Assembly: GCF_030068615.1 (NCBI RefSeq)
Contig: NZ_JASJOC010000007.1
Coordinates: 62,001-126,000 of the forward strand
Source of the DNA: Halostagnicola sp. A-GB9-2
GTDB lineage: Archaea; Halobacteriota; Halobacteria; Halobacteriales; Natrialbaceae
Reading direction: 5' to 3'
Length of the DNA stretch: 64,000 bases
Below, in pieces: positions 1-64,000 of this stretch (its first letter is position 1; each line of letters opens with the position of its first letter). The position numbers and the translations under genes were made by a program. The notes below the pieces were generated by a model. That model saw only the letters and a program-made list of their open reading frames with translations, was not told where the DNA came from and ran no database searches.

Positions 1-774
1 ATGATGGGTATCGAGGACCTACTGAACCGCAAGCCCGGCGAGCTTTCCGGCGGTCAGCAACAGCGGGTCGCGCTCGGTCGGGCGATCGTTCGCGATCCCG
101 ACTTGTTCTTGATGGATGAGCCGCTGTCGAATCTCGATGCGAAACTCCGCGCGGAGATGCGAACGGAGCTTCAGCACCTTCAAGAACAACTCGGAGTAAC
201 ATCGGTTTACGTCACGCACGATCAGACGGAGGCGATGACGATGGGCGACCAGATCGCGGTCCTAAACGAGGGAACCCTCCAGCAGACCGGTACCCCGCTC
301 GAGTGTTACCACCAACCCAACAACCTGTTCGTCGCGGGCTTTATCGGCGAACCATCGATGAATTTCTTCGACGGCTCTCTGGAAGAGAACGCCCTCGTGA
401 CCGAATCGCTCGCGTATTCCCTGTCTCCGGATCTGCGGCGAGATATCGAAGCGGGAACCGATCTCGTGCTTGGGATCCGTCCGGAAGACGTTCGAATCGA
501 CGAGCCACGGACGGATGGTCAACGGTTCGCGGCCGAAGTCATCGTCGTCGAGCCGATGGGTAACGAGAACGTCATCCACCTTCGGTTCGATGACGCGATG
601 GCCGGTGACGAGTTCATCGTAACGACCGAAGGAGTTCCAACCGTCAGCGCCGGTGACCGGGTCGACGTCGAATTTTCAGAGGCGGTAGTCCACCTCTTCG
701 ACGGCGATAGCGGCGTCGCGATCAAAAACAGGACGTTGTCGTTTTCTGGAACGCCTGACGAGGTCATTCCGTAG
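1..774 (+). CDS. Sugar ABC transporter ATP-binding protein, 5' end missing
   Basis: C-terminal part of a CUT1-type (MalK/UgpC-like) ATPase that powers sugar uptake at the cytoplasmic face. The visible fragment shows the signature LSGGQQQR (fragment residues 15-22), Walker B LFLMDEP (35-41), D-loop SNLDAKL (43-49), switch histidine in VTHD (73) and a C-terminal TOBE-type regulatory region with GIRPED. By alignment to the complete paralogue at 11258-12409, fragment residue 1 corresponds to residue 122 there, so about 121 residues with the Walker A loop lie outside the window. The ATG at position 1 is internal. Haloferax volcanii has two ATPases (XacJ, XacK) for its pentose transporter, and a similar pairing is inferred here. 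It converges on the aldehyde dehydrogenase gene. Confidence 0.95.
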   Translation: MMGIEDLLNRKPGELSGGQQQRVALGRAIVRDPDLFLMDEPLSNLDAKLRAEMRTELQHLQEQLGVTSVYVTHDQTEAMTMGDQIAVLNEGTLQQTGTPLECYHQPNNLFVAGFIGEPSMNFFDGSLEENALVTESLAYSLSPDLRRDIEAGTDLVLGIRPEDVRIDEPRTDGQRFAAEVIVVEPMGNENVIHLRFDDAMAGDEFIVTTEGVPTVSAGDRVDVEFSEAVVHLFDGDSGVAIKNRTLSFSGTPDEVIP

Positions 775-1147
775 GAACTGATCGAAGCGGACGTTTCGAT
801 ACTGACGGTGGACCCCGACGGTCTGCAGGCAGTAAACCGAGGAGAGCGGTTCGAACGTCCGGTGCTATACGATCGTTTTCGTAGCGAGGACGATCCCTTC
901 AATACACCTCAGAAGATCGACGTTGTGAGTCGCTTCGATAGTGTTCTGTAAAGATGAAAATTGTTCTGTAGTAGGAAACAGCGTTCCGAGGCACCAGACG
1001 CGTTATCTCCGTGAGAAACGCGAAGATGACTGTGCAGGTGTTTGGTCCGGCAATCACCGGAATCGACGCACCGCCCGATGGGATCACCAGTTAGAAGAGC
1101 GTCCGTACGCAATCAAAAATCGTGGCCGGCGCTGGGTCAGTCGCCCG
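775..1147. other. Convergent intergenic region without recognisable gene
   Basis: Lies between the 3' ends of two converging genes. Open frames here are short or are extensions of the antisense shadow of the aldehyde dehydrogenase gene. I see no T-rich terminator that I would stand behind, no RNA gene and no repeat. Confidence 0.5.
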
Positions 1148-2596
1148 TTAGAAGGTATCGTAGACCGTCTTCTCGATCGTATAGAAGTCGATGCCGGCGT
1201 CACCCTGTTCGCGCCAGGTTTCGCTCGAGGAGCGTTTGAACCCGCCGAAGGGAACGTGAAGTTCGAGACCGGTCGTCTTTGCGTTGATCTTGGCGACGCC
1301 AGCCTCGACTTCTCGGACGAATCGCTCGGCTTCAGTATGGTCGTCGGTAACGATGCTCGCCGACAGGCCGTACTGCACGTCGTTCGCCGTTTCGAGACCC
1401 TCCTCGTAGTCCTCGACTTCGATTACCGCGAGGACGGGACCGAACACCTCCTCCTGGGCGATTCGGTACTCGTTGTCGACATCGGAGAAGACCGTCGGTT
1501 CGACGTAGTAGCCGTCTTCGAACCGCTCGCCTTCGGGCCGGCCGCCGCCGGTCTCGAGGGTCGCACCCTCCTGCTGTGCAACATCGATGTAGTCGAGGGT
1601 TCCCTCGAGTTCGCTTTCGGTGACCTGCGGCCCCATATCGTACTCGTCGCCGGGGCCGATTTCGATCGACTCCGCCCGATCGACCACGGCGTCGACGAAC
1701 TCGTCGTAGACATCGGTGTGGACAATCGCACGGGAGCAGGCCGTACAGGCCTGCCCGGTGACGCCGAACGCACCGTTGGCGACGATATCGGCGGCTTCCT
1801 CGACGTCCGCGCTGTCGGAGACGACCGTCGGATTCTTCCCGCCGAGTTCCGTCTGGACGCGCTTGCCGTCGTCGGTCGCCTTGTCGTAGACCATGTGGCC
1901 GACTTCGCCGGAGCCGGTAAAGGAGACTCCATCGACATCCTCGTGTGTAATAATCGCATCTCCAACCGTGCTCCCGGGACCGGTGACGACGTTCGCGACG
2001 CCGTCCGGGATGCCGGCCTCGTCGAGTGCCTTGAACAACTCGAGCGCGACGCCGGGCGCGACGGAGGCGGGGTTGAGCACGACGGTGTTTCCGGTCGCCA
2101 GCGCCGGTGCGAGTTTCCAGGCCGGGATAGCGATGGGGTAGTTCCACGGCGTGATCAGTGCGGTGACGCCGACTGGTTCGTTGACCGTGTAGAGGTTCGT
2201 CCGCGGTCCACTCGCGGATTTAACCGAGCCGCCGAGATCTCGAGTCTTCTCGGCGTAATAATAGAAGATATCGATGGCGCGCTGGACTTCGCCGCCGGCT
2301 TCGGCGTGGGTCTTGCCCTCTTCCCGGGTGAGCAGTTCGGTGAGTTCGTCCTTCCGATCGGCGAGGATCGAGCCCGCCTCTCGAAGGATTGCGCCTCGCT
2401 CAGGCGCGGGCGTGTTCGCCCACTCGGACTGGGCGTCGCTGGCCGCTTCGACCGCAGAATCCGCGTCGTCAGCTGACGCCTGTTGATACGTCGCGACGAC
2501 TTCTTCGGGAGCTGCTGGATCGGTGGTTTCGAACGTCTCGGTCGTTTCTGCGTCGGTCCACGCACCGTTTACGTAATTTTGGTAGTTTGCGGTCAC
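1148..2596 (-). CDS. xacF: Aldehyde dehydrogenase, probable alpha-ketoglutarate semialdehyde dehydrogenase
   Basis: A 482-residue NAD(P)-dependent aldehyde dehydrogenase. Visible catalytic features are PWNYP with Asn152, the nucleotide-binding FTGSGEVG (226-233), general base Glu250 in QTELGGKNP and nucleophile Cys284 in GQACTAC. In haloarchaeal pentose oxidation this family (XacF) converts 2,5-dioxopentanoate to 2-oxoglutarate, the last step before the TCA cycle. That assignment is inferred from the divergent XacE-like dehydratase, the IclR gene and the pentose-type ABC transporter. The frame is open to an ATG at 2686, but the extra 30 residues do not resemble the family. I chose the GTG at 2596, which gives the usual N-terminus YQNYVNGAW and leaves an AT-rich promoter-like stretch upstream. 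Confidence 0.85.
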   Translation of the reverse strand: MTANYQNYVNGAWTDAETTETFETTDPAAPEEVVATYQQASADDADSAVEAASDAQSEWANTPAPERGAILREAGSILADRKDELTELLTREEGKTHAEAGGEVQRAIDIFYYYAEKTRDLGGSVKSASGPRTNLYTVNEPVGVTALITPWNYPIAIPAWKLAPALATGNTVVLNPASVAPGVALELFKALDEAGIPDGVANVVTGPGSTVGDAIITHEDVDGVSFTGSGEVGHMVYDKATDDGKRVQTELGGKNPTVVSDSADVEEAADIVANGAFGVTGQACTACSRAIVHTDVYDEFVDAVVDRAESIEIGPGDEYDMGPQVTESELEGTLDYIDVAQQEGATLETGGGRPEGERFEDGYYVEPTVFSDVDNEYRIAQEEVFGPVLAVIEVEDYEEGLETANDVQYGLSASIVTDDHTEAERFVREVEAGVAKINAKTTGLELHVPFGGFKRSSSETWREQGDAGIDFYTIEKTVYDTF

Positions 2597-2726
2597 GAGA
2601 ATCCCTATGTGATGCTCGTATACGGATCTTATGATTCTTACAGGATTCTCCGGCTCGCGAGAATCTGAAAAATAGCAAACGAGCACCAGACCTATTACGG
2701 ATGCGAATAAACTAACTGGTACTCAC
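2597..2726. promoter_or_regulatory. Divergent promoter region of dehydrogenase and dehydratase genes
   Basis: A short region separates the two oxidative-pathway genes. It holds the inverted pair GAGAATCC (2597-2604) and GGATTCTC (2642-2649), plus a related GAGAATC at 2661-2667. On the minus strand a TATA-like TCATAAGAT (2625-2633) sits about 33 nt before the GTG start at 2596. On the plus strand GAATAAACT (2703-2711) lies before 2727, closer than usual. A shared operator for an IclR-type activator is possible but not shown. Confidence 0.35.
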
Positions 2727-3599
2727 ATGCGTTATTATCAGCTTCGCGAGGAAGGAGACCCCCGCCTCGCGGTCGAAGCGGCCGGATCGGTGTACGACCT
2801 CACCGCAGCGAAATCGCGATTACAGACGTTCGACGACCTGCTCAGTGCGGCCGACATCGCGAATCGGTCGGTCGACGCACTCGTCGACCAGCTCATCGAG
2901 GAGGCCAACGTCCGCCAGATCGAATCGGTGAACGACCGGGCAATAGAATCCCCTCTCTCGTCGGGTGAGGTCTGGGCTGCCGGCGTCACCTACCAAATCA
3001 GCGAGAAAGCGCGAAAAGCAGAGAGTTCGATGCCGGACATGTATCTCGAGGTGTACGAGAGTGACCGTCCGGAGGTGTTTTTCAAGGCGACACCCAACCG
3101 AACAGTCGGGCCGGACGAGACAGTCGGTATCCGTGCAGACTCGGACTGGGACGTTCCGGAACCCGAACTCGGCGTCGTCCTCTCCCAAGACGAAATCGTC
3201 GGGTACACGATCGGCAACGATATGAGCAGTCGATCGATCGAAGGAGAAAACCCGCTGTACCTTCCGCAGGCGAAAGTCTACGATCGGTGTTGTTCGATCG
3301 GCCCCTGCATCATATCGGCCGACGCCATCGACGACCCCCACGAGCTCGAAATGTGGATGCGGATCTCTCGCGACGGCGAAATTCGTTACGATGAATCGAC
3401 GAACACGTCGAAGATGGTCCGTTCGGTCGAGGAATTGACCGAGTACTACGTTAAACACAACGCCGTTTCCGACGTCTCGGTGCTGTTGACCGGAACGTCT
3501 CTCGTCCCGGGCGAGGAGTTTACGCTCCAGGAAGGGGACGTGGTCGAAATCGGTATCGAAGAGATCGGTACACTCACGAACACCGTTGTCGAAGTCTGA
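2727..3599 (+). CDS. xacE: 2-keto-3-deoxypentonate dehydratase, FAH family
   Basis: A 290-residue protein of the fumarylacetoacetate hydrolase superfamily. The metal-binding pattern is visible as EPELGVV (Glu145, Glu147) and GNDMSSR (Asp165), followed by LPQAKVYDRCCSIGP (179-193), typical of the dehydratase branch. In Haloferax volcanii XacE removes water from 2-keto-3-deoxyxylonate or -arabinonate to give 2,5-dioxopentanoate. The divergent neighbour is the dehydrogenase that would use that product, and an IclR gene follows 132 bp downstream. Together these make a Weimberg-type assignment likely. Other FAH activities cannot be excluded from sequence alone. No sugar dehydrogenase, lactonase or mandelate-racemase-type aldonate dehydratase of this pathway is visible in the window, so earlier steps must be encoded elsewhere. 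Confidence 0.85.
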   Translation: MRYYQLREEGDPRLAVEAAGSVYDLTAAKSRLQTFDDLLSAADIANRSVDALVDQLIEEANVRQIESVNDRAIESPLSSGEVWAAGVTYQISEKARKAESSMPDMYLEVYESDRPEVFFKATPNRTVGPDETVGIRADSDWDVPEPELGVVLSQDEIVGYTIGNDMSSRSIEGENPLYLPQAKVYDRCCSIGPCIISADAIDDPHELEMWMRISRDGEIRYDESTNTSKMVRSVEELTEYYVKHNAVSDVSVLLTGTSLVPGEEFTLQEGDVVEIGIEEIGTLTNTVVEV

Positions 3600-3700
3600 A
3601 CGATCGATCGGGGCCGGTTCCAATATCGTACTTGAGACCAGTTTCTCATGCGGGAGTTGCGGCTAAGTGATGGAGAACAACGTTTACTGTGACAGAACCA

Positions 3701-3709
3701 TTTATATAT
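3701..3709 (+). promoter_or_regulatory. TATA-like box of the first IclR gene
   Basis: TTTATATAT centred about 27 nt before the ATG at 3732, so transcription probably begins at or beside the start codon. Confidence 0.6.
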
Positions 3710-3731
3710 CCGTTATGTCTACTAGGCGAAT

Positions 3732-4493
3732 ATGGCTGAACCGAATCATCCAGTTCGTACGGTCGGCCGGACCTTCGAGATCCTCGAGGTAATTCAGGAG
3801 CTCGACGGTGCCGGGGTTTCCGAGATCGCTGATCGCGTCGATATCGGCAAAAGTGGCGTTCACAACCATCTCACGACGTTGACGAACTGCGAGTACGTCG
3901 ACAAGGAAGACGACGAATACCACATCGGGCTGGCGTTTCTCGGTCTCGGAGCGTACGCCAGAAATCGAACACCGATCTACGACACCGCACAGGCCCAGGC
4001 CGACGAACTCGCGGAAGAGACGGGTGAACTGGTAAACCTACTCGTCGAAAAAAACGGCAAAGGGATCTATCTCTACCAGGCCAAAGGCGACAACGCGGTC
4101 GAGCTCGACACGCACGAAGGCAAGCGAGTCAGGTTGCACTGCACCGGCCTCGGAAAAGCGATCCTCGGGTTTCGACCGGAAACGGAGGTAGAACAAATCC
4201 TCACAGAGCATGGCCTCCCGGAAGCAACGTCGCACACGATCACCGATCGGGACAAGCTCCTGAGCGAACTCGAGGAAGTTCGCGAGCAGCGATACGCGAT
4301 CGATCGCGAGGAACGACTCAACGGATTGCGCTGTATCGCCGCCCCGATCACCGACGACGAGGATCGGAGTATCGCGGCCATCAGCGTCTCCTGTCCGGTC
4401 CACCGCGTCGGCGATGAACGGTTCTACGAGGACCTGCCGGAATCCGTCCTCGCCGCGGCGAACGTCATCGAACTCGAGTACAACTATTCCTAA
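3732..4493 (+). CDS. IclR-family transcriptional regulator (XacR-like)
   Basis: A 253-residue IclR protein. An N-terminal winged helix-turn-helix (about residues 10-60, with VSEIADRVDIGKSGVHNHL) is followed by the ligand-binding domain, including the conserved CTGLGKAIL (about 137-145) and a terminal segment IAAISVSCPVHR. XacR, the activator of xylose and arabinose catabolism in Haloferax volcanii, belongs to this family, and the position beside xacE/xacF-like genes supports a similar role. A second regulator of exactly the same length and very similar sequence lies at 24923-25684. The two probably arose by duplication and may recognise related operators. The leaderless ATG is supported by the TATA-like box at 3701. 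Confidence 0.9.
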   Translation: MAEPNHPVRTVGRTFEILEVIQELDGAGVSEIADRVDIGKSGVHNHLTTLTNCEYVDKEDDEYHIGLAFLGLGAYARNRTPIYDTAQAQADELAEETGELVNLLVEKNGKGIYLYQAKGDNAVELDTHEGKRVRLHCTGLGKAILGFRPETEVEQILTEHGLPEATSHTITDRDKLLSELEEVREQRYAIDREERLNGLRCIAAPITDDEDRSIAAISVSCPVHRVGDERFYEDLPESVLAAANVIELEYNYS

Positions 4494-4644
4494 TTCGGGA
4501 GGTTCAACCATCGAGCGACCGGTCGAACCGGACGAAACTGTCGATCAGGTGCAAACGACCGTGGAGACACACGGACGGGTCACGAAAAAACGAAAACCGT
4601 TCTCAAAAGAACGGATGGTGTGGAATAGCGAACGAGTGTTCTAA

Positions 4645-6147
4645 TTATCGGATCGAGATCGCTGCGACCGTCGACGGTGGCAGCTCGGTCGTAAGGGTGC
4701 CGTCACCGTCGACCGAAACGGCGAGGTCTTCGGGACCGAACTCGTCGGCGTTGTTCGCCGTGACCTCCATATCTGGCTCCTGACCGGCAAACAAAACGGT
4801 TCCGGTAACGTCCGCTTCGCTTGGCGTAGGGCCCTCGAGTCCGATTTCGACGGCGTGAGAATCACGGCAGTCGAGGTTCGTGAGCGTGACGTAGGTTTCG
4901 TCCGCACCGACCGACGCCGAGGAACCGACCAGCGGCAGTTCGCGGTCGTCGTCGAGTTCTCGGGCGGGCGTCGTTACGGATGTCTGGACGGCTTCGTTGC
5001 CCTTGTGCGGGGCGTAGAGGTCGAACACGTGGTAGGTCGGTCGTGCCCAGGCGTCGTCTTCATCCGTTTCGACGAGACACTGGAGTACGTTGACGGTCTG
5101 GGCGATGTTCGTCATCGTCACCACGTCGCTGTTGTCGTTGAAGATGTCGAGAACGGCCCCGGCGGAGAGTGCGTCAAGAACGGTTCCAGGCTGTTCGAGC
5201 CCGTTGTCGGCCGTCGCTTCGGGATGCCAGGACCCCCATTCGTCGATGATGACGCCGATATCGCGGGTCGTCGCGACCGCGTTGATCGCCGCGGCGATCC
5301 GGTCGATGTGTTGTTCGGTCTCGAGTGCGTCCGCGAGGAACGTATCGTACTGGTCCTTGTCAGCCTCCGAGACGGTCATTGTCTGCCCGTAATAGTGATG
5401 GAGCGTCAGATGATCGAGCGGGAACTCCGTCCCCCACGGTGCACCCGCGACTTCCTCCATGAAGCGTCGGTTCCACTCGTGGCCTTCGAAGCCACAGGCG
5501 ATAAGTTCGAGGTCCTCTTCAACCAGCAAGTTGTCCATGGTTCCGACATATGTCGCGTACCGGCGGTACTCTCGAGCGTACTGCTCGGGGGTCATGCGAC
5601 CGCCACAGCCCCAGTTTTCGTTCCCGAGCCCCCAGTATTTGACGCCGTAGGATTCTTCGCGGCCGTTCTCGCGACGGCGGTCCGCCAGTTCGGTGTCGCC
5701 CTCGTAGTTGCAGTACTCGACCCAGTTTGCGGCTTCCTGCGGGTCGCCGGAGCCGACGTTCGCCGCGAGGTAAGGCTCCGTTCCGATTCGTTCGCACAGT
5801 TCCAGAAACTCGTCGCTGCCGAAGGCGTTCGACTCCTCGGGAATCTCCTCGGGGCCCTGCGCCCAGAAGAGGTTTCGTCGGCGCGGCCGGTCCTCCTGTG
5901 GACCGATTCCATCCTCCCAGTGGTAATCGTCCGCGAAACAGCCGCCCGGCCACCGGAGCACGGGAAGCTCGAGATCGTTCAGGAGAGAAAGTGTATCCTC
6001 GCGAAATCCGTCCTGATCCGCGCTGTCGGCATGCCAGATACCGCCGTAGATACAGCGTCCGAGGTGTTCGGCGAAGTGGCCGTGAACCTCGGGCGCGATG
6101 CGATCGATAGTCGCCTCCGTATGAACTGCTACTCGTGCGTCAGTCAT
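4645..6147 (-). CDS. Intracellular alpha-L-arabinofuranosidase, GH51
   Basis: A 500-residue GH51 enzyme that releases L-arabinose from arabinan or arabinoxylan oligosaccharides. It has the early RWPGGCFADDYHWEDGIGP block (65-83), acid/base Glu177 in GLGNENWG, a TLHHYYG block (248-254), nucleophile Glu303 in IIDEWGSWHPE, and a C-terminal beta-sandwich ending in LPPSTVAAISI. Length and domain order are those of complete bacterial intracellular GH51 enzymes. There is no signal peptide or twin arginine, so it acts in the cytoplasm on imported oligosaccharides. The gene is monocistronic and divergent from the SDR gene. The start at 6147 fits the minus-strand TATA-like box at 6175-6183. It differs from the exported GH51-like protein at 12687-15047, which carries a long extra N-terminal region. 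Confidence 0.93.
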   Translation of the reverse strand: MTDARVAVHTEATIDRIAPEVHGHFAEHLGRCIYGGIWHADSADQDGFREDTLSLLNDLELPVLRWPGGCFADDYHWEDGIGPQEDRPRRRNLFWAQGPEEIPEESNAFGSDEFLELCERIGTEPYLAANVGSGDPQEAANWVEYCNYEGDTELADRRRENGREESYGVKYWGLGNENWGCGGRMTPEQYAREYRRYATYVGTMDNLLVEEDLELIACGFEGHEWNRRFMEEVAGAPWGTEFPLDHLTLHHYYGQTMTVSEADKDQYDTFLADALETEQHIDRIAAAINAVATTRDIGVIIDEWGSWHPEATADNGLEQPGTVLDALSAGAVLDIFNDNSDVVTMTNIAQTVNVLQCLVETDEDDAWARPTYHVFDLYAPHKGNEAVQTSVTTPARELDDDRELPLVGSSASVGADETYVTLTNLDCRDSHAVEIGLEGPTPSEADVTGTVLFAGQEPDMEVTANNADEFGPEDLAVSVDGDGTLTTELPPSTVAAISIR

Positions 6148-6174
6148 GCACTAATTTGATATTTTCGGAGAACG

Positions 6175-6183
6175 ATATAAATA
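6175..6183 (-). promoter_or_regulatory. TATA-like box of the GH51 gene
   Basis: Minus-strand TATTTATAT about 28-36 nt before the ATG at 6147, consistent with a leaderless or very short-leader transcript. Confidence 0.55.
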
Positions 6184-6349
6184 CTTCGAATTATATCAAT
6201 TATCAGACCGGAGTGAGGTGTAAACGATCGGTCATCGCCGCCGACGCGGCGTGTTCGGTTGCACGACTGAGACGCTCCGAAAGACGGAAATCATCCAAGG
6301 GACCGGGTGAGAAAGGCGTTGGTCGATCCATCGATGGAAACGTTGATAA

Positions 6350-6371
6350 TACAGGATAAGGTTGTCCTGTA
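6350..6371. promoter_or_regulatory. Inverted repeat overlapping the SDR promoter
   Basis: Perfect 7-bp arms TACAGGA (6350-6356) and TCCTGTA (6365-6371) with an 8-bp spacer. The site abuts a TATA-like GATAATAC (6345-6352) and ends one base before the ATG at 6373, so a bound protein would cover the transcription start. It is a candidate operator. Confidence 0.5.
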
Positions 6372-6372
6372 T

Positions 6373-7146
6373 ATGCAGGAGTATTCACACGCACCCGTTT
6401 CAGTCGCGGGCAAGCGTGCGATCGTTATCGGTGGGACGAGCGGACTCGGACAGGCAATCGCCGTCGGGTTTGCGGCCGACGATGCCGACGTCATCGCGAC
6501 GAGTCGCGGCCAAGCGGCTGTCGAGGACACTGCCGCACTTCTCGAGGACCGCGGCGCAACCACCGCTCGAGTCACGTGTGACGTCACCGATCGCGAGTCG
6601 CTCGAGAACGTTCGTGACGTTGCCGAAGACGAGCTAGGCGGCATCGATATCGTCGTCGCCTCGCAGGGAGCGATTTCGAGAGAAACCGTCACCGGAATCG
6701 AGGACGACGACTGGGAGTTCGTCACGGACGTTGCCCTCGACGGCGTCCGGCGCGTAACACAAGTGTTTGCCCCCGCAATGGACGACGGCGGGTCCATCAT
6801 CAACATCTCCTCGCTCGCAGCGCGTCTCTCGATGGAAAACCTGCCGGCGTACTCGGCGGCCAAAGGTGGTGTGGAGGCCTTCACTCGAGCCTCGGCCAAG
6901 GAGCTGTCGCCACAAATTCGAGTCAACGCGATCGCGCCGGGATTCTTCATCACACCACAGAACGCGGATACCTACGCGGAAGGAACGGAAAAGCGCGGAC
7001 GAATCGACGAGCGAACGCCGCTCGGACGGGTCGGCGAGCGCGAAGAACTAATCGGGGCGGCGATCTACCTCTCGAGCGATGCCGCCTCGTTCGTCACCGG
7101 CGAGGTGCTCACCGTTGACGGCGGATTCGCGGATAGTGCGTTTTGA
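6373..7146 (+). CDS. Short-chain dehydrogenase/reductase
   Basis: A 257-residue classical SDR. It has the cofactor loop GGTSGLG (20-26), an ASQGA motif (96-100, in the place of NNAG), catalytic Ser146/147 in NISSLAA, and Tyr160 and Lys164 in YSAAK, with VDGGF near the C-terminus. This is the glucose-dehydrogenase/3-oxoacyl-reductase-like group, so the substrate cannot be read from sequence. Next to arabinosidase and sugar ABC genes, a sugar or sugar-acid substrate is the best guess. The frame is open upstream to an ATG at 6307, but the TATA-like box at 6345-6352 places the transcription start near 6373, which I chose. Confidence 0.85.
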   Translation: MQEYSHAPVSVAGKRAIVIGGTSGLGQAIAVGFAADDADVIATSRGQAAVEDTAALLEDRGATTARVTCDVTDRESLENVRDVAEDELGGIDIVVASQGAISRETVTGIEDDDWEFVTDVALDGVRRVTQVFAPAMDDGGSIINISSLAARLSMENLPAYSAAKGGVEAFTRASAKELSPQIRVNAIAPGFFITPQNADTYAEGTEKRGRIDERTPLGRVGEREELIGAAIYLSSDAASFVTGEVLTVDGGFADSAF

Positions 7147-7263
7147 CACCGAGATTACGATCTCACGCGACCGTCGTCTACGGTTGAATCACGTTGGACG
7201 ACGATTGTGAGTCACGGATGCCGGGTCGGTCCGGACTTCGTTCAGCATATCAGTCGATAAACC

Positions 7264-7273
7264 AAATACTTAT
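7264..7273 (+). promoter_or_regulatory. TATA-like box of the sugar ABC operon
   Basis: AAATACTTAT about 26-35 nt before the ATG at 7299. It supports that start over the ATG at 7194 in the same frame. Confidence 0.5.
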
Positions 7274-7298
7274 GTGTTATGGATATGATCTTACCGAC

Positions 7299-8624
7299 AT
7301 GGCAGACAGAGCCACTCATGGGGATAGATCCCTCAGCCGTCGGACCGTCTTAGGTGGTCTCGGCGCCGGGGGACTGACCTCGTTGTCGGGATGCATCGGC
7401 CTCTTTACCGGCGGCGGTGCCGTTCCGGACGGGGCCGGGAGCGACGATACCATCGTCACGTTCTGGGAGCGGTTCGGCGGTGGTGACGGCGAGGCGCTCG
7501 AGGGGATCGTCGAATCGTACAACGAAGACGCCAGTGGAACGTTTATCGATCGGCAGCGAATTCCGCCGGACGACCACTACGACCGCTTGTACACGTCGTT
7601 CACCGGCGGCGACGCACCCGACCTGACGATCACCCACGGAAGCGTGCTCGGTCAGTACAACGATTATTTCATGGATCTGAGCGACGAGTTCGCCGATCTC
7701 GAGGACGAGTACACTGAAGCAATCTGGGAAAGCGGCCAGTACGACGACGAACAACTCGGGATTCCGATGGACGCCCACCCGCAGGGGATGTACTACAACA
7801 AGGACCTTTTCGAGGAAGCGGGGCTCGACCCCGAAGATCCGCCGGACGGCTACGACGAGTTCGCAGATGCCTGCGACGCCATCGTCGAAAACACCGACGC
7901 CTACGCGTTTCGGTCCGCGATTATCGACAGCGAGTTCTTCATGTTTCTCCGCCAGTACGGCGGACAGATGATCAACGAGGATAACACGGCGGTGAGATAC
8001 GACGAGGAAGCCGGAATCAAAGCCGCGGAGTTCCTCTACGAAATCGGCGAACGGGGGTGGGACCACACCGATATGGCCGCCGGTCTGGACGGCTGGCGCG
8101 GTGGAAACGTCGCTATGGTCTACGAAGGAACGTGGGCGTATCCGGTCGCGGCCGGCGCCGAGTTCGACTGGGGCTACTTCAAACCGAATATCGCCCCGGA
8201 CGTCGAACAGGTCGTTACCCGTGCGGACACGCACCTCGTTTCGGTCCCGGTACCTGAGCTACGCCACTCTTCGACGAGCGTGGAAACCGATGCAGGTATC
8301 GAGTTCACGAGGGAACTGACGACCGAATACATCGAGGAATGGGCGTTGAACGGCGGTCACCTGCCGGGGAGCATCGCCGCGACCGAATCCGATACGCTGC
8401 GGGAAGCAGAGTCCTGGAAAGTCCAGGGGCCGCTACAGGAAATGGCTGCGGACGACGCTCTCGCGTATCCACCCCGAACCGAGTTCGGTGACCGGTGGTG
8501 GGAGCCGCTGAACGAAAACCTCGGCGAGCTGTACTCACATCGGATGGAACCCGAAGAAGCGATCGAAGACGCCGCAGAACGATCGAACCGGATCATCGAG
8601 GAAGAACGAGAGTGGACACTATGA
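7299..8624 (+). CDS. Sugar ABC transporter substrate-binding lipoprotein
   Basis: A 441-residue extracellular solute-binding protein of family 1 (MalE/UgpB type). The N-terminus has a Tat motif SRRTVLGG (Arg14, Arg15) and a lipobox LSGC with Cys32, so the folded protein is exported and lipid-anchored facing outside. The mature part has the expected VTFWERFGG start, PDLTITHG, and a central IPMDAHPQGMYYNKDLFEEAG segment typical of CUT1 binding proteins. It is the first gene of an operon with two permeases (ATGA overlap with the next gene), a YesL-like protein and an ATPase. Likely ligands are pentoses or short arabinose/xylose oligosaccharides, judged only from surrounding hydrolases. Confidence 0.93.
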   Translation: MADRATHGDRSLSRRTVLGGLGAGGLTSLSGCIGLFTGGGAVPDGAGSDDTIVTFWERFGGGDGEALEGIVESYNEDASGTFIDRQRIPPDDHYDRLYTSFTGGDAPDLTITHGSVLGQYNDYFMDLSDEFADLEDEYTEAIWESGQYDDEQLGIPMDAHPQGMYYNKDLFEEAGLDPEDPPDGYDEFADACDAIVENTDAYAFRSAIIDSEFFMFLRQYGGQMINEDNTAVRYDEEAGIKAAEFLYEIGERGWDHTDMAAGLDGWRGGNVAMVYEGTWAYPVAAGAEFDWGYFKPNIAPDVEQVVTRADTHLVSVPVPELRHSSTSVETDAGIEFTRELTTEYIEEWALNGGHLPGSIAATESDTLREAESWKVQGPLQEMAADDALAYPPRTEFGDRWWEPLNENLGELYSHRMEPEEAIEDAAERSNRIIEEEREWTL

Positions 8625-9604
8625 GTACTGGTTCAACAGCCGACACCGACCGACCGAAGGGATTGCTCGAGCGACTGCCGTTCGTCTCCGACAGTCGTTC
8701 GGCTCGAGAAAGCCTCGCGGGTATCGGGTTTGCAAGCCCGTTTCTCGCACTGTTCGGTTTGTTCCTCCTCTTCCCGCTCGCGTACGGGTTCTACATCAGC
8801 CTGTTCAACTGGGATCCGGTCTTCATTGGCCAGTCTGAGTTCGTCGGACTGAGCAACTACACGCGAATGTTCGAGGACCCGGTGTTCTGGACATCCCTGA
8901 CCAATAGCCTCCTGTGGACCCTGATGATCGTTCCGCTGGTCATTACGGTACCGCTCGTGCTCGCACTCGCTGTCACCAAAGACGTGAGAGGCAAGTGGTT
9001 CCTCCGGACGGTGTTTTTCAGTCCGAGCATGCTCACGGTCGCCGTCGTCGCGCTCATCTGGATGCAACTGTACGAGCCGACGTACGGTCCGATAAGCTAC
9101 TATCTCGGCTTCATCATGGAGAACCCGCCGAACTGGCTGAACTCCCACACGTACGCGATGCCGGCGGTCGTGATCGCTTCATTGTGGGGCGGCATGGGCG
9201 TCAATTTCGTCATCTTCATTGCCGCCCGCCAGGGGATCCCCGAACGCCTCTACGAGGCGGCACGACTGGACGGAGCGAGCACGTGGCAGATGTTCCGGGA
9301 CATCACGCTCCCCCAGATGAAACACGCGCTGCTGTTCGTCATGATCACGTCCCTGATCGCATCGTTCCAGGTGTTCGAGATCATCTTCATCATGACAGAC
9401 GGCGGCCCCGGACAGAACACCCAGACGATGGTCGTCTTCCTCTACGAGGCGGCCTTCGGCAACCAGAACTTCGGCTACGCCGCGGCGATCGGCTACGTCC
9501 TGTTCGTGATCCTATTCGTCATCTCGGTCGCGAACTACTACCTGCTCGAGGGGTACACGTCTCGGGTCGAGGGGGAAGTCATCGAGGGTGATACCAATGA
9601 GTAA
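8621..9604 (+). CDS. Sugar ABC transporter permease (MalF/UgpA type)
   Basis: A 327-residue integral membrane subunit with six predicted transmembrane segments, beginning with FLALFGLFLLFPLAYGFYI. The cytoplasmic EAA loop EAARLDGASTWQMFRDITLP, the coupling helix that contacts the ATPase, lies between segments four and five. The ATG at 8621 overlaps the previous stop codon (ATGA), giving translational coupling to the binding protein. The frame runs further upstream but would overlap the binding-protein gene by over 120 bases and is rejected. It pairs with the second permease, which starts 8 bases before its end. Confidence 0.93.
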   Translation: MSTGSTADTDRPKGLLERLPFVSDSRSARESLAGIGFASPFLALFGLFLLFPLAYGFYISLFNWDPVFIGQSEFVGLSNYTRMFEDPVFWTSLTNSLLWTLMIVPLVITVPLVLALAVTKDVRGKWFLRTVFFSPSMLTVAVVALIWMQLYEPTYGPISYYLGFIMENPPNWLNSHTYAMPAVVIASLWGGMGVNFVIFIAARQGIPERLYEAARLDGASTWQMFRDITLPQMKHALLFVMITSLIASFQVFEIIFIMTDGGPGQNTQTMVVFLYEAAFGNQNFGYAAAIGYVLFVILFVISVANYYLLEGYTSRVEGEVIEGDTNE

Positions 9605-10472
9605 CGAAACACAGTACGCGCGCGGCTACGAAATTGGCGGCATCGAAATCAGTAAAAGTCAGGTGCGATCCGTCGTCCTCCACCTCGGACTGTACGGCTT
9701 TGCAGGGCTGTTCCTGGTTCCGTACGTGTGGATGGCCTCGACGTCGATCAAACCCGAATACCTCATCTACGACTCCAGTCCGCACTGGTTGACCACGGAC
9801 GTCACCTTCGAGTGGTATCGCGTGATCCTGTTCGAATCTCCCGTCGTCTCGTGGACGATCGCGACGTTTGCCCTCGCGGCCGTCGGAACGCTCGTCGTCG
9901 TCCTCGTCGACTCGATGGCCGCCTACGCGCTGGCCAGACTCGAGTGGCCGGGTCGACGAATCGTGATGGGAATCATCCTCGCGAGTTTCATGGTTCCCGC
10001 GGCCGTCAACCTGATTCCGATCTACGCGATCGTCTCCGAGCTCGGGCTCGTGAACAACCTGCTGGGGATCATCTTCCCGTACGCGGCCGGCGTCTTCGGC
10101 GTGTTCATGCTCTACCAGTTCTTCAAGAACATTCCCGAGGAACTCGAGGAAGCCGCGAGACTCGACGGCTTTTCGACGACCCGGATCTTCTTCCGGATCG
10201 CCGTCCCGATGCAGTTCCCCGCGATCGCCGCGCTGGGACTGTTCTCGTTCATCGGGCTGTGGAACTCCTTTCTCTGGCCGCTGATCATCCTCCAGAACGA
10301 GGCGATGTACACGCTCCCGATCGGCCTCGTGACCCTCGAGACCCAGGAAGTGACCGATCCGGGGCTCGTGATGTCCGGCGCGATCATCGCCTCGGCGCCG
10401 CTTTTGATCCTGTTCCTGGCGATGCAGGATTACCTGTTCAAAGCGGTCGCATTACAAGGGACGGTGAAATAA
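9597..10472 (+). CDS. Sugar ABC transporter permease (MalG/UgpE type)
   Basis: A 291-residue permease with six predicted membrane helices and the EAA loop EEAARLDGFSTTRIFFRIAV ahead of the last two helices. The C-terminal QDYLFKAVALQGTVK is the usual ending of MalG/UgpE-type subunits. An in-frame GTG at 9588 exists, but the ATG at 9597 gives an 8-base overlap with the upstream permease and a normal N-terminus (MSNETQYARGYEIGG). It forms the translocation pore as a heterodimer with the product of 8621-9604. Confidence 0.93.
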   Translation: MSNETQYARGYEIGGIEISKSQVRSVVLHLGLYGFAGLFLVPYVWMASTSIKPEYLIYDSSPHWLTTDVTFEWYRVILFESPVVSWTIATFALAAVGTLVVVLVDSMAAYALARLEWPGRRIVMGIILASFMVPAAVNLIPIYAIVSELGLVNNLLGIIFPYAAGVFGVFMLYQFFKNIPEELEEAARLDGFSTTRIFFRIAVPMQFPAIAALGLFSFIGLWNSFLWPLIILQNEAMYTLPIGLVTLETQEVTDPGLVMSGAIIASAPLLILFLAMQDYLFKAVALQGTVK

Positions 10473-10473
10473 C

Positions 10474-11136
10474 GTGTCGGCGACCATCGATTCGGACGGC
10501 GAACGGTTCATGTCAGCTGTCGGTGATACCGGCCGGTTCGTCTTCCAGAACATCCACCGGCTTATCGTCGTGAGCGTGGGCTGGTTCCTCGCGTCGCTCC
10601 CAGTTATCACCGCCGGCCCGGCAACGCTGGCCGCCTACGCCGCGATCCAGTCGATGCGCTCGAGTCCGGCGGGAACGATCGATCGGGCTCACGTCCGTCA
10701 CGTCGTCAAAACGAACGGCGCAAACGCCGCCGCCCTCGGTCTCCTACCGGCCGTGTTCACCGTTATCGGCTCGCTGTACCTCTATCAGTACACCGTTACG
10801 GGAGCGCTTCAGTTCGGCGCGCTCGGCGTTCTCGGCGTTACGGCGGGGATGTACGCCGTCATCATGCTCATTCCGACATTCGTCTCGATGGCCGGTGGGG
10901 CGTCGATGGGCGATTCCCTTCGAACCGCTCGCACGTGGACGGCCGGTCGTCCGACGCTCAGCCTGACGACGCTGGTGCTCACGACCGCCGTTGCGATCGT
11001 CACGATCCTGTTAATGGTCGCGTTCGTCCTCATCTTCGCCGGAGTCGCCTTTAGTTATCACGTGGTCCTCTACGGCGAGGATCGACCGCAGAGACGATCA
11101 ACCGACCACTCGACTGTGAGGACGATCACGCCATGA
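10474..11136 (+). CDS. YesL/DUF624-like membrane protein in the sugar ABC operon
   Basis: A 220-residue protein with about four hydrophobic segments (near 32-60, 75-97, 103-127 and 153-185) and the pattern IHRLIVVSVGWFLASLPVITAGPATLAAY near the N-terminus. This resembles the YesL/DUF624 family found inside plant-polysaccharide ABC operons of Firmicutes. Function in that family is unsettled; an accessory role in transport has been proposed. The GTG start lies one base after the permease stop, so it belongs to the operon. Its C-terminus (RRSTDHSTVRTITP) is polar and unrelated to known motifs. The family assignment is by pattern and needs a profile search. Confidence 0.6.
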   Translation: MSATIDSDGERFMSAVGDTGRFVFQNIHRLIVVSVGWFLASLPVITAGPATLAAYAAIQSMRSSPAGTIDRAHVRHVVKTNGANAAALGLLPAVFTVIGSLYLYQYTVTGALQFGALGVLGVTAGMYAVIMLIPTFVSMAGGASMGDSLRTARTWTAGRPTLSLTTLVLTTAVAIVTILLMVAFVLIFAGVAFSYHVVLYGEDRPQRRSTDHSTVRTITP

Positions 11137-11257
11137 ACACTCCGAGCACGAATCGATCGACCGTAGGTGAGTGGGCGGCCGTCAGCTTCGCCCACCCAAC
11201 GCGAAATGAGCATCGACCGAAGAAACAAGACACTAGCGACCAATACACACAATACCA

Positions 11258-12409
11258 ATGAGCGATATCAGCTTCGAGAGCGTCCGGAAGGTGTACAACG
11301 AGGAAATTATCGCGGTCGACGACTTCGATCTGACCATCGAAGACGGCGAATTCGTCTCTATCGTCGGCCCGTCGGGGTCGGGGAAATCGACGCTGTTGCG
11401 CATGATCGCCGGCCTCGAGGAGATCTCGAGCGGAACGATTGCGATCGGCGATCGACCGGTCAACGAGATTCCCCCACAGCATCGAGGGGTCGCAATGGTC
11501 TTTCAGAACTACGCGCTGTATCCCCATATGAACGTGCGAAAGAACATGTCTTACGGGTTAAAGCTCACGAGCGATCTTCCCAAAGACGACGTGAGAGAAC
11601 GCGTCGAGGAAGCCGCGGAGATGATGGGGATCGAGGATCTGTTGAACAAGCGCCCAAGCGAGCTTTCGGGCGGCCAACAACAGCGGGTTGCGACCGGCCG
11701 TGCAATCGTTCGGGACCCCGAAGTCTTCCTGATGGACGAGCCGCTTTCGAACCTCGACGCGAAGCTCCGACTCCACATGCGCACTGAGCTCCAGCGGATT
11801 CAGGACGATCTCGAGACGACCACGGTGTACGTCACGCACGATCAGGAGGAGGCGCTGACGATGAGTGACCGAATCGTGGTCCTCGACGCGGGCGATCTTC
11901 AGCAGGTCGGAACGCCGGAGGAAGTGTTCGAGCAACCAGCAAACCTGTTCGTCGCACGCTTCATCGGGAGTCCGACGATGAACTTCCTCGAGGTAAGCTA
12001 CGACGAGGGGGCGCTCGTTGGCGATGGGTTTAGCGTCGATCTTCCGGCGGCAATGGCGGATCGGATCGAAACTGGACGGTCGGGATCCGGGCTCCGGCTA
12101 GGGATTCGACCCGCGGCGCTGTCAATTGCGGATGAAACCGATGAGTGCCGAATTCCCGCAGAGATAGACGTCGTCGAACCCGCCGGGAGCGACACGTACG
12201 TCTACCTGGAGCGCGACGGTGCAGAACTCACCGTCCGAACGGAGAGTAGCACGGAAATTACGGCTCAGGGCGCAGTAGAGGCAACGTTTGACGTGTCGGA
12301 CATCCACGTCTTCGACATCGATAGCGAGCAAAACCTGCTACTCGACGAAGGGGAAGACGTCTCGATAGAAGCGACCGCCTCGAGCGCGTCGTCGGCGTCC
12401 AAGACGTAG
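11258..12409 (+). CDS. Sugar ABC transporter ATP-binding protein (MsmX/UgpC type)
   Basis: A complete 383-residue ATPase with Walker A GPSGSGKST (37-45), Q-loop Gln83, signature LSGGQQQR (136-143), Walker B FLMDEP (157-162), D-loop SNLDAKL and switch His194. A C-terminal TOBE/regulatory domain runs from about residue 235 (GIRPAAL). It energises the permease pair encoded just upstream. A 121-bp gap separates it from the YesL-like gene, without a convincing TATA box, so read-through from the operon is likely. The paralogue at 1-774 shares most of these motifs. The C-terminal tail, rich in Ser, Ala and Glu, extends beyond the usual end. Confidence 0.95.
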   Translation: MSDISFESVRKVYNEEIIAVDDFDLTIEDGEFVSIVGPSGSGKSTLLRMIAGLEEISSGTIAIGDRPVNEIPPQHRGVAMVFQNYALYPHMNVRKNMSYGLKLTSDLPKDDVRERVEEAAEMMGIEDLLNKRPSELSGGQQQRVATGRAIVRDPEVFLMDEPLSNLDAKLRLHMRTELQRIQDDLETTTVYVTHDQEEALTMSDRIVVLDAGDLQQVGTPEEVFEQPANLFVARFIGSPTMNFLEVSYDEGALVGDGFSVDLPAAMADRIETGRSGSGLRLGIRPAALSIADETDECRIPAEIDVVEPAGSDTYVYLERDGAELTVRTESSTEITAQGAVEATFDVSDIHVFDIDSEQNLLLDEGEDVSIEATASSASSASKT

Positions 12410-12655
12410 GTAGCGGCTCAGGGACGTATTTCGCGAACGGGAACCGATTACTGGCCCATATGCGTTTCAGCCGACACCGCGACGATCGCTTGCCGGATAG
12501 CGGTTCTGACACGTCGAGAGGCGGCGGCTTCGAACGCAGAGGGGATCGTCACTCGAACAGAGTGTGAAATCGTGGTTTCGGTACGGAGACGAACAGCGAG
12601 TGATTCGGTCGGATTCTTCAGTTGTAACCCATAATCCAACATCTATAATCAGTAC

Positions 12656-12664
12656 TATTATTAT
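12656..12664 (+). promoter_or_regulatory. TATA-like box deciding the start of the exported GH51-like gene
   Basis: TATTATTAT centred 27 nt before the GTG at 12687. It makes that GTG the likely transcription and translation start, rather than the ATG at 12564 in the same frame. Confidence 0.55.
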
Positions 12665-12686
12665 CTCGCAATACGCAATAATACGC

Positions 12687-15047
12687 GTGGCTACCAATAA
12701 CAATCACACCGACTCGAGTAGCGCGTGCTCCCGCCGCACGTACCTCGCTCTGAACGGCGCGGCCGCGACCGGTCTACTGGCCGGCTGCACCGATTTCAGG
12801 TCAGACGGCGACGAACAAGCGGACGAGCCGATGGAAGCGACGGTGACGGCAAATGACGACGAGCGCGGTGATCGAACGGTTCCTGAGACGCTGTTCGGTC
12901 GGTTCGCCGAACACTACGGCTATCACGAGATATATCCGGGTATCTACGCGGAACACGTGACAAACACCTCGTTCGTCGACTGGCCCCAGATTCACGGAAA
13001 CGACTCGCACGTCTACGGAATGGACCAGATCGGCGAATACGACGACGTCCCGTTTCCGTGGGAACCGTTGGGTGAGAGCGTAACTCTCGAACGGCCCGGC
13101 GAGGGAGGCGTTCGCGGCTACGGAACGTGGGAGTCCGATGGCGGCTGGCCGGAAGTGGGTCAAGAACACAGGGACACCCACCAGCGAATCATCCCGGAAG
13201 ATGGTAAATGCGGAATTCGTCAACAACTCGTCCTCCCCGACTGGCGAACGCTCACCTACGAGTTCGCCGTCTCGGCCAGAGCCGAAGGTATCGACGACCT
13301 CGAGGTCCGCTTGACCGCCCCCGATGGCGATGAACTGGCGAGCGTAGTGATCGATGATCTCGCCGACGAATGGGATCGATACGAGGAGATCGAACTCGAG
13401 TTGCACGACCAAAGCGGGAGTCAACTCGAGGGGGGATCGCTCGACGAAATCGAGTCGCCCTACGGCGAATACGTTCTCGAAATCGTCACCGAAGGGACGG
13501 GCCACGTGGATCTCGACTGGGTTTCGCTCATGCCGGACGATGCCGTCAACGGGAAGTTCAATCCGACGACGGTCAATCTCATGGAGGACCGCAACGTCAG
13601 CCTCCTGAAGTGGCCCGGCGGGAACGTCACCAGCACGTACAAATGGGAAGACGGGATCGGTCCGCTCGAAGGCCGTCCGATCAGGCCGAACGTCGTCTGG
13701 GACGGGCTCGATACCAACCAGATGGGGACGGCCGAGTACGTCGAATTTTGCGAATTGACGGACGTGGAGGCGACGATTACCGTCGGTGTGACCGTCGACG
13801 AAGACGACGAGCGGGAGTTTCAGCCCCCAGAACCGATAACGCCCGAGGACGCCGCAAACTGGGTCGAGTACTGTAACGGTGACGTGGACACCGAATACGG
13901 CGCGCTTCGCGCGGCGCATGGCTACGAGGAACCCTTCGATGTCGAGGTCTGGGAGGTCGGCAACGAAGTCTGGGGCGGATGGCAAGCCGGCGGCACCCAC
14001 GATCCGGAGCTGTTCGCCGAGCGAGTGACGGAGTTCGCCGCGGCGATGCTCGAGGTCGACGACTCGATTACAATCATCCCGGACGGCATGGATCCGAAAT
14101 ACGACGATCCGGAACTGCCCGATCCACGGGAGTGGAACGAAGCGCTCTTCGAAATCGCAGGCGAGTACCTCGACGGAATCGGCATGCATCGGTACAACTG
14201 GGGAATCCGCGAGGAAGACTCGGGGAGCGTCGAGGAGTGGAAAGACGAACACGACGCGGACGGCATCGACTACAGCGAGGTGCTGATCATGTTCCCGACC
14301 CAGTTCGGGGAGCTGTTGGCCGAAACCGCGCAGAAAGCAGCGGAAGCCGGCCTCGAGGATACCCACATCATGGTCGGCGAGTGGGGGCTGTACCCGACGG
14401 TCGCCGAGGGCGATCCATGGCCCGGAATGCCCACGATGGCCGGGGCGTCGTACGTCGCGGGAATGTACAACGCGTTCATTCGGGAAAGCGACCACGTGCG
14501 GAGAGGGTGTCACACCCACCTCCCGGTTCGAATGTTTCCGCCGGAACACGTCGAGCACCCGGCGAATCCGAACCCGTTGAAGCCGGTCGGGTACACGCTC
14601 CGGTTGTACGCGAGTGCGTTCGAGGGAGACGAAGAGTGGGAGGTGATCGAAACCAGCGTCGACAGCGAAACGCGCGACATCCCTGAGACCGGCTACCGAA
14701 TCCGAGCGATGGACGACGTTTCCTACGTCGACTCGACGTCGATGGCGACGCCGGAAACAGACGCGTTCTGTGCGTTCCTCACCAACCGAAACCTTCGGGA
14801 GGACGCATCCGTGACCCTCGAGGTGCCAGAGCCGTTCAACGGTGCGGAGGCGGAGGTGATTATCCAGCGGCCGACGGACGACCCGCACGACCCGCAGGAG
14901 GGAGTCGGTGAGTTTCCCGACGCGTGGTACGACTGGGACGATCTCGAGGGGTACGAAATCGACGAACACGAATCGACGGTTGAAGACGGCTCGTTGACGA
15001 TACCGCTCGATCCCTCCGCAGTCGCACGCATTCGAATCGACGCGTAA
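12687..15047 (+). CDS. Exported GH51-like alpha-L-arabinofuranosidase lipoprotein
   Basis: A 786-residue protein with a Tat motif CSRRTYLALNG (Arg16, Arg17) and lipobox LLAGC with Cys34, so it is anchored outside the cell. The catalytic core resembles GH51: LFGRFAEH near the start, LLKWPGGNVTSTYKWEDGIG (307-326), acid/base Glu427 in VGNEVWGGW and nucleophile Glu565 in MVGEWGLYP. An insertion of about 180 residues (about 110-290) lies between the first strand and the barrel. It is rich in beta strands (RTLTYEFAVSARAEG, LEVRLTAPDG, GHVDLDWVSLMP) and looks like a carbohydrate-binding sandwich. Extracellular de-branching of arabinose-containing polymers before uptake by the ABC system is inferred. 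The GTG start is supported by the TATA-like box at 12656. Confidence 0.85.
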   Translation: MATNNNHTDSSSACSRRTYLALNGAAATGLLAGCTDFRSDGDEQADEPMEATVTANDDERGDRTVPETLFGRFAEHYGYHEIYPGIYAEHVTNTSFVDWPQIHGNDSHVYGMDQIGEYDDVPFPWEPLGESVTLERPGEGGVRGYGTWESDGGWPEVGQEHRDTHQRIIPEDGKCGIRQQLVLPDWRTLTYEFAVSARAEGIDDLEVRLTAPDGDELASVVIDDLADEWDRYEEIELELHDQSGSQLEGGSLDEIESPYGEYVLEIVTEGTGHVDLDWVSLMPDDAVNGKFNPTTVNLMEDRNVSLLKWPGGNVTSTYKWEDGIGPLEGRPIRPNVVWDGLDTNQMGTAEYVEFCELTDVEATITVGVTVDEDDEREFQPPEPITPEDAANWVEYCNGDVDTEYGALRAAHGYEEPFDVEVWEVGNEVWGGWQAGGTHDPELFAERVTEFAAAMLEVDDSITIIPDGMDPKYDDPELPDPREWNEALFEIAGEYLDGIGMHRYNWGIREEDSGSVEEWKDEHDADGIDYSEVLIMFPTQFGELLAETAQKAAEAGLEDTHIMVGEWGLYPTVAEGDPWPGMPTMAGASYVAGMYNAFIRESDHVRRGCHTHLPVRMFPPEHVEHPANPNPLKPVGYTLRLYASAFEGDEEWEVIETSVDSETRDIPETGYRIRAMDDVSYVDSTSMATPETDAFCAFLTNRNLREDASVTLEVPEPFNGAEAEVIIQRPTDDPHDPQEGVGEFPDAWYDWDDLEGYEIDEHESTVEDGSLTIPLDPSAVARIRIDA

Positions 15048-15129
15048 GACGGTTCGGGGCGGTTCGCAGCGACTCAAGGAGATTGCCAGAAGGCGAAACG
15101 TTACGGATGTTCAACGTGTTAACGAACCA

Positions 15130-17199
15130 ATGGAAGACTTCCCCCACGCCGAGTCAATCGGCCTGACCGACGTCACGATCGACGAACAGTTCTGGAACTC
15201 GTGGCTCGAGACGAACCGCGAGGTAACCCTCGAGTACCAGTACGAACAGCTCGAATCGAGCGGCTGTCTCGAGAATTTCCGGCGGGTCGCCGACGGAAAA
15301 ACCGGCGGGTTCGAGGGAATGTGGTTCGCCGATTCGGACGCCTACAAGTGGCTCGAGGCCGCAAGCTACGTGCTGGCAGGCGAGGACTCGAATCGCGGTG
15401 ACGATCGTAGCAACGCGCGACGAAACGAACTCCAGAATCGAGTCGACGAAACCATCGACCTCGTCGCCGGCGCACAGGACGAAGACGGCTATCTCAACAC
15501 CTACTTCACGCTCGAGGAGCCCGAACAGCGCTGGACGAACCTCAACATGATGCACGAGCTTTACTGTGCGGGCCACCTCATCGAGGCGGCCGTTGCAAAC
15601 TATCGCTCGACCGGCTATCGATCGCTGCTGGACGTGGCGACGCGATTTGCAGATCACATCGACTCGCGAGTCGACGACGAAATCGACGGTTCGCCGGGCC
15701 ACCAGGAGATCGAACTCGCTCTGGTGAAACTCGCTCGCGTCACGGGCGAGGATCGATACGTGGACCTCGCGAAGACGTTCGTGGACCGGCGCGGCAGGGC
15801 GGATCGCTTCGAGCGGGAGTTCGAACGCGTCGAAAATATTGCCGGCTACGATCCCGACGATGGCGGCATCGCGACGGACGCTCGAGGTGCCTTCTACGAG
15901 GACGGCGAGTACGACGGGCAGTACGCGCAAGCGCACGCTCCGCTCTCCGAGCAGGAAACGATCGAGGGCCACGCCGTTCGGGCGGTGTACTTTTACACTG
16001 GCGTCGCGGCCATCGCTGCGGAAACCGGAGACGGGGATCTGGTCACACGGCTCGAGACGCTCTGGGAGAACATGACGAGAAAGCGCATGTACGTCACTGG
16101 CGGGATCGGCTCGAGCGAGCACGGCGAGCGCTTCACGGAGGATTACGATCTCCCCAACAAAACCGCCTACGCCGAGACCTGTGCGGCGATCGGGAGTCTC
16201 TTCTGGAATCAGCGACTGTTCGAACTCACCGGAAACGCGAAATATACCGATCTGATCGAGCGAACGCTGTACAACGGCGTCCTCTCGGGCGTCTCGGTTG
16301 ACGGGACCGAGTTCTTCTACGACAATCGTCTCGAGAGCAGCGGCGACCATCACCGCCGAGGGTGGTTCGACTGCGCATGCTGTCCGCCAAACGTCACGCG
16401 GTTGCTCGCCTCCCTCGAGGAGTATCTGTACGCGGCTTCCGGGGATTCGCTCTACGTCAACCAATACATCGGGAGTACGGTTTCGACGACGGTCGAGGAT
16501 TGCGCGGTCGAACTCGAGCAGACGTCGGCGTTTCCGTGGGGCGAAGACGTCACTATCGACGTACGAACCGCGGAGCCGACGACGTTCTCGCTCGAACTCC
16601 GGGTACCGAGCTGGTGTTCCGACGCGACCGTTCGCGTCAATGGAGAACCAATCAGCATGAACGAGGACGTGCTATCCAGTGACGACGGCGAGTACGTCAC
16701 GATCGAACGCGAATGGGACGACGATCGAGTCGAGGCGACGTTCGCTCAATCGGTCGTCCCGATGCGAACCCATCCCGCCGTCGGCGAAAACTGCGGTCGC
16801 GTCGCGCTCACTCGAGGGCCGCTGGTGTACTGTCTCGAAGGGGTAGACAACGACCGCCCGCTCGACCAGTACAGTCTCGAGCTGGACCGCGGCTTCGACT
16901 CGCGTGGTGGCGACGAAATCGGCGATTCGCTCGAGGGCGTAAACGGATCGGACCTTGTCGTCATCGACTGTGAGGCGACTGTGCCGTCGCTCGAGCCATG
17001 GGACTCGGAGCGCGAGCCTGTGAGGGAATCGGGAACTCCCGTCGAGGCCGATATCGAAGCGCAACCGCCGCTGTACCAGCCTGACGAAGACGTAAGAGAC
17101 GAGACGGAGTCTGTAACTGCCGTTCCGTACTTCCTCTGGGACAACCGAGCCCCCGGCGAAATGGCCGTCTGGATTCGCGGAACGTCCTCCAACCGCTGA
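15130..17199 (+). CDS. Beta-L-arabinofuranosidase, GH127 (HypBA1-like)
   Basis: A 689-residue enzyme with the (alpha/alpha)6-barrel pattern of GH127: GKTGGFEGMWFADSDAYKWLE (57-77, core residues Asp68 and Asp70), EDGYLNTYF (118-126), YVTGGIGSSEHGE (321-333). The zinc-cysteine active site of the family is recognisable: Glu349 and Cys351 in YAETCAAIG, and Cys417 and Cys418 in FDCACCPPNV. These match the characterised Bifidobacterium enzyme, where one of the paired cysteines is the nucleophile. No signal peptide is present, so it acts in the cytoplasm on imported oligosaccharides containing beta-linked L-arabinofuranose. Two C-terminal beta-sandwich domains follow (about 430-689). The gene starts 82 bp after the exported GH51-like gene. 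Confidence 0.9.
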   Translation: MEDFPHAESIGLTDVTIDEQFWNSWLETNREVTLEYQYEQLESSGCLENFRRVADGKTGGFEGMWFADSDAYKWLEAASYVLAGEDSNRGDDRSNARRNELQNRVDETIDLVAGAQDEDGYLNTYFTLEEPEQRWTNLNMMHELYCAGHLIEAAVANYRSTGYRSLLDVATRFADHIDSRVDDEIDGSPGHQEIELALVKLARVTGEDRYVDLAKTFVDRRGRADRFEREFERVENIAGYDPDDGGIATDARGAFYEDGEYDGQYAQAHAPLSEQETIEGHAVRAVYFYTGVAAIAAETGDGDLVTRLETLWENMTRKRMYVTGGIGSSEHGERFTEDYDLPNKTAYAETCAAIGSLFWNQRLFELTGNAKYTDLIERTLYNGVLSGVSVDGTEFFYDNRLESSGDHHRRGWFDCACCPPNVTRLLASLEEYLYAASGDSLYVNQYIGSTVSTTVEDCAVELEQTSAFPWGEDVTIDVRTAEPTTFSLELRVPSWCSDATVRVNGEPISMNEDVLSSDDGEYVTIEREWDDDRVEATFAQSVVPMRTHPAVGENCGRVALTRGPLVYCLEGVDNDRPLDQYSLELDRGFDSRGGDEIGDSLEGVNGSDLVVIDCEATVPSLEPWDSEREPVRESGTPVEADIEAQPPLYQPDEDVRDETESVTAVPYFLWDNRAPGEMAVWIRGTSSNR

Positions 17200-17220
17200 A
17201 CGCAACCGACTATCCACACG

Positions 17221-17227
17221 TTTATTG
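17221..17227 (+). promoter_or_regulatory. TATA-like box deciding the GH4 start
   Basis: TTTATTG centred 27 nt before the ATG at 17251. It makes the in-frame GTG at 17227 part of the promoter rather than the start codon. Confidence 0.5.
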
Positions 17228-17250
17228 TGAGGGATGACAACTTTTCACTA

Positions 17251-18585
17251 ATGGTGAAAATCGCGTTTATCGGCGCTGGAAGCCACACGTTCACGCAAAC
17301 GCTCGTCCGTGACGTACTCTCGTTTCCGGCGCTACAGGATTCGACGCTCAGCCTGATGGACATCGACGGCGACCGACTCGAGCGGATCGAAGCCGCGACG
17401 AACGTCCTTGTCGACGAACACGACCTTCCCGCGACCGTCGAAGCGACGACCGATCGGCGGGAAGCCCTTGAGGATGCGGACTACGTCATCACGATGATCC
17501 ACGTCGGCGGCGTCGAACCGGTCCGAAACGAGATCGACATTCCACAGCGCTACGGCGTCAACCAGTCCGTTGGCGACACGCTCGGTCCCGGTGGCGTCTT
17601 CCGGGCACAGCGGACGATCCCGACGATGGTCGACATCGCCCGCGATATGGAGGTGCTGTGTCCGGACGCGCCGCTCTTACAACACACGAACCCGATGGCA
17701 ATGGTCTGTAGGGCCATCGACGAAGAGACCGACATCGACGTCTACGGGATCTGTCACAGTATCGTCGGCACGGCTCACGATATCGCATCCTACGTCGACG
17801 TCCCGTTCGAGGAACTCGAGTACTGGGTCGCCGGAATCAACCACATGGCGTGGTTCCTCGAGATCGAACGCGACGACCAGGATCTCTATCCCGAGCTTCA
17901 GGAGGCGATGACGGATCCGGAAATCTACGCCCAAGACATCGTTCGATTCGAAGTGATGGATCACTTCGGGTCGTTCATCACGGAGTCGAGTCACCACTTG
18001 AGCGAGTACCTTCCGTACTTTCGCCACGACACCGACGAAATCGAGCGACTCGTCGGGGCGAGCGCCTACGATCCAGACAAAGACGAGTTCGAATACTCCC
18101 CCGTCTGCTGGCTCCCGACCGGCGAGTACTTCGACCAGTGGAGTTCACTCGACCACGCCGATCAGTTCGACGAAACCGAGATGGATCGCTCGCTCTCGCG
18201 GTCGGGCGAGTACGCCGCACGGATCATCCATTCCCTCGAGACCGGCGAACCTCGTCGGATGAACCTCAACGTTCCGAACGACGGTCGGCTGATCACGAAC
18301 CTTCCCGACGACGCGCTCGTCGAAGTCCCCTGTCACGTCGACAGAACGGGCGTTCACCCATGCGCAGTCGGCGAACTTCCGCCCCAACTCGCCGCACTCA
18401 ACCGATCGAACGTCAACGTCCAGTCACTCGCCGTCGATGCCGCACTCGAGCCCGACGAGGAGACGCTCCGGCAGGCGCTGAAACTCGATCCGTTGACGGC
18501 CGCAGTCTGTACGCTCGAGGAAATAGACGGAATGGTCGACGATCTGCTCGAGGCGAACGCGGAATACGTTCCCGAGTACGCGTAA
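17251..18585 (+). CDS. GH4 glycosidase (MelA / alpha-galactosidase-alpha-glucosidase type)
   Basis: A 444-residue family 4 glycosidase, which works by an NAD-dependent oxidation-elimination mechanism with a divalent metal. It has a Rossmann start KIAFIGAGSHTFTQ (3-16), GDTLGPGGVFRAQRTIP (108-124), NPMAM with Asn147, GICHSIVGT with metal ligand Cys168, and AGINHMAWF with metal ligand His198. This motif set matches the MelA-like group that includes alpha-galactosidases, alpha-glucosidases and alpha-galacturonidases. The exact sugar cannot be settled by eye. In this island alpha-galactose, alpha-xylose or alpha-galacturonic acid side chains of plant polymers are all plausible. The protein is cytoplasmic. 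Confidence 0.88.
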   Translation: MVKIAFIGAGSHTFTQTLVRDVLSFPALQDSTLSLMDIDGDRLERIEAATNVLVDEHDLPATVEATTDRREALEDADYVITMIHVGGVEPVRNEIDIPQRYGVNQSVGDTLGPGGVFRAQRTIPTMVDIARDMEVLCPDAPLLQHTNPMAMVCRAIDEETDIDVYGICHSIVGTAHDIASYVDVPFEELEYWVAGINHMAWFLEIERDDQDLYPELQEAMTDPEIYAQDIVRFEVMDHFGSFITESSHHLSEYLPYFRHDTDEIERLVGASAYDPDKDEFEYSPVCWLPTGEYFDQWSSLDHADQFDETEMDRSLSRSGEYAARIIHSLETGEPRRMNLNVPNDGRLITNLPDDALVEVPCHVDRTGVHPCAVGELPPQLAALNRSNVNVQSLAVDAALEPDEETLRQALKLDPLTAAVCTLEEIDGMVDDLLEANAEYVPEYA

Positions 18586-18660
18586 GTGTAACCGACAGTC
18601 ATCCACGTGGCTACAGCCGACCACGTAACCACAGTTAGCCGTGTGGGTCTTGCACAAAGT

Positions 18661-18668
18661 GTATAATC
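18661..18668 (+). promoter_or_regulatory. TATA-like box of the Gfo/Idh gene
   Basis: GTATAATC centred about 25 nt before the ATG at 18689, so this gene has its own leaderless promoter. Confidence 0.55.
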
Positions 18669-18688
18669 ACGGACGTTGAACGGTCCGT

Positions 18689-19789
18689 ATGGCCTACACA
18701 ATCGCCGTTATCGGAACGGGTTCCGAACCGGAGAATCCCGGCAGTGACGGCTACGCCATGGCGTATCGCCACGCGGAAGCCTACGAATCGATCGAGGACT
18801 GCGAACTCGTCGCGTGTGCCGACCTCGTTCGTGCAAATGCCGAGGCGTTCGCGGACGAATTCTCCGTTGGGCAGGACCGGATCTTCGAAGATTACAGCGC
18901 GATGCTCGAAACGGTCGAGCCGGATATCGTTTCAGTGTGCGTGCCGCCGGCCGTTCACGACTCGATCGTCATCGACTGCGTTCGATCGGGAGTCGTCGAC
19001 GCGGTTCACTGCGAGAAGCCGATGGACGACACGTACGGCGGCGCTCGGCAGATGGTTGAAGAAGCCGACCGTTACGACGTTCAGGTGACGTTCAATCACC
19101 AGCGGCGGTTCAGCGATCCCGTCCGGAGAGCGAAGGAACTCCTGGACGAGGGCGAAATCGGCGACCTCGAGCGAATCGAGTTCTCGGCACCGATCGGGAT
19201 CTTCGACTACGGCTCTCACTCGTTCGATCTCTGTAACTACTTCAACGACGAAGCCGCGACCGAGTGGGTGATGGCGCAGGTGGATTACCGCGAGGAAAAC
19301 GTGCAGTTCGGGGCGCACAACGAGAATCAAGCGCTCGTCTGTTGGGAGTACGAGAACGGCGTTCACGGGTTCGGAACGAGTGACGCAACCGGCGACGGCG
19401 GTCCGGCAGGAGCGGTCGGCTGTCACAACCGGTTGATCGGAACCGACGGAACGATCGAGGTTGGACCCGCTGGTGATGACGACCTTCCATCGCTTCGGAT
19501 CCGACGCGCCGGGGACGAAGACTGGACGGCCGTAGATACCGAGGGAGGCCTCCACGGGTGGGAGCTCGTCGAACGGGCAATCGACGACGTCGTCGACGCC
19601 CTCGAGACGGGAGATGAGTCCGAACTCGGCGCTGGAAACGCGCTGAACGCGACCGAACTCATCTTCGCAGCCTGGGAGTCGTCCCGTCGACGCGGTCGCG
19701 TCGATCTCCCGCTCGAGATCGAGGACAACCCGCTTGAGGCGATGGTCGAGTCCGGCCAACTACAGCCCGAACCGGCGGAGGAGGAGTGA
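18689..19789 (+). CDS. Gfo/Idh/MocA-family oxidoreductase
   Basis: A 366-residue NAD(P)-dependent sugar or polyol dehydrogenase. The Rossmann fold starts at IAVIGTGS (5-12) and the family hallmark CEKP is at 108-111 (Lys110). The loop after the first strand carries an extra SEPENPGSDGYAM segment. A C-terminal beta-sheet domain follows (about 125-340) with FDYGSHSFDLCNYF, where the His is the usual catalytic partner. Haloferax volcanii XacA, which oxidises D-xylose and L-arabinose, is in this superfamily, but this protein does not obviously match it. The gene runs directly into the TIM-barrel isomerase gene (start 2 bp after its stop), so the two probably act on the same substrate. Confidence 0.88.
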   Translation: MAYTIAVIGTGSEPENPGSDGYAMAYRHAEAYESIEDCELVACADLVRANAEAFADEFSVGQDRIFEDYSAMLETVEPDIVSVCVPPAVHDSIVIDCVRSGVVDAVHCEKPMDDTYGGARQMVEEADRYDVQVTFNHQRRFSDPVRRAKELLDEGEIGDLERIEFSAPIGIFDYGSHSFDLCNYFNDEAATEWVMAQVDYREENVQFGAHNENQALVCWEYENGVHGFGTSDATGDGGPAGAVGCHNRLIGTDGTIEVGPAGDDDLPSLRIRRAGDEDWTAVDTEGGLHGWELVERAIDDVVDALETGDESELGAGNALNATELIFAAWESSRRRGRVDLPLEIEDNPLEAMVESGQLQPEPAEEE

Positions 19790-19790
19790 C

Positions 19791-20558
19791 GTGGTGGACG
19801 TCTCGTTCTGTCTCGAGATGGTGTACGACGACGAGCCGTTCGCCGATCGGGTCGACCGAGCGGCCGATGCCGGTGCCGACGGAATCGAGTTCTGGGACTG
19901 GCGCGAGAAAGAGCTGGAGACGATCGAAGCGGCGGCGAAGGAGGCGGGGCTTCCCATCGTCGGTTGCGTGGCGGGCGGAACGCTCACCGATCCAGCCCGG
20001 GCCGACGAGGCCGTCGAAACGATTCGAGAATCGATCGAAACTGCGAGCGAGATCGGCTGTCGATCGCTCATTTCGACGGTCGGCCAGGATCAGGCGGGGC
20101 TCGAGCGGGACGTACAACACCAGAACATCGTCGAGGTGCTTTCGACCGTCGCTCCAGACGCAGAGGACGCGGATGTGACCATCGTTGTGGAGCCGTTGAA
20201 TGCGGCCGTCGATCATCCGGGGTACTACCTCACCGCCGCTCGCGAGGGATACGAGATCATCGAGGCGGTCGACTCGCCGAACGTCAAACTGCTGTACGAC
20301 GTGTATCACCAACAGATCACGGAGGGAAATATTATCCAAAATCTTACGGAAAACATAGAACACGTCGGCCACGTTCACGTCGCAGACGTCCCCGGGCGAC
20401 ACGAACCAGGCACCGGCGAACTGAATTACGCGAACGTGGTTACGGCACTCGAGGACAGCGGGTACGACGGCTACGTCGGCCTCGAGTTTGCGCCAACCGA
20501 AGATCCGGACGAGGCGGTGGCGACGGCGCTGGACGCGCTCGAAGACGGAGTCGAGTAG
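19791..20558 (+). CDS. Hydroxypyruvate isomerase-like TIM-barrel protein
   Basis: A 255-residue protein of the AP-endonuclease-2/xylose-isomerase-like TIM-barrel superfamily. Metal and substrate motifs visible are VEPLN (about 142-146), LLYDVYHQQI (about 169-178), HVHVADVPGRHEPGTGELNY (about 194-213) and GLEF near the end. The GRHEPGTGELNY block is characteristic of hydroxypyruvate isomerases, which interconvert hydroxypyruvate and tartronate semialdehyde. Related family members epimerise ketoses. I chose the first of two tandem GTG codons (19791), just after the upstream stop; the frame is open to 19734, but that would overlap the oxidoreductase. Together with the glycerate 2-kinase at 31398-32738 it could serve a tartronate-semialdehyde/glycerate route, but that is inference. 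Confidence 0.8.
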   Translation: MVDVSFCLEMVYDDEPFADRVDRAADAGADGIEFWDWREKELETIEAAAKEAGLPIVGCVAGGTLTDPARADEAVETIRESIETASEIGCRSLISTVGQDQAGLERDVQHQNIVEVLSTVAPDAEDADVTIVVEPLNAAVDHPGYYLTAAREGYEIIEAVDSPNVKLLYDVYHQQITEGNIIQNLTENIEHVGHVHVADVPGRHEPGTGELNYANVVTALEDSGYDGYVGLEFAPTEDPDEAVATALDALEDGVE

Positions 20559-21287
20559 TAGCTAAACGACGGAGAAGCGGGCGTCTCGGTGGTCGACAAC
20601 AGCGTGAAACGGGTGAGCGGGACCTCGGTCCAACGGCCGTGCTGAAGTGCCCATACTAGTCGACAGCTCCGTCGGTAGAGCGACTTCTACTCCGGCTCGT
20701 CACTATCCAGCAATCGAACGAACGGAGGTATCGGGCGAATTGAAGGGAGCGGACGATCAGGGAGAGTAGTATTCATTACACCCATATGTATGTAATTACG
20801 CTGGCCCGATGGTCGGAGTCAAGCGAGAACGAAACCGAATACTACCGCGCCAACAGAAGCCGCTCGACAGCAAGGAGGATGTTGCCGTGTGTCGTGATAA
20901 TTGTTCTATACCGAAAGTGGTTCGTTTTCGCTTGGAGAAAGAATGGACGTACAGTTCGGGACCATCAATGGAGAGGGCGCTCGAGATCAACGACAACCCG
21001 CCTGAGGCCGGTGAGCGTACTCCCGAGACGGACGACAACGATAGCCGGCTACGACAGTTTCGATCAAGTGGTCCGTTCCACGATAACAACTACTCGAGGT
21101 CTCCCTCGACCGTAATCGAGCAACTGTTTTCTCACGGGGAACGCGGTCGACCACCGGAGTAATTCTACGCTTCCGGCCCCGAACGTCGCAAGTTCGTGGA
21201 TACCGCGTTCATCGATTCGGATATCCGTTGTATTAGCCAATTCGTGACAGTATTTATTTATATCCATCTGTGATAGCCGGTACTGCC
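20559..21287. other. Intergenic region without recognisable gene
   Basis: About 730 bp. Short open frames on both strands (for example plus-strand 20809-21162) have no recognisable motif and lack the codon character of neighbouring genes. A TATA-like TTTATTTATA (21253-21262) lies near the right end, about 26-35 nt before the GH5 remnant at 21288. A stretch at 20666-20681 looks like a tRNA D-arm but no tRNA can be built around it. Confidence 0.5.
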
Positions 21288-21707
21288 ATGAATTTTGATG
21301 CCAATACCCAGAGAGAATCGGTCAAGCGTCTCGCGCGACGAGCGCTCTTGAAGACGACGGGTATCGGTATGGGAACGCTCGCGTTCGGTCTCCCGGCGAC
21401 TACCGCGACAACGGCGCAGATGTCGATACAGCGCCTCCAGACCAACGGCAGATGGATCGAAGATCGGGACGGCAACAGCGTGACACTTCTCGGGATCGCT
21501 CCGGCCGATCCGGGGTTTTACGAACTGTACCACCCGAAGAGCGCGACCGAGGTACTCGAGTGGACGATGGACCCCGGACGGGGCTGGCTTCCGAACGCCG
21601 TCCGTCTTCCCTTTACACAGGACTCGGTCGAGGAGTCGGTAGCGGTCGGTGCGGATGAAGAAGCCGAAATCTCAGTGGCGCTCGATGAGATAATCGAAGA
21701 TGACTGA
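21288..21707 (+). pseudogene. Truncated GH5-like secreted glycosidase (N-terminal remnant)
   Basis: Encodes 139 residues. There is a signal-like N-terminus with an Arg-Arg (LARRALLKTTGIGMGTLAFG) and an Ala-rich region. Then follows the opening of a GH5-type (cellulase-like) domain: LQTNGRWIEDRDGNSVTLLG, ATEVLEWTM and NAVRLPFTQDSVE. The barrel should continue for some 250 more residues with two catalytic glutamates, but the frame ends soon after the second strand in an acidic tail (EEAEISVALDEIIEDD). A TATA-like box is still present upstream. The 3' portion appears to have been lost, with the GH31 gene now converging 84 bp away. A short functional protein cannot be fully excluded. Confidence 0.6.
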
Positions 21708-21791
21708 CGCCTAAACAGGTTCGATCCGGTCGTTCAGGCGGTGGTGTTCGTCGAATCCACAATCCGAGGCAGGTAAACGCCGTGATTCACC

Positions 21792-24269
21792 TCACCGATC
21801 GATCGCCACACTCGCCTCGCTCCCGTCGTAGGAAATCGTCGCGTGTGCTTCGTGGGTCTCGACCCCGGTTCCGACACCCTCCGTGACGACGACGGCCTCG
21901 AACCGGCGTCGTTCAACCAGTTCGGGGAACGTTCCGTCCCGTTCCCCGATCGAAAATTCGTTCGCGGCGTCATCCCACTCGAGGGACGTGACAGCGTACT
22001 CACCGTCCTCGTACTCGTAGCCGTCGCCAGCGTCTTCGTACACGTCGAACGAAGCGTCGCGGCCGGGATAAACCCGGACTTCCCACGGCGCGTCAGGATT
22101 TTCGCCGGTGTGTTGAACGACGGGCCCCATCGGGACGATGCTCCCCGCTCGGACGAACAGCGGGAGCTTCTCGAGCGGGGCATCCGCGAGAATCGTCTGT
22201 CCGCTGTCGTAGCGTTCGCCGGTCCAGAAGTCGTACCACTCCGTCCCCTCGGGGAGATAGACCTCGCGAGCCTTCGCTTTCCCCTCGAGGGGCGTCGACG
22301 CTGGGCCGTAGTACATCGGTTCCGTGACGGGACACACCAACAGCGACGGACCGAACATGAACTGGTCGGTGATGTCGTGAACCGCTTCGTCCTCGCGGAA
22401 CTCGAACGCGAGGTGGCGAAACATCGTATAATTTTCGAGCGTTTCCCATCCCGCGAGCGAGTAGATGTACGGCAACAACCGGTACCGCAATTCGTCGAAC
22501 GTGACGAGGGTGTCGTAAATCCGCTCCCCGGGCTCGCCGAATCGCCACATCTCTCGAGGGGTGTCGGTGCCGTGGGACCGAAACAGCGGCAGGAAGGCAC
22601 CGAACTGGAACCACCGCGTGTACAGCTCGCGATAGCCCGCATCCTCGTAGCCCGCATCGAAGTCGCCGTTGGCGTAGAACTCCTCGTCGGTCCCATCGCG
22701 GACAAAAAAGCCGCCGATATCCAGCGTCCACTTCGGGTTACCGGTCACCGTAAACTGCAGGCCATCGGCGATTTGCCTTTCGAGACGGTCCCAGGTTGCT
22801 TCGATGTCGCCCGACCAGGTGATCGCTCCGTATCGTTGCTGACCCGGATACCCGCTCCGGGTGAGATTCAGTACACGGCTCTCCTCAGTCGTTCCTCGCT
22901 GGCCCTCGTAGAGACCCCGCGCCTGGTAAATCGAGTAGGCGTTGATGTAAGCCGGGTCGAACACCTGCTTGTAGTCGTTGGTGATCAACTCGAGACGCTG
23001 TTCCGGTTCGAGAGGAGTCTCGAGCCCCCAGTCGGGATTGTACGGTTCGGTCGAGTCGGCCCACCACGCGTCGACGCCGTATGAGAACAGTCCTGCCTCC
23101 GTCTGGTTCCAGTAGCGTTCTCGAGCCGCTTCAGAGAACACGTCGTAATAGTGGCGCTCGTTGTCGGGAGCCGAGAGATCACCGTCGTCGAGTAGGTGGC
23201 CGGCCGCCGCCATCTCCTCGTGATTTTCGCCAGCGAGCATGTTCGGCCAGAGGGAAATCATGAGGTTGACGTTCCGCTCGTGGAGCCGGTCCGTAAGCGC
23301 GTCGGGATTCGGGAACCGGTCGGGTTCGAAGGACTTCTGTCCCCATCGTCCCCAGTCACCGTCGGGGCCACCCCACTCCTCGAAGTCGGGGTCCGATTCG
23401 GTCGAATCGGGCCAATACTGCCAATCCTGAACGATACAATCTATCGGGACCTCCCGCTCGCGGTACTCGTCGACGACCTCGAGCAGCTCCGTACTCGTTT
23501 CGTATCGCTCTTTCGACTGGATGTAGCCGTAGGACCACTTCGGGAGCATCGTCGCTTCGCCGGTCAGTTCGCGAAATCCGGAGACGATCGAGTCAAACTC
23601 CGGCCCATAGACGAAGTAGAAATCGAACTCGTCGACGCATTCCGACCAGAAATAGCTCCCGTGCTGGTCGTCGTGGAACGTCGACAGCGAGTACGAGTCC
23701 CAGAGAATGCCGTACCCGCGCGTGGAGACGAGGACCGGCATCGACACCTTCGTGTTGTGTTGATAGAGATACTGAGCGTTTCCTCGGTAGTTCGAGACGC
23801 CGTCGTCGTGTTGACCGAGCCCGTAGAGCGCCTCGTCGTCGAACTCGAGTTCAAGTTTCGTCGAGTACCCGCGACGCTCGAGCGTCTCGAGCGGAGTGAC
23901 GGCGTTTTCACCGGCCATCGACTCGACATCGACCGGATTCCGCTCCTTGCCGCCCGTTTCGGGTTCGCGAACGAGCAAGGTACCGTCGATATCCCGCCAA
24001 GTGAGCGCACAGGTTTCCTTTGCCATCTCCACGCGGAGCGTTGCCGTCTCGAGCGTAACGGTCGTTGCCGTTTCAGAAACCGACCAATCCGGTCTATGAG
24101 CGGGCTGCTCGACGATCATCGGACTGTTCGTTGACGGATCGGTGATCGACTCGTCATCGCCGACGACAACTCTGACGATGGCATCGTCGATGACCTGAAG
24201 CTTTAGCATTCCCTCGTCCGTTCGGACGAGTGGACCGTCCGGTTCCGTTCGAATCGCTTCGTACTGCAT
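21792..24269 (-). CDS. GH31 glycosidase, alpha-xylosidase-like
   Basis: An 825-residue GH31 enzyme. The N-terminal beta-sandwich (about 1-235) includes ALYGLGQHDDGVSNYRG and LVSTRGYGILWDSYS. The catalytic barrel has CIVQDWQYWP, nucleophile Asp405 in VDAWWADSTEP and acid/base Asp488 in TWSGDIEATW, followed by two C-terminal sandwich domains. The QHNTKVSMPVLVS and WWADSTEP signatures resemble the alpha-xylosidase/oligosaccharide-processing subgroup more than classical alpha-glucosidases. Cytoplasmic release of xylose from isoprimeverose-like units is a reasonable role beside pentose oxidation genes. The frame is open to 24317, but the ATG at 24269 gives the family-like start QYEAIRTEPDGPLVR. 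No signal peptide is seen. Confidence 0.88.
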   Translation of the reverse strand: MQYEAIRTEPDGPLVRTDEGMLKLQVIDDAIVRVVVGDDESITDPSTNSPMIVEQPAHRPDWSVSETATTVTLETATLRVEMAKETCALTWRDIDGTLLVREPETGGKERNPVDVESMAGENAVTPLETLERRGYSTKLELEFDDEALYGLGQHDDGVSNYRGNAQYLYQHNTKVSMPVLVSTRGYGILWDSYSLSTFHDDQHGSYFWSECVDEFDFYFVYGPEFDSIVSGFRELTGEATMLPKWSYGYIQSKERYETSTELLEVVDEYREREVPIDCIVQDWQYWPDSTESDPDFEEWGGPDGDWGRWGQKSFEPDRFPNPDALTDRLHERNVNLMISLWPNMLAGENHEEMAAAGHLLDDGDLSAPDNERHYYDVFSEAARERYWNQTEAGLFSYGVDAWWADSTEPYNPDWGLETPLEPEQRLELITNDYKQVFDPAYINAYSIYQARGLYEGQRGTTEESRVLNLTRSGYPGQQRYGAITWSGDIEATWDRLERQIADGLQFTVTGNPKWTLDIGGFFVRDGTDEEFYANGDFDAGYEDAGYRELYTRWFQFGAFLPLFRSHGTDTPREMWRFGEPGERIYDTLVTFDELRYRLLPYIYSLAGWETLENYTMFRHLAFEFREDEAVHDITDQFMFGPSLLVCPVTEPMYYGPASTPLEGKAKAREVYLPEGTEWYDFWTGERYDSGQTILADAPLEKLPLFVRAGSIVPMGPVVQHTGENPDAPWEVRVYPGRDASFDVYEDAGDGYEYEDGEYAVTSLEWDDAANEFSIGERDGTFPELVERRRFEAVVVTEGVGTGVETHEAHATISYDGSEASVAIDR

Positions 24270-24922
24270 ACTAAATAAAGACAACCGTGGTCTCTTTACT
24301 GTTCCGCCTCTCAGCATATCGTTCGTCCCCCTCTGTACCGGTTCCGCCAGGGGTATCTAGCCGGCGTTCGTCACCGAGGCGATGGAGAACGACCGTCGGT
24401 TGACTAATTCGGGGCTCGCGGAGCGTCGGTTCTCTCGACCAGTTGCTACATTTTAGTTCCCCATAGCCGAATCAGTTCGTGTGAAATCGAGAATGAATAA
24501 TTTAAATTACAACAACACACTATCCTGTAATAGTACGAGTATGCTGATCTAGAAAGAGCTTTTCGGAATTATCGGTACGAGCGACCCACGACAGTCCGAC
24601 GCAGTTGTCCATGCTCGAACGCGACAAAGAGGCTCACAAGCTGGCTTTCGTTCGAGACGAGAACGGACAATTTGCAGACCAGAAATTGTTTGCTTGGGTA
24701 TATATTTGCTAACGTTTCGAACGGAGAAGACGATACCAACAAAATCTGGAATCAAATAGGAATAGCCAAACCCGTTTATGCCAGGCATATAACCCTTCTA
24801 AACCCAATATTCGGTTATCGCGAACGCCCCCGATAGGTCGCCAATAACTGGGACTACCAGCGCTGGAGCTAATCGGCCATATGGCAGTGAAATTATATAC
24901 ACCGTCCCCGTATAGGTGTAGT
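24270..24922. other. Divergent intergenic region with a possible decayed coding stretch
   Basis: Lies between the GH31 gene and the second IclR gene. Around 24541-24714 on the plus strand, two overlapping frames read like fragments of one lost gene: LFGIIGTSDP in one, and MLERDKEAHKLAFVRDENGQ followed by a stop at about 24712 in the other. I do not recognise the family. The rest is AT-rich and holds the regulator promoter. Confidence 0.3.
24891..24900 (+). promoter_or_regulatory. TATA-like box of the second IclR gene
   Basis: AATTATATAC centred 27 nt before the ATG at 24923. This fits a leaderless start and argues against the in-frame ATG at 24881. Confidence 0.6.
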
Positions 24923-25684
24923 ATGGTCGAACCGAAGCACCCCGTCCGAACAGTCGACAGATCGTTCGAAATCATCGAAATCGTACAGGAGCTCGACGGT
25001 GCAGGGGTTTCAGAGATTTCAGAGCGCGTCGACATCGGAAAAAGCTCGGTGCACAACCACCTTAATACGCTCGTCAACCGCGAGTACCTTTCTAAGGAAG
25101 GGGACGAGTATCACATCGGAATCTCGTTTCTCGGCCTCGGAGCATACGCAAGAAATCGAACCGAGATTTACGACGATGCACGGCAAGAAATCGACAAGCT
25201 TGCGGATGAAACCGGAGAGCTCGCAAACCTTCTCATCGAACGGAACAAAATGGGCGTCTATTTGTACCAAACTGAAGGCGAGAACGCAGTTGAGCTCGAT
25301 ACGTACGAGGGAAAACAAGTCGGACTTCACTGTACAGGACTCGGAAAGGCTATTCTCGCGTTCCGCCCTCGAGAAGAGGTCGAAAATATTCTCGATACAC
25401 GCGGCATGGAACCGCTGACCGAGCAAACGATAACAGACCGCGAACGGTTTTTCGACGAACTCGACGAGATTCGCAGCCACAAGTACGCGTTCGATCGAGA
25501 GGAACGATTAACGGGACTCTGTTGTGTTGCCGCTCCGATCACCAACGCTAACGACCGAAGTGTTGGGGCGATCAGCGTCGCGTGCCCGATCCACCGCATC
25601 AGCGACGAACGGTTCTACGAGGAACTTCCTGACTCAGTACTGGGAACGGCGAACGTCATCGAACTCAAACACAACTACTCATAG
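24923..25684 (+). CDS. IclR-family transcriptional regulator, paralogue of the 3.7-kb gene
   Basis: A 253-residue IclR protein with the same length and block order as 3732-4493. The HTH region has VSEISERVDIGKSSVHNHL, the effector domain CTGLGKAIL, and the ending ISVACPIHRISDERFYEELP closely parallels the other copy. The recognition helix differs only slightly (KSSVHNHLNTL against KSGVHNHLTTL), so both may bind the same or overlapping operators and respond to related sugar acids. It lies divergent from the GH31 gene, at the far end of the saccharolytic island. The leaderless ATG fits the TATA-like box at 24891. Confidence 0.9.
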   Translation: MVEPKHPVRTVDRSFEIIEIVQELDGAGVSEISERVDIGKSSVHNHLNTLVNREYLSKEGDEYHIGISFLGLGAYARNRTEIYDDARQEIDKLADETGELANLLIERNKMGVYLYQTEGENAVELDTYEGKQVGLHCTGLGKAILAFRPREEVENILDTRGMEPLTEQTITDRERFFDELDEIRSHKYAFDREERLTGLCCVAAPITNANDRSVGAISVACPIHRISDERFYEELPDSVLGTANVIELKHNYS

Positions 25685-26766
25685 GGCGCATCTCGGTGGT
25701 CGGAGAACGTACAGCTACACCGAACTCTCCCTCGAGTCCCGTCTAACTACCTCCTATAGGGTGGAAACGGTTCGTATCCCGACTCAAGCGACGTCGGAGT
25801 CTCGCCGTCCGAACTGAGAAGAGCGGAATCAAATCGAATCCCCATGACGCGATATTCGTCCGACTCGAATAACAACTTAGTAATGATTATCAGATATTGT
25901 CTCTTGTTGGATGTTTTAATTTACCAATAGAAAGCGACATCAAACACGTATTTTCCACAGAATTTCCAGAAATATCGATATAATTATAATGGCCTCCTTT
26001 TTGCTAACATATTTCGTTACATACGAATCATAAGGTGTGAACAAGATCGAACACCTAAATTGGTATACGGAACCGTTCGTAGTAATGGTTGATCCGTACT
26101 ATCATCCGAGACCGTCCGTATATCGTTCGAACATGGAACTAGAGGGCCAGCGGGATCAGCATGTCCGAATATAGTCCAACTGTCGAGAGTTGTAACTGAG
26201 ACAAGGGTAAAATCGGCTTTTGTATTGTATAGTACCAATGTTCGCTGTTCTATACGGACGCCTGAAACGAACTCAGGGCGTGACGTTCGCAGTAACGTGT
26301 TCTCACTTGACACGGTGTTGGGCAGAAAAGACAATGATTCACCGAAACGTCGACGTAATCGCCGTCAGATTTCCTTCCGGAACAAAATAAAGATCAGGTT
26401 AAGTATATTTCAATTTTGTAGTAAGATCGACAGACACCGGACGGAACGAAGAACACCGATGGCGATTGGTAAACCCAGTCGTCTCTATCGAGAGCATTTC
26501 GACCTACAAGAACGGCCTCTGTTTTACATTCATATCTTTGTAAACGATTTGTGTCCGGGTAAATCGAACGGGAAGATTATCATTCCAATCTCACGTAATT
26601 ATCTTGCATTATTTAGAAGATATTACTCGATTTTTCCTGTATCTGTCGTAACCCGAGTATGCAAACGCCATCCGTCCGAGTGCGGTCCGGCCTATTCGAC
26701 ATACTCGGTCAGACGTTCCGCTCGAAGACGCAATTTTTATTCGTTTGACCGGCGGATATGTGAGCA
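25685..26766. other. AT-rich intergenic region, no gene recognised
   Basis: Over 1 kb that is visibly more AT-rich than the flanking genes. The longest frame (26225-26770, plus) has low-complexity, cysteine- and arginine-rich translation without any family motif and looks spurious. No RNA gene or clear repeat was found. It lies just before a decayed regulator, consistent with a region that has lost genes. Confidence 0.5.
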
Positions 26767-27286
26767 ATGATACCGGATGTCCCACTCAGTACGGTCGGTC
26801 GAGCGTTCGAAATAATCGAATATATTCGTAACCAGGATGGCGCAACCGTCGCGGAGATAACTAGTGCACTCGAGTTACCAAAAAGCACGGTGCACGATTA
26901 CGTACGGTACACTCGCTCAACTCGGGTATCTGACCAACGACAACGGAACGTACGACCTGAGTCTCCGATTTCTCACTCCCGGCCGGTACGTCCAGAAAGA
27001 TATCGCGTTTGCTGCCGTCGTTCGGCCGTATCTCGAGGATCTCGCATCGAAGACCGGCGAAATCGTCTGGTACATTGTCGAAGAGGATGGGAAGGCGGTG
27101 TACGTTCAAAAAGCGACCGGAAACGACGCCCTCCAGCCATATGCCTCGATCGGGACCCGGTGTGACCTTCACAGTATCGCAGGCGGAAAAGCAATTCTCG
27201 CCGCACTTCCCGACGATAACGTCGACAAGATCGTCGAGGAGCACGGACTCGAGCAACGAACTGATCACACGATCACGAGCGCGAGC
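26767..27286 (+). pseudogene. IclR-family regulator, frameshifted and truncated
   Basis: Starts as a normal IclR protein: LSTVGRAFEIIEYIRNQDGA, then AEITSALELPKSTVHDYVR. One extra base near 26905-26908 then shifts the frame. Removing it restores DYVRTLAQLGYLTNDNGTYDLSLRFL and the effector domain through HSIAGGKAILAALPDDNVDK to RTDHTIT, all in the frame of 26909 onward. Just after DHTIT, where the family continues with about 70 more residues, the similarity stops and the sequence becomes the tail of a universal stress protein. So the gene has two lesions: a +1 frameshift and loss of its 3' end. Confidence 0.75.
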
Positions 27287-27531
27287 GAAAAGAAGAAATC
27301 GCTCAACACGTCGCAACCGAAGCCGGGGAAAACGTTTCCCGCGACCACGAGGCCCACGGACGCCACGGTAATCCGGCCGAAGAGATAATCGAGTTTGCGA
27401 ACGAAACCGATGCCCACTATATCGTTATTGGCGGCCGAAAACGATCGCCTGTCGGGAAAGCGCTGTTCGGCAGCGTCACCCAGTCGGTGCTCCTCGATGC
27501 AACCCAACCCGTCGTCGCGGCGATGCAGTAA
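27287..27531 (+). pseudogene. C-terminal half of a UspA universal stress protein
   Basis: In the frame ending at the TAA 27529-27531 the translation runs KEEIAQHVATEAGEN, then GNPAEEIIEFANETDAHYIV, IGGRKRSPVGKALFGSVTQS and VLLDATQPVVAAMQ. This is the ATP-binding C-terminal half of UspA (GRKRSP-GKALFGS pattern) and closely matches the intact gene at 36257-36676. The N-terminal half and start are missing. The fragment is fused, out of frame, to the broken IclR gene, which marks a deletion joint between two formerly separate genes. Confidence 0.75.
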
Positions 27532-28352
27532 CTGATAGGGATTATCGTAGCCAGCCGGATGGTTCGCCTCGCAGGGGTGGACACTGTGTTTCGATCCCCC
27601 GAACAGGCAATCTCTGAACTCCAACGATAATCCCTATGAGTCTCAGGGATCGATTTCGACGCCGGTGCAACAAATCTCGACACTAGTATTCAGTCGTTCA
27701 GTCCTCCTCGAAGGATCTCACGATTCACTCGAGTCCACCGATTCGAGTAGCGAACGAATCGTAATCGCACACGTCACCGTAGCTGGTAAAGTAGATTAGA
27801 ATTGAGTTCCCATTCTTTGCTTCCCTACCACGTGTGGTGAGAATACCGCTCAGATCTTCAGAACGCAATAGTTCGAAAAGTCACAATTTTTCTACAATAG
27901 GACCCATATTAGTATGTTATCTTTAACATTCATAGATTTAGCAGACGTGTATAGATATCTAGCACATCTTTAGCCATATATACCATATTCGGTTCGTTCA
28001 TAATCGACTCCAATTTGACGTGCAAAAAGACACCTCAGGAATACCGGATCGAAAAGCCGTGTATCCACCCGTATATCCATGCCTCTCGTTCTGTGAGAGT
28101 CCAATGGAGAGTCAACAGAGTAACAGTCGGTGAAGATGTTCCGGTAAGAAAGACGATTTTGAGAGCATCTGTATCGAGATAATATGAGTAGATGATTTTG
28201 ATTTCTCTTCCTCATTCGAGGACAAATGATGGGCCAGTAATACCGTTCCCGGAGAGTCCATCAGAGTAGCACCCGAACCGCTCCGCACGCAAGCGATACG
28301 CTACGAGAAGTCGTTTACCGTCGGGATAGCGGTTGCAGAGACCGGAATCGGC
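27532..28352. other. Intergenic region with a 14-bp inverted repeat
   Basis: No gene recognised in about 820 bp. Immediately after the UspA remnant a perfect 14-bp inverted pair frames a 103-bp unit (see separate entry). The rest is AT-rich with only short frames of no recognisable family, such as minus-strand 27970-28215. Confidence 0.45.
27535..27637. repeat. 103-bp unit bounded by perfect 14-bp inverted repeats
   Basis: ATAGGGATTATCGT at 27535-27548 is repeated in inverted orientation as ACGATAATCCCTAT at 27624-27637. The 75-bp interior has no coding frame. It could be a MITE-like remnant or a structured transcript end. I cannot see a target-site duplication that settles the matter. Confidence 0.45.
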
Positions 28353-29255
28353 TCATTGGGCAGGGTTTTCGACATCGGGTGGACTCTCCCATTCCGAGCC
28401 GTCGTCCTGTGGCTCGTAGTCCAGAACCTCCTTTGCGTGTTCAACGTCGAACCAGCTTCCCGCATTATCGCTGACCGCGTAGAACGTATCGTAGGTCACC
28501 GTCTCGTTCTTGAGACAGCATTCGATCAGATGGGCAAAGTCGCGCTGGGAGGTCCAGGTACATTTCAACCGTTTTACCATCTCTTCGTACTCGTCGCTAC
28601 CGCGCTCCCAGGATCCCGCCTGTGACGGATCCCAGGCACCGTCCTCGGGGTCGACTCCGTCTTCGGTTCCCCGTTGTACGCCCCGCTCGGCGTCGCCGTA
28701 GGGGTGATCGTACGGATCGGGGCGCACGCTCGAGATCCGAATAGAGAAAAACTGCGACGGAGGAGAATCGTTTCTCGCGTGAACGCGGCCGATGTGCTCC
28801 CCGAACATCTTCGTCGCCCCGTAGTAGCCATCCGGTTTCGGGAGCGACTCGTGGTCGAGCAAGAGGGGATGATCCGCCTCGTACAGTTCGGGTGAGTTGT
28901 CGTCCTCGTACAGCCCCATCACTCGCTGTGAGGAGGCGAAGATTACCTTCTCCACACCGGCATCCTCGGCCGCTTTGATGACGTTGTAGGTACCGACGAC
29001 GTTCGGTTCGATGACTCCTTCAAACGATGCGCCGGCATCGGACTGCGCCGCGAGATGGATTACTGCGTCTTGGCCGTCGAAAGCGGGTCGTATCTCGTCG
29101 TACTCGCTGACGTCTGCAACGTGCGTCTCGTACTCGGGGTGATCGTTCAGGTCGAGAAGGGTAAATTCGTACTGGTCTTTCTCGAACAGGTGTTTCCGCA
29201 AGGCCTGTCCGGCTTCGCCGTGCGGACCCGTGATTAGAACGTTCTGTTTGGCCAT
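28353..29255 (-). CDS. NAD-dependent epimerase/dehydratase family protein, uronate dehydrogenase-like
   Basis: A 300-residue extended SDR. The cofactor loop is TGPHGEAG (9-16), a slightly unusual form of TGxxGxxG. It then has VIHLAAQSDAG (65-75), a Ser region in IFASSQRVMG, and the catalytic pair Tyr/Lys in GYYGATKMFGE. The size and pattern resemble uronate dehydrogenases and the related NAD-dependent hexose dehydrogenases of haloarchaea, but the substrate cannot be fixed by eye. It precedes (on the same strand, downstream of) the IclR, RraA and glycerate-kinase genes, so oxidation of a uronic or related sugar acid is a plausible role. A minus-strand TATA-like box (ATCTATAAG, about 29282-29291) supports the leaderless start at 29255. 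Confidence 0.75.
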   Translation of the reverse strand: MAKQNVLITGPHGEAGQALRKHLFEKDQYEFTLLDLNDHPEYETHVADVSEYDEIRPAFDGQDAVIHLAAQSDAGASFEGVIEPNVVGTYNVIKAAEDAGVEKVIFASSQRVMGLYEDDNSPELYEADHPLLLDHESLPKPDGYYGATKMFGEHIGRVHARNDSPPSQFFSIRISSVRPDPYDHPYGDAERGVQRGTEDGVDPEDGAWDPSQAGSWERGSDEYEEMVKRLKCTWTSQRDFAHLIECCLKNETVTYDTFYAVSDNAGSWFDVEHAKEVLDYEPQDDGSEWESPPDVENPAQ

Positions 29256-29654
29256 TTACGAACACGAGTACATCTGGGCCGCACTTATAGATTGTGTATT
29301 CGGGACTCTCCGGCCAGTAGGGGATTTCTGTGTTCGAAATCCGTCGCTCGTTTCGCCAGCATTCGTTTCACGATCGCTGAACCGATAGTCGGTTCGCTCG
29401 CCCGTCTCGGCCCGAAATTCTGGAAGAAAACGGGCGCATGTGGACGACGTGCGGACGACGCTAGTTTTTCGATATTATTGAAATACCCGCGAACTCGGCC
29501 AGTTGCATTACAATCTTATGGTTGTAAATATCCTCGAAGAGGACGGTTACCCGAACTGGAACGATACTGCCGATCGAAGCGGAATCGACCGCCGTCGGCT
29601 GGAACACCCGAAGCGGCATTTACGAGCAAATCGGGCACCGGGAGCACAACGGCC
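29256..29654. other. Intergenic region with a palindromic operator-like site
   Basis: Holds the promoter of the epimerase-family gene and a near-palindrome at 29468-29482. A small plus-strand frame (29519 onward, MVVNILEEDGYPNWNDTADR) looks vaguely coding but soon runs into the regulator gene on the other strand and is not recognised. Confidence 0.4.
29468..29482. promoter_or_regulatory. Candidate IclR operator, copy 1
   Basis: TTCGATATTATTGAA, a 15-bp near-palindrome. The same pattern occurs before the adjacent IclR gene (30474-30488) and once inside it (29794-29808). Confidence 0.45.
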
Positions 29655-30431
29655 TCAGCTAAACTGGCGGATTTTGAGTTCGATGATGTTCTTCTTATCC
29701 AGTAGTTCCGGGGCGAGCTCCGACTCGATTCGCTCGGTTCCCATCCGGCTACGCGGACCGCTGATACTGATTGCGCCTATTACTCCATCGGGTTTCGATA
29801 CTATTGAAGTGCCGACGGCACAGACGCCGCGAAAGTGTTCACCCCGATTTACCGAGTAACCCCGTTCCCGTATTTGAGCCAACTCTTCGCGCAGGGAATC
29901 ACTAGCAGTGATGGTGTTATCCGTTTGCTGTGGAAGCCCGTGCTTTTCGATCACCGCCTGTACCTCATCCGGCGAGAACTGGGCGAGGATCGCCTTTCCC
30001 GTCGCGGTTGAGTGCATGTACAGGTGCTGACCCAACGGGGCGTTGTCGTCTATCGATTCTGGACTCTCCGATTTGTACAATTGGACCGAGTGTCCGTCCT
30101 CCGCAACGGTGAGGTTCGCGTGTTCGCCCGATATCTCGCGAAGGTCGTCGATTTCCGGCTTCGTCGCCTGGTAGAGCACCATCTGATCTCGCATCTCGCC
30201 ACCCGACTCGAGGAATCGGAACGTACAGCGGTATTCGCCGTCCTCTTTGAGGACGTACCCCGTTTCGACGAGCGTACCCAGATGAATGTGGGCCGTACTC
30301 ACCGGTATATCGAGCGCGTCGGCGATCTCGGAAAGCGTCGCCGTGTCGGTGTTCTGGAGGTATTCGACAATGGTAAAAGACTGAGAAACGCTCTTCAGCC
30401 GCCGAGTGTCCGATTTTCCGCTGTCAGTCAT
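29655..30431 (-). CDS. IclR-family transcriptional regulator
   Basis: A 258-residue IclR protein, of a different subgroup from the two pentose-island copies. It has an HTH with LSEIADALDIPVSTAHIHLGTL (core), an effector domain with MHSTATGKAILAQFSPDE and RERGYSVNRGEHFRGVCAVG, and an ending with IGAISISGPRSRM. It sits between the epimerase-family gene and the RraA/glycerate-kinase genes, all on the minus strand, and is the natural candidate to control this organic-acid module. A near-palindrome just upstream of its promoter (30474-30488) suggests autoregulation. The inducer is unknown. Confidence 0.9.
   Translation of the reverse strand: MTDSGKSDTRRLKSVSQSFTIVEYLQNTDTATLSEIADALDIPVSTAHIHLGTLVETGYVLKEDGEYRCTFRFLESGGEMRDQMVLYQATKPEIDDLREISGEHANLTVAEDGHSVQLYKSESPESIDDNAPLGQHLYMHSTATGKAILAQFSPDEVQAVIEKHGLPQQTDNTITASDSLREELAQIRERGYSVNRGEHFRGVCAVGTSIVSKPDGVIGAISISGPRSRMGTERIESELAPELLDKKNIIELKIRQFS
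29794..29808. promoter_or_regulatory. Candidate IclR operator, intragenic copy
   Basis: TTCGATACTATTGAA inside the IclR coding region, differing at one central base from the flanking copies. It could be coincidence of coding sequence. Confidence 0.25.
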
Positions 30432-30473
30432 GATAGTATCTTCTTGTGGGCCATCTTAAGCCCTGTGAAAGAA

Positions 30474-30488
30474 TTCGATAATATTGAA
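30474..30488. promoter_or_regulatory. Candidate IclR operator, copy 2
   Basis: TTCGATAATATTGAA, 43-57 bp upstream of the IclR start codon and just upstream of a minus-strand TATA-like CTTAAGATGG. The position suits an activator or autoregulator. Confidence 0.45.
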
Positions 30489-30620
30489 ACAGAGAGAGAG
30501 AAGCCGCGAAGTCACCGCAAAACCAGTGCGAAAGGACAGGACGATAGTACGGACCCCCCTGTAACTGACCGGAGCACTATCGAAATCGGCTGTTCGACGC
30601 CGCTGACCGAAAACGACGCG

Positions 30621-31310
30621 TTACTGGATCGAATCTTCAGGACCGACGACGTTCAGGTTCTCGAATAACTCGTCGTAGCCGTTTCGTTCGTAGAGGTACG
30701 TGCCGTCCTGAATATCCTCGCGAACCGTCTCTTCTGACTCGAGTTTTTCCTCAGATCGCTCGAGGACTTCTTCTGCGCCGTCGGACGGAACGACGGCCAG
30801 ACCGTCATCGTCGCCGACCACGATATCGCCCGGGTTGACGGTAACGCCGCCACAGGAAATCGGGACGTTGATCGAACCGGGGTCTTGCTTGAGCGGCCCT
30901 TTCGGGTGAACGCCGCGGCCGTAGACGGGGAATCCCATCTCGGCGATTTCGTTTTTGTCCCGATAGCTTCCGTCGATGACCAGACCGGCGAGATCGTTAG
31001 CCTGACACGACGTGCACATGAGTTCACCGAGATGGCCCGTCTCGGTGAACCCATCACAATCGATGACGAGAACGTCGCCGGGTTCGGCCATCGTAATCGC
31101 TTTGTGGATAATCAGGTTATCACCCGGAGCGGCTTTCACCGTGATAGCGGTTCCAGCCATGTCGATATCGCTCCGGCAGGGGTTAATGCCGGAGTCCATT
31201 GTAAGTCCGATGTTCCCTGTAACGTCCGAAACTATCGTACTCGGAACCGTTTCGAAGGCTGAAACAATAGATGAATCTGGACGCTCTACGTCGTGCTCGA
31301 TCGTGTGCAT
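30621..31310 (-). CDS. RraA-like protein (HMG/CHA aldolase family)
   Basis: A 229-residue protein of the RraA/4-hydroxy-4-methyl-2-oxoglutarate aldolase family. Recognisable parts are STIVSDVTGNIG near the N-terminus, GTAITVKAAPGDNLIIHKA (53-71), GDVLVIDCDG, the active-site block GELMCTSCQANDLAGLVIDG and the metal-associated DKNEI, then GVTVNPGDIVVGDDDG. The last block is typical. Family enzymes cleave 2-oxo acids by aldol or decarboxylation reactions with a divalent metal. An aldolase or oxaloacetate-decarboxylase-like step in sugar-acid breakdown is likely. The glycerate 2-kinase gene lies upstream on the same strand with an 87-bp gap. Confidence 0.82.
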   Translation of the reverse strand: MHTIEHDVERPDSSIVSAFETVPSTIVSDVTGNIGLTMDSGINPCRSDIDMAGTAITVKAAPGDNLIIHKAITMAEPGDVLVIDCDGFTETGHLGELMCTSCQANDLAGLVIDGSYRDKNEIAEMGFPVYGRGVHPKGPLKQDPGSINVPISCGGVTVNPGDIVVGDDDGLAVVPSDGAEEVLERSEEKLESEETVREDIQDGTYLYERNGYDELFENLNVVGPEDSIQ

Positions 31311-31397
31311 GGGAGAACGAAGACCTGTGGATTACGTTAATCTACCGATTTCTGAAGATCGCACACGCGTGCTGAGCGCTGTAGAAACGGACTCGAG

Positions 31398-32738
31398 TCA
31401 CTCGCTCGATTCTGCCGTTTCCGGAACGAGCACGACGCGGAGGTCATTGACGTTCGTCCCCGTGTGGCCCGTGATGATCAGCGCGTCGCGTTCCTTGAGG
31501 TAGGTGTAGGCGTCGTTATCCAAAAGGAAAGCGCGTGCAGTAGGTTTGCTCTCGATCGTCTCGTTCGAAACGAGCGCGCCGGCGGCATCGGTCGGCCCGT
31601 CGATCCCATCGGTATCGACTGCGCCCAGAACCACATCGTCGGGCAACTCGAGGCCGGCACTCAAGGCGAACTCCTGATTCGGGCCGCCGATACCGTCCCC
31701 GGTAATCGTCACCGTCGTTTCGCCGCCGGAGATGATTGCGGCCGGGGGGGACACCGGGTTTCCGGTGCGTCGGATCTCTTCGGCGATGCCGACGTGCGTT
31801 TTGGCCGCCGCCTGCGTCTCGCCTCGAACTGACGACGAGAGGATCATCACGGTCAACCCTTCGCGTTCACAGACGTCGGCTGCAGCCGAGAGCGCGGTGA
31901 AGTTATCCGCGAGAACGGAGACTTCGACCGTTTCGAACGCAGGGTCGTCATCGTTCGGCGTCTCGGCCGCGTCGCCGTTCTCGCCCGATCGCAAGCGATC
32001 TGTGACCGAATTCGGGACATCGACATCGTACTCCTCGAGAACGGCGCGAGCCGTTGCATACGTGGTCGAATCCGGGGACAAGGGGCCGCTCGCAACCACG
32101 GACGGATCGCCCGACGTCACATCGCTAAAGACGAGCCCTACCGTCGTCGCAGGTGCGAGTTCGCGCGCCAGCTGTCCACCCTTCAACGAGGACACGTGCT
32201 TTCTAACCGCGTTGATCTTCGCGATTGGCGCGCCGCTACGAAGGAGTTCGTCCGTCAGTTGTTGGAGGTCCGAGAGCGCCACGCCGTCGACGGGCGCAGC
32301 GAGGAGAGCGCTTCCACCCCCAGTGACGGGGACGACCGCGAGCGTGTCCTCATCGCAGTCACGAGCGTGCTCGAGGAGGCGGCGCGTGCCCTCGATGTTC
32401 GTCTCTGTCGGCGACGGATGATTTCCCTCGACCATTTCGACGGGGCCAGCGGGTGCTGGATCGTCGGTGACCACAATTCCGCCAGACAAGTGGGATCCGA
32501 GGATGTCTTCGAGCGCGCTCGCAACCCGACCAGCGGCGTTCCCGCCGCCGAGGACGCGGATATCGTCGTAGGCCGAGAGATCGAACTGTTGGGGTCCGAT
32601 TCGGAGTCTGCTGTTTTCGAGAGCGAGTGAGTCGGCCAACACCGTCCTGGGGTGAGCAGCGGTGATTCCGGCCTCGAGTGCCTCGAGGACTAGCTCGTGC
32701 GTGGGCGTGCCGACCTGGATACGGTCGCGTTCGATCAT
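31398..32738 (-). CDS. Glycerate 2-kinase (GckA/MOFRL family)
   Basis: A 446-residue protein of the class II glycerate kinase (GckA/TtuD, MOFRL) family that phosphorylates D-glycerate to 2-phosphoglycerate. It has an N-terminal domain with RVLGGGNAAGR, GNHPSPTETN, VTGGGSALLAAP (where the glycine-rich turn binds ATP), INAVRKHVSSLKGGQLA and FSDVTSGDPSVVASGPLSPD. The C-terminal MOFRL domain has ISGGETTVTITGDGIGGPNQEFALS and AGALVSNETI. The minus-strand TATA-like GCTTTATGC (32763-32771) supports the leaderless ATG at 32738. It feeds glycerate from sugar-acid breakdown into lower glycolysis, fitting the RraA-like and hydroxypyruvate-isomerase-like neighbours. Confidence 0.92.
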   Translation of the reverse strand: MIERDRIQVGTPTHELVLEALEAGITAAHPRTVLADSLALENSRLRIGPQQFDLSAYDDIRVLGGGNAAGRVASALEDILGSHLSGGIVVTDDPAPAGPVEMVEGNHPSPTETNIEGTRRLLEHARDCDEDTLAVVPVTGGGSALLAAPVDGVALSDLQQLTDELLRSGAPIAKINAVRKHVSSLKGGQLARELAPATTVGLVFSDVTSGDPSVVASGPLSPDSTTYATARAVLEEYDVDVPNSVTDRLRSGENGDAAETPNDDDPAFETVEVSVLADNFTALSAAADVCEREGLTVMILSSSVRGETQAAAKTHVGIAEEIRRTGNPVSPPAAIISGGETTVTITGDGIGGPNQEFALSAGLELPDDVVLGAVDTDGIDGPTDAAGALVSNETIESKPTARAFLLDNDAYTYLKERDALIITGHTGTNVNDLRVVLVPETAESSE

Positions 32739-32964
32739 GGTACATGGTGGTTCGTGTCACTGCATAAAGCCTTCTTTCACACCATCGTTTGTGGTTTGAA
32801 TTTGCAACGGGGGTTTGGAATGGCTGTTTGTAATGGCGGGAGAAAGAGAGTGCAGATCGATCGCACTGTCGCCCACAGGTGAACATTGGGACAGTGTTCA
32901 GCGATACGTCAAAATTCGACGATACGTCACAAAGATTGACTCGAGAGAGCCGAGCCGCTACGGC

Positions 32965-33978
32965 TTACCCTTCGATGCCGAGGTCGTCGACGAGTTCTTC
33001 GTAGTAGTCGTATTGTTCGTCGAGGAACTCCTGGAACTCCTCGGGACCGCGTCGTGCTTGTGTGAAGTGATTGTCCTCTAAGAACGACGAGAATTCGTCC
33101 GAGTCGTAGACGGACTCGTAGACATCCGCGATATCGTCACGAACGTCGTCTGCGAGATCCGCCGGTGCGAAGTGGCCGAGCCACGAACCGATCTCGATGT
33201 CGATACCTTCGGCCATCATCGTCGGCGTGTCGGGGAGCGCGTCGAGTTCCTCGTCGTACATCACGCCGAGTCCATTCAGGTCGCCGTCAACAACGTGTGA
33301 ATGGACTTCCGCAGCGCCGACGACGGTACAATCCACTTCGCCGTTGACGACCGCCGTGATCGCCGGGTCCGCACCATCGTAGGAGACGTAATCGACTTCG
33401 ATCCCTGCTTCATCGGCGAATCCGGCTCCAGCCAGATGCCACGACGAGCCGGTTCCCGAGTGCGACATATCCAGGTCGCCCGGGTTGTCTTCCGCGTAAT
33501 CGACGAACTCGCCCACCGTCGAATAATTGTCGTCTTCGTGGACGACGAGCGCCGCTGGCATATCGGCGTACTGCATGATCGGCGTGATATCGTCCGGATT
33601 CAGATCGTCCTGTCCGAGGTGATCAAACAGGGTGATTTCTGGGGCTGCAACGCCGAGCGTATGCCCGTCAGGTTCCGCGTTCGCGACTTCGTTCATTCCG
33701 ACGGAACCGGATCCACCTTCCTGATTTGCGACGTTCCAGGACACGTCCGTGAACTCCTCTGCGGCATCGGCGACCGCCCTACTCGTCGTATCAGCGCCAC
33801 CGCCGGACGCCCACGGGACGACGATTTCGATCTGTCGCGATGGCCACTCCCCATCGGTCTGCAGTTCATCGAGACATCCCGCAGTCATTGCAAGACCCGC
33901 CCCACCGACGGCCTTGAGAGCATTGCGACGAGTTACGACACGCTTCCCACTGGTTTCACTACTGTGAATGTCTGGCAT
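32965..33978 (-). CDS. Tripartite tricarboxylate transporter substrate-binding protein (TctC)
   Basis: A 337-residue binding protein of the TTT (Tct/Bug) family. A Tat motif VTRRNALKAVGG (Arg17, Arg18) and lipobox MTAGC (Cys35) place it on the outer face as a lipoprotein. The mature protein begins with the family block RQIEIVVPWASGGGADTTSR and contains NQEGGSGSVGMNEVANAEPDGHTLG, both typical of Bug proteins. It delivers an organic acid to the TctB/TctA membrane pair, encoded 3.3 kb away on the other strand (37244-39198). Separation of tctC from tctBA by dehydrogenase and UspA genes is unusual but not unique. The ligand is unknown; carboxylates are expected. Confidence 0.92.
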   Translation of the reverse strand: MPDIHSSETSGKRVVTRRNALKAVGGAGLAMTAGCLDELQTDGEWPSRQIEIVVPWASGGGADTTSRAVADAAEEFTDVSWNVANQEGGSGSVGMNEVANAEPDGHTLGVAAPEITLFDHLGQDDLNPDDITPIMQYADMPAALVVHEDDNYSTVGEFVDYAEDNPGDLDMSHSGTGSSWHLAGAGFADEAGIEVDYVSYDGADPAITAVVNGEVDCTVVGAAEVHSHVVDGDLNGLGVMYDEELDALPDTPTMMAEGIDIEIGSWLGHFAPADLADDVRDDIADVYESVYDSDEFSSFLEDNHFTQARRGPEEFQEFLDEQYDYYEELVDDLGIEG

Positions 33979-34238
33979 TCTACCGGTAAGTTATGATCTA
34001 TAATTTTAAACCTTTCGAATGGGTGCCCGGAACAGGTGTGCTAATTGAAAATAGCCGACACGTCGAGCGGAGCAAGCTCGCTTCGAGACGCGGTGTACCG
34101 GCGGGTTTCGATAATTGCTTGAATAGTGTCGATAGACCCTAACCTATTGGATGCGAATCCAATCCGAACTGAGTGCGTCTGCGTGGAACTTCTACTTCGA
34201 TCCACAACTTTATACAGAGGCATCGATGAGAACCCGGT

Positions 34239-35282
34239 ATGCGCGGTTTAGCTAAAACCAGTCGCGACGCTGGAGGGATGGAACTCGTCGATATCAAACG
34301 GCCCGCCCCGGCGTCAGACGAAGTACTGATCGAAATCGAATACGCTGGCCTCTGCGGAAGCGATGCGGGGATCTACAAGTTCAAACCAGCATTCGAACGA
34401 ATGGAGTTACCTACCGTTATCGGGCACGAATACACCGGCCGCGTGATCGAGGTCGGAAACGCAGTGACGAACTTCGCGACGGGTGACCGCGTCGTCGAAC
34501 GACCGATCCGAGGTTGTGGCGAGTGTTACCAGTGTAAAATGGGCGAAGAGAACGTCTGCCAGGACACGGAGATTACCGGCGTCGATCACGACGGCGCGTA
34601 CGCGGGCTACATCGCCGTTCCCGAATCCGTCGTCCAACACGTTCCCGATACCGTCGAGCCTCGACACGCAGCGCTCGTCGAACCGACTGCGATCTGTGCA
34701 CGAGCGGTGATCGGTAACTCTCGAGTCAGCGCTGGCGACCGCGTTTTGGTAGCCGGTCCTGGTCCGATGGGATTGCTTACCGCACAGATTGCAGACGCTC
34801 AGGGAGGCGACGTGGTCGTTGCCGGGATCGGCCAAGACACCGAGTACCGACTTCCGCTCGCCGAGGAACTCGGATTCCCGACGATCAACGTCGAAGCAGA
34901 CGACCTCGATGCAGAACGCGAAGCGCGGACAGCGGGGGTTGGCTACGACGTCGTCTTCGACACGACCGGTCATCCGTCCGGTCTCACGATGGCAGTTGAC
35001 GAGGTTCGAAAAGGTGGACAGATCGTGCTCATCGGCCAGACCGGTGAAACGACGATGGCGTACACCCCGCTCGTCCGATCGGAAATTGATCTGCAGTGTT
35101 CCTACGGTGCGACATACGAAGACTTCGAACACGCACTCCGACTGATCGGGTCCGGAGACGTAGATCACGAAACCTTCCTCGATGACCGATTTAGTTTGCT
35201 CGAATCAGAAGCCGCGTTCACCGCGTTCCTCGAGGGCGAGACCTGCAAACCCGTCTTCGATGTCTCCGTCCTTCGGGAGTAA
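34239..35282 (+). CDS. Zinc-dependent alcohol/polyol dehydrogenase (MDR family)
   Basis: A 347-residue medium-chain dehydrogenase. The catalytic-zinc site starts at GLCGSDAGIY (Cys38) with GHEYTGRVIEVG (His/Glu), and the structural-zinc cysteines appear in CGECYQCKMGEENVC. The cofactor site is VLVAGPGPMGLLTAQIA. This is the threonine/sorbitol/galactitol dehydrogenase-like group, so a secondary hydroxyl of a polyol or hydroxy acid is the likely target. A TATA-like CTTTATAC (34208-34215) supports the leaderless start at 34239. The gene lies divergent from tctC, and its substrate may be what the TTT system imports. Confidence 0.88.
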   Translation: MRGLAKTSRDAGGMELVDIKRPAPASDEVLIEIEYAGLCGSDAGIYKFKPAFERMELPTVIGHEYTGRVIEVGNAVTNFATGDRVVERPIRGCGECYQCKMGEENVCQDTEITGVDHDGAYAGYIAVPESVVQHVPDTVEPRHAALVEPTAICARAVIGNSRVSAGDRVLVAGPGPMGLLTAQIADAQGGDVVVAGIGQDTEYRLPLAEELGFPTINVEADDLDAEREARTAGVGYDVVFDTTGHPSGLTMAVDEVRKGGQIVLIGQTGETTMAYTPLVRSEIDLQCSYGATYEDFEHALRLIGSGDVDHETFLDDRFSLLESEAAFTAFLEGETCKPVFDVSVLRE

Positions 35283-35443
35283 CTCGATTTCCAGCCCGAT
35301 ATTCGGTACTGCTTTTCGAACGGAATCTGAATGGAAGCCAAGCTGAGTGGACAAAACGGGAAATGAAACGAGACCTGTGTAGAGGTTCCGAAACAGACCG
35401 ACCGGTATGATTGAATCAGCGGAGTGGTGCAGTCTCGTGGCAG

Positions 35444-36088
35444 TCAGGGACGTGGGTCCCATTCGCGTTCGACGAGGAAATCGTCCAGTTTTTGCTTTGG
35501 GTCCTCGAAGACGTGAGCGCCGTGGAAGACGAGGAGGGTTTCGAAGTCGTATTGAAGGAGATCGTAGAGATTGATTTCCGCAGCCTCGTGATCGTCGTTG
35601 AACAGGGCCGGCGGTGGGAGCAAGTATCCCTCCGGAAGGCCACCGCGATCAGCACCGTCGAGTGCGTCTCCTGAAATGAGCAGATCGCGGTCCTCGAGCA
35701 ACAACGCTGACGTCGCTTTCGTGTGGCCCGGAACCTCGATAACGCGGATGTTTCCGTCGAGCAGGTCACCGTCTTCGAAGAGAACGTCAGGATCGTGGTC
35801 GATTGCTTCGTGGAGTTTATCCTCGTTAGCCGAAGCGACGAGTTCCGGAGAGAACGCCTCCATAACGTGGTCGAGTCCGCCGTGGTGACCGTGATCGCCG
35901 TGAGTCATAATGACTCGATCGATCGTTCCGTACTCCTCCTCGAGAATGTCGACGAGCTCTTGGCCGTTTTCCTCGAAAGCGGTATCGATGAGTGTCGTCT
36001 TTCCGGACGGGGTATCCTCGAGCACAAGTACGCGAACGTGCTCGAATTGAACCTGCGCAATACCATCGGTGATGGTACTAAAGCTCAT
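35444..36088 (-). CDS. Metallo-beta-lactamase-fold hydrolase
   Basis: A 214-residue MBL-fold protein. Domain hallmarks are LIDTAF at the first strand, the metal site block MTHGDHGHHGGLDH, VIEVPGHTKATSALLL (second-site His) and LISGDALDG (bridging Asp). A terminal FHGAH could give the last His. The central block differs from the usual HxHxDH: written against THGDHDHxGG, the second Asp is Gly and an extra His follows. Metal binding may be altered, or another His may compensate. No substrate is evident; glyoxalase-like thioesterase or lactonase activity is typical of small MBL proteins. It converges with the dehydrogenase gene. Confidence 0.8.
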   Translation of the reverse strand: MSFSTITDGIAQVQFEHVRVLVLEDTPSGKTTLIDTAFEENGQELVDILEEEYGTIDRVIMTHGDHGHHGGLDHVMEAFSPELVASANEDKLHEAIDHDPDVLFEDGDLLDGNIRVIEVPGHTKATSALLLEDRDLLISGDALDGADRGGLPEGYLLPPPALFNDDHEAAEINLYDLLQYDFETLLVFHGAHVFEDPKQKLDDFLVEREWDPRP

Positions 36089-36224
36089 AATCAGTTACAG
36101 ATGGAGCATTTCGGCAATTAAAGCTATCGGTTAATTACTATCGGGTGGGTTTCCGACAGGGTGTTCTACCGGACTGATCCATCCCTTTCGGATCGAGTTC
36201 CGGCCCGGAGGCGTCTCCAGCGAA

Positions 36225-36234
36225 ACAATAATAA
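36225..36234 (+). promoter_or_regulatory. TATA-like box of the UspA gene
   Basis: AATAATAAGG about 23-32 nt before the ATG at 36257. It supports that start over the ATG at 36161 in the same frame. Confidence 0.5.
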
Positions 36235-36256
36235 GGAGTCTCGAGAGCACTATAGC

Positions 36257-36676
36257 ATGGTCGTTGTCGCAGCGGTGGATAGATCCAATGGTGCATCCGA
36301 CGTCGTTTCAGAAGCTGAGAGACTTGCAACTGAGTTCGATGAATCAATTCATGTCGTTCATGCACTGACCAGGTCGGAGTTCGTTACGCTCGGAACGGCG
36401 AACGCGCAAGCGGACCAACCGCTCAACTTAGACCAAATACGCGAGGAAGCAGCAAAAATGGCTGCAGAAGCCGTTCTAGAGATTGACGAACGCCACGAGA
36501 CCGTCGGACTCGTCGGCGATCCGGCAGACGAAATTATCGACTACGCTAACGAAGTGACTGCTCGATATGTCGTCGTTCGTCCACGTCGCAAATCGCCGGC
36601 TGGAAAAGCGCTGTTCGGGAGCGTCGCACAGTCGATTTTACTGGATGCGAATTGTCCGGTTGTAACCGTTAGCTGA
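36257..36676 (+). CDS. Universal stress protein UspA family
   Basis: A 139-residue single-domain UspA protein. The first strand VVVAAVDRSNGASDVVSEAERLA and the nucleotide-binding ending RPRRKSPAGKALFGSVAQSI, followed by DANCPVVTV, match the ATP-binding subgroup. Haloarchaea often place UspA genes beside transporters, where the protein may modulate transport. Here it stands between the MBL gene and tctBA. It is very similar at the C-terminus to the UspA fragment at 27287-27531, which suggests that the broken locus once held a paralogous regulator/UspA arrangement. Confidence 0.9.
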   Translation: MVVVAAVDRSNGASDVVSEAERLATEFDESIHVVHALTRSEFVTLGTANAQADQPLNLDQIREEAAKMAAEAVLEIDERHETVGLVGDPADEIIDYANEVTARYVVVRPRRKSPAGKALFGSVAQSILLDANCPVVTVS

Positions 36677-37006
36677 CCCAACACTGAACTCGGTAACAGG
36701 TCAACACGGCCTCCGGACGGTCAACCAACTCACCACGATACCTGATCGAACACCATTGGAGATTAATACATGTCACCACGATATACCCACCACATCAACC
36801 ACCATATCAATCATCGCGACAATATCAATCACCCTGCATCAATTGCCTCGGTTAGTAAGCGCCACCTCACCAGTGCATATTACTATCCAATAGTAGTATC
36901 CGATTCTAAAATAGTTTACAGTTAACCGAGGCACGCTTTAATCAACCTACACCAGTAAACTTATACAGATGTAAGATAGCCACTCTATTATCGAACCGGA
37001 GTGAAA
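36677..37006. other. AT-rich intergenic region before the LGGT-repeat ORF
   Basis: No gene seen. It contains a run of loosely repeated ATCAA(C/T)CA(C/T) units (about 36795-36850) and a TATA-like CTTATAC (about 36959-36965) some 45 nt before the small ORF at 37007. Confidence 0.4.
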
Positions 37007-37225
37007 ATGATTACGAACAGTAACTTTCGTGTAACGTACGAACCGCCGTCCGACGCGAACGACTGTACTGGCCTCGGTGGTACTGACCTCGGTGGTACTG
37101 GCCTCGGTGGTACTGGCCTCGGTGGTACTGACCTCGGTGGTACTGACTCCGATAGTACTGGGTTCAGCGGAACTGGCCTTGCTGGTACCGGCCTCAATAT
37201 ACCGATCACTCCGGTAACAAAATAG
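37007..37225 (+). CDS. Small ORF with LGGT pentapeptide repeats upstream of tctB
   Basis: Would encode 72 residues. After a non-repetitive start (MITNSNFRVTYEPPSDANDC) come about eight five-residue units of the type TGLGGTDLGGT, then NIPITPVTK. The stop lies 18 bp before the tctB start. A TATA-like element is upstream. I do not recognise a family. It may be a leader peptide of the transporter operon, or simply a 15-bp DNA tandem repeat that happens to be open in this frame. The repeat unit length is a multiple of three, which preserves the frame in either case. Confidence 0.3.
   Translation: MITNSNFRVTYEPPSDANDCTGLGGTDLGGTGLGGTGLGGTDLGGTDSDSTGFSGTGLAGTGLNIPITPVTK
37064..37197. repeat. 15-bp tandem repeat, about eight units
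   Basis: The consensus unit is CTCGGTGGTACTGRC. The first five units are nearly identical and the last three have diverged (TCCGATAGTACTGGG and similar). It lies 50-180 bp upstream of tctB. Confidence 0.8.
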
Positions 37226-37243
37226 TTCGCTTCACTCCCACTT

Positions 37244-37711
37244 ATGGCACTCACCAAACTCAAATCTAATCCGCTCTCGGTGATTTTCATACTGGTTTCA
37301 GTTGTAGTCATCGCTTACGCAACCCGATTTCCCGACGGTGGCGAACTCGGACCCGGATTCTTCCCGATTCTGGTGTCAGCCGCTATCATCGTATTCGCAG
37401 TCGCGGATATCGTAGTCGACGACGATACCGAACTCGAGATCAGCGATTTCTCCATGGTGCCAGCAGCCGTTATGTTCGGCTTTCTAACGGCGTATTTGCT
37501 CCTCATGCCGTATACCGGATTCCTGGTCGGAACGATGCTCTTCTTACCGGTCGGTCTCTACTACTCGAACATTCGGTCGAAACTGATGATAACCGTCATT
37601 TCGATCGGGCTACCAATAGTGTTATTCTATATCTTCAGTGACCTCTTCATGGTCAGGCTACCGGAGGCTATAATCCCGGTTTCAAGGCTCCTCCCACCAC
37701 TTCCACTATGA
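37244..37711 (+). CDS. Tripartite tricarboxylate transporter small membrane protein (TctB)
   Basis: A 155-residue protein with four predicted transmembrane segments (about 11-26, 40-58, 70-90 and 95-150 in two parts). The family element DGGELGPGFFPILVSA lies after the first helix. TctB proteins are the small subunit of TTT transporters and are typically about this size. Its stop overlaps the tctA start by four bases (ATGA), so translation of the two membrane subunits is coupled. It works with TctA and probably with the TctC lipoprotein encoded at 32965-33978. Confidence 0.85.
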   Translation: MALTKLKSNPLSVIFILVSVVVIAYATRFPDGGELGPGFFPILVSAAIIVFAVADIVVDDDTELEISDFSMVPAAVMFGFLTAYLLLMPYTGFLVGTMLFLPVGLYYSNIRSKLMITVISIGLPIVLFYIFSDLFMVRLPEAIIPVSRLLPPLPL

Positions 37712-39198
37712 TAACGATGGTACTGAATGACATTTCCCACGGCCTCGCAAATGTACTAGACCCCACGATACTCGCGCTGATGGTCTTCGGCGTGTTATTG
37801 GGTATCCTCATGGGATCAATCCCAGGGATGACCGCCACGATGACTATCGCAGTGTTACTGTCGTTTACCTTTACGTTAGAGCCCGCAACGGGAATGATGT
37901 TACTGCTCGGTATCTTTGGCGGAGCAGTGTATGCGGGATCAATTCCCGCAATTCTAATTCGAACACCTGGGACCCCATCAGCCGCCGCGACGATTTTCGA
38001 TGGCTATCCGCTCTCGCAAAAGGGAGAAGCCGGGCGTGCGATCAGGATGAGTACCGTCGCATCGTTCATTGGCGGGTTCATCAGCGTGCTCGCATTGATG
38101 TTCCTCTCCCCCCTCATCGCAGATGCCGCGCTTCGATTTCGGTCGCCGGAGTTCTTCGCGCTCGCGCTCTTTGGCCTGACGATAATCGCGAGCGTAAGCG
38201 GGGACTCGCTCACGAAGGGGATGATCTCGGGCCTTCTGGGAATGCTGATCGCAACCGTCGGAATCGATCCGCTAACCGGATATCAACGGTTCACATTCGA
38301 CGTTCCAAACTTGATGGGCGGTATCGAATTCATCGCGGTGATGATCGGATTGTTCGGGATCGCCGAAGGACTTCGCAAATACGCCCAGGGAATTGATGAC
38401 GACCAGAATCAGATCAACCAGAAGATTACAGGTGTGTTGCCGTCTCTGTCCGACATCAAGTCGATCGCCCCGATTTCCATCGTTTCCGGGTTCATCGGAT
38501 CGCTCGTCGGAGCGATTCCGGGGGCCGGCGGAGACATCGCCTCGTTCATCACCTACAACGAAGCAACACGGTGGTTGAAAGACACTACGCCATCGTTCGG
38601 AGAAGGAAACATTCGGGGCGTCGCAGCAGCCGAATCTGGAAACAACGCGAGTACCGGCGGCGCACTGATTCCGACGTTCACACTTGGAATTCCCGGGGAC
38701 TCCGTCTCAGCGCTCCTCATCGGTGCGTTGATGGTCCACAACGTCACGCCGGGTCCGGAACTCTACCAGGACGAATCCGGACTCCTGTACACGATATTCG
38801 TCGGGTTCCTCCTTATCTACGTTATTATCCTCATCTTCGGACTCCTCGGTGCGAACTACTGGGCACGACTCATCAATATCCCGCAAAATTATGTCTGGCC
38901 CGTCATATTCGTCCTCTGTGTCATTGGAGCGATCGCGCTCTCAGGAACTGTTTTCAACGCTTGGGTGATGCTCGCCGCGGGAGGACTCGGATTCGTGATG
39001 CGCTTCCGGGGGTATCCGCTCGCTCCGATGGTTCTCGGACTGATACTCGCGCCGATCGCCGAAGCGAACCTTCGGCGTTCGCTGGATATTTCTGGTGGCT
39101 CACTGGACATTTTCTACACCAGCCCAATCGCACTCACCGTGATCCTCCTGAGCATCGCAACGGTGGCAGTGCCGGCGATCAGATCGGTTCGGGACTAA
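37708..39198 (+). CDS. Tripartite tricarboxylate transporter large permease (TctA)
   Basis: A 496-residue polytopic membrane protein with about 11-12 helices. The family motifs are visible: GSIPGMTATMTIAVLLSFTF near 37-56, YAGSIPAILIRTPGTPSAAAT (core PGTPSAA), FDGYPLSQKGEAGRAI, then GAIPGAGGDIASFITYNEA and the second TLGIPGDSVSALLIGAL. The paired GxxPG blocks in the two halves are characteristic of TctA. It is the channel-forming subunit of the secondary, ion-driven carboxylate uptake system. The start overlaps tctB; an alternative ATG four codons later (37717) is less attractive because coupling would be lost. Confidence 0.95.
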   Translation: MITMVLNDISHGLANVLDPTILALMVFGVLLGILMGSIPGMTATMTIAVLLSFTFTLEPATGMMLLLGIFGGAVYAGSIPAILIRTPGTPSAAATIFDGYPLSQKGEAGRAIRMSTVASFIGGFISVLALMFLSPLIADAALRFRSPEFFALALFGLTIIASVSGDSLTKGMISGLLGMLIATVGIDPLTGYQRFTFDVPNLMGGIEFIAVMIGLFGIAEGLRKYAQGIDDDQNQINQKITGVLPSLSDIKSIAPISIVSGFIGSLVGAIPGAGGDIASFITYNEATRWLKDTTPSFGEGNIRGVAAAESGNNASTGGALIPTFTLGIPGDSVSALLIGALMVHNVTPGPELYQDESGLLYTIFVGFLLIYVIILIFGLLGANYWARLINIPQNYVWPVIFVLCVIGAIALSGTVFNAWVMLAAGGLGFVMRFRGYPLAPMVLGLILAPIAEANLRRSLDISGGSLDIFYTSPIALTVILLSIATVAVPAIRSVRD

Positions 39199-39495
39199 CC
39201 TGATTCAGCCGGATTACTCTCTTCTCGTTTCAGTTTTCTCATTTCTTATTTCAGTTTCTTGTCTCTCATTCTAGTTTTCTCGTACGGCCCCTCGAGGAGC
39301 ATCGCGGTTCGGTTTGACAGTAGTGGCTACTACGTTCGGAACAATAACGGCAACAACAGCATGAACAACGGAGGAATACGAATCGTCGAAACGAATGTTG
39401 TAACTCTGGGACAAGGCTCTGCCACCGTGGAACAGTTTCGCTGGCAAATACGCGTCAAAGAACGACAAAACGTGCGAAAACGGTAAGATAGCTCG

Positions 39496-40689
39496 TCAGT
39501 ATCCAAGGTCAAAGAGGGCGTTAACGACGAGCAACAAACAAACGCCGACGAGCAGAACAGTCAAGAAGCCGAAAGAAACGGTCCAGCTAAACAGGTCTGC
39601 CAACAGTCCAACGACAACCGACCCAGCGGCGGCAATAGTCATGTACACCGTCCGAAAGAGCCCAAACCCAAATCCTCGTTCGTCTTGCGTGAGACGATCC
39701 ATAAGCCGCGGGAACACCCCCGCACCCCACGCCATTCCGAGACCGAGCAAGAGCGCCCCGAGTATCATCAACCAGGTTCCTGAACCTTGGATAAGCAAGA
39801 GCAACCCTGCGATAGCAGAAGTCATACAAATGCCGATCGCTATATCGCGACCGAAGCGATCCGCTATAGCCCCGACACCGACCTGTAAAACACCTTGGGA
39901 AAGGAAATACAGGCCAAACAGGATCGCCGCAAACGTCGTCGAAAAGCCGTGTTGTTGGACCAGAAATGCGGGTAAAAACGACGCGACAGCTTGCCAGACG
40001 AACTCCACGATGATAGCGATCGTTCCAGTGAACACGACCGGTGGACGGGAGAGTAGCCCCAGTATCTGCTCTAGTTGTACCTGTTCTCGCATCGACTGGT
40101 CAGGATTGGACGGCTCGATCGGGCGAATCTTCCATAGAGCGAGACCGAATACGAGAAACGCGACGATAGCGGTGCTGAAAATGGCAGGACGCCAACCATA
40201 CCGAACGGCGATCCACGAGATGATAACCGGCGTTGCGAGACCAGCGAGCGGAGCCCCTGAGTTATGGATGCCAATTGCGGTCCCGATATCGTCGTAGATC
40301 CGCGTGAGCAACGTGGTTGCAACGCTGTAGTGAAGACCGGCGACACCGCCGAGCAGAATCGTTCCCAGAACAAAGACGCTGAAACTAGGTGCAACCACGA
40401 GTATCAGCGTCGTAAGACCGGTTCCAGCAACAGAAATGAGGATAATCAGTCGCTCACCATACCGATCAGCGAGGATGCCGCTTGGAAATTGAGTGAGTGC
40501 ATATGCGAGCCACATACACGTTAGCGAGATGCCGATGAGCGTGTTTGAAATCTCGAACTCGGCGGCGATATCAGGAACGACTGGACTGATCGCCAGACGA
40601 CCAAATACTGTCACGAACAGAGCTAATGTACAGATGGCTAGCACTGTATCCCGATATTGCCAATCCATCGATTGATAAGATATGTTCAT
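39496..40689 (-). CDS. Major facilitator superfamily transporter
   Basis: A 397-residue MFS permease with about 12 membrane helices. The cytoplasmic loop 2-3 signature appears as SGILADRYGERLIILIS, following YALTQFPSG, and a second half begins around residue 205 with a similar element IADRFGRDIAIGI. The N-terminal half resembles the organic-acid/aromatic-acid and nitrate/oxalate-type antiporters (FGRLAISPVVPDIAAEFEIS), but the substrate cannot be inferred. It is unlinked by strand to tctBA and converges with it. An internal ATG eight codons in (40668) is an alternative start. Confidence 0.9.
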   Translation of the reverse strand: MNISYQSMDWQYRDTVLAICTLALFVTVFGRLAISPVVPDIAAEFEISNTLIGISLTCMWLAYALTQFPSGILADRYGERLIILISVAGTGLTTLILVVAPSFSVFVLGTILLGGVAGLHYSVATTLLTRIYDDIGTAIGIHNSGAPLAGLATPVIISWIAVRYGWRPAIFSTAIVAFLVFGLALWKIRPIEPSNPDQSMREQVQLEQILGLLSRPPVVFTGTIAIIVEFVWQAVASFLPAFLVQQHGFSTTFAAILFGLYFLSQGVLQVGVGAIADRFGRDIAIGICMTSAIAGLLLLIQGSGTWLMILGALLLGLGMAWGAGVFPRLMDRLTQDERGFGFGLFRTVYMTIAAAGSVVVGLLADLFSWTVSFGFLTVLLVGVCLLLVVNALFDLGY

Positions 40690-41253
40690 GTTGAGTCATC
40701 TAAACACTTCGGAAAATACACCAACTCGATAGCGAGAAAATGTCGAAGTGAGAGAATAAATGATAGATCGAATCACCTACAGTGAGTGAAATTGAATATA
40801 TTACTACTGTGGTATAGAGGATTAGCTACCAGCCACCCCACATACCACATATTCGATATATGAGTTATTTTGATTTTTTCACTTCAGACGGACAATTGAC
40901 GAGAACGTGATTCTCAATATTCGGTCAGAAGCTATCTGTTCCATTATAAACTAGATTCCTCGTTTGAAGGTATACCCGTTTGAAAGAGCGTATTATTTAT
41001 TATCTTGATTTCTAAATTCGTGATTTGGGTTCTTGTGTGCTTTTCTATATCGTTACAGTATAATTGAAATTGGCAACCGAAAAGACCACAGTGACTTGGG
41101 TAATTTCCAATCTCATCAGATCCCACACATGTATGTAAATCAGATATGGGTCTGAAATAACTCTAATCAATTCGATCCAGTACATCATGAATAATCAGAG
41201 ATAACAGAGAATGGAATAGGAACATTTTATAAGATCGAGTGATAAAACATACC
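40690..41253. other. AT-rich intergenic region
   Basis: About 560 bp, markedly AT-rich, with only short frames. It holds the TATA-like ATTTTATAAG (41224-41233) of the following gene. No repeat or RNA gene recognised. Confidence 0.5.
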
Positions 41254-41997
41254 ATGGACCGCGACGAGTTCGCTCTGGCAGCGACAACAAACGATCTGAC
41301 ACGGGAGTCAGAAGCTCGAGGGGCGGCTGATTTTATTGAATTTCGGATGGACAAAGCGGATGAACCGATCGCTCAACTCGACTCCTACGACGGGGAACTA
41401 CCAATCATTGCGACCAACCGTTCACAATGGTTCGGCGGAAACGCGATCGACCACGGTCGCCTTGATCGACTGATGGAGGCTGCCCGATCCGATGCCGTCG
41501 AAATGGTCGATATCGAGTTAGAAACCGCTCGCGGAAAAGAGTGGGTTGTGGACGAATTTCGTGAGACGGATATTGAACTAATCATTTCATTTCACGAGTT
41601 CGAAGAAACACCGGATCAATCCACACTTAACGCAATCATCGAGGAGTGCACTCAGTACGGAGATATCGCAAAGGTGGCAACCTTCGCCAACGATCAAACT
41701 GATACGCTCCGGATGTTAAACGCGATTAATACGGCGACTACGGACGGAACGAAGATTGCCGGAATTTCGATGGGTGAGATTGGAAGCCACGTTCGAGTCC
41801 TCGGTCCACTGTACGGTTCAAAGCTCGGATACGCACCGCTTGAGACCGATACGAGCGAATACGCGCCAGGGCAAATTTCTCTCCAACGGCTCAGGTCACT
41901 AATCGAAGCGATCAAGCAGGGGGAAACGGAGACGCAGATAATTGACGGGGTAGAAGAAAGCGTCTCAGCGTCACAGGGATTTAGCCAGACGGACTAA
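41254..41997 (+). CDS. aroD: Type I 3-dehydroquinate dehydratase
   Basis: A 247-residue protein of the type I dehydroquinase family, which forms a Schiff base during 3-dehydroquinate dehydration. It has the substrate-binding start DFIEFRMDKAD (26-36), a general-base His in IISFHEFEETPD and the Schiff-base lysine in GDIAKVATFAND, followed by ISMGEIGSHVRVLGPLYGSKLGYAPL, typical of the family end. Length is normal for haloarchaeal AroD. Shikimate genes are usually chromosomal; beside MFS and TTT transporters this copy could serve quinate/shikimate breakdown or be the only biosynthetic copy. The TATA-like box at 41224-41233 supports the ATG at 41254. Confidence 0.88.
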   Translation: MDRDEFALAATTNDLTRESEARGAADFIEFRMDKADEPIAQLDSYDGELPIIATNRSQWFGGNAIDHGRLDRLMEAARSDAVEMVDIELETARGKEWVVDEFRETDIELIISFHEFEETPDQSTLNAIIEECTQYGDIAKVATFANDQTDTLRMLNAINTATTDGTKIAGISMGEIGSHVRVLGPLYGSKLGYAPLETDTSEYAPGQISLQRLRSLIEAIKQGETETQIIDGVEESVSASQGFSQTD

Positions 41998-42180
41998 TCA
42001 GCAGACGAACTATTTCGGCAAACAGACTATTTCGGCAAACGAGCAATTTTCGTTGGGTACGGGTTAGCCGGTTCCATTCGTGACGATTTTCGGACTATCT
42101 TCGTAACAATTTGGCAGGTTCTATCTATACTCGGTCGTGGCCCGGTCGCGTCAATAGTGGTACTAGCTACGAATAGTGGA

Positions 42181-42747
42181 TTAGTTCTTGAGTGTATCAT
42201 CGACGGATCTGGCAGAAACGTCCACCGAAACGGCGAACACCGCACCAAGAAGCATTCCGAAGAGGACGTGTCCGATCATTGCCTCGGCGGCTAAAGCAGG
42301 AAATTCCTCGATTGCTGATTGACTGATAAGGCCAAGTTGAGCCGGAGCCGCAAACACGGGAAGGATTGTCCAGACTAGAATACCGTAGGCGAACCCAGCT
42401 CCGACAAAACGGATTGTATCAGAGAGTTCAGAAAGCGCTTCGGTTTCAACGGACGCGAGTAACGTCCCGAGAACCAAATCTCGAGTTACAATAGAGGCGA
42501 AAATGAGACCCAGTATTGCACCGTGAACAAGATGGATTACCCAACCGGTTTCGCTACCAGGTTCAAATCCATACAATCCGGGAATCGTCGCTTGAATGAT
42601 TTCGGGATTTACGAACCACACGAGGAGTCCAAATGCCCCTGTTCCGATTACCCCTCCAAGAACGCCGCCGACTGGCCATCCATATACACCGCCAATTCCG
42701 TACTGAACAGCGTCTTTAGATTCGTTTCCCATGGGAAGGGAATTCAT
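42181..42747 (-). CDS. Conserved-type haloarchaeal membrane protein, function unknown
   Basis: A 188-residue protein with four to five hydrophobic segments (about 26-47, 66-85, 110-131 and 155-178). Glycines are frequent in the first segment (GGVYGWPVGGVLGGVIGTGAFG) and again near the end (GHVLFGMLLGAVFAVSV), the pattern of small haloarchaeal integral membrane proteins. No catalytic motif. The start may be the ATG at 42747 or the one at 42732 (MGNESKD). It is the last gene before the replication-origin region, transcribed away from it. Confidence 0.65.
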   Translation of the reverse strand: MNSLPMGNESKDAVQYGIGGVYGWPVGGVLGGVIGTGAFGLLVWFVNPEIIQATIPGLYGFEPGSETGWVIHLVHGAILGLIFASIVTRDLVLGTLLASVETEALSELSDTIRFVGAGFAYGILVWTILPVFAAPAQLGLISQSAIEEFPALAAEAMIGHVLFGMLLGAVFAVSVDVSARSVDDTLKN

Positions 42748-42899
42748 GGGCAGGAACTGATAAGGATTTTGCAGTAATTAGCTTGCATGAATTTCGATTG
42801 TTCGGAACCAATACCACCGAATTGGACTGAAAGTCGTTACTGTACATTGAATCGAAACTAGTGTATTCGCCTACGGCTACTAGGTTGAGAAAGCGTCAG

Positions 42900-42919
42900 A
42901 CACCACTATGTCCGCTGTT
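42900..42919 (-). repeat. Origin repeat 1
   Basis: Minus-strand AACAGCGGACATAGTGGTGT. Confidence 0.8.
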
Positions 42920-42943
42920 TTTCTTCAACGTCAACCGCTCAAG

Positions 42944-42963
42944 AACAGCGGACAAGGTGGAGT
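42944..42963 (+). repeat. Origin repeat 2
   Basis: AACAGCGGACAAGGTGGAGT. Confidence 0.75.
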
Positions 42964-42978
42964 TGATTGGCCAACCAT

Positions 42979-42998
42979 AACAGCGGACATTGTGGTGT
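42979..42998 (+). repeat. Origin repeat 3
   Basis: AACAGCGGACATTGTGGTGT. Confidence 0.8.
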
Positions 42999-43070
42999 CC
43001 ACATGGGCAAAATTGGGATGGAAAAGGGACGTACTATTTCCTCAAGTAGTGGAAGGGAGCGAGATCACCC

Positions 43071-43090
43071 ACACCACCTTGTCCGCTGTT
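43071..43090 (-). repeat. Origin repeat 4
   Basis: Minus-strand AACAGCGGACAAGGTGGTGT. Confidence 0.8.
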
Positions 43091-43118
43091 CCGATGAAAT
43101 TCACTCATTGGTTAGTAG

Positions 43119-43138
43119 AACAGCGGACAAAGTGGTGT
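43119..43138 (+). repeat. Origin repeat 5
   Basis: AACAGCGGACAAAGTGGTGT, the consensus form. A degraded further copy (GTAACGGACAATGTG) follows at 43153-43167. Confidence 0.8.
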
Positions 43139-43430
43139 CCAAAGGAACAGTTGTAACGGACAATGTGATAGTACCTAATTTTCAGATATTTCTTCGAACC
43201 GGACGAAAGGTATAGTAAAATGCGTTCATTACGTCGGTATTGGCAGATAGGAGAAGACATCCATTCGTCTGCCTCTAAATTCCAATCCCGGGATTTATCC
43301 GTTTTCGAAAGATGCAGAATGTCCGAATTAGAGGATAGGACGAGGTCACCAATGCGGTGTGTTCCACACTCTTCCTAAAATACTCCTCCAACGATATTAG
43401 GAATAACTACACACCACCTTACGTTGTACA

Positions 43431-43455
43431 CACCCACCCCACTTTGTCCGCTGTT
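43431..43455 (-). repeat. Origin repeat 6, long form
   Basis: A 25-bp minus-strand element: the core AACAGCGGACAAAGTGG followed by the G-rich end GGTGGGTG. It is identical in inverted orientation to repeat 7. A partial copy lacking the core (ACACCACCTTACGTTG) precedes it at about 43410. Confidence 0.85.
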
Positions 43456-43647
43456 CTGACCAGAGCATGTGGGTGGGCTGTTGATCGATAGGAAGTGCCG
43501 AAAATATCTACCTAGGACCAGATGATATTCACTACACATCCAATGAATATAATCAATAAGGTACAGTACGGACTAATCTCTCAGAAGAGGTTATAAAACT
43601 TTCTACCCAATAAACCCCATTTCTCTCCCCCGCTTCTTCTTCACTAT

Positions 43648-43672
43648 AACAGCGGACAAAGTGGGGTGGGTG
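43648..43672 (+). repeat. Origin repeat 7, long form
   Basis: The 25-bp plus-strand partner of repeat 6, with the same G-rich extension. The pair brackets the AT-richer 43456-43647 segment. Confidence 0.85.
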
Positions 43673-43701
43673 TGTTTTCCCGTTTATTATAAAGTAAACA
43701 G

Positions 43702-43716
43702 AACAGCGGACACTCC
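43702..43716 (+). repeat. Origin repeat 8, partial
   Basis: AACAGCGGACACTCC: core intact, G-rich half diverged. It lies just upstream of the initiator gene promoter and could mediate autoregulation. Confidence 0.6.
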
Positions 43717-43727
43717 GGACGCGGTGG

Positions 43728-43735
43728 TTTTATAA
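43728..43735 (+). promoter_or_regulatory. TATA-like box of orc1/cdc6
   Basis: TTTTATAA about 33-40 nt before the ATG at 43768, implying a short leader of roughly 10 nt. Confidence 0.5.
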
Positions 43736-43767
43736 CCATCCATGATAACGGTCTGTTAAGAAAACGA

Positions 43768-45045
43768 ATGGGTCTATTCGAACGCGACACAGAAATATAC
43801 AAAAATCGCGATGCGCTACGCGAGGACTATCAACCCGAAGAGTTGGTCGGACGTGACGAGGAGATTCAGATGTATCAAGCATCACTTCAGCCAGTAATTA
43901 ACGGAGAACAACCGAACAACGTCTTCCTCTATGGAAAAACGGGTGTCGGAAAAACGGCTGCGACGAGATATCTTCTTTCACATCTTGAGGAAGATGCGAG
44001 CCAGTACGACGACATCGATCTCAACCTCACGTTTCTCAACTGTGACGGCCTAACCTCGTCATACCAAATCGCGACTCGACTCGTCAATGAACTCCGCGAA
44101 GAAACGAATCAGATCAGTACGACCGGATATCCACGAGCGACCGTTTACGAAATGCTCTGGGACGATCTCGATTCTCTGGGAGGAACCAACTTAATTGTTC
44201 TCGACGAAGTCGATCACGTCGAAGACGATTCGATTCTCTATCAACTTCCTCGAGCGCGCGCAAATAATAATCTCAGCGATGCTAAGATCGGTATTATCGG
44301 AATTTCGAACGACTTTTCATTCCGCGACGATCTCTCACCGAAGGTCAAAAGCTCTCTTTGTGAACAGGAGATTCATTTTCCGGCATACGATGCAGGAGAT
44401 CTCCAGAAAATCCTCGAGCAGCGCGCGGAAGTCGCGTTCCACGATGGTGTCATTGACGATGCGGTGATTCCGCTTTGTGCTGCGTACGGAGCGAAAGATG
44501 CCGGTGATGCTCGGCAATCGATCGACCTCCTCATGAAAGCAGGTGATTTGGCTCGCGAAGAAGAGGTAACCCAAGAACAAGCAAACGAAATCATCATCAC
44601 TGAAGAACACGTCGAGGCAGGACGCCACGACCTGGAACGAGGTCGAATAGAGGAAGGGATTAACGGCCTTACCCAACATGGACATCTCGTTTTGTACTCG
44701 CTTCTCACGTTACACCTGCAGGATGAAACACCGATCCGATCACGGGACGTCCGCCCGCGATACACGAACTTCGCACAGCGGGCGGGACGCGACCCGCTCG
44801 TTCCACGCCGAATGCGTGATCACCTTTCGGAACTCGCGATGCTCGGCCTCGTCTCTGTTACAGAACGGAATGAAGGGAGACGAGGTGGGACGTATCGGGA
44901 ATACACGCTCGATATGGATATCGAGTTAATTCTTTCTGCGTTAGATGACATTCTCGAGGATGTTGGCGTTCACGATTCTATCCAGAAATATATGTCTGAT
45001 GAAAACTCCCAAAGTGAAGACACATCATTATTGGAGTTTCAATAA
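43768..45045 (+). CDS. Orc1/Cdc6 replication initiator
   Basis: A 425-residue AAA+ protein that binds origin repeats and loads the MCM helicase. Walker A GKTGVGKT is at 56-63, Walker B LIVLDEVD at 142-149 and sensor 1 GISND at 178-182. A sensor-2-type segment DAGDARQSIDLLMKAGDLA follows. The C-terminal third carries the winged-helix DNA-binding domain (HLVLYSLLTLHLQDETPIR, then RMRDHLSELAMLGLVS and RGGTYREYTLD). Length and order match complete archaeal Orc1/Cdc6 proteins. The repeats directly upstream are its likely binding sites. Whether this is the sole initiator of the replicon cannot be told from the window. Confidence 0.95.
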   Translation: MGLFERDTEIYKNRDALREDYQPEELVGRDEEIQMYQASLQPVINGEQPNNVFLYGKTGVGKTAATRYLLSHLEEDASQYDDIDLNLTFLNCDGLTSSYQIATRLVNELREETNQISTTGYPRATVYEMLWDDLDSLGGTNLIVLDEVDHVEDDSILYQLPRARANNNLSDAKIGIIGISNDFSFRDDLSPKVKSSLCEQEIHFPAYDAGDLQKILEQRAEVAFHDGVIDDAVIPLCAAYGAKDAGDARQSIDLLMKAGDLAREEEVTQEQANEIIITEEHVEAGRHDLERGRIEEGINGLTQHGHLVLYSLLTLHLQDETPIRSRDVRPRYTNFAQRAGRDPLVPRRMRDHLSELAMLGLVSVTERNEGRRGGTYREYTLDMDIELILSALDDILEDVGVHDSIQKYMSDENSQSEDTSLLEFQ

Positions 45046-45550
45046 TATAATTTACTGCCCGTTCTTTCGACAACTAACCGTTCGCCAGACTGCTATTGTC
45101 TTTGAATAGTCTACTGACTTTGATCACAAAACTTTCTCCTAAAGTACTGTCTCTCTTGTATACTAGAGTAAACGTAGGGGATGGGAACTATCCGCTCGAA
45201 CAGCGGACGGAGTGGTGTAGTGAACTGACTGTCTGTGGTTAATTTACGGTTGATTGTCGCAGTAGTCTGGTTCGAGTCGCGTACGGTGCCGATCGCTATC
45301 GTACGTGTCGACTCGGAAGCTGTCGTATGAGGTGACCGAAAGTGATCCGTCACACTCTGTCTCGTCCGATATCCACTACCTCAGCACCTCTATCAACTAC
45401 TTCCGCTCCACTCATGGCGCAGGTTCATACACTCTGGAGGCGTCTACCTAGCGAGGAGAACGTGATGACCACCAACCCCCAAACTGAGACGGCTGCGGTG
45501 CGTTATTCCACTTGCCATCTATCAGAATTCTGTGAATTGCAGGTGCGAAG
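45046..45550. other. Intergenic region downstream of orc1/cdc6
   Basis: Contains one further origin-type repeat (45199-45218). The plus-strand frame 45342-45554 touches the next gene start but has no recognisable domain and I do not call it. No RNA gene seen. Confidence 0.45.
45199..45218 (+). repeat. Origin repeat 9, downstream of the initiator gene
   Basis: AACAGCGGACGGAGTGGTGT, about 150 bp after the orc1/cdc6 stop codon, showing that the element family brackets the gene. Confidence 0.8.
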
Positions 45551-46708
45551 ATGACTGAACACGAACTCACAGGAAACCGAACTGAATTCCAGGGATCGTC
45601 GACGCCTGCAGAGATGACTTCATCAGAGCCGACTCAATCTCCCCCCTCACCTACTCCGGCTAAGGACGATCGGACTCGAAATCGGTCGTTCGGGGCTTTG
45701 GACGATACGGCACTCGAGAGCAAGCAGGTGACCGATAGCGTTCCACTCGCAATCGAGACCAGCGGCCTCGTCAAACACTTCGGCGAGACGAAAGCCGTCG
45801 ATGGAATCGACATGGCAGTTCCAGCGGGTGGTATCTACGGCCTCCTCGGGCCGAACGGTGCGGGCAAGACGACCACTATTCGCATGCTCGCGACGTTGCT
45901 ACAGCCCGACGAGGGAACGGCGAACGTACTCGGGCACGATGTCGTCCGCGAAAGTGACGCAGTGCGATCCAGCGTGAGCATGACCGGACAGTTCGCGTCG
46001 GTAGACGAGGATCTCACCGGGAACGAGAACCTCCGCTTGCTGGCACGACTGTTGGGCTACTCGAGGTCACGATCCAAGGAACGAACTGCTGAACTGATCG
46101 ACGCCTTCGGGCTGACCGAGGCGGCGACGCGTCAGGTGAAAACGTACTCGGGCGGTATGCGACGACGGCTCGACATCGCGGCGAGCATCGTCGTCACACC
46201 CGATTTGCTCTTTCTCGACGAACCGACGACGGGTCTCGATCCACGAAACCGAAACCAGGTCTGGGATATCATCCGGGCGCTCGTCGATAATGGGACGACG
46301 GTACTTTTGACCACGCAGTACCTCGACGAGGCCGACTACCTGGCCGATCGGATTGCGGTTATCGACGATGGAAGAATTATCGCCGAAGGAACACCGAGTG
46401 AACTCAAATCCTCGATCGGCTCCGGAGTACTGAACGTCCGATTACGCGATCCAGAACGTCGAGTGGATGCCGAACGGCTGCTAGCTGAGATACTCGACGC
46501 GCCCATCGAGATCGACTCTGATCCGGTGGCGCTTTCAGCGCGGATTTCCGACGCCGCAAACGCCGCAAACGCGTTCGAAGTACTCTCTCGATCCGGGATC
46601 GAAGTCACGGACTTTGCGCTCGGACAGCCGAGTCTCGACGAGGTCTTCCTCGCTCTGACTGATCGACCAGCTACCGACGAATTGGGGGAGGGAGGGAATT
46701 CTCGATGA
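45551..46708 (+). CDS. ABC exporter ATP-binding protein (DrrA type)
   Basis: A 385-residue ATPase of the daunorubicin-resistance (DrrA/CcmA-like) group. An N-terminal extension of about 65 residues, rich in Ser, Thr and Pro, precedes the nucleotide-binding domain. Walker A GPNGAGKT is at 100-107. The signature [16 protein letters not shown], Walker [14 protein letters not shown] and the [10 protein letters not shown] switch follow. The last 100 residues form the DrrA-specific C-terminal domain ending [16 protein letters not shown]. It powers export of a hydrophobic compound with the permease encoded next; the stop overlaps that start by four bases. Substrate unknown. Confidence 0.92.
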
Positions 46709-47541
46709 CGGTTTCGAACGAGTCCGACGAGCCGGACGTCGAAATGCTACAGTCAGCGGTGGCGACCGGGGATCGACCAGACGGTCCGAACGCCGTCTCC
46801 TCGTCGCTCACGTTCGGCTGGCGGGCGTTGCTGAAGATCAAACACGTCCCCGAGCAACTGTTTGACGTGACCGTCTTTCCGATCATGTTCCTGCTGATGT
46901 TCACATACCTGTTCGGCGGTGCGCTGGCTGGTTCGACGGGTGCGTACCTGCAGGATCTCTTACCGGGTATCCTCGCGATGACGGTCGTGTTCATCACGAT
47001 CTACACGGGGGTTACGCTGAACAACGACATCGACAAGGGCGTCTTCGATCGCTTCCGAACGCTACCGATCTGGCAGCCGTCGGTTATCGTCGGTGCACTG
47101 CTCGGCGATGCGGTCCGATACACGATCGCGTCGACGCTGGTGATCGTTCTCGGTCTGATACTTGGATTCCGACCGGAAGGCGGGGTAATCGGAGTGCTGG
47201 CGGCGGTGGCGCTCCTGTTGGTGTTCTCCTTTAGCCTGTCGTGGATCTGGACCGCACTCGGGTTCGTTATGCGCTCGCCCGAGTCGCTCATGGGCGTGAG
47301 CATGATGATCCTGTTTCCGCTGACGTTCGTCAGCAACGTGTTCGTCGACCCCGAAACGATGCCCGGCTGGCTCGAGGCGTTCGTCGATATCAACCCGGTT
47401 AGTCACCTCGTGACGGCGATGCGCGGGCTGATGCACGGAAGCGCCACGGCCGGAGAGATTGGCGTGGTGCTCGCAATGTCCGTCGCGCTCGTGGTCGTCT
47501 TCGGGCCGATTACCATGTACCTCTTTCGCACTTCGACGTAG
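46705..47541 (+). CDS. ABC-2 type exporter permease (DrrB type)
   Basis: A 278-residue membrane protein with six predicted helices. It has the N-terminal amphipathic region and the [17 protein letters not shown] first-helix pattern of DrrB, the [19 protein letters not shown] block and the C-terminal signature region [28 protein letters not shown] (core NPVSHLV). It forms the transmembrane part of the exporter with the upstream ATPase (ATGA overlap). Such pairs often provide drug or lipid export in haloarchaea. Nothing in the sequence fixes the substrate. Confidence 0.92.
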
Positions 47542-47858
47542 CCCTCCGTATAGCCATTTTCGGTAGTGAAATTTGAACGGGTTTGGGAGTATTTCGCTTG
47601 CCCAACCGCTGAATATTTCACTTGTCCGACCGATGAATACTTTGGTTGCCCAACCGCGGATGCGCCTTCCTTTGCGAGGGCGGATTTGCTTACCGAGCAC
47701 ACAACTTATAAACAAATACTGTCGTGATAATATGATCACGTCAAACGACCTTGTCTCGTGGATAACAAAAAGAGAGACTATACACACTATCTGTTATCGA
47801 CATACACGAAAAACTTTTAATACTCCTGATCGATCCTCTCACTAGAGTCCCTGTTATC
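47542..47858. other. Intergenic region with a 24-bp tandem repeat
   Basis: Holds three imperfect 24-bp repeats (47587-47658) shortly after the permease stop. A TATA-like ACTTTTAATAC (about 47811-47821) belongs to the following gene. No gene recognised. Confidence 0.5.
47587..47658. repeat. Imperfect 24-bp tandem repeat, three units
   Basis: Units at 47587-47610, 47611-47634 and 47635-47658. Each begins GARTAYTT and ends with the pattern CCRACCG. Too few and too close for a CRISPR array. Confidence 0.7.
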
Positions 47859-49040
47859 ATGTCACGAGATGTCTTCGACCAATCCGAGTACGAACGCCGA
47901 GTGAACCGGACGAAAGCACGATTGCGCGAGGAAAACCTCGACGCGATCGTCGTCTCCGACCCGGCGAACATGAACTATCTGACGGGGTACGACGGCTGGT
48001 CGTTTTACGTTCATCAGGCCGTAATCGTCACGCCCGATGCGGACGACGAACCGGTCTGGGTTGGTCGCGAAATGGACGCAAACGGTGCGCGGGCGACGGC
48101 CTGGCTCTCCGAGCCGAACATTCGATCCTACAGCGACGATCACGTCCACTCGCCGTACGACCTCCATCCGATGGACTACGTCGCAGACGTCCTCGAGGAC
48201 TTGGACGTCGAGGACGGCCGAATCGGTCTCGAGATGGACGCCTCCTACTTCACCGCAAAGTCCTACACGCGCCTGCAGGAGAACCTCCCAGAGGCCGAGT
48301 TCGAGGACCGGACGTTGCTCGTCAACTGGGTTCGAGTCAAAAAATCCGAGCGGGAACTCGAGTACATGCGGGAAGCCGCGCGGATTTCGGAGGTAGCTAT
48401 GGAGGCCGGGCTCGAGACGATTGAGGAGGGCGTTCCGGAGTACGAAGCCGCCGCGGCAATCTCCGAGGCACTCATTACCGGGACCGACGCGTTCGGCGGC
48501 GACTACCCGTCTATCGTCCCGCTGATGCCGTCGGGTGATCACACCGGAACGCCGCACCTGACGTGGACGGATCGGCCGTTCGAGCAAGGTGATCCCGTAA
48601 TCATCGAGCTCTCGGGCTGTCGCCACCGGTATCACTCCCCGATGGCGCGGACGACGTTCGTCGGGGATCCGCCCGCAATCCTCGAAGACACCGCAGAGAT
48701 CGTTGTCGAGGGCCTCGAGGCGGCGCTCGACGCCGCCGAGCCCGGCGTTACCTGCGAATCCGTCGAGAAAGCTTGGCGGGATACCATCGCGAAGTACGAC
48801 ATCGAAAAGGAGGATCGAATCGGGTACTCGATGGGGCTGGGCTATCCGCCGGACTGGGGCGAGCACACGGCGAGCATTCGACCGGGAGACGAAACGGTCC
48901 TCGAGGAGGACATGACCTTCCACATGATCCCCGGCATCTGGACGGACGAGGTCGGCGTCGAGATCAGCGAGACGTTCCACGTGACCAGCGACGGCGCGGA
49001 GACGCTCGCGGAGTTCCCGCGAAAACTGTTCACGACGTAA
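47859..49040 (+). CDS. doeA: Ectoine hydrolase (DoeA/EutD), creatinase-like M24 family
   Basis: A 393-residue M24-superfamily protein. The N-terminal domain has MNYLTGYDGWSFYVHQAVIV and REMDANGARATAWLS. The C-terminal pita-bread domain has FGGDYPSIVPLMPSG, GTPHLTWTDRPFEQGDPVII and GYSMGLGYPPDWGEHTASI, blocks I associate with ectoine hydrolase rather than prolidase. The usual metal ligands are not conserved: the first Asp region reads IIELSGC and the second reads YHSPMART in place of DITRT, as in creatinase, which needs no metal. Ectoine hydrolase opens the ectoine ring to N-acetyl-2,4-diaminobutyrate. Nearby deacylase-type enzymes, aminotransferases, RidA and an osmolyte transporter support that role. 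A TATA-like box lies about 40 nt upstream. Confidence 0.8.
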   Translation: MSRDVFDQSEYERRVNRTKARLREENLDAIVVSDPANMNYLTGYDGWSFYVHQAVIVTPDADDEPVWVGREMDANGARATAWLSEPNIRSYSDDHVHSPYDLHPMDYVADVLEDLDVEDGRIGLEMDASYFTAKSYTRLQENLPEAEFEDRTLLVNWVRVKKSERELEYMREAARISEVAMEAGLETIEEGVPEYEAAAAISEALITGTDAFGGDYPSIVPLMPSGDHTGTPHLTWTDRPFEQGDPVIIELSGCRHRYHSPMARTTFVGDPPAILEDTAEIVVEGLEAALDAAEPGVTCESVEKAWRDTIAKYDIEKEDRIGYSMGLGYPPDWGEHTASIRPGDETVLEEDMTFHMIPGIWTDEVGVEISETFHVTSDGAETLAEFPRKLFTT

Positions 49041-49099
49041 GTCACGTCCGATTGTTCGACTCCGGAATCGGTACCGCTCTTTGGCTTCTTCTACAGCCG

Positions 49100-49452
49100 T
49101 TACAGATACTCGAGAAGCATCTCGATCGCATCCTCGAGCGGCTCGGCACGAATCCGGCAGACGTAGTCGGTTACCAGATTGGGTTGGAGCGACGCAACAG
49201 CGTGTGGAACGATCGAACTATCGCTCGGTGCTCGACGATGCCGAAAGTCGTCATCACTCAGCGGAATACGTCTCTCGTACCATGTTCGTGTCGTTATCCC
49301 ATCACGACGTATTGTTCCCCGTCGAATGGGTGTGTTTCATTATTAACGACTACCCAGAGTCTCGTCGCCTCGTCGGTTTCTTTGAAAGGGTCCGGCGCGA
49401 GGACGACGTGTCCCCGTTTGAGGCCGTCGGACGGCGGCTGTGAATCTGTCAC
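49100..49452 (-). pseudogene. MazF/PemK-like toxin gene, frameshifted
   Basis: From the GTG at 49452 the minus strand reads TDSQPPSDGLKRGHVVLAPD, then PFKETDEATRLWVVVNNETH and PFDGEQYVVMG, then meets a stop (49294-49296). One missing base near 49296-49302 explains it. In the next frame the protein continues ITTRTWYERRIPLSDDDF and HAVASLQPNLVTDYVCRI through EMLLEYL to a stop at 49100. The joined product of about 117 residues resembles haloarchaeal PemK/MazF toxins (RGxVV start, WVVVNNxxHPF, LSDDDF). The GTG overlaps the stop of the preceding antitoxin-like fragment, the usual toxin-antitoxin coupling. It was inactivated by a frameshift. Confidence 0.7.
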
Positions 49453-49700
49453 TCGTCGTCCTCGGCGCCGGACTTTTGTACGGCGTCGAGCCACTCTCGA
49501 CGGTCTTCTGCGCCCAACGTTTCGTCGAGAAACTGACTCGTCGACTGAAACACGAACGCATCACGAACCCGCTCGAGATCGCCGATCGCCCAGTACGGTT
49601 CCTTGTGTCGGACGAGTTCGCGCGATCGGAGCCGATTGAGAACCGGCTGAATCGAGTTCTCGTTGATGCCGGTTTCGTCGGCGATTTTCTGAATCGTGTA
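49449..49700 (-). pseudogene. HTH antitoxin-like fragment, 5' end lost
   Basis: Minus-strand frame ending at the TGA 49449-49451 reads TIQKIADETGINENSIQPVL, then NRLRSRELVRHKEPYWAIGD and QFLDETLGAEDRREWLDAV. The first part is a winged-helix/HTH of the MarR-like kind. An in-frame stop (49701-49703) directly precedes it and there is no start codon before the HTH, so the N-terminus has been cut away near the end of the hydroxyacid dehydrogenase gene. It overlaps the toxin remnant by the usual GTGA junction. Confidence 0.6.
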
Positions 49701-49731
49701 TTATGTATCCGACTCTAGCCAGTACGGCCTC

Positions 49732-50703
49732 TCACCGCGGACCCAGTTGCGACACCGCGTTTTCCAAATTATCGCCCGACTCGAGGGCCTTGACGTTGTG
49801 CGCGACGATGTCGGCCAGTCGATCCCAATGTTTCGGCGTGTGACCGCCGGTGTGGGGTGTGATCAGACAACTTTCGAGATCCCAGAGTTCGTGATCGCTG
49901 GGAAGGGGCTCGGGGTCGGTGACGTCGAGTGCGGCGCCGCGAATGCCGTTGTACTGGAGCGCGGAGACGAGCGCGTCGGTGTCGACGATCCCGCCCCGAG
50001 CGGCGTTGACGATCACCGCGTTCGGCGGCAAGGTCGCCAGCGCGTCCTCGTCAACGAGATTGCGGGTTAGATCGTTCAACGGACACGCGAGGACGACGTA
50101 CTCGCTCCGGGAGAACGCCTCGTGGATGTCTTCTTCATCGAAGCTCAGCACCTCGTCCGTCGGCCCGCCCTTCGACGGCGTGTACCGTATTCCGATCGTC
50201 TCGACGCCGAAGCCCTCGAGTCGTCGAACGACCTCCTGACCGATCGAGCCGAGGCCGACGACCGCGACGGTGCTGTCGGTGAACTCGTGAGACTGGAAGT
50301 GACGCCATTCGTTGTTCGCCTTGCGGCGCCACCCTTCGTGGAGGTTTCGGGCGAAGACGAGCATGTTCCCGATCGCCTGCTCGGCGATGCCGGGGGCGTG
50401 AATACCGCCGGCGTTCGTCACGGCGACGCCGCACTCGGCGAGCGCGTCGATCGGAACGTGCTCGGTGCCAGCGAAGGTACAGGCGAAGAGTTCGAGTCGA
50501 TCCGCCCGCTCGAGGAGGGCTTCGTCGATCGTGATTCCGGTCACGACCTGCGCCTGCGGGACGAGTTCGCGCTCAGCTTTCGGCGTCCGTGCGAGTTCGA
50601 CGGCGTGGTTCGGCAAGCGCTCGGACAGCGTCTCGGCGTACGATTCCATCGACAGGCCTTCCGTCCCTTCGCGGAGGACGACGACATCTGGGTTCGTGCT
50701 CAT
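49732..50703 (-). CDS. D-2-hydroxyacid dehydrogenase family protein
   Basis: A 323-residue NAD(P)-dependent dehydrogenase. The nucleotide-binding loop GLGSIG is at 150-155 with an unusual IGIRYTPSK after the second strand, suggesting NADP rather than NAD preference since no Asp/Glu follows. The catalytic triad is Arg236 in NAARGGIVD, Glu265 in DVTDPEPLP and His284 in TPHTGGHTP. The family reduces 2-oxo acids to D-hydroxy acids. Its role here is unknown; it could dispose of a 2-oxo acid made by the dehydratase or aminotransferases nearby. The ATG at 50703 is preferred to the one at 50748. It is divergent from the M20 gene. Confidence 0.9.
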   Translation of the reverse strand: MSTNPDVVVLREGTEGLSMESYAETLSERLPNHAVELARTPKAERELVPQAQVVTGITIDEALLERADRLELFACTFAGTEHVPIDALAECGVAVTNAGGIHAPGIAEQAIGNMLVFARNLHEGWRRKANNEWRHFQSHEFTDSTVAVVGLGSIGQEVVRRLEGFGVETIGIRYTPSKGGPTDEVLSFDEEDIHEAFSRSEYVVLACPLNDLTRNLVDEDALATLPPNAVIVNAARGGIVDTDALVSALQYNGIRGAALDVTDPEPLPSDHELWDLESCLITPHTGGHTPKHWDRLADIVAHNVKALESGDNLENAVSQLGPR

Positions 50704-50829
50704 ATCGATCTCTTCGCGCCCGGGTGACGCTTGCGTGAGGATTGTCACGAACAGTCTTATTCTTTATGTGTAAACGACGTTAACGAGAATTGTGTATTAT
50801 TAAGGTAATGGGGCGCGTCAGCTAGTCGC
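50704..50829. promoter_or_regulatory. Divergent promoter region (hydroxyacid dehydrogenase / M20 hydrolase)
   Basis: The plus strand has a TATA-like GTATTATTAAGG (50792-50803) about 27-38 nt before 50830. The minus strand has an AAAGAATAAG stretch (about 50757-50766) 55-65 nt before 50703. Between them lies ACGTTAACG (50776-50784), a small near-palindrome that could be an operator core. Confidence 0.35.
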
Positions 50830-52182
50830 ATGAACGAACCGGTTCAGGATCGCCTCGTCACGCTCCGTCGAAGTCTCCACCGCCATCCCGAACCCGCGTG
50901 GCGGGAGTTCTACACGACCGCTCAACTCGTCGAGGAAATTAGAGCGATCGGCGTCGACGAACTCGCCGTCGGCCCCGACGCCTACGATCCGGGCGACCGA
51001 ATGGCCGTTCCCGCCGACGAAGAACTCGCATGGTGGGATCGACGAGCGCACGAGCGCGGTGCCGACCCGGAATTGCTCGAGCGAATGGCTGGCGGAAACA
51101 CGGGAGCCGTCGCAGTTCTCGAGTGCGGCGACGGACCTCGGATCGGCCTCCGCGTCGACATCGACGGCCTGTTCGTCGAGGAGGCCTCGGGCGACGACCA
51201 CGTACCGGACGCCGAAGGCTTCCGCTCGGAGATCGAGGGAACGATGCACGCGTGCGGGCACGACGTTCACATGACTTGGGGACTGGCCGTTCTCGAGGCG
51301 ATCAAGGAGAGCGATTTCTCTGGTCAACTGGTGGTCTTTTTCCAGCCCGCAGAGGAGGTAAGTGGCGGCGGCTGTCCGATGGCAAAGAGCCCCTTCGCCG
51401 ACGACCTGGATTACCTGCTCGCGATCCATGTGGGTCTTGACCACCCAACAGGACAGGTCATCGCGGGCATCGAGAAACCGCTCGCGATGTGTCACGTCGA
51501 CGTGACGATCAAGGGAACGTCTGCCCACGCGGGAAAGGCCCCGCAGGAGGGCGACAACGCGATCCAGGCTATGGGAACGGCGATCGAGAACACCTACGGA
51601 ATCCCCCGTCACAGCGGTGGGATGACCCGGATAAACATCGGTCGTGCGGAGGCGGGAACCGCGAGCAACGTCATCGCCGAACGCGCCCACCTCGAAGCCG
51701 AAGCACGGGGTGAAACGACGGAACTGATGGAGTACGCGAAAGCCAAACTCGAGCGTGTCATGCGATCTGCCGCGACAATGCACGGCTGTGGAGCCGACGT
51801 AGACGTGATTAGTGAGTCGCCGCGAGCTGACAGCGATTCGGAACTCGTCGACGTCATCGCGACCGTTGCGGGTTCCGTCGACGGGATCGACGACGTCGTC
51901 CCCACTGCCGATTTCGGCGCGAGCGAGGACGCCACGTTTCTGATGGAACGCGTACAGGAAGACGGCGGCCTCGCGTCCTACCTGATCGTCGGTACCGACC
52001 ATCCGACGAGCCACCACACGCCGACGTTTGACGTCGACGAGGCGAGCCTCGAGCACGGCGTCTCGGTGCTGGTCGAGACGATCCGAGAACTCGAGCACCG
52101 ACATCCGGTCCCCGGGTTGGAGGAGCGTTCCAGCACGCGGGCGGAAGAACGTCCCGTCTCGCGTTCGGAGGGCGAGAAATGA
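50830..52182 (+). CDS. M20-family amidohydrolase (AbgA/AbgB-like), copy 1
   Basis: A 450-residue zinc aminoacylase-type hydrolase. It starts RRSLHRHPEPAWREFYTTAQ (13-32), then has the metal block MHACGHDVHM, the base Glu pair in FQPAEEVSGGG, GTSAHAGKAPQEGDNAIQAM from the lid domain and VPTADFGASEDATFLME with the last metal Glu. This is the aminobenzoyl-glutamate/N-acyl-amino-acid hydrolase branch. It is strongly similar throughout to the second M20 gene (59462-60808). Next to ectoine hydrolase it may deacetylate N-acetyl-2,4-diaminobutyrate in place of DoeB, which is from another family; that is inference. Its stop overlaps the next start by four bases. Confidence 0.85.
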   Translation: MNEPVQDRLVTLRRSLHRHPEPAWREFYTTAQLVEEIRAIGVDELAVGPDAYDPGDRMAVPADEELAWWDRRAHERGADPELLERMAGGNTGAVAVLECGDGPRIGLRVDIDGLFVEEASGDDHVPDAEGFRSEIEGTMHACGHDVHMTWGLAVLEAIKESDFSGQLVVFFQPAEEVSGGGCPMAKSPFADDLDYLLAIHVGLDHPTGQVIAGIEKPLAMCHVDVTIKGTSAHAGKAPQEGDNAIQAMGTAIENTYGIPRHSGGMTRINIGRAEAGTASNVIAERAHLEAEARGETTELMEYAKAKLERVMRSAATMHGCGADVDVISESPRADSDSELVDVIATVAGSVDGIDDVVPTADFGASEDATFLMERVQEDGGLASYLIVGTDHPTSHHTPTFDVDEASLEHGVSVLVETIRELEHRHPVPGLEERSSTRAEERPVSRSEGEK

Positions 52183-53411
52183 GTGGGGGCCGCGTCTCGC
52201 TCGAGGACATCGAAGCCGCCGGAGAACGCATCGACGGCGTCGTTCACCGCACGCCGCTCGACACGTCCTGGACGTTCGCCGAGATGAGCGGTGCCGAATC
52301 GGTCGGGCTCAAACTCGAGAACACCCAACGGACGGGATCGTTCAAGATTCGCGGCGCGTACAACACGATGGCCCAGCTTTCGGATGCGGAACGCGACGGC
52401 GGGGTCGTCGCCTCGAGTGCGGGCAACCACGCACAGGGGGTGGCGCTGGCCGGCGACGTACTCGATATCGACACCACCATCGTCGTTCCGGAAGTCACGC
52501 CCGCCGCGAAGATCGAGGCGACCCGCGGCTACGGAGCTGAGGTCGTCGTGGAGGGGAAGATCTACGAACAATCCTACGAGTACGCCCTCGAGCGGGTCGG
52601 CGAGACGGGCGAGACCTTCGTTCACCCGTTCGACGACGAGGCGATCATCGCGGGCCAGGGAACGATCGGGCTCGAGTTGCGAGCACAGTATCCGGAACTC
52701 GATACCGTGCTCGTCGCCATCGGCGGTGGCGGACTGATCTCCGGCATCGGAACCGCACTGAAGGCCACGGATCCGGATATCCGCGTCGTGGGCGTCCAGC
52801 CCGAGGGCGCCCTCCACGCGAAGCCGTCGCTTGAGGACGATCGAATTCACGAACTCGAATCCGTCGACACCGTTGCGGAAGGAATCGCCGACACCAGAAT
52901 GCTCGAGACGACCTTCGCGGTCGCTCGCGACGTCGTCGACGACGTGGTCGCCGTCAGAGACGACGAGATGGCCGTCGCCGTGACGCTACTGGCCGAACGC
53001 GCCAAGACGGTTGCGGAAAGTGCCGGAGCCGCACCGCTCGCGGCTGCGCTTTCGAATTCGAACTCACTCGATCTCGAGGGCGAACACGTCGGTGTCGTCG
53101 TCTCGGGCGGCAACGTAAATCTCACCGAGCACGCGGAACTGACTCGAACCGGATTGGGGGAACTCGAGCGTTATATCGAGGCCAGGCTGGCCGTCGACGG
53201 CTGGCCCACAGCACTCGGCGGGCTCATCGAGACGGTCGAGGACCGCGGAGCCGAACTCGACGTTCTCGAGCGCGCTCGCCGTCGCCCCGTCGATCAGCCA
53301 AATCGCGTTCCGGTGACGATCGGACTCGAAGGGAGCGGTCCCGAGCATCTGTCGGGCGTTCTCGAGGCACTTGAGGAATTAAACGAGATTTCGGTGCTCG
53401 AGTCTCGATAA
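52179..53411 (+). CDS. Threonine dehydratase-like PLP enzyme with C-terminal ACT domain
   Basis: A 410-residue fold-type II PLP enzyme. The PLP lysine is Lys56 in RTGSFKIRGAYN. Other blocks are SSAGNHAQGVALAG, PEVTPAAKIEATRGYGAEVV and the phosphate loop AIGGGGLISGIG. A C-terminal ACT-like domain (about 335-410) has RVPVTIGLEGSGPEHLSGVL. This is the layout of haloarchaeal threonine/serine ammonia-lyases. The translational coupling to an M20 hydrolase next to ectoine hydrolase recalls EutB, the dehydratase of hydroxyectoine use. However, an ACT domain is more typical of threonine dehydratase, so the substrate is open. RidA (60979-61368) would remove the enamine it releases. Confidence 0.82.
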   Translation: MSGGRVSLEDIEAAGERIDGVVHRTPLDTSWTFAEMSGAESVGLKLENTQRTGSFKIRGAYNTMAQLSDAERDGGVVASSAGNHAQGVALAGDVLDIDTTIVVPEVTPAAKIEATRGYGAEVVVEGKIYEQSYEYALERVGETGETFVHPFDDEAIIAGQGTIGLELRAQYPELDTVLVAIGGGGLISGIGTALKATDPDIRVVGVQPEGALHAKPSLEDDRIHELESVDTVAEGIADTRMLETTFAVARDVVDDVVAVRDDEMAVAVTLLAERAKTVAESAGAAPLAAALSNSNSLDLEGEHVGVVVSGGNVNLTEHAELTRTGLGELERYIEARLAVDGWPTALGGLIETVEDRGAELDVLERARRRPVDQPNRVPVTIGLEGSGPEHLSGVLEALEELNEISVLESR

Positions 53412-53690
53412 ACGGGACGAAAGTGCGGTTCTCGGATCCCGATGAACCGTCAGCGGGCTGGTTTTCTTTGAACAATCGAATTCCATTCCGAGAAGGCAAT
53501 TTTCTCTGCACGGGAAGAGCGGAAGAAGCGACTGTCGTCAGCCCGTTGTTCTGAGCCAAATCGCTCCCTGTTTCCTGATAAATAGCGCACCGGTGGCTGT
53601 GAATCTCGTTCGCTTCCGGCCGGGTAATCTTGGGGGAATAAATCACCGTTCGTGGACATTTTTCAGTATTGTCGCCATAGTGGAAACTAC

Positions 53691-53948
53691 ATGGGTGAAA
53701 CAGTTGGGGCCGACGATCAAGGTCGGGTCGTCATTCCTTACGAGATCCGTGAGAAACACGGCGACCGATATCGGGTCGTCGAACGCAGAGATCGGGTCGA
53801 ATTGATCCCGCTCAACGACGATCCGATCGAAGGACTCCGCGATGCCGTCGGCGACGCATTCGACGATACATCGATCGAGGAGATCAAACGAGAGTCCCGC
53901 GAGACCGCTCAAGAAGATGCGTTAGACGAACTGTCTGGAAACCGGTGA
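53691..53948 (+). CDS. AbrB/VapB-family antitoxin
   Basis: An 85-residue protein. The N-terminal swapped-hairpin AbrB domain has VGADDQGRVVIPYEIREKHG and RYRVVERRDRVELIPLNDDP. A helical tail DAFDDTSIEEIKRESRETAQ follows that would wrap a PIN-domain toxin. The pattern is that of haloarchaeal VapB antitoxins. The stop TGA overlaps the GTG of the following VapC stub (GTGA). I start at the ATG 53691; the ATG at 53652 adds residues unlike the family. With its toxin truncated, the antitoxin is an orphan here but could act on a VapC encoded elsewhere. Confidence 0.75.
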   Translation: MGETVGADDQGRVVIPYEIREKHGDRYRVVERRDRVELIPLNDDPIEGLRDAVGDAFDDTSIEEIKRESRETAQEDALDELSGNR

Positions 53949-54022
53949 CGATCTACGCTGACACGGACTTCTTTACCGCGTTACAAACGATCGTCTCTCG
54001 AAAGAAGAATCCGACTACCTAA
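53945..54022 (+). pseudogene. VapC PIN-domain toxin, only the first 25 codons remain
   Basis: Starts at a GTG overlapping the antitoxin stop and reads TIYADTDFFTALQTIVSRKK then NPTT and a stop. TIYADTDFF, with the first catalytic Asp of the PIN site, is the usual beginning of haloarchaeal VapC proteins, which run to about 130-140 residues. After the TAL the similarity ends, so nearly the whole toxin is deleted. Confidence 0.65.
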
Positions 54023-54322
54023 TCCGTCGCTATCGAATCGGGAAAAGCCCGTGGGATGCCCGGGGGATGCCTATGGGACGAGGGGGGTGGAGATGAAGGC
54101 TGAGTGGGGATGGGTGGAATGGAGGGCAAACCGTGTTGCCCACGGGTATTCACCACTTGGAGTCGATTCAGTATAAAAACTCTACCCGATCCCCGAAGTT
54201 TGGGAATGGGGTGGTAATCGTATTTGCTACGGCGCTTCAGCGGTTTCGCTCGATCACCGCGATCGTGTCCGCGAACTCAACACGGTTCCGAACGAACCGA
54301 AGCTTACCCCCGCGAGCTACCG
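54023..54322. other. Intergenic region, G-rich on the plus strand
   Basis: No gene seen. The stretch 54050-54125 is strongly G-rich on the plus strand with repeated GGGATG and GGGGATG. It follows the VapC deletion point. Confidence 0.4.
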
Positions 54323-55684
54323 TTAGGCCGCCCTCGGACTCGTCCCGACCGAGTCGATCGCCTCGAGAAAAAGCCCTCCTCCAAGCGCGATTTCCCGTTC
54401 ACTCGAGTCCAGCGGCGGGAGCAGCCGAATCGTCTTCTTGCCACAGCCCAGCGTCAACAATCCGCGTTCGAGCGATTCCTTCACGACGGCGTTGCGCCGT
54501 TCGGCCGTGTCGAACTCGACGGCGAGCATCAGCCCTTTGCCGCGCACGTCCTCAACGTAGTCCGGCGCGTCGTCGCGAAGCAATTCCTTGGCTTGCTCGC
54601 CGCGTCGCGTGGCGTTTTCGAGCAGGTCGTACTCCTTGATGGCCTCGAGGGTGAACGCCCCCATCATCGACCCGAGCAGGTCGCCACCGCCGAACGTCGA
54701 GCCGAGCCGGTTCTTTTCCGCGGGGAAAATTTCCGACCGCGAGATGGTCGCGCCAACGCGAAGCGCTTTGGCGCTGGCGATCACATCTGGTTCGATCGGG
54801 TAGTGATCCGACGCCCAGATCTTTCCCGTTCGGCCAACGCCGGATTGGATTTCGTCGACGACGAGCGGGATGTCGTACTCGTCGGTGACGTCTGCGACCT
54901 CGCGCATGAACGCCTCGCTGGGGAAGCGATAGCCGCCGACGCCCTGGACCGGCTCGAGGGTGAGAAAGGCGATTTCGTCGGGGTTGATGTGGCCTCCCTC
55001 GGGCGAGAGCGAGTTTCGGAGCCGCGAACCCGATCCGGTAAAGAATCCGCAGTCACAGGTCTCCGCGCTACAGCCGCGGTCGGCACAGAACGGTATCGTC
55101 TCGATGCCGCTGATTTCGGGATACTGGCGCGTGTATATCTCCTTGGATTTCGTCAGCGACAGCGTTGCGAGGGTACGGCCGTGAAAACTCCCTTCGAATG
55201 CGACGCCGTATTTCGCGGGGGCCCGGTGGTCGTGCGTTATCTTCATCGCGTTCTCCATCGCTTCCGCGCCGGAGTTCGAGAGGAAGACGGTGTCCATCCC
55301 GTACTGACTCGAGATATCGACCAGTTTTGCCATCAGGTGACTCGAGCCCGGAACGTCGGACTCGTCGGGGGTTGGCCCTGAACCGAAGTACATGTCCTGG
55401 CCCGCGATTTTCATCGGCTCGACGAGGTCGAACTCCCGAAGCTTGTCGAGAAGTTTCTCGTTGTTGTATCCGAGCGGCGCTGCACCGATGTGACACGTAA
55501 AGTCCAGCAGAACGTTTCCGTCGACGTCGGTGACGAACGGCCCGTCGGCCTCGCGAGTGATGTCCCAAACGAATTCGTGGGAGTACTCGCTCGGGGCCGC
55601 GTTGGCCCCGTGAAACTCGACCCACTCTCGAGCGTTCGGTCCGGGGAACGCGGCCACGTCGGGCTCCGCCGTGCTCCTATCCAT
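54323..55684 (-). CDS. Class III PLP aminotransferase with a four-cysteine insertion
   Basis: A 453-residue ornithine/GABA-type aminotransferase. It has SNSGAEAMENAMK (136-148, PLP phosphate), FEGSFHGRT, Asp277 in VVDEIQSGVGRTG and the Schiff-base Lys306 in SAKALRVG. An insertion after IPFC holds four cysteines (200, 205, 210, 212) in a short span, CADRGCSAETCDC, which looks able to bind a metal. The enzyme would transfer an amino group from an omega-amino compound such as diaminobutyrate or GABA; the exact donor is not readable. The start at 55684 fits a TATA-like box at 55708-55716 and lies within a 23-bp inverted repeat, a likely operator. The BCCT gene lies upstream on the same strand. 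Confidence 0.9.
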   Translation of the reverse strand: MDRSTAEPDVAAFPGPNAREWVEFHGANAAPSEYSHEFVWDITREADGPFVTDVDGNVLLDFTCHIGAAPLGYNNEKLLDKLREFDLVEPMKIAGQDMYFGSGPTPDESDVPGSSHLMAKLVDISSQYGMDTVFLSNSGAEAMENAMKITHDHRAPAKYGVAFEGSFHGRTLATLSLTKSKEIYTRQYPEISGIETIPFCADRGCSAETCDCGFFTGSGSRLRNSLSPEGGHINPDEIAFLTLEPVQGVGGYRFPSEAFMREVADVTDEYDIPLVVDEIQSGVGRTGKIWASDHYPIEPDVIASAKALRVGATISRSEIFPAEKNRLGSTFGGGDLLGSMMGAFTLEAIKEYDLLENATRRGEQAKELLRDDAPDYVEDVRGKGLMLAVEFDTAERRNAVVKESLERGLLTLGCGKKTIRLLPPLDSSEREIALGGGLFLEAIDSVGTSPRAA

Positions 55685-55703
55685 ACACAGAATATGTGTA
55701 TGG
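55681..55703. promoter_or_regulatory. Inverted repeat across the aminotransferase start codon
   Basis: Perfect 9-bp arms CCATACACA (55681-55689) and TGTGTATGG (55695-55703) with spacer GAATA. The site contains the start codon of the minus-strand gene and ends just before its TATA-like box, so a bound protein would block initiation. Confidence 0.6.
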
Positions 55704-55707
55704 CATA

Positions 55708-55716
55708 CATTAAAAC
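55708..55716 (-). promoter_or_regulatory. TATA-like box of the aminotransferase gene
   Basis: Minus-strand GTTTTAATG centred 28 nt before the ATG at 55684. Confidence 0.5.
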
Positions 55717-55825
55717 TTGTTATAGGCTGTCTCACCGGTTCGGACGGCGGTCGGTTGGTTTCTCGAGTCTTCCGCCCGATTTTCGGCTCGGTCTTTGTGA
55801 CGGTGAAGTCGAATTCCCACTCCCG

Positions 55826-57502
55826 TTAGTCGTCGTCGCCAGGATCGACGCTCGCTGGCGGATCGCTATCCGATTGCTCCTCGCTCGGACCGATCAGCAC
55901 CGTCTCCTCTTGGAGCAGGACTCGACCTTCCGTCGCGCTGAAGTTCTTGATAAGCGAAAGCATCGCGAGGAAACAGACGAACGCGAACGGGGCGCCAGTG
56001 ATGACGACGGCCTGCTGTAACGCATCGGCGCCGCCTTCGCCGCCGAGAATAATGAGGATCGCGGCGGTTAATCCGAGAACGATTCCCCAGAAGATTCGGT
56101 TGATGCTTGAGGGACTCGCTTTCCCACCGGTCGTCATCATCGAGACGGCGAGGGTCGACGAGTCGGCAGATGTGACGAAGAAGGTGGTTACGAGGACCAT
56201 AAAGACCAATATCAGGATCGAACCGACCGGCAACGTCAATTCGGCAATCCCCAGATTCACCGATAACTGGAGCGCGTCGAAGAGAATAAAGCCGGAGGCT
56301 TCCGCACCGGCCTCTCCCGCAAGCACTTCGCTGAAGTCGGCAACGCCGTTGTGTTGGGCCCAGACAGCGGTTCCGCCGACGAAGGTAAACCACGGAATCG
56401 TCGCCGCGGAGGTCGCAACGATCCCTGTGAACGCGACTTCGCGGACGGTTCGTCCCTTGGAAATTCGTGCGATGAACAGTCCGGCAAAAGGCGACCACGA
56501 GAGTGCCCACGCCCAGTAGAAGACGGTCCAGGCTTCGACCCATCCGGTCCCCCCTTCCCCGGCACCGGTGTACAGGCTCATCGCCGTAAAGTCCGAAATC
56601 ATGCCGCCGACGGCCTGGGAGCCGAGCAAGAGGAGGAACATCGTGGGCCCCACGATGAAGGTCGTGATCATCAGCCCGACGAACATGATCATGTTGAAGT
56701 TCGAGAGCCGACGGATTCCCTTGTCGATCCCGAGAACCATCGAAATCGTAAACAAGATCGTCATCATCGTCACCACGAGAAGCACGCCGACATCGCCTAA
56801 ATTGATCCCCCACTGGTAGTCGAGTCCGCTGACGAACTGGCTCCCGATGAAGCCCAGCGAGGTCGCGACGCCGCCGATCGTCGCGAACACTGCGAGGATG
56901 TCGATCACTTTCGCAGCCGGCCCGTCGAGATTGTCAGCACCGAGTATCGGCGTGAGCGCCGACGAAACCCGAAGGGGCACGTTGTCGTAGTTGTACGCGA
57001 AGTAGCCGATCGCAATCCCCATGATGGTAAAGACGGCTAACTGCGGCAGCGCCCAGTGGAACAGCGTTTGTTGCACCGCGAGCGAAATCGCCTCGCTCGA
57101 GCCGCCGGTTGCGCCGAACAGCGGATTCGGGTCGTCATAATAAAACAGCGCCTCGGTCGGTCCCCAGAACACGACGCCCGCGGCGAACCCGGCCGAGTAC
57201 AACATCGCGAAAAACGAGAGGAAACTGTACTCCGGATCGCCGTCTCCAAACTTGATCTTCCCCCACGGCCCGACGATCAAGAAGAGCAAGAAGACGACGA
57301 TCAAGAAGACGATCACCAGTAGCGCCCAGCTCAGGTAGCTGAGCATTTCGTCGTGGACGACTTCGATTCCGGTCGAAACGGCGTCTCGGTCGACGAAGAA
57401 CGCCGCGATCACGCCGACCGAAAGCAACGCACCGAACACGAAGACGACTGGATCGAGTTCCTCGAGGAACCGATTCACCATCCCGCGGTCTGCATCACTC
57501 AT
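55826..57502 (-). CDS. BCCT-family osmolyte transporter (betaine/ectoine type)
   Basis: A 558-residue secondary transporter with 12 predicted helices. Family blocks are FLSFFAMLYSAGFAAGVVFWGP (helix 3, glycine-rich), LFHWALPQ, and the helix-8 signature FYWAWALSWSPFAGLFIARI followed by SKGRTVREV, where the Trp cage binds quaternary ammonium or ectoine. It also has SADSSTLAVSMMTTGG, typical of BCCT. The ends are acidic and hydrophilic. Uptake of ectoine or betaine as nutrient or protectant fits the ectoine hydrolase and aminotransferase neighbours. Unlike most genes here it has a strong Shine-Dalgarno (57509-57516) and a leader of about 90 nt starting at a palindrome. Confidence 0.93.
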   Translation of the reverse strand: MSDADRGMVNRFLEELDPVVFVFGALLSVGVIAAFFVDRDAVSTGIEVVHDEMLSYLSWALLVIVFLIVVFLLFLIVGPWGKIKFGDGDPEYSFLSFFAMLYSAGFAAGVVFWGPTEALFYYDDPNPLFGATGGSSEAISLAVQQTLFHWALPQLAVFTIMGIAIGYFAYNYDNVPLRVSSALTPILGADNLDGPAAKVIDILAVFATIGGVATSLGFIGSQFVSGLDYQWGINLGDVGVLLVVTMMTILFTISMVLGIDKGIRRLSNFNMIMFVGLMITTFIVGPTMFLLLLGSQAVGGMISDFTAMSLYTGAGEGGTGWVEAWTVFYWAWALSWSPFAGLFIARISKGRTVREVAFTGIVATSAATIPWFTFVGGTAVWAQHNGVADFSEVLAGEAGAEASGFILFDALQLSVNLGIAELTLPVGSILILVFMVLVTTFFVTSADSSTLAVSMMTTGGKASPSSINRIFWGIVLGLTAAILIILGGEGGADALQQAVVITGAPFAFVCFLAMLSLIKNFSATEGRVLLQEETVLIGPSEEQSDSDPPASVDPGDDD

Positions 57503-57508
57503 TGCTAT

Positions 57509-57516
57509 TCACCTCC
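57509..57516 (-). promoter_or_regulatory. Strong Shine-Dalgarno of the BCCT gene
   Basis: Minus-strand GGAGGTGA, six bases before the ATG at 57502. Such sites are uncommon for first genes in haloarchaea and support a leadered mRNA. Confidence 0.7.
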
Positions 57517-57576
57517 AATTCCGCGGTAGAGCGTGTCGTTCGGCGACACCATCCCTGTCTCCACGCAACACATCCC

Positions 57577-57593
57577 ATGCTTTGTGAAAGCAT
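57577..57593. promoter_or_regulatory. Palindrome at the BCCT transcription start
   Basis: ATGCTTTGTGAAAGCAT: perfect 7-bp arms around GTG. It sits about 25-45 nt downstream of the minus-strand TATA-like box (57618-57623), so it covers or directly follows the predicted transcription start: a classic repressor position. Confidence 0.55.
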
Positions 57594-57617
57594 ACCGAAC
57601 TTGTCGTTGGTATATGG

Positions 57618-57623
57618 TATAAA
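57618..57623 (-). promoter_or_regulatory. TATA-like box of the BCCT gene
   Basis: Minus-strand TTTATA within ATATTTATACCAT, about 120 nt before the start codon, implying transcription from about 57595. Confidence 0.5.
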
Positions 57624-58596
57624 TATTTCCTTTTTGTAACTGGCATATACAGATTTTGTTTATACAGAACGTCCAACTACGCGTCGTCAATCTCGGATTG
57701 AACTGACCGAATGTGTAGAATCCACTGGAATAACGGTTTGAACGAATTCCTATCGAGTTACTACGGATCGGTAATAGCATAAAATCGGCATGAAAACTCC
57801 GTTTACGCAGGGAGAACGTCACGTTCAAGCGTGCTTGTCGAATGCGACGAGCGGATTCCGCAATCCCGGACCGATGTCCGCGCCCGCAAATGAGCGATTG
57901 ATCGGCCCGAACGGGGGCTTTCATTTCGCTTCGTGCGACTCAACGAGCCCGTTCGTATCAGCGGGGATATTCGATCCGAACTCAGTCGATTCGGATTCAG
58001 TCGACTCGGGCTCTCTCCTATGACCCACATCTCGTACGATCCACAGGTAATCCGTTACGCGTACGACACCTTCAGATATCGAGTTGTCGGAGTCACCGCT
58101 GTCCAAACGTCGTGTATCAAAGGGTAGGGGTAGTAGAGATCAGGCGTCGGATTCGACGCCACGGGTGATCCCTTTTGGAGACGGGTGGGTGTGATAGTGG
58201 TCGGATCGTCGAAATTGACGGCGGCCTTCCCCCCGTCATGTACGTAATGCAACCAACACTAGATAGCTATAGGGTCGATAAAGCGAGTTTTCCCTTTCGT
58301 TGGTTTCTGCTCAACTGTTCTTCCTGTTCAAATTGTTCACCGAGTGTCTCGAGGCGTGAACCAGCGCGTATCGCTATTGCTACCAGACGTTCCTGGGTTC
58401 TACCATCGACGGCTGATACACCGACGGCTGATACTGTGGAATGGTCGGTGTTCGTGAGTCTGTCCTTTCGGCGAACGATTGTATAACCCCGAATTCGAGC
58501 GGCTGATGGCGAACTCGTCCGGCTCCGTTCCCGCCCCACGTCGGTTGGTCTGTCCTCATCCAGTGAAGCAGCGACAAAGGTAGTACGGAGTGCGAC

Positions 58597-59244
58597 TCAG
58601 TTCGTCAGTTTCTCGAGTTTCTGTTCTCGTGTCTCGGTGCTCTCGTTGATTTTTTTGGTGTACTCGTCGACGCGGTCTTTGATCTCCTCTCGAGCGTCGT
58701 CGGGCGAGAATTCGTCGGACATCGTCAGCAACCGGACGAACGCCCGTAATTCCTCGTCGGTGAGCTGGGCGAACTCCTCGTCCTCGAGTTTTTCGACCAC
58801 TTCGTCGACGTCGATCTGGCCGACGGGATCAACGTTGAACTCGACGTTGACCATCCGGTAGTTCGACCCGGCGAGTCGCTGTTCGGCTTTGCCGACTCCC
58901 TCAGAGAGCATGTCCTTGAACGGCGTGTGATAGCCCATCGTCCCGAGGTGCAAAAACGCGAGCATGTCGGTGATACCCTGCGTGTAGGCGTCGCGCTCCT
59001 CGTCGTCGGGATCGAAAACCGTGTTCCGATCGCGTTCTTCCATGTATTCGAAGAGGATACTGAAATCGAGCACCGCGTTTCGAACTCGTCTTCGAATGCG
59101 ATTTCGTTTCTGTTTCTTCGAGTGGTCGGTGTAGTCCGTCTTCCGTCCGAGTAAGAAGTCACGATCCGATGGTGTGAGGATACCACGAGGGCGATCCGCG
59201 TCCGCTGCCGTCCGAAGCGACTCCGGCATCTCGTCCTGACTCAT
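58597..59244 (-). CDS. Haloarchaeal conserved protein of unknown function
   Basis: A 215-residue soluble, highly charged protein. The region LTPSDRDFLLGRKTDYTDHS then RRRVRNAVLDFSILFEYMEE resembles a widespread haloarchaeal family of unknown role in which a basic RxRIRxRxxNA helix follows a DRxFLxG motif. The C-terminal half is acidic and probably helical (VDVDEVVEKLEDEEFAQLTD-like, ending NESTETREQKLEKLTN). No membrane segment or catalytic motif. I start at the ATG 59244; the frame is open to 59316, but the extra residues look non-coding. It may be regulatory, judging from the basic helix, but this is a guess. Confidence 0.7.
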   Translation of the reverse strand: MSQDEMPESLRTAADADRPRGILTPSDRDFLLGRKTDYTDHSKKQKRNRIRRRVRNAVLDFSILFEYMEERDRNTVFDPDDEERDAYTQGITDMLAFLHLGTMGYHTPFKDMLSEGVGKAEQRLAGSNYRMVNVEFNVDPVGQIDVDEVVEKLEDEEFAQLTDEELRAFVRLLTMSDEFSPDDAREEIKDRVDEYTKKINESTETREQKLEKLTN

Positions 59245-59461
59245 ACAGTGAACACGGGTAGCCCCCGAATTAATGCTTCTGATCCGATAAATGTGATGGT
59301 TGAAGAACACGTTCACAGAGAACGCGATCCGGATCCGAGCACGAATGGCCTCACTGCTCCCAGTACTGCCGCTGTTTCGACGGTTCTCTTCGGTCGAGAA
59401 TCTGGAAATGGTACAGACCGACTACACACCTCGCTCGATATCCGGTCGTGAGAAGAGGCCC

Positions 59462-60808
59462 CTAGTAGTGTCGATCCGAGCATTCGACGATAGCGTCAGC
59501 GAGGACCGAAACGCCGATCTCGAGGGATTTTTCGTCGATGTCGAACGTCGGGGTCTGCTGATTCGTGGGTGAATCAGTCCCGACGAGGACGTACGAGGCG
59601 AATCCGCCGTTGTCCTTGACGTGTTCCATGAGGAAGGTAGCGTCCTCGCTCGCGCCGAACTCAGCGGTGGGCACGACCGAATCGACGCCGTCGACGGTAC
59701 TCGCGATTTCACCGACGATGTCTCGAAGTGCCGGATCGCTATCGACGCGGGGCGACTCGCTTGTGACGCGCGGGGTCACGTCGCAGTCGTGCATCTCCGC
59801 GGCTGCGTACAGTACACGTTCGAGTTCGGTTCTGGTGTACTCCATCAGTGCCGTCGTCTCGCCGCGGACTTCGCCCTCCAGCGTGATTTCCTCGGCGATG
59901 ACGTTGCTCGCGGTGCCGCCTTCAATGTGACCGAAGTTGACTCGGGTCATTCCGTTGCTGTGGCGCGGAATTGCGTAGGCGTTCTGGACGGCGCTCGCGA
60001 CGGCCTGCATCGCGTTGGCACCGTCGTTCGGCGCTTTGCCCGCGTGGGCGCTCGCCCCCTCGAAGGTTACGGTCAAGTGAGCCATCGCCAGCGGCTTCTC
60101 GGCGCCCGCCACGACCGTTCCGGTCGGATCGTCGTGTCCGATGTGAATGGCGAGAAGATAGTCGACGTCGTCGAGGTAGCCACCTCGGGCCATCGCCCGG
60201 CCGCCGCCGGAAATCTCCTCCGCCGGCTGGAAGAACACTTTGAACGTCCCCGAAAAGTCGCTTCTCTTCACCGCCTCGAGGGTCCCGAGCCCCATCGCGA
60301 TGTGTCCGTCGTGACCGCAGGCGTGCATGTATCCGTCGTGTTCGGACCGAAACCCTTCGTCCGCGGGTCGATGGCCGGGCTCGCTCGACTCCCGCAGGGA
60401 GATAGCGTCCATATCGACTCGAAGCCCGACGCACGGTTCTCCCCCACGGACACCGCCGATGGAGTCGGTTTCCTGTCCGCTATCACCGCCGTGACCACCG
60501 TCGTGGTTCCCCTGTTCGATAACCGCGACGACACCGGTGTGACCGTCCGCAGTTCGCTCGAGAATATCGTCCCGAACGCCCGCCTTACGCGCTCGCTCGA
60601 GCCACGGCTCGAGATCATCGTCGTCGGGTACGGCCATTCGTGCTTCCGACGAGAGCGCGTCCCGCCCGACGGCGATTTCGTCGACGCCGATTCGCTCGAG
60701 TTCCTCGACGATTCGGGCCGTGGTTCGGAACTCACACCAGCCGGGCTCGGGGTAGCGATGAAACGCCCGTCGTAGCTCGGTCAGCCTGTGTCGTCCGTCG
60801 TGTCCCAT
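59462..60808 (-). CDS. M20-family amidohydrolase (AbgA/AbgB-like), copy 2
   Basis: A 448-residue paralogue of the hydrolase at 50830-52182. It has the same opening RRAFHRYPEPGWCEFRTTAR, metal block MHACGHDGHIAMG, FQPAEEISGGGRAM, GASAHAGKAPNDGANAMQAV and VVPTAEFGASEDATFLME. An extra Gly/Asp-rich loop (NHDGGHGGDSGQETDSIGGV) is inserted before GLRVDMDAI. Two copies with conserved active sites in one neighbourhood suggest different acyl-amino substrates, for example N-alpha- and N-gamma-acetyl-diaminobutyrate, but this is inference. The ATG at 60808 is supported by a minus-strand TATA-like TTAAGTAT (60833-60840). Confidence 0.87.
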   Translation of the reverse strand: MGHDGRHRLTELRRAFHRYPEPGWCEFRTTARIVEELERIGVDEIAVGRDALSSEARMAVPDDDDLEPWLERARKAGVRDDILERTADGHTGVVAVIEQGNHDGGHGGDSGQETDSIGGVRGGEPCVGLRVDMDAISLRESSEPGHRPADEGFRSEHDGYMHACGHDGHIAMGLGTLEAVKRSDFSGTFKVFFQPAEEISGGGRAMARGGYLDDVDYLLAIHIGHDDPTGTVVAGAEKPLAMAHLTVTFEGASAHAGKAPNDGANAMQAVASAVQNAYAIPRHSNGMTRVNFGHIEGGTASNVIAEEITLEGEVRGETTALMEYTRTELERVLYAAAEMHDCDVTPRVTSESPRVDSDPALRDIVGEIASTVDGVDSVVPTAEFGASEDATFLMEHVKDNGGFASYVLVGTDSPTNQQTPTFDIDEKSLEIGVSVLADAIVECSDRHY

Positions 60809-60832
60809 CGTGGTCGTCACAACGAAGGGGGG

Positions 60833-60840
60833 ATACTTAA
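60833..60840 (-). promoter_or_regulatory. TATA-like box of the second M20 gene
   Basis: Minus-strand TTAAGTAT centred 28 nt before the ATG at 60808. It rules against the upstream in-frame start at 60859. Confidence 0.5.
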
Positions 60841-60978
60841 CCGTGGTCGATAATCGCATACGGCACCATCGCGATCGGTGTAGAATCTCGTCCGCGGTTC
60901 GCCGTTCGGTCGGGTACTGTCCGCAGTTGTGCGATCGTAGAGTCGGATCGTGGAGTTGGATCGTCGAGCCGGATATTT

Positions 60979-61368
60979 CTAGTCGAGCGAAGCGATCGCA
61001 TCCAGTTCGACGCGAACGTCGTCGGGGAGCCTCGACGCTTCGATGCAGACTCTGGCGGGGGGCGTCTCGCCGAACCTGGCACCGTAGGCCCGGTTGACTC
61101 GCTCGTAGTCCTCGAGATCCGTGAGATAGACGGTGACTTTGATCACGTCCTCGAGACCGTTCCCGCCGGCAGCGTCGACGACCGCGGCGATATTATCGAG
61201 GATCTGGTCGGTCTGTGCCGCGATATCGCCGTTGACGACCTCGTCCGTCGCCGGATCGACTGGCCCGTACCCGGAGACGTAGAGCGTCCCATCGTCGCGG
61301 ACGCCCTGTGAGTAGGGGTTGTCGTTGCTCGGCGCACCGTCGGTTTCGATTGGTTCGGGTTCAGTCAT
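60979..61368 (-). CDS. RidA-family enamine/imine deaminase
   Basis: A 129-residue RidA (YjgF/YER057c/UK114) protein. It has PYSQGVRDDGTLYVSGYGPV near the start, TDQILDNIAAVVDAAG, DVIKVTVYLTDL and the signature block PPARVCIEASRLPDDVRVELDAIA with the conserved Arg (of PARV) that binds the carboxylate. RidA hydrolyses reactive enamines and imines released by PLP enzymes. The ATG lies six bases after the stop of the aminotransferase gene upstream, so they form an operon. The threonine-dehydratase-like enzyme at 52179-53411 is another possible source of its substrate. Confidence 0.93.
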   Translation of the reverse strand: MTEPEPIETDGAPSNDNPYSQGVRDDGTLYVSGYGPVDPATDEVVNGDIAAQTDQILDNIAAVVDAAGGNGLEDVIKVTVYLTDLEDYERVNRAYGARFGETPPARVCIEASRLPDDVRVELDAIASLD

Positions 61369-61374
61369 CTGCGA

Positions 61375-62745
61375 TCAGTTCGCTCCGGTCGTCTGTTCGA
61401 TCGCCTCCACGATGACGTCGAGGGCCGTCTCAGCAAGCTCGTAAGTGAGCACGAGCGGCGGGAGGAATCGCAAGACGTTGCCGTGGCGACCGGCCGTCCA
61501 GACCAGCACGCCCCGTTCGAAACAGTACTGCTGGATGTCGTCGACGAGGTCGCCGTCCGGACTCCCCGTCTCGTCGACGAACTCCGCGCCGATGAACAGG
61601 CCGCGGCCGCGGACGTCCGCGAGACGTTCGGTGCCGTCGGCGGCCTCGTGGAGCCGATCCCGAATGTACTCACCAAGTTCGCGGGCGTGCGAGAGCAGTT
61701 CGTGTTCCTGAATGTACTCGATCGCACGAGTACCGGCTCGCATGCCGACGACGTGGCCGCGATATGTTCCGGCGTGGTCGCCCGGTCCCCAGGTATCGAG
61801 ATCTTCGTGGTACAGCGTCGCAGAGAGGGGGAAACCGGCACCGCCGAGGGCTTTCGCCGAGGTCATCGCGTCCGGCGTGACGCCCGCCCAGTCGCTCGCC
61901 CACCACTCGCCGGTGCGGCCGAGTCCGCTCTGAATCTCGTCGAACACAAGGACGATGTCGTTGTCGTCCGCGATATCACGCAATCCCTGCAGAAAACCCG
62001 CCGGCGGCGTTACGATGCCACCTTCTCCCTGGATCGGCTCGACGACGATACCGGCCGGGTTGGCAAGGCCGCCGTACGGATCCTCGACGATGGCCTGGAC
62101 CTCCTCGAGTGCGTGATCGACGGCCTCCTGTGGTTCCTTTTCCTGTCGGAACGGGTCCGGATACGGCGCGTGGACGACGTCAGCGAGCAACGGCGTGTAG
62201 TGTTCTTTGAAACTCTTGTTCGACGTGAGACTCATCGCCCCCGTCGTCGCGCCGTGGTAGGCCCCGCGGAAGGCGATGAGTCCGTCGCCGCCCGTGTTGT
62301 ACTTCGCGAGTTTGATCGACGCCTCGATGGCGTCGCTGCCCGTCGGTCCGCCGAAGACGACGCGATTTTCCCCCTGCAATCCCGACGGGGCGATTTCATC
62401 GAGTTTTTCAATCAACTCGAGGCGAGCCTCGGTCGGGAAGTCGACCGTGTGCACGAACTTGTCCGCCTGCTCGTGGACGGCCTCGAGAACGTACGGGTTC
62501 GAGTGGCCGACGTTGAGCACGCCGATTCCGGCGAACATGTCGATGTAGGTGTTGCCGTCTACGTCCCGTACCGTTGCTCCCTTTCCATCCTCGAACGCGA
62601 TCGGAATATCGTTCGGGTAGGCGACGGCGCTGCTGTCTATTTCGCGTTGTTTCTCGAGGAGTCTCCTGGTGTTCGGTCCGGGAACGTCCTCAACGTTCGG
62701 TGCGTCTTCGAAGTGAATCTCCTCGATGGGCGGTCCAGCCGTCAT
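61375..62745 (-). CDS. Class III PLP aminotransferase (diaminobutyrate/GABA aminotransferase-like)
   Basis: A 456-residue omega-aminotransferase. It has an N-terminal [19 protein letters not shown], a [21 protein letters not shown]-phosphate region, [27 protein letters not shown], Asp in [17 protein letters not shown] and the Schiff-base lysine in [14 protein letters not shown]. The pattern resembles diaminobutyrate-2-oxoglutarate transaminases (EctB/DoeD group) closely enough to propose that step: diaminobutyrate to aspartate semialdehyde in ectoine breakdown. 4-aminobutyrate transaminase remains an alternative. It is first in an operon with ridA. The ATG 62745 fits the TATA-like box at 62767-62777. 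Confidence 0.88.
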
Positions 62746-63198
62746 ACGTGGTATCAGGTGAAACAATTATAAAAAAGTGTCTACAAAAACCATATTGGCT
62801 GTACACAGATATTGATATGCACTCGATACCATGCGGCTGAGCCGGCTTTCCACCCAACCGAGCTCGTGCTACCGGTTTTTCGATCCCGATTTCTCGACGT
62901 CGAGAACCGGGAGGAAAAGCGCTGAAGGTCCCGAGACCGATTCGGTGGTCGGTCTTGTCGTTGCGCGTGTACCGGTCGATCTCGTCCGCCAGAACCCTGA
63001 TAGGATCGGTTGTACGTCATTTCCGGACAGTCGCCACCCCGCTCTGGCGACTGACCGGTAAACAGCTACAACCGACCCTATGAAACCTCGATCGCGGCTT
63101 CACCGATGGGTCACGAGAACGTGCCTCTCGGTAGCAAGAAGCATACACTACAGTAATCAAACAATCTCTTTTTATTCCTCGAGGGCATTATCTCGCCA
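62746..63198. other. Divergent intergenic region
   Basis: Contains the minus-strand promoter at 62767 and, on the plus strand, a TATA-like TCTTTTTATTC (about 63165-63175) 25-35 nt before the antiporter start. The middle has only short unrecognised frames. Confidence 0.45.
62767..62777 (-). promoter_or_regulatory. TATA-like box of the aminotransferase-ridA operon
   Basis: Minus-strand TTTTTTATAAT centred 27 nt before the ATG at 62745, giving a leaderless start. Confidence 0.6.
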
Positions 63199-64000
63199 AT
63201 GGCACTCGACTTCACCCCGACCACTGTCGACGAACTGGACCCGGATCGGCGTCCGTCGGTTCGACTCGCGCTCCTCCCGGTTCTGGCGGTCGTCGTCTCT
63301 CTTGGTATCGGATCCGCAGTGCTCGGACTCGATCCGCACGTTCCGTTGCTCTGGAGTATCGTCTTCGTCGGCGCGTTCGGGCAGTACCTCGGGTATTCGT
63401 GGGCGGACCTCTACGATGGTATCTCGAACGGCCTCCTGATGGGGCTGCAAGCGTTGCTCATCATCTTCACCATTTACGCGCTCATCGCCACGTGGGTCGA
63501 CGCGGGAACCATCCCGGCGATGATGTACTATGGTCTCGAGTTGCTGTCGCCGATGGTGTTCCTACCCGTTGCGACCGTTTTGGCCGCCGTCGTCGCGTTT
63601 GCCATCGGTTCCTCGTGGACGACGGTCGGAACCCTCGGCGTCGCGTTCGTCGGCATCGGAACCGGTCTCGGTGTTCCGAGCGCGATGACTGTCGGAGCGG
63701 TGATCTCGGGGGCGTACGCCGGCGACAAACAATCGCCCCTCTCGGATACGACCAATCTCGCCGCCGGCGTGACGAACACGCCGCTGTACGACCACATTCG
63801 TCGCATGCGGACGGGAACGCTCATCGCCTTCGGGATCGCGGTTCTCGCCTTCGCGGCACTCGGACTCCAGTCGAGCGGATCCGTCCCAGCCGAACAGGTC
63901 ATGGAGATCCAGAGCGCCCTCGCTGGAACGTACGACGTTTCGCCGCTGGTGTTTCTCCCGCTCGTGATCACGTTCGGCTTCGCCCTTCGTGGCTACCCCG
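63199..64000 (+). CDS. nhaC: Na+/H+ antiporter NhaC family, 3' end outside window
   Basis: The first 267 residues of a NhaC-type antiporter. A short hydrophilic N-terminus is followed by helices starting LALLPVLAVVVSLGIGSAVLG. The family blocks GLLMGLQALLIIFTIYALIA and AFAIGSSWTTVGTLGVAFVG appear, and then AVISGAYAGDKQSPLSDTTN with the acidic residues typical of the ion-binding region. Some NhaC proteins are amino-acid or osmolyte exchangers. Close to ectoine-related genes, a role in sodium balance or osmolyte exchange is possible. No stop before the window end. The ATG 63199 fits the TATA-like box upstream. Confidence 0.92.
   Translation, partial: MALDFTPTTVDELDPDRRPSVRLALLPVLAVVVSLGIGSAVLGLDPHVPLLWSIVFVGAFGQYLGYSWADLYDGISNGLLMGLQALLIIFTIYALIATWVDAGTIPAMMYYGLELLSPMVFLPVATVLAAVVAFAIGSSWTTVGTLGVAFVGIGTGLGVPSAMTVGAVISGAYAGDKQSPLSDTTNLAAGVTNTPLYDHIRRMRTGTLIAFGIAVLAFAALGLQSSGSVPAEQVMEIQSALAGTYDVSPLVFLPLVITFGFALRGYP

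Follow-up and report, generated by a model that had tools for sequence, protein, structure and literature searches.

The region around the orc1/cdc6 gene in the analysed window (64,000 nucleotides of Halostagnicola sp. A-GB9-2) is very probably a megaplasmid replication origin of the oriP-cdc6K type, whose initiator would also repress its own gene through a tandem of half-boxes in the promoter. As an origin it is an ordinary, further example of a published type; the promoter tandem may be the part of the locus that is new. The following features were recognised:

42900..42919, minus strand: short ORB, exact match of the genomic box
42944..42963, plus strand: short ORB, inward-facing pair with the box at 42900
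42979..42998, plus strand: short ORB, exact match of the genomic box
43071..43090, minus strand: short ORB, exact match of the genomic box
43119..43138, plus strand: short ORB, inward-facing pair with the box at 43071
43428..43455, minus strand: left long ORB beside the spacer, G-string outward; perfect 28-bp inverted repeat with 43648-43675
43456..43647, no strand: candidate DNA-unwinding spacer, 192 bp; 58% AT, best 60-bp window 70% AT
43648..43675, plus strand: right long ORB, G-string outward; perfect 28-bp inverted repeat with 43428-43455
43703..43727, plus strand: composite promoter element and predicted Orc operator; ACAGCGGAC and ACTCCGGAC (9-bp tandem half-boxes) followed by GCGGTGG
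43728..43735, plus strand: TATA-like sequence TTTTATAA, 33-40 nt upstream of the ATG; a TATA-like match adjoins the element in 40/42 loci
43768-45045, plus strand: orc1/cdc6 initiator of the Cdc6K/oriP family, 425 aa, complete ORF
45199..45218, plus strand: downstream ORB, possible titration site; exact match of the genomic box

Origin boxes

The core AACAGCGGAC is present in nine exact copies around orc1/cdc6: 42910(-), 42944(+), 42979(+), 43081(-), 43119(+), 43446(-), 43648(+), 43702(+), and 45199(+). All nine sites that the preliminary description had placed around this gene, eight upstream in both orientations and one downstream, were matched exactly. The chance expectation for exact copies in 2.3 kb is ~0.006. 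With at most one mismatch, 19 matches were counted in the window versus a shuffle mean of 5.1, and none of 100 dinucleotide shuffles scored as high. The same description spoke of nine 20-bp elements. This is correct for eight of the nine core sites, which carry the full box AACAGCGGACNNNGTGGNGT; the site at 43702 consists of the core alone and represents the first unit of the promoter tandem. It was rejected as a free eighth upstream box, since it abuts the diverged unit ACTCCGGAC (43712-43720) within the composite promoter element.

Across the whole genome (4,679,536 bases, 38 contigs), the exact box AACAGCGGACNNNGTGGNGT has eight matches, all at the orc locus and none elsewhere, while the bare 10-mer occurs 37 times. 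The scattering of the element away from orc1 that had been named as evidence against an origin was, therefore, not seen in this genome; in relatives, a few lone box copies lie away from orc genes. A text search of the literature for the letters of the box returned, among the matches listed, only primers and unrelated matches. Phase tests of the box spacings were weak (best period ~9.5-9.75 bp), and a claim of helical phasing was dropped.

The two long boxes end with GTGGGGTGGGTGTGT, the G-string looked for in haloarchaeal origins. Boxes of the left long class were found at 41 sites in 42 family loci, with the long-box consensus AGAACAGCGGACAaAGTGG.G.GGGTGTGT over the 42 loci; the remaining upstream boxes are conserved over only ~20 bp. 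In 40 of these 42 loci the long boxes form an inverted pair whose G-strings point outward from the spacer between them (median length 206 bp). The spacer in the window is moderately AT-rich in comparison with the ~40-42% AT over most of the window, and the family spacers (40 loci) average 53% AT versus 40% for the locus. The spacings of inward-facing box pairs fall into two clusters, 39-42 and 48-51 bp, and the distance from the right ORB to the promoter site is 62-63 or 72-73 bp.

By homology and anatomy, the Orc1/Cdc6 encoded at 43768-45045 would bind both long inverted ORBs, melt the spacer, and load MCM. The short upstream ORBs and the downstream ORB may hold extra initiator, in an accessory or titrating role. 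Binding of the initiator to the half-box tandem in its own promoter would repress orc and couple the initiator level to the copy number of the origin.

The initiator and its family

The predicted protein contains the Pfam domains Cdc6_lid and Cdc6_C, scores 433 bits against TIGR02928, and matches Sulfolobus Orc1-1 (2qby_A) in phmmer with an E value of 1.8e-62. The Walker A, Walker B, sensor 1, and GDAR motifs are invariant or nearly so across 19 aligned relatives. An AAA+ protein with lid and winged helix is, thus, encoded next to the boxes, and the description of the locus as an initiator gene beside origin boxes holds for this 425-aa product and the eight full boxes. An AlphaFold model (mean pLDDT 66, shallow alignment) was set aside as evidence. 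A viral source of the initiator was rejected, the best phage matches being at most 27% identical.

Identity values are 95.5% with the Halostagnicola larsenii orthologue, ~72-91% with plasmid-borne copies in many genera, and 72% with Cdc6K of Haloarcula hispanica pHH400. The latter value lies below the convention of at least 80% identity for a family (PMC3528665), despite the clustering of the two proteins: the initiator falls into a clade of 21 that includes Cdc6K of pHH400 (support 85/84; recovered in 84% of bootstrap trees), separate from the remaining initiators encoded in the same genome.

A search for the element beside Orc1 homologues in other haloarchaea, suggested in the preliminary description, found it adjacent to the orthologous gene at 42 of 42 haloarchaeal loci. 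Scans of these loci with a position weight matrix built from the window boxes gave 228 hits upstream and 120 downstream of the gene, and the reversed matrix gave no hit in either zone. Downstream ORBs, one or more per locus, are present in 38 of the 42. None of the 37 loci taken from genome contigs is located on a contig longer than 584 kb, and two of these contigs are complete plasmids. Downstream tandem ORB arrays with periods of 34 bp (Halobaculum saliterrae) and ~39 bp (a metagenome-derived genome) occur at loci L035 and L045 and are candidate titration arrays.

The promoter tandem

The aligned upstream regions share the arrangement AGAACAGCGGAC-ACTCCGGAC-ACGGTGG-TTTTATAA. A tandem of two to four half-boxes is present in all 42 loci, with 52 of 53 unit spacings being exactly 9 bp, and is directly followed by a TATA-like sequence in 40 loci. 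Another TATA-like sequence closely precedes the composite element in the window.

Sister initiators, ~42-61% identical to the query, have different box cores, and their promoter tandems usually follow their own core: ACAGCGGAA, ACACTGGAC, ACACTCGAC, GCACTGGAA, GCACACGAA, and ACAGACGAA. When cores were read from the flanks without the promoter, the own core was the best or tied-best match of the tandem in 16 of 17 loci, and the best tandem lag was 9 bp in 17/17 (one tie). None of 5000 label shuffles over these 17 loci reached the observed sum of own-core matches. When each core was represented by a single locus, the real assignment of cores to tandems ranked first among 5040 permutations; it came second when the exceptional locus L183 replaced L178. 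These statistics come from related loci, and the pattern defining the cores was chosen after the loci had been seen. Two sister loci (L184 and L187) have no clear promoter tandem, and promoter geometry varies: in the AACAGCGGAA sister group the TATA-like box is located upstream of the tandem.

The sequences compared demonstrate that the tandem is present and that it matches the ORB core. These findings suggest that initiator production is under the initiator's own control, via the tandem. Most simply, a single protein would recognise both the box and the promoter, from which autoregulation is predicted; repression of orc by its own product is what we infer. We also lean towards a broader reading, namely, that plasmid-type Orc1/Cdc6 proteins of haloarchaea share an operator next to the core promoter, built of two to four own-core half-boxes in 9-bp tandem, and that this operator would co-evolve with the ORB and autoregulate initiator dose, the origin, downstream boxes, and promoter forming one copy-number circuit. 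No report of autoregulation of a haloarchaeal or other archaeal replication initiator was found in the openly accessible papers searched.

The replicon

The window is part of a contig of 184,764 bases (C36), in which no tRNA genes were found and the only orc match is the gene described here. This contig is collinear with the plasmid of H. larsenii XH-48 over 456-573.7 kb and onwards across the record start up to 76 kb. In both, the neighbours of orc are a dehydroquinase gene upstream and an M24 peptidase gene downstream. Genes for the ATPase and permease of an ABC transporter (45551-47541) separate orc from the M24 peptidase gene in the window; H. larsenii lacks this pair, and orc and the peptidase gene adjoin there. 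The complete circular H. larsenii plasmid (573,680 bases) also has one orc only.

Maxima of the AT and MK disparity curves of the H. larsenii plasmid are located 3.7 kb from orc and the minima ~240 kb off, and none of 1000 block shuffles gave so strong a signal; GC disparity of this plasmid is flat (p 0.36) and, like GC skew, uninformative as an origin marker. On pHME505, the AT and RY disparity peaks are 1.9 and 2.2 kb, respectively, from the orc of this family, those of pNG700 (GC, AT, and RY) 5.5-17 kb from the family orc, and the AT maximum of the Natrinema zhouii plasmid is 65 kb from orc. Disparity in three of these four complete plasmids, and more loosely in C36 (AT maximum ~13 kb from orc), agrees with an origin at orc. 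A separate replicon, which the preliminary description had considered possible, is well supported by sequence comparison, because C36 is collinear with a 574-kb circular megaplasmid that has a single orc and a strand-composition extremum 3.7 kb from it.

Comparison with known origins

The origin oriP-cdc6K of pHH400 replicates autonomously (PMC3528665). It is the sole active origin of this replicon according to marker frequency and disparity, and is essential, as it could not be deleted (PMC3936714). Together with its counterpart on pNG700 of H. marismortui, it shares with the window the 20-bp element including AACAGCGGACAAAGTGGGGT, the long inverted pair before the gene, the downstream boxes, and the megaplasmid location. 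Exact matches of the box pattern occur in pHH400 at 1304, 405128, 405215, and 405360; the ORB is, thus, the same. The number and spacing of the other boxes differ, and the promoter tandem of pNG700 has three half-units versus two in the window. Novelty of the element is, accordingly, not supported: it is that of the published oriP-cdc6K type, and family-specific ORBs are the published norm in haloarchaea (PMC3528665, PMC3936714). That the initiator and its box form a distinct pair is supported. The element was also said to be unlike the chromosomal ORB, and its ungapped similarity to the sequences taken as oriC1 ORBs is indeed no better than in shuffles (p 0.28, best ungapped match 13/25, and p 0.68), the reference sequences at 184 kb of contig C33 being recognised by pattern only, away from orc.

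The sister families with AACAGCGGAA boxes, comparable to TAACAGCGGAAACAGTGGGGTGGGGGGGT of Hla_3512/HQ2959A (PMC3528665), have a related initiator (~53% identity), a G-string box, and a 9-bp promoter tandem, but their core ends with GGAA instead of GGAC. In one of them (L053), four boxes follow the gene and one precedes it. Boxes on either side of the initiator gene are also known from oriC2-cdc6E of H. hispanica, where the downstream boxes (oriC2D) lower origin activity (PMC3936714). The latter origin, however, is chromosomal, and the window has a single downstream box, for which titration can be proposed by analogy. Bacterial dnaA, with its DnaA boxes, and Sulfolobus Orc1-2 resemble the window in having their own binding word in their own promoter. 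Autoregulation of an initiator has been published for DnaA. Orc1-2 binds its own promoter but is a damage-response regulator and not an initiator, and no 9-bp tandem is described for it (PMC9738581).

The assignment adds one more megaplasmid origin to a functionally proven family that is present in many genera across haloarchaea. The promoter tandem yields a testable prediction on how archaeal initiator dose may be set, and the paired box and operator sequences provide material for Orc1/Cdc6 recognition rules.

Alternative readings

The locus might have the structure of an origin and yet be dormant, the replicon being copied from another one. Dormant origins with intact boxes are known from pHM500 and the chromosome of H. 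mediterranei: the only active origin of pHM500 adjoins cdc6M, while oriP1-cdc6L has good boxes and is dormant (PMC4595724). We regard cdc6M as probably a member of the Cdc6K/oriP family, because pHM500 has two orc genes and the disparity extremum is located at the family member. Dormancy is nevertheless improbable for the window, given that no second orc match was found on C36 or the H. larsenii plasmid, that the disparity extremum points to this very orc, and that activity and essentiality are known for the pHH400 homologue (PMC3936714).

It is far less probable still that the boxes serve chiefly as operators for orc transcription and form no origin at all. One element does lie in the promoter, with a core that tracks the box core, but the boxes reach ~870 bp upstream and occur downstream of orc as well, the published plan of origins has long inverted boxes flanking an AT-richer spacer, and a homologous fragment replicates autonomously (PMC3528665). 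A narrower objection concerns the tandem, which, instead of being an operator, could be left over from a duplication of boxes or serve as an additional loading site. Its units are built from box cores, and versions with three and four units occur. The near-invariant 9-bp spacing, the fixed position beside a TATA-like sequence, and the match to the own box core in sister families make this objection doubtful, and we retain the operator reading.

Other loci in this genome and in relatives

Another orc1/cdc6 gene of this genome, at G000:C3:19822-21018 (L003), contains two in-frame stops and is flanked by nine copies of TTTCCGGTGA/TTCCGGTGAA; it is probably a decayed origin. The oriC1-type Orc1/Cdc6 at G000:C33:157608-159407 (L104) has its Walker A and Walker B motifs separated by a long low-complexity insertion rich in Ser, Asp, and Gly. 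Two classical-ORB-like sequences in direct repeat, GTGGAAACGAAGGGGG and GGGGAAACAAAGGGGG, are located at G000:C33:184344-184376 (L103), ~25 kb from the nearest orc found. On pHME505 of H. mediterranei (NZ_CP039140.1, 337293-337653), family ORBs are clustered between orc and a ParA operon, off the core origin.
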